Below are positions 1 through 16,634 of a stretch of DNA of 16,634 nucleotides, one piece after another. The notes beneath the pieces were generated by a model, which saw nothing but the letters and a program-made list of their open reading frames with translations, had not been told where the DNA came from and did not search any database. The DNA lies in NCBI GenBank assembly GCA_946480705.1, contig CAMLLF010000013.1, forward strand, positions 1 to 16,634, written 5' to 3'. Position 1 is the first letter of the stretch, and each line of letters starts with the position of its first letter. This DNA is from an uncultured Lysobacteraceae bacterium. GTDB lineage: Bacteria; Pseudomonadota; Gammaproteobacteria; Xanthomonadales; Rhodanobacteraceae. Made by a program: the position numbers and the translations under genes.

Positions 1-844
1 CTTCGATGCGGCCGGACTGGATCTGCAGGTCGACGAGGCGCCGGCGATAGGCCTCGCGCAGGCAGACAGGCGCGTCGGCGGCGCTGCCGCAGTCGTTGCG
101 CTTGCCCAGCCAGACCTTCTGCGCGGTGCGCTGGCGCGCCTGCTGCGCGGCAGCGGCATTGCGCACCGTGTCCTCGAACGTCGTCGCGAGTTCGCGATCG
201 AGTGCGCCGAGTTCCGGGCTCAGGCAGATCGCTTTCTCGACGGCCAGCGTGGCTTTCGCGCAGTCGAACGACGGGCCGTTCGTCGCCGTGACCGGCACGG
301 GCTTTTCGATCGGCACGGCGACCGCGGGGACGTCGCCTTCGGTCAGCGTCCTGGTGTCGTCGAAACTCGCGAACGGCGCGATGACGACTTCGCTGTCACC
401 GTTGCCGGGCGTGATCCCCTTGGCGGCGGCGGTCGGATTCGCCGGATAGGTCTTGCCGTCGAACGCGAGTTCGACGTCGTCAGCTTTCGCGCCGCCGCCG
501 CCGACCCGCACGACGAGATTGCGCCAGCCGTTCGAGCGTTGCGGCGACACGGCGATCGGCGGATGGGTCAGGCCGATCGCGCCGACCAGCCGGTAGCCGG
601 CTCCGGCCGGCGAGAACACGAGCGTCGGGCAGCCGCCGGTGCCGCAGGCGGTCGAGCCGACGACATGGACCAGAAGTTCGTTGCGGCCGTCGCCGTTGAG
701 GTCGACCGAGCCGTCGACGTAGCGCGTCTCGCGGCCTTCCGCGACATAGTCCTTCTCGATCGCATGCCGCACGTCGGGCGGCAGCGGCGCCGCGGCGGCG
801 CCGAACAGTGTCATCAGGACGGCGGATACCCAGCTCATCTGCAT
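1..844 (-). CDS. Secreted protein with FG-GAP-like N-terminus and LprI-like (DUF1311) C-terminus, partial
   Basis: The reading frame stays open from ATG at 844 to the left edge (281 codons seen), so the C-terminus is missing. GGAG lies 9 bases before this ATG; a second ATG at 838 is too far from it. Residues 1-19 form a short signal peptide ending in an alanine-rich stretch, which points to the periplasm or outside. Residues 48-56 read DLNGDGRNE, the acidic calcium-loop type of FG-GAP/VCBS segments, followed by a CGTGGC motif at 67-72. From about 192 the sequence fits DUF1311/LprI: Cys194, a VEKAIC stretch ending at Cys207, LDREL, then WLGKRNDC (Trp245, Cys252) and Cys261, the usual four-cysteine pattern. 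LprI of Mycobacterium tuberculosis inhibits lysozyme, but most DUF1311 proteins are uncharacterised, so lysozyme inhibition is only a possibility here. It is divergent from the phosphodiesterase gene. Confidence 0.8.
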   Translation of the reverse strand, partial: MQMSWVSAVLMTLFGAAAAPLPPDVRHAIEKDYVAEGRETRYVDGSVDLNGDGRNELLVHVVGSTACGTGGCPTLVFSPAGAGYRLVGAIGLTHPPIAVSPQRSNGWRNLVVRVGGGGAKADDVELAFDGKTYPANPTAAAKGITPGNGDSEVVIAPFASFDDTRTLTEGDVPAVAVPIEKPVPVTATNGPSFDCAKATLAVEKAICLSPELGALDRELATTFEDTVRNAAAAQQARQRTAQKVWLGKRNDCGSAADAPVCLREAYRRRLVDLQIQSGRIE

Positions 845-1018
845 GGCGAATGGCTCCGGTCGGCGGCCGCAGGGGCCGGTCTGGCGAGGCGCGCGGAGCT
901 TAGCGCAGCATCGGTTCGCGCGGCGTCACGATGCCAAGGCCGCGCCCGCTTCACCGGAACTGCCCGAAGACCGGCGCGCGAACTGATAGGCGTGCGCCGT
1001 TTTCGCCGCTAAGACGCA

Positions 1019-1036
1019 ATGTGCACATTCGCACAT
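1019..1036. promoter_or_regulatory. Perfect CRP/Clp-type dyad (ATGTGC-N6-GCACAT)
   Basis: Both half sites match perfectly (1019-1024 and 1031-1036) around a 6-base spacer. This is the geometry of CRP-family operators (TGTGA-N6-TCACA), with C/G in place of A/T at the inner position. It ends 28 bases before the phosphodiesterase start at 1065 and lies about 175 bases upstream of the divergent LprI-like gene. In Xanthomonas the CRP homologue Clp controls many extracellular enzymes, so a secreted phosphodiesterase is a plausible target. The site is too close to the ATG for classical activation of that gene, so repression, or control of the divergent gene, fits better. Confidence 0.45.
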
Positions 1037-1054
1037 ACGCGAATTAGTCCTGAT

Positions 1055-1059
1055 GGGGA
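1055..1059 (+). promoter_or_regulatory. Ribosome binding site deciding the start at 1065
   Basis: GGGGA ends 5 bases before ATG 1065. It overlaps the upstream in-frame ATG at 1053, which has no purine-rich stretch of its own. This favours translation from 1065 and gives a cleaner signal peptide. Confidence 0.6.
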
Positions 1060-1064
1060 ATCCA

Positions 1065-2525
1065 ATGACCGTCCATTCGCTGATCGGCCGCGTCGCGGCC
1101 GCGACGGGCGCGGCTGCGCTCGCGCTTCATGCCGGCCTCGCCGCGGCCGCCCTGCCCCTGCGCGCGAGCGCGCCGGCGTCGACCGACCGCCTCGACCAGA
1201 TCTATTACGCGCAGCCGCACAACACGTATCTGCACAGCGACAAGCTGACGAACTGGCTCGACGCGGGCTATCGCACCGTCGAGATCGACGTGATCGACAA
1301 GGGCGACTGGGAGAACGATCCGAAAGGTCCGTACGTCGCGCACGGCGCGAATCCGGGCAACCAGAACTGCAGCGCCGCGAACGACGACCGCCTCGGCAAC
1401 TGCCTCGACGACATCACCGGCTGGATCGGCCGGCAAACCAGTCTCACGGTGCCGCTGCTCGTGTTCGTCGACATGAAGCCGAGCGCCGATCCGGCCAGCG
1501 CCTGGAAGCCCGACGAGATCAAACTGCTCGACATCTTCATCCGCAACTATCTCGGATCGAAGCTCTACACCTACGGGAATCTCACCAGCCATCTCAGTCC
1601 CAACGGCAATCGCGAGGGACTCAAGAACAAGGGCTGGCCGACGATCGACGCGCTCAAGGGCAAGATCATCGTCGTGTTCACGGGCGGCTACTACGGCGAC
1701 GTGAACGCGCGCATGAACTCGGCGCGCAAGCTCATGAACGAGGGCAACTACGGCGGGCCGACGGCGTTCCTGTGCCCGGATGTCGACAGCGACGATCCGA
1801 ACGAGATCTCCGGTGCGATCGACGGCATTTCTGCGGCCGATTCGGCGTATTTCTTCTGCGGCAACATGAAAGCCGGCGACAACGACCAGTACGTGCTGAA
1901 CCGCTCGGCGCAGTGGCGTCAGTTGATCCACCAGTGGGGCGCGGCCGGCAACTTCAGCAGTCTCGACTACGCCTGGAGCTACATCTCGGTCGCCCACGGC
2001 GCGAGCGCGATCGGCTGGGACGTGACCGAATCGCTGACCGACGCGAGCGTGTTCCGGCCGAGCTGGCTCGACAGCATTCCGCTCGTCGGCAAGCGCCGCA
2101 GCCTGCCGGGCTATTTCACGCTGCGCACGCACTTCGCGAACCAGTGCGTCGACGTCAGCGGCAGCCGGTGGAAAAACGGTACCGCGCTGCAGCAGTACAC
2201 CTGCAACGACACCGACGCGCAGAAGTTCGTCTACACGGCGGAAGGCCAGCTGCGGCCCAAGGGCGACACCGACTATTGCGCCGACGTCGAAGGCGGCAAG
2301 GGCAAGCAGGGCGCGAAGCTCAACATCTGGGACTGCGACGGCGGCGAGTCGGAGAAGTGGGCGATCTCCGCGGCGGGGCTGTTCGCGAATCGCGCCGGCA
2401 ATTGGGGCTATTGCATGGACGTCACCGGCGGCAGTCCGTCACCAGGCACGCGGCTGCAGCTCTGGGGCTGCAGCGCGGGCAACGTCAACCAGCAGTTCGA
2501 TCCGCGCGAGGTGCCGGATTTCTGA
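1065..2525 (+). CDS. Secreted PI-PLC-like phosphodiesterase with ricin-type beta-trefoil lectin domain
   Basis: 486 residues. The signal peptide spans about 1-30 (hydrophobic, alanine-rich), so the product is exported. Residues 44-310 look like a PI-PLC-type TIM barrel, probably the Ca2+-dependent PI-PLC-C1-like family: QPHNTYLH with His52-Asn53, GYRTVEIDV with Arg70, Glu73 and Asp75, and FVDMKP with Asp136. These occupy the places of the first catalytic histidine and the acidic/metal residues. A second catalytic histidine cannot be assigned by eye. Residues 349-480 form a ricin-B trefoil with three repeats. Each has two cysteines 19 apart (361/380, 405/424, 450/469) and an ending of the QKF, EKW or NQQF type. 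The family cleaves phosphodiester bonds of phosphoinositides or related lipids; the lectin would bind glycans or cell surfaces. The exact substrate is unknown. The gene is monocistronic, with a CRP-type dyad upstream and a hairpin after the stop. Confidence 0.85.
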   Translation: MTVHSLIGRVAAATGAAALALHAGLAAAALPLRASAPASTDRLDQIYYAQPHNTYLHSDKLTNWLDAGYRTVEIDVIDKGDWENDPKGPYVAHGANPGNQNCSAANDDRLGNCLDDITGWIGRQTSLTVPLLVFVDMKPSADPASAWKPDEIKLLDIFIRNYLGSKLYTYGNLTSHLSPNGNREGLKNKGWPTIDALKGKIIVVFTGGYYGDVNARMNSARKLMNEGNYGGPTAFLCPDVDSDDPNEISGAIDGISAADSAYFFCGNMKAGDNDQYVLNRSAQWRQLIHQWGAAGNFSSLDYAWSYISVAHGASAIGWDVTESLTDASVFRPSWLDSIPLVGKRRSLPGYFTLRTHFANQCVDVSGSRWKNGTALQQYTCNDTDAQKFVYTAEGQLRPKGDTDYCADVEGGKGKQGAKLNIWDCDGGESEKWAISAAGLFANRAGNWGYCMDVTGGSPSPGTRLQLWGCSAGNVNQQFDPREVPDF

Positions 2526-2532
2526 GCCGAAC

Positions 2533-2556
2533 GGAGCGGCGCGTGAGCGCCGCTCC
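2533..2556. terminator. Hairpin between convergent genes, possible bidirectional terminator
   Basis: A perfect 10-bp GC-rich stem (2533-2542 with 2547-2556) closes a GTGA loop. It starts 7 bases after the phosphodiesterase stop and 8 bases beyond the stop of the convergent DUF3011 gene. There is no T-run on either side, so it is not a textbook intrinsic terminator. Its position fits transcription ending or mRNA 3'-end protection in both directions. Confidence 0.5.
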
Positions 2557-2564
2557 GCAACGCC

Positions 2565-3179
2565 TCAACGCCAGCGGCGATCGACCGTGAAGATGGCCTC
2601 GCAGCCGCCGTCGACCCAGATGCCGGCGCGGTTCCAGCCCCAGGTGCGGCCTTCGACGCAGGCCGTGCCGGAAATCTGCCGCGCGATGCGCACGTCGCTG
2701 CCGCGGCCCGTGTCGACCTGACAGAGGTTGTAGTGGTAGTTCTGGCTGCCGCAGCGCACCGAGATGCGCTGGTCCCAGTCGTTGCCGGGACGCCAGTCGC
2801 CGTGGCGATCGCCGCGGCCGTCGTCGTAACGGTCGCCGCGCCCGTCGTCGTAGCGATCGTCGCGACCGCCGTCATGACGGCCGCCGCCGCGCCGTTCGAC
2901 GCGGAAAATGCCGGCACAGCCCTGGTCGACCCAGACGCCGGCACGGTTGTAGCCCCAGGTGCGGCCTTCGATGCATTCGCTGTTGGAGACCTGATCGACG
3001 AGATACACGCGGCCGCCGCGACCGGTATCGACCTGGCAGAGGTTGTAGCTGAAGCTGCGGCTCTCGCACTGGAACTCGATGTCGCGGTCCCAGTCGCCGC
3101 GCTGCGCCGATGCGCCGGTCGCCGCAAGCGCGAGTCCGATCGCGGCCGTGCAGGCGGCCGAACGTACGTATCCTTTCAT
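2565..3179 (-). CDS. Secreted protein with two tandem DUF3011 domains
   Basis: 204 residues. ATG at 3179 is preceded by GGAGG at 7-base spacing and starts a clear signal peptide (1-25, ending ASA-Q). Upstream in-frame ATGs would bury this signal and have no such site. Two DUF3011 units lie at about 33-93 and 137-198. They share NLCQVDTGRG, a Cys-(V/I)-EGRTWG stretch, NRAG(I/V)WVD and a final Cys before A-x-IF. Cysteines pair in register: 38, 48, 69, 88 in the first unit and 143, 153, 174, 193 in the second. The linker 97-130 is rich in Asp, Arg and Gly with repeated octapeptides and is probably disordered. DUF3011 has no established function; the eight ordered cysteines suggest a disulfide-stabilised envelope or extracellular protein. 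It converges on the phosphodiesterase gene and lies downstream of the GFA gene on the same strand, 181 bases away. Confidence 0.85.
   Translation of the reverse strand: MKGYVRSAACTAAIGLALAATGASAQRGDWDRDIEFQCESRSFSYNLCQVDTGRGGRVYLVDQVSNSECIEGRTWGYNRAGVWVDQGCAGIFRVERRGGGRHDGGRDDRYDDGRGDRYDDGRGDRHGDWRPGNDWDQRISVRCGSQNYHYNLCQVDTGRGSDVRIARQISGTACVEGRTWGWNRAGIWVDGGCEAIFTVDRRWR
2808..2879 (-). repeat. 24-bp tandem repeat encoding RYDDGRGD-type octapeptides
   Basis: Two 24-base units (2808-2831 and 2832-2855) encode the same octapeptide, RYDDGRGD, with three silent differences. A third, more diverged unit (2856-2879) encodes RHDGGRDD. They form the linker between the two DUF3011 domains. The silent differences show the copies are not freshly duplicated. 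Confidence 0.75.
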
Positions 3180-3228
3180 CGCTTTTCCTCCCCTCGATCG
3201 CCGGATCAGGGCCGGCGGGCCATGGTCT

Positions 3229-3246
3229 CGCGCCGTCCTCGGCGCG
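3229..3246. other. GC hairpin in the gap upstream of the DUF3011 gene
   Basis: A perfect 7-bp stem (3229-3235 with 3240-3246) encloses a TCCT loop. It lies about 115 bases after the GFA stop and 50 bases before the DUF3011 start, both on the minus strand. It could end GFA transcription or form part of the DUF3011 leader. There is no T-run, and in such GC-rich DNA a stem of this size could arise by chance. Confidence 0.25.
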
Positions 3247-3360
3247 GGATCCGCTCCGGCCGCGCGCTGCGCGCCCGACCGCAGCCGCCGTTTTACCACT
3301 GCCGGCTCCGCTTGCGCGTCGACGTGCCGCGCACAATCCATACGGCGACGGAACAGGACA

Positions 3361-3762
3361 CTAGAGATGGGCGAAATGCTCCGGCGCCTCCTGCCAGCGG
3401 TCGTGCAGCCCGTTGACGTAGGTGATCGGTGCGCGCGCGAGTTCCTCGTCGGCGATGTCGGTCAGGCAGCCGAGGTTGACGCCGTACATCTTTCCGATCG
3501 GCGTCTGCGTGCCGATGCCGAACGCGCGCACGCCGCAGTGGCGGCAGAAGTAGTGCTGGTTCTTGCGCGAATTGAACAGGTACTGCGTGAGTTCGGATTC
3601 GCCGGTCAGCAGGCGGAACTCGCCGTCGCGCGCGACGGCGGGCCAGAAGCGCGTGCGACGGCAGATCGTGCAGTTGCAGCGGTAGGTCGGCTCGGTCAGA
3701 TCGAGGTCGGCCTCGAACGTGACGGCGCCGCAATGACAACTGCCGTGGTAGGTCTTGCGCAT
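3361..3762 (-). CDS. GFA / CENP-V family zinc-binding protein
   Basis: 133 residues. ATG 3762 follows GGAG at 6-base spacing; a longer frame upstream only reads through repeat DNA. The Mss4-like fold of the GFA family is shown by its full zinc-ligand set: Cys9-x-Cys11 in GSCHCGAV, Cys29-x-Cys31-xx-Cys34 in CNCTICRR, and Cys73-xx-Cys76 in CRHCGVR. The length is typical of the family. The founding member, from Paracoccus, promotes S-hydroxymethylglutathione formation from formaldehyde and glutathione, but that activity is disputed and most paralogues have no known substrate. No formaldehyde or glutathione genes are nearby, so no reaction is assigned. The product is cytosolic (no signal). Its upstream region holds the two inverted palindromic repeats. 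Confidence 0.9.
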   Translation of the reverse strand: MRKTYHGSCHCGAVTFEADLDLTEPTYRCNCTICRRTRFWPAVARDGEFRLLTGESELTQYLFNSRKNQHYFCRHCGVRAFGIGTQTPIGKMYGVNLGCLTDIADEELARAPITYVNGLHDRWQEAPEHFAHL

Positions 3763-3797
3763 GGCGCGCTCCGTGGAGTTGGCGAACGACGGTTGCT

Positions 3798-3844
3798 CCC
3801 TCTCCCCCGACCTCTGGTCGGGCGAGAGGGCTGGGGTGAAGGGG
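3798..3844 (+). repeat. Palindromic intergenic repeat, copy A
   Basis: The arms 3798-3812 and 3816-3830 pair at 14 of 15 positions around a TCT loop. A CTGGGGTGAAGGGG tail follows at 3831-3844. The tail and the CCCTCTCC word recur in inverse orientation in copy B. It resembles REP-like dispersed repeats of Xanthomonas- and Pseudomonas-type genomes (general knowledge). It lies 36 bases upstream of the GFA start, so it would sit in that gene's leader or promoter region. Confidence 0.75.
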
Positions 3845-3934
3845 AGAAACGTCCGTGCAGCGTACTGACGGTCTTCGTATCGCGGGTAGACGTGACTGCG
3901 GCGCGACAACCGAACACCCGAGCGCGTCGCTTTT

Positions 3935-3979
3935 CCCCCTTACCCAACCCTCTCCCCCCAGGCACGCTTGGGGGAGAGG
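3935..3979 (-). repeat. Palindromic intergenic repeat, copy B (inverse orientation)
   Basis: Read on the minus strand, this copy has a hairpin (3969-3979 with 3949-3960, one bulged C) followed by a GTTGGGTAAGGGGG tail. That matches the layout of copy A in the opposite direction. It ends 13 bases from the stop of the small minus-strand gene that terminates at 3993, so it could also act as that gene's 3' hairpin. The 90 bases between the two copies hold no recognisable gene. Confidence 0.7.
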
Positions 3980-3992
3980 ACTCGGCGCAATC

Positions 3993-4343
3993 TCAGGCCG
4001 GCTGCACGTCGTGCAGTTTCCAGACGCGGCCGGCCAGCAGGTTCAGGCGATGCTTGACGACCGCGTGCGGCAGTGCGGTGACGACTTCGACTTCGGTATG
4101 CAGGTCGGACTGTTCCGCGGTGACGCGCGCGTTCGCGTCGCTGGCGCCGAGCAGCGGGTCGACCGCATCGGGGTCGGGCTGCAGCGCCTTCCAGCGCTTC
4201 CACAGCGACGGTTCGCGCAGTGCCGCCTGCAGCGTGTTCGCGAAGCTTTCGGGGCTGACGCCGTGGAACGACAGCTCGGCGTTCTCGCCGCGCGCCTGGG
4301 AAAGATCGCCGATGCTCAGGAAGAAACGCTGCACTGCGGCCAT
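3993..4343 (-). CDS. Small protein of unknown function
   Basis: 116 residues. ATG 4343 is preceded by GAGGAG at about 5-7 bases. An upstream ATG at 4424 lacks a site and would add an arginine-rich stretch with little protein character. There is no signal peptide or membrane segment and no cysteine. The sequence mixes hydrophobic and charged residues as a small cytosolic alpha/beta domain would, with features such as RFFLSIGD at 6-13 and LWKRWKAL at 47-54. I do not recognise the family. Codon use matches its neighbours, which supports a real gene. It is divergent from the large amidohydrolase gene across 216 bases and ends next to a palindromic repeat. Confidence 0.65.
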   Translation of the reverse strand: MAAVQRFFLSIGDLSQARGENAELSFHGVSPESFANTLQAALREPSLWKRWKALQPDPDAVDPLLGASDANARVTAEQSDLHTEVEVVTALPHAVVKHRLNLLAGRVWKLHDVQPA

Positions 4344-4502
4344 CTGGATCTCCTCGACTCGGATGTGGGGCCGGCGGGCTCCGCCTTCCGCGCAGTCTAG
4401 CGCGATCGTTCGTGACGACCGCATGAGGCGTTGCGGCGCTTGCCGGATCGCGGGCCTGCGGCCGCATTCGCGTCATTCCTTGGTCGCAGGCAGGACTTCT
4501 GT

Positions 4503-4534
4503 CCTAAGCCGGCGGGCGGCCGCTGGCCTAGGAT
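4503..4534 (+). promoter_or_regulatory. Possible promoter/dyad upstream of the amidohydrolase gene
   Basis: CCTAAGCC (4503-4510) and GGCCTAGG (4525-4532) form a 7-of-8 inverted repeat. Overlapping it, TAGGAT at 4529-4534 resembles a -10 element and would give a leader of about 20 bases before ATG 4560. No convincing -35 hexamer is seen at the proper distance. The ribosome binding site AAGGGAG follows at 4547-4553. Confidence 0.25.
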
Positions 4535-4559
4535 GCGGGTCTGACCAAGGGAGACATCT

Positions 4560-7841
<3,282 letters not shown>

Positions 7842-7858
7842 GCGCACGCCGGCTGCTA

Positions 7859-7887
7859 CCCTCGCGACGCAGTCATGCGCGGGAGGG
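7859..7887 (+). promoter_or_regulatory. Ribosome binding site for TTG 7893 inside a possible hairpin
   Basis: GGGAGGG at 7881-7887 lies 5 bases before TTG 7893 and is the only strong site near the start of the TPR-PAS gene; ATG 7875 has none. CCCTCGCG at 7859-7866 can pair with CGCGGGAGGG (two bases bulged), which would hide the site in the mRNA. Confidence 0.4.
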
Positions 7888-7892
7888 CAGCC

Positions 7893-10043
7893 TTGCCGGC
7901 TTCACGTTCGCGACGACCCCGTGCCGCCTGCGCGGGGTTGTCGCTTCTGGGACTCGTCGCCGGCGTCGCCGGCGCCGGCGACTCCGTGCTCGACGCATGC
8001 CGCGACGCCGTGCGCCGCGATGCCGCGCACGCGCTCGTGCTTTGCGGCGAGGCCGAGCAGACCGCGCTCGCCGCGCGGGATTCGCGCATCGCCGGGCTGG
8101 CCGCGATCGAACACGCCGGCGCCGCGATCGCGCTGGCCCGCTACGAGGTCGCCGCGGCCGATCTCGCGCGCGCCGATCCGCTGCTGCGCGAGACGCAGTG
8201 GCGCGACCGGCACCGGCTCGAACGCCAGCGCGGCACGCTCGCGTTCCGTCGCGAGCGTCTCGCCGAAGCCGCGCTGCACTATGGCCGTTCGCTCGAGATC
8301 GCGCGCAGCCACGACGACGTCGCCGCGCAGGCGCAGGGCTGGAACGACGTCGGCATCGTCTATCGCCGCGTCGGCGACTACGCGCAGGCGCTCGAAGCGT
8401 TCACGACGAGCCTCGCGCTGCGCGAGCGGCTCGGCGAGACCGACCGCGCCGCGGCCGTGCTCAACAACCTCGGCAATCTGCAGCAGGATCTCGGCGACTA
8501 CGCCGCCGCGCAGACCTGGCTCGAACGCGCGCTCGCGGCCTACCGCGCACAGGACGCGCCGCGTCAGGTCGCGCATGTACTCGAAAGCCTCGGCATCAAC
8601 GACCGCCATCTCGGCCGCGACGCCGGCGCGCGCGATCGTTTGCGACAGGCCTGGGACGCGTTCACGCAGCACGACGCACCGCGCGACCGGCTGCGCGTCG
8701 CCACGCATCTCGCTCGGCTCGAGGCGCGCCTCGGCGACGAGGCCACCGCGCAACGCTGGATCGACGAAGCAACGACGCTTGCTGCGACCCTGCAACAGTC
8801 GCCGTCGCTCGCCCTGCTGCTTGCGATCGCGCAGGCCGGCGACGCGGAAACCCCGCGCCGCACGCTGCGCGAGCGCCTGCATGCGAAGGCCGGCGATCCG
8901 CTGAGCGACCGCGTCGACGCCTGGGAATTCCTCGCCGCGGCGAGCGAGCGCGACGGCGACGCCGCGCAGGCGCTCGATGATCTGAAAGCGCTGCAGACGG
9001 CGCGTGCCGAACTCGCGCAGACCGCGCAGAACGAGCGCGTCGCGCAATGGCAGGTGCGCCTCGACGTCGCCGACCGGCTGCGCGAGATCGAGGCACTGCG
9101 CGAACAGAACCGCGTGCAGTCCGAGCGCCTGGAGAACGAACGGCTGCGGCGTTATCTGACGCTCGCGATTTCGCTGGCCGGGCTGGCATTGATCGCGGCC
9201 ATGCTGCTGTCGCGGCTGCAGCGTCAGCGCGCGCAGGCCGCCGTGCAGCGGCTCGCGCTCGAACATCAGAGCGCGCACTACCGCAGCGCCGCCGATGCGC
9301 TGCGCGCCGATCGCCGACGCCTGCAGGCCCTCGTCGACCGCAGCGCCGAGGCGCTGCTGCTCGTCGACGCGCGCGGCAACGTGCTCGCGGCGAACCGCGC
9401 CGCGGGATCGCTGCTCGGCCGCGGCAGCGACGCGCTGATCGCCGCACCGCTCGCGGCGCTGCTCGGTCCCGACGCCGAGCGCCTCGGCGCGACCATGGCC
9501 GCGAGCGAGAACGCCGACGAGGAACGCGAGGAACATGGCGAGATCGCGCTGACCGCGCCCGGCGGCGCGGCGCTGCGCGCGGCGGTCGGCCTGCTCGACG
9601 ACGCCGACGCGGAAGAACCGGTGGTCTGGCTGAAGCTCCGGCCCGAGACGGCGGCCGCGGCCGGCGCGGAAACGACGGTCGCCCCCGCCGAAGGCGAAGC
9701 ATCCGACGCGCTGCGGCGCGCACTCGTCGAACTGATGCTGGCGGCACTCGATGCCTGGGAACGCAGCATGCGGCTCTCGCGCGTGGACTTCGCGCAGAAG
9801 AGCGGCATCTGGCGCGTGCACATCGACGACGGGCGTCTGCGCATGCGTTCGATGGAGCGCTACCTGAGCCTCGCGCGCGTGCCGCGGCATCCGCGCTGGC
9901 GCGAGGTGCTGCGCAGCGCCTATTTCGTGCTGGCCGAGTGCCCGCTGACGCCGGTGCAGCGGCGCGTGCTCGAGGAACGCGTCGCCGCCGTGCGCGCCCA
10001 GCTCAGCGAGAAGGCACTCGACGCGGCTGCGGCGGAAGGCTAG
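7893..10043 (+). CDS. TPR - transmembrane - PAS protein with unassigned C-terminal domain
   Basis: 716 residues from TTG 7893, chosen for its strong ribosome binding site; ATG 7875 would add six residues. The signal sequence is about 1-28 (GLSLLGLVAGVAGAG). Residues 60-330 contain helical TPR units, clearest at WNDVGIVYRRVGDYAQALEA and VLNNLGNLQQDLGDYAAAQ. A long coiled-coil (about 365-420) leads to one membrane helix at about 422-441 (LTLAISLAGLALIAAMLL), then a second coiled-coil. Residues about 473-560 look like a PAS domain (LVDRSAEALLLVDARGNVLAANRAA). After an acidic/alanine-rich linker, residues 611-686 form a compact domain with WERSMRLSRVDFAQKSGIWRV, DDGRLRMRSMERYL and WREVLRSAYFVL. 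I cannot name it; it may be a helical DNA- or partner-binding module. There is no kinase, GGDEF, EAL or receiver domain. It is likely an inner-membrane sensor with periplasmic TPRs and a cytoplasmic PAS. The layout suggests cotranscription with the amidohydrolase gene. Confidence 0.85.
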   Translation: MPASRSRRPRAACAGLSLLGLVAGVAGAGDSVLDACRDAVRRDAAHALVLCGEAEQTALAARDSRIAGLAAIEHAGAAIALARYEVAAADLARADPLLRETQWRDRHRLERQRGTLAFRRERLAEAALHYGRSLEIARSHDDVAAQAQGWNDVGIVYRRVGDYAQALEAFTTSLALRERLGETDRAAAVLNNLGNLQQDLGDYAAAQTWLERALAAYRAQDAPRQVAHVLESLGINDRHLGRDAGARDRLRQAWDAFTQHDAPRDRLRVATHLARLEARLGDEATAQRWIDEATTLAATLQQSPSLALLLAIAQAGDAETPRRTLRERLHAKAGDPLSDRVDAWEFLAAASERDGDAAQALDDLKALQTARAELAQTAQNERVAQWQVRLDVADRLREIEALREQNRVQSERLENERLRRYLTLAISLAGLALIAAMLLSRLQRQRAQAAVQRLALEHQSAHYRSAADALRADRRRLQALVDRSAEALLLVDARGNVLAANRAAGSLLGRGSDALIAAPLAALLGPDAERLGATMAASENADEEREEHGEIALTAPGGAALRAAVGLLDDADAEEPVVWLKLRPETAAAAGAETTVAPAEGEASDALRRALVELMLAALDAWERSMRLSRVDFAQKSGIWRVHIDDGRLRMRSMERYLSLARVPRHPRWREVLRSAYFVLAECPLTPVQRRVLEERVAAVRAQLSEKALDAAAAEG

Positions 10044-10440
10044 CCGTCGGCGCGCAGAGCACGCAGATGCCCCAGACGCCGTGGGCCATCAGATAGGCGT
10101 CGTGATGGTTGGCCGCGACGAAGGCCGGCGGCCCCTGCACGATCGCGACGATGTCGCCGACGTCGCCGCTCGCGATGGAGCCCGAACGCAGGTCTTCCTC
10201 GCCGCGGCAGAGCTGCTGGGTGAATCCGGTGACCTTGCGATAGTCGTCGTCGGGCTCGCCGCACGTGCCCTGGCAGCTCGGTGGATTCTCGCGGACCGCG
10301 GCGACGAGTTCGGCCCCGAACCGAAAACTGCCTATCGTCATCGGCTGGCCGTCGGCGCACCACTGCGACGGCACGGTCTCGTGGGCCCCGACGACCGCGG
10401 CCGACGCGATCAGGGCGACAGCAATCAGGATGCGATGCAT
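10003..10440 (-). CDS. Small secreted cysteine-containing protein, function unknown
   Basis: 145 residues. ATG 10440 has GAGGAG at 7 bases and starts a signal peptide (MHRILIAVALIASAAVVGA, about 1-19). The mature part contains an early Cys in QWCADGQP, CQGTCGEPDDDYRK, QLCRGEE and, near the end, GVWGICVLC. The six cysteines could form disulfides or hold a metal. The histidine pair in ANHHDAY is also notable. I do not recognise the family. The last 13 codons overlap the end of the TPR-PAS gene on the other strand by 41 bases; the proline/arginine-rich tail (APTASLPPQPRRVPSR) is encoded there and at its edge, and may be a late extension. It is divergent from another small secreted protein gene across 247 bases. 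Confidence 0.75.
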   Translation of the reverse strand: MHRILIAVALIASAAVVGAHETVPSQWCADGQPMTIGSFRFGAELVAAVRENPPSCQGTCGEPDDDYRKVTGFTQQLCRGEEDLRSGSIASGDVGDIVAIVQGPPAFVAANHHDAYLMAHGVWGICVLCAPTASLPPQPRRVPSR

Positions 10441-10687
10441 GCACCGACTCCTCGGCGGGGGTGCGGACATCCTCCGCGCCGCAACGGCCCACCCGCAAGC
10501 GGCACGGCGGGAAAAAACCGGGTCGAAACCGCGACGGCCGCGCCTGCCGCGGGATGCCCGCATCGCGCGGCGCGGCGCCAATGCGGCCCGGATTCGTCCC
10601 GCGGATTCGCTGGCCGCATGCGGTGCGGCGGCCTAGCGTCGCTGCAACCGGCCATCCCGGCCGGCGCGAACCGCAGACGAGGTCACC

Positions 10688-11134
10688 ATGTTCCGCACGT
10701 TCCTACCGGTGCTTGCCCTGGGCGCCGCAACGCTTTCCGGCTCCGCCTTCGCCTATACGAACACGGTCCCGATCGGACAGATCACGGCATCGTCGCTGCA
10801 ATATGGCGGCGCCGTCCTGCATGCGGGCGGCTGGGCCGGCCATCACTACCTCGCACCGAGCCTGGCCGAGTGCGAGCAGATGCTGCAGAGCGGCGTCGCC
10901 GATCACGGCGTTCCGCCCGGCCCCGGCGACTGCCCTCACGCGATGGAACAGGTGCAGCACTGCAGCCGCCGCTCGATGTTCGACTTCGCCGGACCGTCCG
11001 ACCCCGACACCGACGGCGTCGTCACGACGACGATCAGCGTGCCGGCGCGCTACCTGCGCGATGTCGGACGGCTGCGCCACGAGTTCCGCATCGATGAATT
11101 CGATGCGTTGCTGCAGGAGTACAGCGGGAAATAG
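10688..11134 (+). CDS. Small secreted protein, function unknown
   Basis: 148 residues. ATG 10688 follows GAGG at about 5 bases. The signal peptide is 1-22 (LPVLALGAATLSGSAFA-Y). The mature protein has four cysteines, in LAECEQML, GDCPHAM and HCSRR plus spacing that could give disulfides, and a histidine-containing GHHYLAP stretch. The C-terminal part (ARYLRDVGRLRHEFRIDEFDALLQEYSGK) looks like an amphipathic helix. I do not recognise the family. Codon use matches the neighbours. It ends just before a palindromic repeat and is followed by the convergent site-2 protease gene. Confidence 0.7.
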   Translation: MFRTFLPVLALGAATLSGSAFAYTNTVPIGQITASSLQYGGAVLHAGGWAGHHYLAPSLAECEQMLQSGVADHGVPPGPGDCPHAMEQVQHCSRRSMFDFAGPSDPDTDGVVTTTISVPARYLRDVGRLRHEFRIDEFDALLQEYSGK

Positions 11135-11147
11135 GCGTCAGGCCGGG

Positions 11148-11217
11148 AATGGGGAGTCGGGAATCGGTGAAGCAAGGCGCCCGCGACGCGGCACCGTCTG
11201 ACGCATCACCGGTTCCC
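11148..11217. repeat. GGGAATCG-type palindromic intergenic repeat, copy 1
   Basis: The left arm 11159-11170 (GGGAATCGGTGA) pairs with 11206-11217 (TCACCGGTTCCC) at 11 of 12 positions, the exception being a possible G-U pair in RNA. The words AATGGGGA, GGGAATCG and GAAGCAA occur in the same order as in the second copy near 14824. It fills the gap between two convergent genes and could act as a bidirectional 3' hairpin. Such repeats are widespread in Xanthomonas-type genomes (general knowledge). Confidence 0.7.
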
Positions 11218-11222
11218 CGGCC

Positions 11223-14027
11223 TCAAAAGCCAAACTCGCTCCGCGACGCACGCCGTTGCGCGACATGATCCCGCAGGCGTTCCGTATAGCTGCGCCACGT
11301 GCGGTTGCCCTGCAGGTCGAGATAGCGGCGCTCGGGCGCCGCCTGCGGGCACCAGAACAGATTCGCGACGCCGAGCCCGCCGGGTGACAGGTCGGTAGGC
11401 GCCTCCAGATGGACGCCGCCGATGGCGATGCAGGCGTCGAAGGCGGCCGCATCGATACCCGGCGACACGACGGCGGCGCGCTCGCGCGCGAACCTCGCTG
11501 CCTCGGCGTCGAGTCGCGACACCGGCTGCCACTGCGCGAGCGGCAGCAGCATCAGCATCGCAATGCCGTCGTGCCGCCGGTAGACCTCGGCCAGGTCGTC
11601 CGGCAGCGGCGCACCGAAGCGCGTCGCGACGGCGGCGAGGTCGGCGTCGGCCGCCGGTTCGCCCCAGCGGGCCCGCGAGGACAGCAGCCACTGCGTCAGG
11701 CTGGGTTTTCCGACGTCCTCGATCAGCCGCGCTGCCGACCAGTCCGCGACCGCCTGCCGCTCGCGTTCGCGCGCCGCGTCCATGCGCGCGGCCGAGTCGG
11801 CGATCTGCGCCGACTGCACCCAGCGCGAGCGCAGCCACGGGACGACTCCGGACCATGCAAAGCCGCCGCCTTCGATGTCCAGCGAATACAGCCGCAGGCC
11901 GGCCCGCAGCGGCGGTTCGCCGGCGTCGTAGAGCGTGACGGACTCGGAACTTTGGCCACCGACGAGCACGAGGAAGGATCCGAGGTCGGCCGGCGTCAGG
12001 GCGATCTCGCGTGGCGCCGCGTCGTCCGCCGCGGGCGGCTCGTGCACGAACAACGGGATCCGGCCTTCGTACGCGTAGCTCGCCGGATCGATATCACTCG
12101 CATCGCGCACCCGGCGCAGGTCGGCGAGCGGCGCGAGTTCGAGCGTCTTCGCGCCGTCCGCAACGCGATAGAACGCGAGCAGATCGGCCGGCAGCGTCGC
12201 GCCGAGCCGCGACTGCGCCGCGGCGATCGCCGCCTCGTCGGCCGGCGCGGCGGACACGGCGATCGGAGCAGCGGCCGTCCCGCCGTTCAACGCATCGAGC
12301 GCGGCCTCGTTCGCCGCAATGCCGCGCAGCAGATCGGCCACGCCGAGCTTCGCCGCTTCGCCTTCGAACTGCGCGTCGCGCTGTGCCTGCCGTTCCAGCA
12401 TCGCCGCGGCGTCGGCGGCCGAACCGAAGATTTCCCACGCGCCGATCGCGACGACCGCCGCCAGCAGCGGCCCCGCGAGCAGCACCGCATACGTGCCGCC
12501 GACGACCACGCGCTGCCCGACGCGCATCGGCCGCACGTCGATGCTGCGCAGCGCTTCGGCACCGAGCGCGAGCCGCGCCGGGGCCTGCGCGGTAGCGCCG
12601 ACGACGCGGTCGTAGACCTCGAATACGCGGCGCAGACGCAGCGCCGCCGGCTGCGACGCGGCCATCTGCGGATCGCCGCGCAGCGCTTGCAGCACGCCGC
12701 CAAGCTGCCAGCGGCTCTTCACGAGCGGCAGCTGCAGCAGCGCGATGAACGCGAGCAGCTTGAAGCCGAGCCAGAACGCGAGCACGGCACCGACGACGCA
12801 GGCGACCGCGATGAACACGGCGCTCAGGCGCGCCGAGCCGACCGGCAGCAGTTCCTGCACGACGTGCGCGCCGTCGAGCGGCGGCACCGGCAGCACGTTG
12901 AGGTAGTTGATCAGCAGGAACACCAGGGCCGCCTGGAACACGAGCCCGCCGGCGTCGGCCAGCCCCAGGAACCAGACCGCGAGCAGCGCCCAGCCGATGA
13001 GGATGCCGGGCAGCGGTCCCATGAGGCTCATCCAGGCGCGGCGCGCGGCGTCGGGCCTGGCTTCGTGGCCGATCGTCACGCCGCCGACCAGCGGCAGCGC
13101 GAGCATCTGCACGTTGCGGTAGCCCGACAGCCGCATCGCGAGGTAGTGCCCGAATTCGTGGATCGCGACGACGACGAACAGCACGAGCGCGAACTGCAGG
13201 CCCCAGAACCAGCCGCCGAGCGCGAGAAACAGCGCGACGCTGAACGCGAACAGCCCGGCCTGCACGCGCCGCGGCACCGGACGCTGGGTCTGCCGCTGCA
13301 TCACCTGCGACAGCCACGCGAGCCGCGCCGGAGGCACCGGCTCCGTCGATGCCGGCGGCCTGGGCTGGCGCGCCATCGCACGATAGATCTGCCACGCGAA
13401 CGCGAGCGTCGGACGCAGCAGGCCGCGGCTGTCCCGATAGACCTTGCGGCGCTGCACGAGCGAAGCCACGCGCTGCGCGTGCAGTGCGTCGGCCAGCCAG
13501 GCTAGCGCCGCGTCATCCGCGCCGGACGGATCGACCGTGCCGTGGCGCGCGCACGCGGCGCGATGCGCCTGCCATTGCGCGGCGAGATCGGCGCCGCCGA
13601 TGGTCTGCCCGATGATCCGCTCGTCGCTCAGGACTTCGGCAAAGGCATCGAACGACTCGCTGATGCAGTGGCGCCCGTCGGCGAGCCGGCACATGAACAC
13701 GGCGGTGAGCCGGTTCGGGACGGCCGGCGACGACGGCGCGAACAGCCAGAGCACATCGCCGTGTTCGCGCTGGCGCCAGCTGGCGACGGGCTGTGCGAGC
13801 ACGCTGCCGTCGGGGCTGTCGAGCAGATACCAGGCCGGGCCTTCGAAACCGAGCGGATCGAGTTCGGCAGCGGCCTGCGCACACAGGTCGGCCATCGCCT
13901 CGGGGACGCGCGGCGCCGCGATGCGCCGCATGCGCAGTTCGGGAAACGTCATCGACAGCAGCGCGCGCACGCGCTGGAGCTGCAGCAGCAGGAAGACGGC
14001 GAAGACGAGCGCGATCAGATCGAACAT
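11223..14027 (-). CDS. Site-2 protease (M50) membrane protein fused to two SMI1/KNR4 (SUKH)-like domains
   Basis: 934 residues from ATG 14027, which begins a hydrophobic segment (MFDLIALVFAVFLLL). The ribosome binding site is weak, so the start is the best guess. Residues about 30-240 are a soluble domain I cannot name. Membrane helices resume near 265 and hold the zinc motif HEFGH (290-294) and, about 85 residues on, the third-ligand motif N377-xx-P-xxx-LDG with Asp385. These are the hallmarks of M50 intramembrane metalloproteases, which cut membrane-embedded or signal peptides. A further membrane helix lies at about 512-531. Two copies of an SMI1/KNR4-like pattern follow: RLGATLPADLLAFYRVADG (607-625) and RFGAPLPDDLAEVYRRHDG (803-821), each followed by a hydrophobic 'LxPL' strand. 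SUKH domains are known as immunity proteins in polymorphic toxin systems and as protein-interaction modules. The gene is divergent from the RebB-like gene with 177 bases between. Substrate unknown; the SUKH calls are from pattern only. Confidence 0.8.
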   Translation of the reverse strand: MFDLIALVFAVFLLLQLQRVRALLSMTFPELRMRRIAAPRVPEAMADLCAQAAAELDPLGFEGPAWYLLDSPDGSVLAQPVASWRQREHGDVLWLFAPSSPAVPNRLTAVFMCRLADGRHCISESFDAFAEVLSDERIIGQTIGGADLAAQWQAHRAACARHGTVDPSGADDAALAWLADALHAQRVASLVQRRKVYRDSRGLLRPTLAFAWQIYRAMARQPRPPASTEPVPPARLAWLSQVMQRQTQRPVPRRVQAGLFAFSVALFLALGGWFWGLQFALVLFVVVAIHEFGHYLAMRLSGYRNVQMLALPLVGGVTIGHEARPDAARRAWMSLMGPLPGILIGWALLAVWFLGLADAGGLVFQAALVFLLINYLNVLPVPPLDGAHVVQELLPVGSARLSAVFIAVACVVGAVLAFWLGFKLLAFIALLQLPLVKSRWQLGGVLQALRGDPQMAASQPAALRLRRVFEVYDRVVGATAQAPARLALGAEALRSIDVRPMRVGQRVVVGGTYAVLLAGPLLAAVVAIGAWEIFGSAADAAAMLERQAQRDAQFEGEAAKLGVADLLRGIAANEAALDALNGGTAAAPIAVSAAPADEAAIAAAQSRLGATLPADLLAFYRVADGAKTLELAPLADLRRVRDASDIDPASYAYEGRIPLFVHEPPAADDAAPREIALTPADLGSFLVLVGGQSSESVTLYDAGEPPLRAGLRLYSLDIEGGGFAWSGVVPWLRSRWVQSAQIADSAARMDAARERERQAVADWSAARLIEDVGKPSLTQWLLSSRARWGEPAADADLAAVATRFGAPLPDDLAEVYRRHDGIAMLMLLPLAQWQPVSRLDAEAARFARERAAVVSPGIDAAAFDACIAIGGVHLEAPTDLSPGGLGVANLFWCPQAAPERRYLDLQGNRTWRSYTERLRDHVAQRRASRSEFGF

Positions 14028-14204
14028 GGCGGGCGGCGCGGCGGGGATCGCCGATTGTCGCCGGACCGGACAGTCAGCGCACGCCGCGCGACGCCCGGCC
14101 GCGGCGATAGGGGCCGGCGCCCGACTGCGCTTCGCAGCAGACGCGCCGCAACGCGTTTGCGGCAGAATCCACTTCGCTGCACATCCTAGCCGAACGGAGC
14201 CGTC

Positions 14205-14825
14205 ATGCCCGAGACCGTCAATCCCCAGATCACCGACGCGGCCGTGACCGCGTTCCCGACTCCCGTGAATTCGCAGATCACCGATGCGGTGACGCAGGCC
14301 AACGTCAAGGTCGTCGCCGAAGCGCCGGCGATCGCGATGGGTTCGATCTACCAGAGCCTCGCGCATTCGACCGGGATCCTGTTCGAGAACGCGGTTTCGC
14401 AGCAACAGCAGCAGAACGCGCTGGCGCAGGCCGCAGCGAACCAGGGCGTCATCCAGATCTATTCCGTCGACACGCAGTCCGACGCGGCCGGCACGGCACC
14501 GCTGATGCGCGCCGATGCGGCATCGCCGAACGCCCCGCACGAAGCGGCGCGCAAGGCCATGGCCGCCGTCAACAGCCAGATCACCGACGCGGTGAAGTTC
14601 TCCAACGAACAGACGCTGAAACACAGCGGCGACGTCGCCTATGGCGTGCGCGCCGCCTGCGACGCGCTGGCCTCATCGATCGAACGCATCAACCACGCGA
14701 ACCAGCAGAACCTGCTGCAGACCGTGAAACTCGCCGCCCGCGCGGCCTGCCTCGCGGCGATGGTGCGCGAGCCCGAGAAGGCCGGCGCGTATCGCGACGT
14801 GCTGGAGGCGATCGACGCGTTGTAA
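14205..14825 (+). CDS. RebB-family (R-body / killing trait) protein with duplicated Reb unit
   Basis: 206 residues. ATG 14205 has CGGAG at 5 bases. Residues 21-90 match the RebB family: VNSQITDAVTQANVKV, APAIAMGSIYQSLAHS, then a QQQQQ run and GVIQIYSVDT. Reb proteins assemble into R bodies, coiled protein ribbons that unroll and burst membranes (Caedibacter killing of Paramecium; reb genes of Azorhizobium). Known RebA/RebB are roughly 100-115 residues; this protein is about twice that. Residues 122-187 look like a second, degenerate unit opening with VNSQITDAVKFSNEQT but lacking the IYSVDT end. A short VNPQITDAAV at 5-14 is a third copy of the opening motif. There is no signal peptide or membrane helix, so it is cytoplasmic. 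No other reb gene is seen in the window, although such genes are often clustered. It is divergent from the S2P-SUKH gene. The family call is firm; formation of R bodies by this protein is not shown. Confidence 0.85.
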   Translation: MPETVNPQITDAAVTAFPTPVNSQITDAVTQANVKVVAEAPAIAMGSIYQSLAHSTGILFENAVSQQQQQNALAQAAANQGVIQIYSVDTQSDAAGTAPLMRADAASPNAPHEAARKAMAAVNSQITDAVKFSNEQTLKHSGDVAYGVRAACDALASSIERINHANQQNLLQTVKLAARAACLAAMVREPEKAGAYRDVLEAIDAL

Positions 14826-14919
14826 TGGGGACGGGAACGGGGAATCGTAGAGCGCGAAGCAAATCCATTCCCACCCGATTCGAAGCGGCAGCTCCTGCTG
14901 CTGCGATTCCCGATTCCCG
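14824..14919. repeat. GGGAATCG-type palindromic intergenic repeat, copy 2
   Basis: The left arm 14832-14847 and right arm 14904-14919 (CGATTCCCGATTCCCG) pair at 14 of 16 positions. It shares the ordered words AATGGGGA, GGGAATCG and GAAGCAA with the copy at 11148. It fills nearly the whole gap between the convergent RebB-like and ppc genes, so it could serve as a 3' hairpin for both. Confidence 0.7.
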
Positions 14920-14924
14920 GCACC

Positions 14925-16634
14925 TCATCCCGTGTTCTGCACTCCCGCCGCGATCCCGTTGACCGTGGCGGCGAGTGCGAGGAAGAGTTCGCCGTCCGGA
15001 CGGTCCTGCGCGCGCCAGCGTGCGAGCAGGTCGACCTGCAGCAGGCTGATCGGATCGACGTAAGGGTTGCGCAGGCGGATCGACTGGCGCAGGCGGCGGT
15101 CGCCAGCGAGCAGATGGCCGGCCTGCTTGAGTTCGAGCACGGCGGCCAGGGTCAGGCCGAATTCGGCGACGATCGGCGTGTGGAATGCTGCGTGCAGCGG
15201 GCCGGCGAGCTGCGAATAACGCGCAAAAATATCCATGTCGCTTTTTGCGAGCATCATCTCGGCGTCGTCGATCAAGGTCGCGAAGAACGGCCAGTCGCGC
15301 GTCATCTCGCGCATCGCGTCGATGCCGTAGCGGCCGATCGCGTCGGCCAGCGCGGTGCCGATGCCGTACCAGCCGGTCAGACCGGCGCGGTTCTGCGACC
15401 ACGCGAATACCCAGGGAATCGCGCGCAGGCTGGCGACGCCGCCGGCGCCGCCGCGCCGCGGCGGACGCGAGCCCATGCGCAGGCGCTCGATGACGTCGAT
15501 CGGCGTGGCGGCGCGGAAGTAGTCGGGAAAGCGTTCGGCCTCGTGCACGAGCGCGCGATAGTGGCCGCGCGACACGTCGGCCATGTGCCCGACCATCTCG
15601 CGCCATTGCGCTTCGCGCGGCTCGGCCGGACGCGGGCGCAGGCTCGCGCGCAGCACCGCGCCGGTGGTCTGTTCGAGGTTGCGCAGCGCGAGCGCGCGGA
15701 TGCCGTATTTGCGATGGATGACTTCGCCCTGCTCGGTCAGGCGCAGATAGCCGTCGACGGAGCCGCGCGGCGCGGCGATCACGGCGCGCTCGGTCTTGCC
15801 GCCGCCGCGGCTGATCGAGCCGCCGCGGCCATGGAAGAATGCGATGCGCACGCCGCTGCGCTGTGCCAGTTCGGTCAGCAGCACCTGCGTGCGCTGCAGC
15901 GCCCAGCGCGAGGCGAACAGGCCACCGTCCTTCGCGCTGTCGGAATAGCCGAGCATGACCATCTGGCGATTGCCGCGCGCGGCGAGATGCTCGCGATACA
16001 GCGGGTCGGCGACCAGGTGCTCGTGCAGGTCCTGCGCGGCGCGCAGGTCGGCGATGGTTTCGAACAACGGCGCGACGTCGAGCGGAACGCGTCCCTCGCC
16101 GTCGGCGCAGCCGGCGACGCGCGCCAGCGCGAGCACCGCGAGCACGTCGGCTGCGCTGCGGCTCATGCTGATGATGTACGGGCCGATCGCGTTGTCGCCG
16201 TAGCGCTGCCGCGCCTGCGCGACAGTGCGGAACACGGCCAGCGTGCCGGCCGCGGCGTCCGTTTCGGGTTCCGGCACGGTCGCCGACGCGATCGTCGCGG
16301 CCAGGCGTTCGCGCCGCTGCGCCGCATCGCGCTGCGGCCACTGCGCGTCGGCGAACAGCGCGGCGAGCGCGAGGTCGTGCGCGCCGGATTCCTGGCGCAG
16401 ATCGAGCGTCGCGAGATGGAAGCCGAACGTGTCGACGCGCTGCAGCAGCTGGCGCAGCGCGAGCCAGCCCGCGTGCTCGCCGCGGTGCGCGCGCAGGCTC
16501 GTCGCGATCAAGGCGAGGTCGGCGCGGAATTCCGCGGCGTCGGCATAGCTTTCCTCGCGCTCGTTCGCGGTCGCCGCAAGCCGCGCGCTGATCAGGCTCA
16601 GCAAATGCCGATACGGCATGTCGGCGTAGCGCGC
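14925..16634 (-). CDS. ppc: Phosphoenolpyruvate carboxylase, partial (C-terminal part)
   Basis: 569 residues are visible and the frame remains open at the right edge, so the N-terminal third is missing (E. coli Ppc has 883 residues). The enzyme adds bicarbonate to phosphoenolpyruvate to give oxaloacetate, refilling the TCA cycle in the cytosol. Landmarks in order: GYSDSAKDGG (about 15920-15955), the glycine-rich active-site loop FHGRGGSISRGGG (about 15800-15840), a GEVIHRKYG motif, FAWSQNR, LRNPYVDPI and the conserved C-terminal NTG. The first catalytic histidine region of the family lies outside the window. No insertion or frameshift is seen. Bacterial Ppc is usually allosterically controlled by acetyl-CoA and aspartate; that cannot be judged here. 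It converges on the RebB-like gene with a palindromic repeat between them. Confidence 0.97.
   Translation of the reverse strand, partial: ARYADMPYRHLLSLISARLAATANEREESYADAAEFRADLALIATSLRAHRGEHAGWLALRQLLQRVDTFGFHLATLDLRQESGAHDLALAALFADAQWPQRDAAQRRERLAATIASATVPEPETDAAAGTLAVFRTVAQARQRYGDNAIGPYIISMSRSAADVLAVLALARVAGCADGEGRVPLDVAPLFETIADLRAAQDLHEHLVADPLYREHLAARGNRQMVMLGYSDSAKDGGLFASRWALQRTQVLLTELAQRSGVRIAFFHGRGGSISRGGGKTERAVIAAPRGSVDGYLRLTEQGEVIHRKYGIRALALRNLEQTTGAVLRASLRPRPAEPREAQWREMVGHMADVSRGHYRALVHEAERFPDYFRAATPIDVIERLRMGSRPPRRGGAGGVASLRAIPWVFAWSQNRAGLTGWYGIGTALADAIGRYGIDAMREMTRDWPFFATLIDDAEMMLAKSDMDIFARYSQLAGPLHAAFHTPIVAEFGLTLAAVLELKQAGHLLAGDRRLRQSIRLRNPYVDPISLLQVDLLARWRAQDRPDGELFLALAATVNGIAAGVQNTG

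Follow-up and report, generated by a model that had tools for sequence, protein, structure and literature searches.

The site-2 protease (S2P) SpoIVFB carries a CBS domain on its cytosolic side. The usual reading of SUKH domains is as immunity modules, and Knr4 exemplifies a SUKH-like domain in a non-immunity role. As a rule, the SUKH members that act in immunity are separate proteins encoded with toxins (PMC3482391). Reb proteins are recognized by the signature motifs QITD, KXXXD/E, NAV and QQQ, and the synteny analysis of the study that lists them retained only patterns of at least three reb genes (PMC13430693). In the work on the reb cluster of Pseudomonas aeruginosa PA14, several reb genes occur with RcgA, FecI2 and RapA, and the word "protease" is absent from the main text (PMC8322103).

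The locus described here lies in a window of 16,634 nucleotides, the whole stretch of DNA analysed. Compared to MjS2P (3b4r) and SpoIVFB (8vjl), its protease adds an N-terminal transmembrane segment (TM) and a predicted cytosolic domain before the catalytic core, and a further TM and a tandem SUKH tail after it, where SpoIVFB has its CBS domain. The SUKH superfamily includes Knr4 (6qbm and 5j1b), YobK (2prv), 3d5p and 2pag; unlike its immunity members, which as a rule are proteins of their own, the SUKH domains here form part of a membrane protease and are predicted to be periplasmic. The neighbouring Reb protein has the QITD, KXXXE, NAV and QQQ motifs in common with RebB/R-body proteins (PF11747) and differs from them in its length of 206 aa, in a second Reb-like unit and in coming from one solitary gene instead of a cluster; Reb-type polymer proteins are what it shares with the PA14 cluster (PMC8322103). 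Literature searches for SUKH with site-2 protease and for Rebb with immunity and protease gave only unrelated work among the matches listed, and nothing was found joining SMI1 KNR4 with peptidase M50 or Tahibacter with R-body. Two features go beyond a previous sequence-only reading of this DNA: a protease with a tail of tandem SUKH domains that is probably periplasmic, and a two-unit Reb that is the sole reb gene found in five relatives.

Table 1. Features of the protease-Reb locus (positions in the window).
Feature	Position	Strand	Basis
Site-2 protease (M50), tandem C-terminal SUKH domains, 934 aa	11223..14027	-	Pfam PF02163 and PF09346; AF2; structural matches
SUKH domain 2, within residues 771-934, C866/C893 pair	11226..11717	-	18.8 bits; homology to SUKH-1
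SUKH domain 1, residues 561-750	11778..12347	-	
Last membrane helix, ~residues 508-530, leading into SUKH tail	12438..12506	-	Hydropathy; charge bias
S2P membrane core, residues 253-451	12675..13271	-	HEFGH (290-294), NVLPVPPLDG (377-386)
Predicted cytosolic N-terminal alpha/beta domain, ~residues 24-230	13338..13958	-	Confident fold; flanking positive charges
Divergent intergenic region, 177 bp	14028..14204	.	Coordinates; alignment with relatives
Reb-proximal promoter-like element TGCGGCAGAATCCACT	14158..14173	+	Conserved upstream of Reb in relatives
RebB-family gene, 206 aa, second Reb-like unit	14205..14825	+	PF11747; signature motifs
Reb unit 1 (QITD, KVVAE, NAV, QQQQQ)	14265..14474	+	Helix 23-87
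Reb-like unit 2, QITD at residue 125	14568..14768	+	Helix 124-188

The sequence-only reading had placed a RebB-family gene and a site-2 protease gene with two SUKH domains in divergent orientation at these positions, and genes, domains and spacing were all borne out. Pfam assigns PF11747 to the Reb protein (E 8.9e-30, 103 bits, cut-off 24) and Peptidase_M50 (PF02163) to the protease (E 4e-12, 46.4 bits, cut-off 27.2). The protease starts at the ATG at 14027; a 1133-aa ORF from a GTG codon was rejected as a mechanical extension of the same gene. In its HExxH zinc motif, H290, E291 and H294 are invariant across 53 aligned rows, as are N377, P380 and L384-D385-G386 of the third-ligand motif NxxPxPxLDG (P382 in at least 90%), and the invariance of both motifs holds in alignments of 22 and of 53 sequences; judged by these residues, the zinc site is intact. 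The AF2 model (pLDDT 91.9) has the S2P membrane fold, and a fold search matched it to SpoIVFB/MjS2P and Knr4/YobK structures, in a list that says little about the N-terminal domain or SUKH-2. By sequence and model the protein is an inner-membrane S2P. A Pfam scan of its residues 1-230 gave no family with an E-value of 1 or less.

Profile search also found the SUKH domains on which the sequence-only reading had staked itself: SMI1_KNR4 (PF09346) matches two stretches of the 934-residue protein (E 1.5e-9, 39 bits, cut-off 25.4), and the structural matches show the SUKH fold. Scanned alone, the SUKH-1 part scores 25.8 bits, barely above the cut-off, and the SUKH-2 part falls below it, with both matches confined to positions within the first 31-38 of the 125-position profile. 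Homology of SUKH-2 to SUKH-1 is shown by their local score of 95, which exceeds all of 1000 shuffles (35.7 ± 6.1, none as high). With membrane segment borders set by hand from hydropathy and the model, the mean number of K/R over 15 flanking residues comes to 2.6 after TM1, 3.5 before TM2 and 2.94 before TM8, vs 0.5 after TM2 and 0.62 after TM8; for the TM5-TM6 loop the charge pattern points neither way. The alignment columns of C866 and C893 both hold Cys in 51 of the 53 aligned rows, and the other 2 rows have a gap there. This charge pattern and the conserved cysteine pair suggest that the SUKH domains are periplasmic. The topology that we infer puts the N-terminal domain in the cytosol, the zinc site within the membrane and the tandem-SUKH tail, with its conserved cysteine pair, in the periplasm. 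The enzyme would most likely perform ligand-gated intramembrane proteolysis, in which the SUKH tail binds a protein of the periplasm and this binding switches the cleavage of a membrane substrate. If the tail is periplasmic and the family conserved, SUKH would be a sensor for intramembrane proteolysis.

The Reb protein carries the family signature as QITD (24-27), K35-E39, NAV (62-64) and QQQQQ (66-70). Its largest 19-residue hydropathy mean is 1.19 (up to 1.78 in some homologues), and it is probably cytosolic, lacking a clear membrane segment. Solved relatives were found neither by sequence up to E 1 nor by fold at E 0.001 with the low-confidence model as query. The SUKH domains and Reb are thus predicted on opposite sides of the membrane, which speaks against a role of SUKH in immunity to Reb.

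Upstream of Reb, the TGCGGCAGAATCCACT pattern is also found in the relatives G505, G014 and G384, and G328 has merely a looser version. In G291, whose Reb and protease genes are not direct neighbours, an 11-base core of it persists, so the element looks like Reb's own; a bidirectional promoter common to both genes was rejected on the same observation. A simple sigma-70 scan of 10900-15100 found no promoters, and the same interval holds one terminator-like site vs 1.6 expected. The two related palindromic repeats said to bracket the pair proved weak: four comparisons of the GGGAATCGG/CCGATTCCC stretches within 11135-11222 and 14826-14924 scored 23-27, no better than the best shuffles (maxima of 300 shuffles 24-28), and the strict repeat pattern was found in 1 of 147 loci.

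How often the two genes occur together depends on the taxonomic depth. The family (233 genomes) has 11 genomes with the protease, 26 with a Reb match and 5 with both; in the order (398 genomes) the numbers are 23, 50 and 5 (p = 0.15), with 7 of the 23 protease matches weak (E above 1e-30). At most three protease candidates per genome were scored in the family and at most two in the order, and all presence/absence counts rest on assemblies of unstated completeness. Order-wide, 45 of the 50 Reb genomes are without a protease match and 18 of the 23 protease genomes without a Reb match; thus the orthologues are separate in most genomes at this depth, and together in the close lineage. A close Reb, 52-63% identical across the greater part of its length, occurs in 5 of the 233 family genomes, all with the protease in the locus (5/5 vs 11/233 overall, Fisher p 8e-8; the five genomes are related). 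Co-occurrence is confined to this one lineage, unlike the co-occurrence across lineages expected of toxin-immunity or toxin-antitoxin partners. Two protease orthologues (61% and 46% identity) are without Reb; G503 and G504 have the protease and no Reb match. In a class-wide sample of 321 genomes, the protease matched two at E 1e-25, and G014 is one of them. In a contig scan with the protease alignment, whose patterns are generic, two of the 21 loci listed have a near-complete protease (L001 and L002); no Reb match was found in their genomes, nor in the controls of the same search.

Gene positions at the relatives' loci were placed by tblastn. The protease and Reb genes are adjacent in three of the five co-occurring genomes and split by one gene in G291 and by three in G328; protease and Reb hits on contigs of equal length (for example 849915, 15755 and 196637) had hinted at linkage, which the loci bore out for a part of them. 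A gene order is common to the window, L075-L078 and L145, with adjacency of f2-PD40 in 6/6, PD40-protease in 5/6 (one across a 1.5-kb gap without a called gene), protease-Reb in 4/6 and Reb-ppc in 4/5, so that the first two pairs are conserved at least as well as protease-Reb. At 15 other long-Reb loci the neighbours are different. We consider it the likelier account, with some reserve, that both genes work, probably independently of each other, and lie side by side through a single conserved block in the chromosome of a Tahibacter-like lineage. They would stay neighbours because both belong to this inherited block, for which we count the lack of a significant order-wide association together with the shared gene order. 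Counted against independence are the restriction of the close Reb type, within the family, to genomes with the protease, and the fact that the pair stayed together while the TPR-PAS/hyp148 genes flank it on one side in the window and on the other in G014. In G503, ppc is followed by the protease with Reb absent between them; likely, the protease stood beside ppc first, as there, and Reb then came between them, or Reb was lost in G503, the neighbourhood being inherited afterwards. A "killer" gene adjoining an "immunity-like" domain can thus be plain synteny.

The same data could also describe a functional pair, in which Reb, or the membrane damage that it causes, is restrained, sensed or processed by the protease and the SUKH tail recognizes Reb. 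The locus that the two genes share in all five genomes of the family that have the close Reb, and the survival of the pair through a local rearrangement, agree with this, as does the closest fold, SpoIVFB, solved in complex with pro-sigmaK. Both genes also diverge fast (identity to the window 50-60% for Reb and 51-62% for the protease, vs 79-89% for PD40 and 83-87% for ppc, the latter referred to the ppc of G014). This could reflect a shared arms race, though TPR-PAS (58-67%) and hyp148 (34-41%) are likewise fast-diverging. The many single-gene genomes, G503 and G504 among closer relatives, the splits in G291 and G328, the predicted separation of SUKH and Reb by the membrane and the promoter-like element retained by Reb in G291 make such a pair unlikely in our view. 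Of the earlier reading, the domains, their arrangement and the linkage of the genes among the closest relatives find support, and a specific functional pairing does not.

Alternatively, the protease may be a stand-alone envelope defence or sensor, whose periplasmic SUKH domains, acting as generic toxin binders, bind incoming effectors that the protease then signals or destroys, with Reb irrelevant. No polymorphic toxin gene was recognized beside the protease in the subset of neighbours scanned with Pfam; those scanned elsewhere include pyruvate-dehydrogenase-type and glycosyltransferase genes. SUKH-like domains also have non-immunity roles, as in Knr4, and we hold this defence to be distinctly improbable.

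Within the Reb protein, unit 2 scanned alone scores 15.2 bits, under the PF11747 cut-off; its score against unit 1 is 56 (shuffles 28.8 ± 4.9, 1 of 1000 as high), and the two units have equal helix length in the low-confidence model. Only one Reb match was found among the window ORFs of at least 60 aa, and one each in G014, G384, G328 and G291 (PF11747) and in G505; two or more clustered reb genes, as in an R-body cluster, were seen in none of these. There is a slim chance that the two units replace separate subunits in a one-gene polymer checked by a dedicated protease, the periplasmic SUKH domains detecting ribbons or damage and triggering cleavage; R-bodies would then come with a built-in safety device at the level of the membrane. 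That Reb is a functionless, decayed remnant of an R-body cluster, as its solitary state, its degenerate second unit and its absence from the matches in G503 and G504 might imply, is very improbable given the conserved upstream element and the 48 aligned homologues (187-245 aa) with conserved motifs and invariant residues in both halves. In the independent-gene reading that we prefer, Reb has one full and one degenerate unit behind its own promoter-like element, and alone would probably make or seed an R-body-like polymer. Such a solitary two-unit Reb, with no other reb gene found, offers a minimal system for questions of Reb assembly.

The M50 site-2 protease gene with tandem C-terminal SUKH domains and the RebB-family (PF11747) gene are divergent in the window, with 177 bp between their starts, as the sequence-only reading had placed them, and Pfam confirms Peptidase_M50 (E 4e-12), SMI1_KNR4 (E 1.5e-9, in two stretches) and RebB (E 8.9e-30). 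Probably both genes are functional and independent of each other, and inheritance of a block has kept them together; one would be a ligand-gated protease whose SUKH sensor is periplasmic, the other a solitary Reb with two units. The functional pair proposed earlier, in which the SUKH protease restrains, senses or processes Reb, we regard as unlikely.

Features of the locus and of related loci (unprefixed positions refer to the window)
Feature	Position	Strand	Length	Remark
M50/SUKH protease gene	11223-14027	-	934 aa	
Protease N-terminal domain, residues 24-230	13338-13958			Confidently folded in the model; no Pfam family found
RebB-family gene	14205-14825	+	206 aa	
Protein with C-terminal ricin-type lectin domain	1065-2525			PI-PLC matches weak, below cut-off
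DUF3011 gene region	2574-3096			Contains a direct repeat of 208 nt (71% identity)
Inverted repeat between called genes	3799-3979			37-nt arms 73% complementary, 107 nt apart
TPR-PAS gene and 148-aa gene	7938-11134			PD40 side of pair; between Reb and ppc in G014 (L076)
MBOAT gene with one or two copies of f31 (unnamed, ~400 aa), adjacent to and divergent from protease	L077:7617-11489 (G328); L146:5634-8347 (G504)			
ECF sigma factor gene overlapping Ser/Thr kinase gene, adjoining ppc in three relatives	L076:18244-20000; L077:654-3973; L078:3-2377			PF07638 in L076
G291 protease	L078:9200-11458		752 aa	Stops short of second SUKH domain
Pyruvate-dehydrogenase-type E1/E2 genes, divergent from distant protease homologues	L082:8553-13764; L083:5511-10723			

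The block runs PLC, DUF3011, f2, PD40-amidohydrolase, protease, Reb, ppc. Across the window and five relatives, the protease-Reb pair is no better kept (4/6) than its neighbours, because the other adjacencies equal or exceed this count: f2-PD40 6/6, PD40-protease 5/6 (in the relative G328 across 1.5 kb without a called gene) and Reb-ppc 4/5, the sixth contig ending. No gene lies between the divergent protease and Reb genes in the window, G505, G014 or G384; one (ORF731) separates them in G291 and three (MBOAT and two f31) in G328. Two further genomes have the protease without a Reb match: in G504 (61% identical) it is followed by MBOAT-f31 with a contig end close by, and in G503 (46%) ppc directly adjoins it. 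In favour of pairing, protease and Reb stayed together while the TPR-PAS and 148-aa genes changed sides between the window and G014, a local transposition. Identity to the window is 51–62% for the protease, 50–60% for Reb and 79–89% for PD40 (ppc, 83–87% with that of G014 as reference); rapid divergence is not peculiar to protease and Reb, because TPR-PAS (58–67%) and the 148-aa gene (34–41%) are also fast.

Linkage holds at close range and fades across the order. Among 233 family genomes (protease E 1e-30, Reb E 1e-5), 11 have the protease, 26 Reb and five both (p 0.003), and a close Reb type (52–63% identical) occurs in five, with the protease in the same locus in 5/5 (p 8e-8), p-values that overstate independence because the genomes are relatives. 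Among 398 order genomes (protease E 1e-10), 23 have the protease, 50 have PF11747 (49 exceeding its cut-off) and five both, 2.9 being expected (Fisher p 0.15); in one of these, G022, the genes lie on different contigs. Twenty Reb loci of the order sample were picked for long or solitary frames. Fifteen encode a long Reb matching the full family profile, five match its first half only, and none of the 15 long-Reb genomes is among the 23 protease-bearing ones. Long-Reb neighbours (one member per gene family scanned with Pfam, others assigned by similarity) differ: six loci have an M28 peptidase, SpoU methylase and AcrB block, and four an AIM24-family gene. In the Reb tree, built without G505, the window and L075–L078 fall in one group (37/82 rows, support 96/98).

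A promoter shared by the two divergent genes, as proposed, is unlikely. The window, G505, G014 and G384 all carry the 16-mer pattern TGCSGCAGAATCCACT immediately upstream of Reb, and among 148 fetched loci it occurs only in copies of those upstream regions. In G291, where another gene separates Reb from the protease, the core of the 16-mer, GCAGAATCCAC, still precedes Reb; this promoter-like element therefore looks like Reb's own rather than a switch shared with the protease. G328 has only a looser form. The history of the locus would be one of block inheritance.

Two SUKH domains had been proposed. They are homologous to one another, with a local alignment score of 95 (shuffles 35.7 ± 6.1; 0/1000 as high); scanned alone against the curated cut-off of 25.4 bits, SUKH-1 barely passes (25.8) and SUKH-2 falls short (18.8), and neither match extends beyond the profile's first third. 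The protease carries its catalytic motifs, and the folds of its core and of SUKH-1 appear in the predicted model. The SUKH tail is predicted to be periplasmic, and the protein would act as a ligand-gated site-2 protease. SUKH is the broadest immunity superfamily and includes tandem polyimmunity forms (PMC3482391). No paper on an M50-SUKH protein was found among open-licence papers.

The window Reb shares the published signatures QITD, KXXXE, NAV and QQQ (PMC13430693) and has an additional N-terminal QITD. A second unit with its own QITD follows about 100 residues further on; it scores 15.2 bits against PF11747, under the cut-off, and 56 against unit 1 (shuffles 28.8 ± 4.9; 1/1000 as high). Like unit 1 it is predicted as a 65-residue helix, at a mean pLDDT of only 59.8, and its QI-type motif is kept in 38/48 aligned homologues. 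Over 19-residue stretches its hydropathy averages at most 1.19, against values of up to 1.78 in some homologues. Reb may form polymers. Reb genes have been surveyed (PMC3583457; PMC8322103; PMC13430693), and 'protease', 'peptidase' and 'SMI1' each occur zero times in the main text of PMC13430693.

Protease homologues of 752 aa, besides that of G291, include P0027 and P0028. In three genomes (L084, L085, L088) a distant homologue overlaps the end of a long gene by 4 bases; in L084 Pfam identifies this gene as a multi-domain glycosyltransferase.
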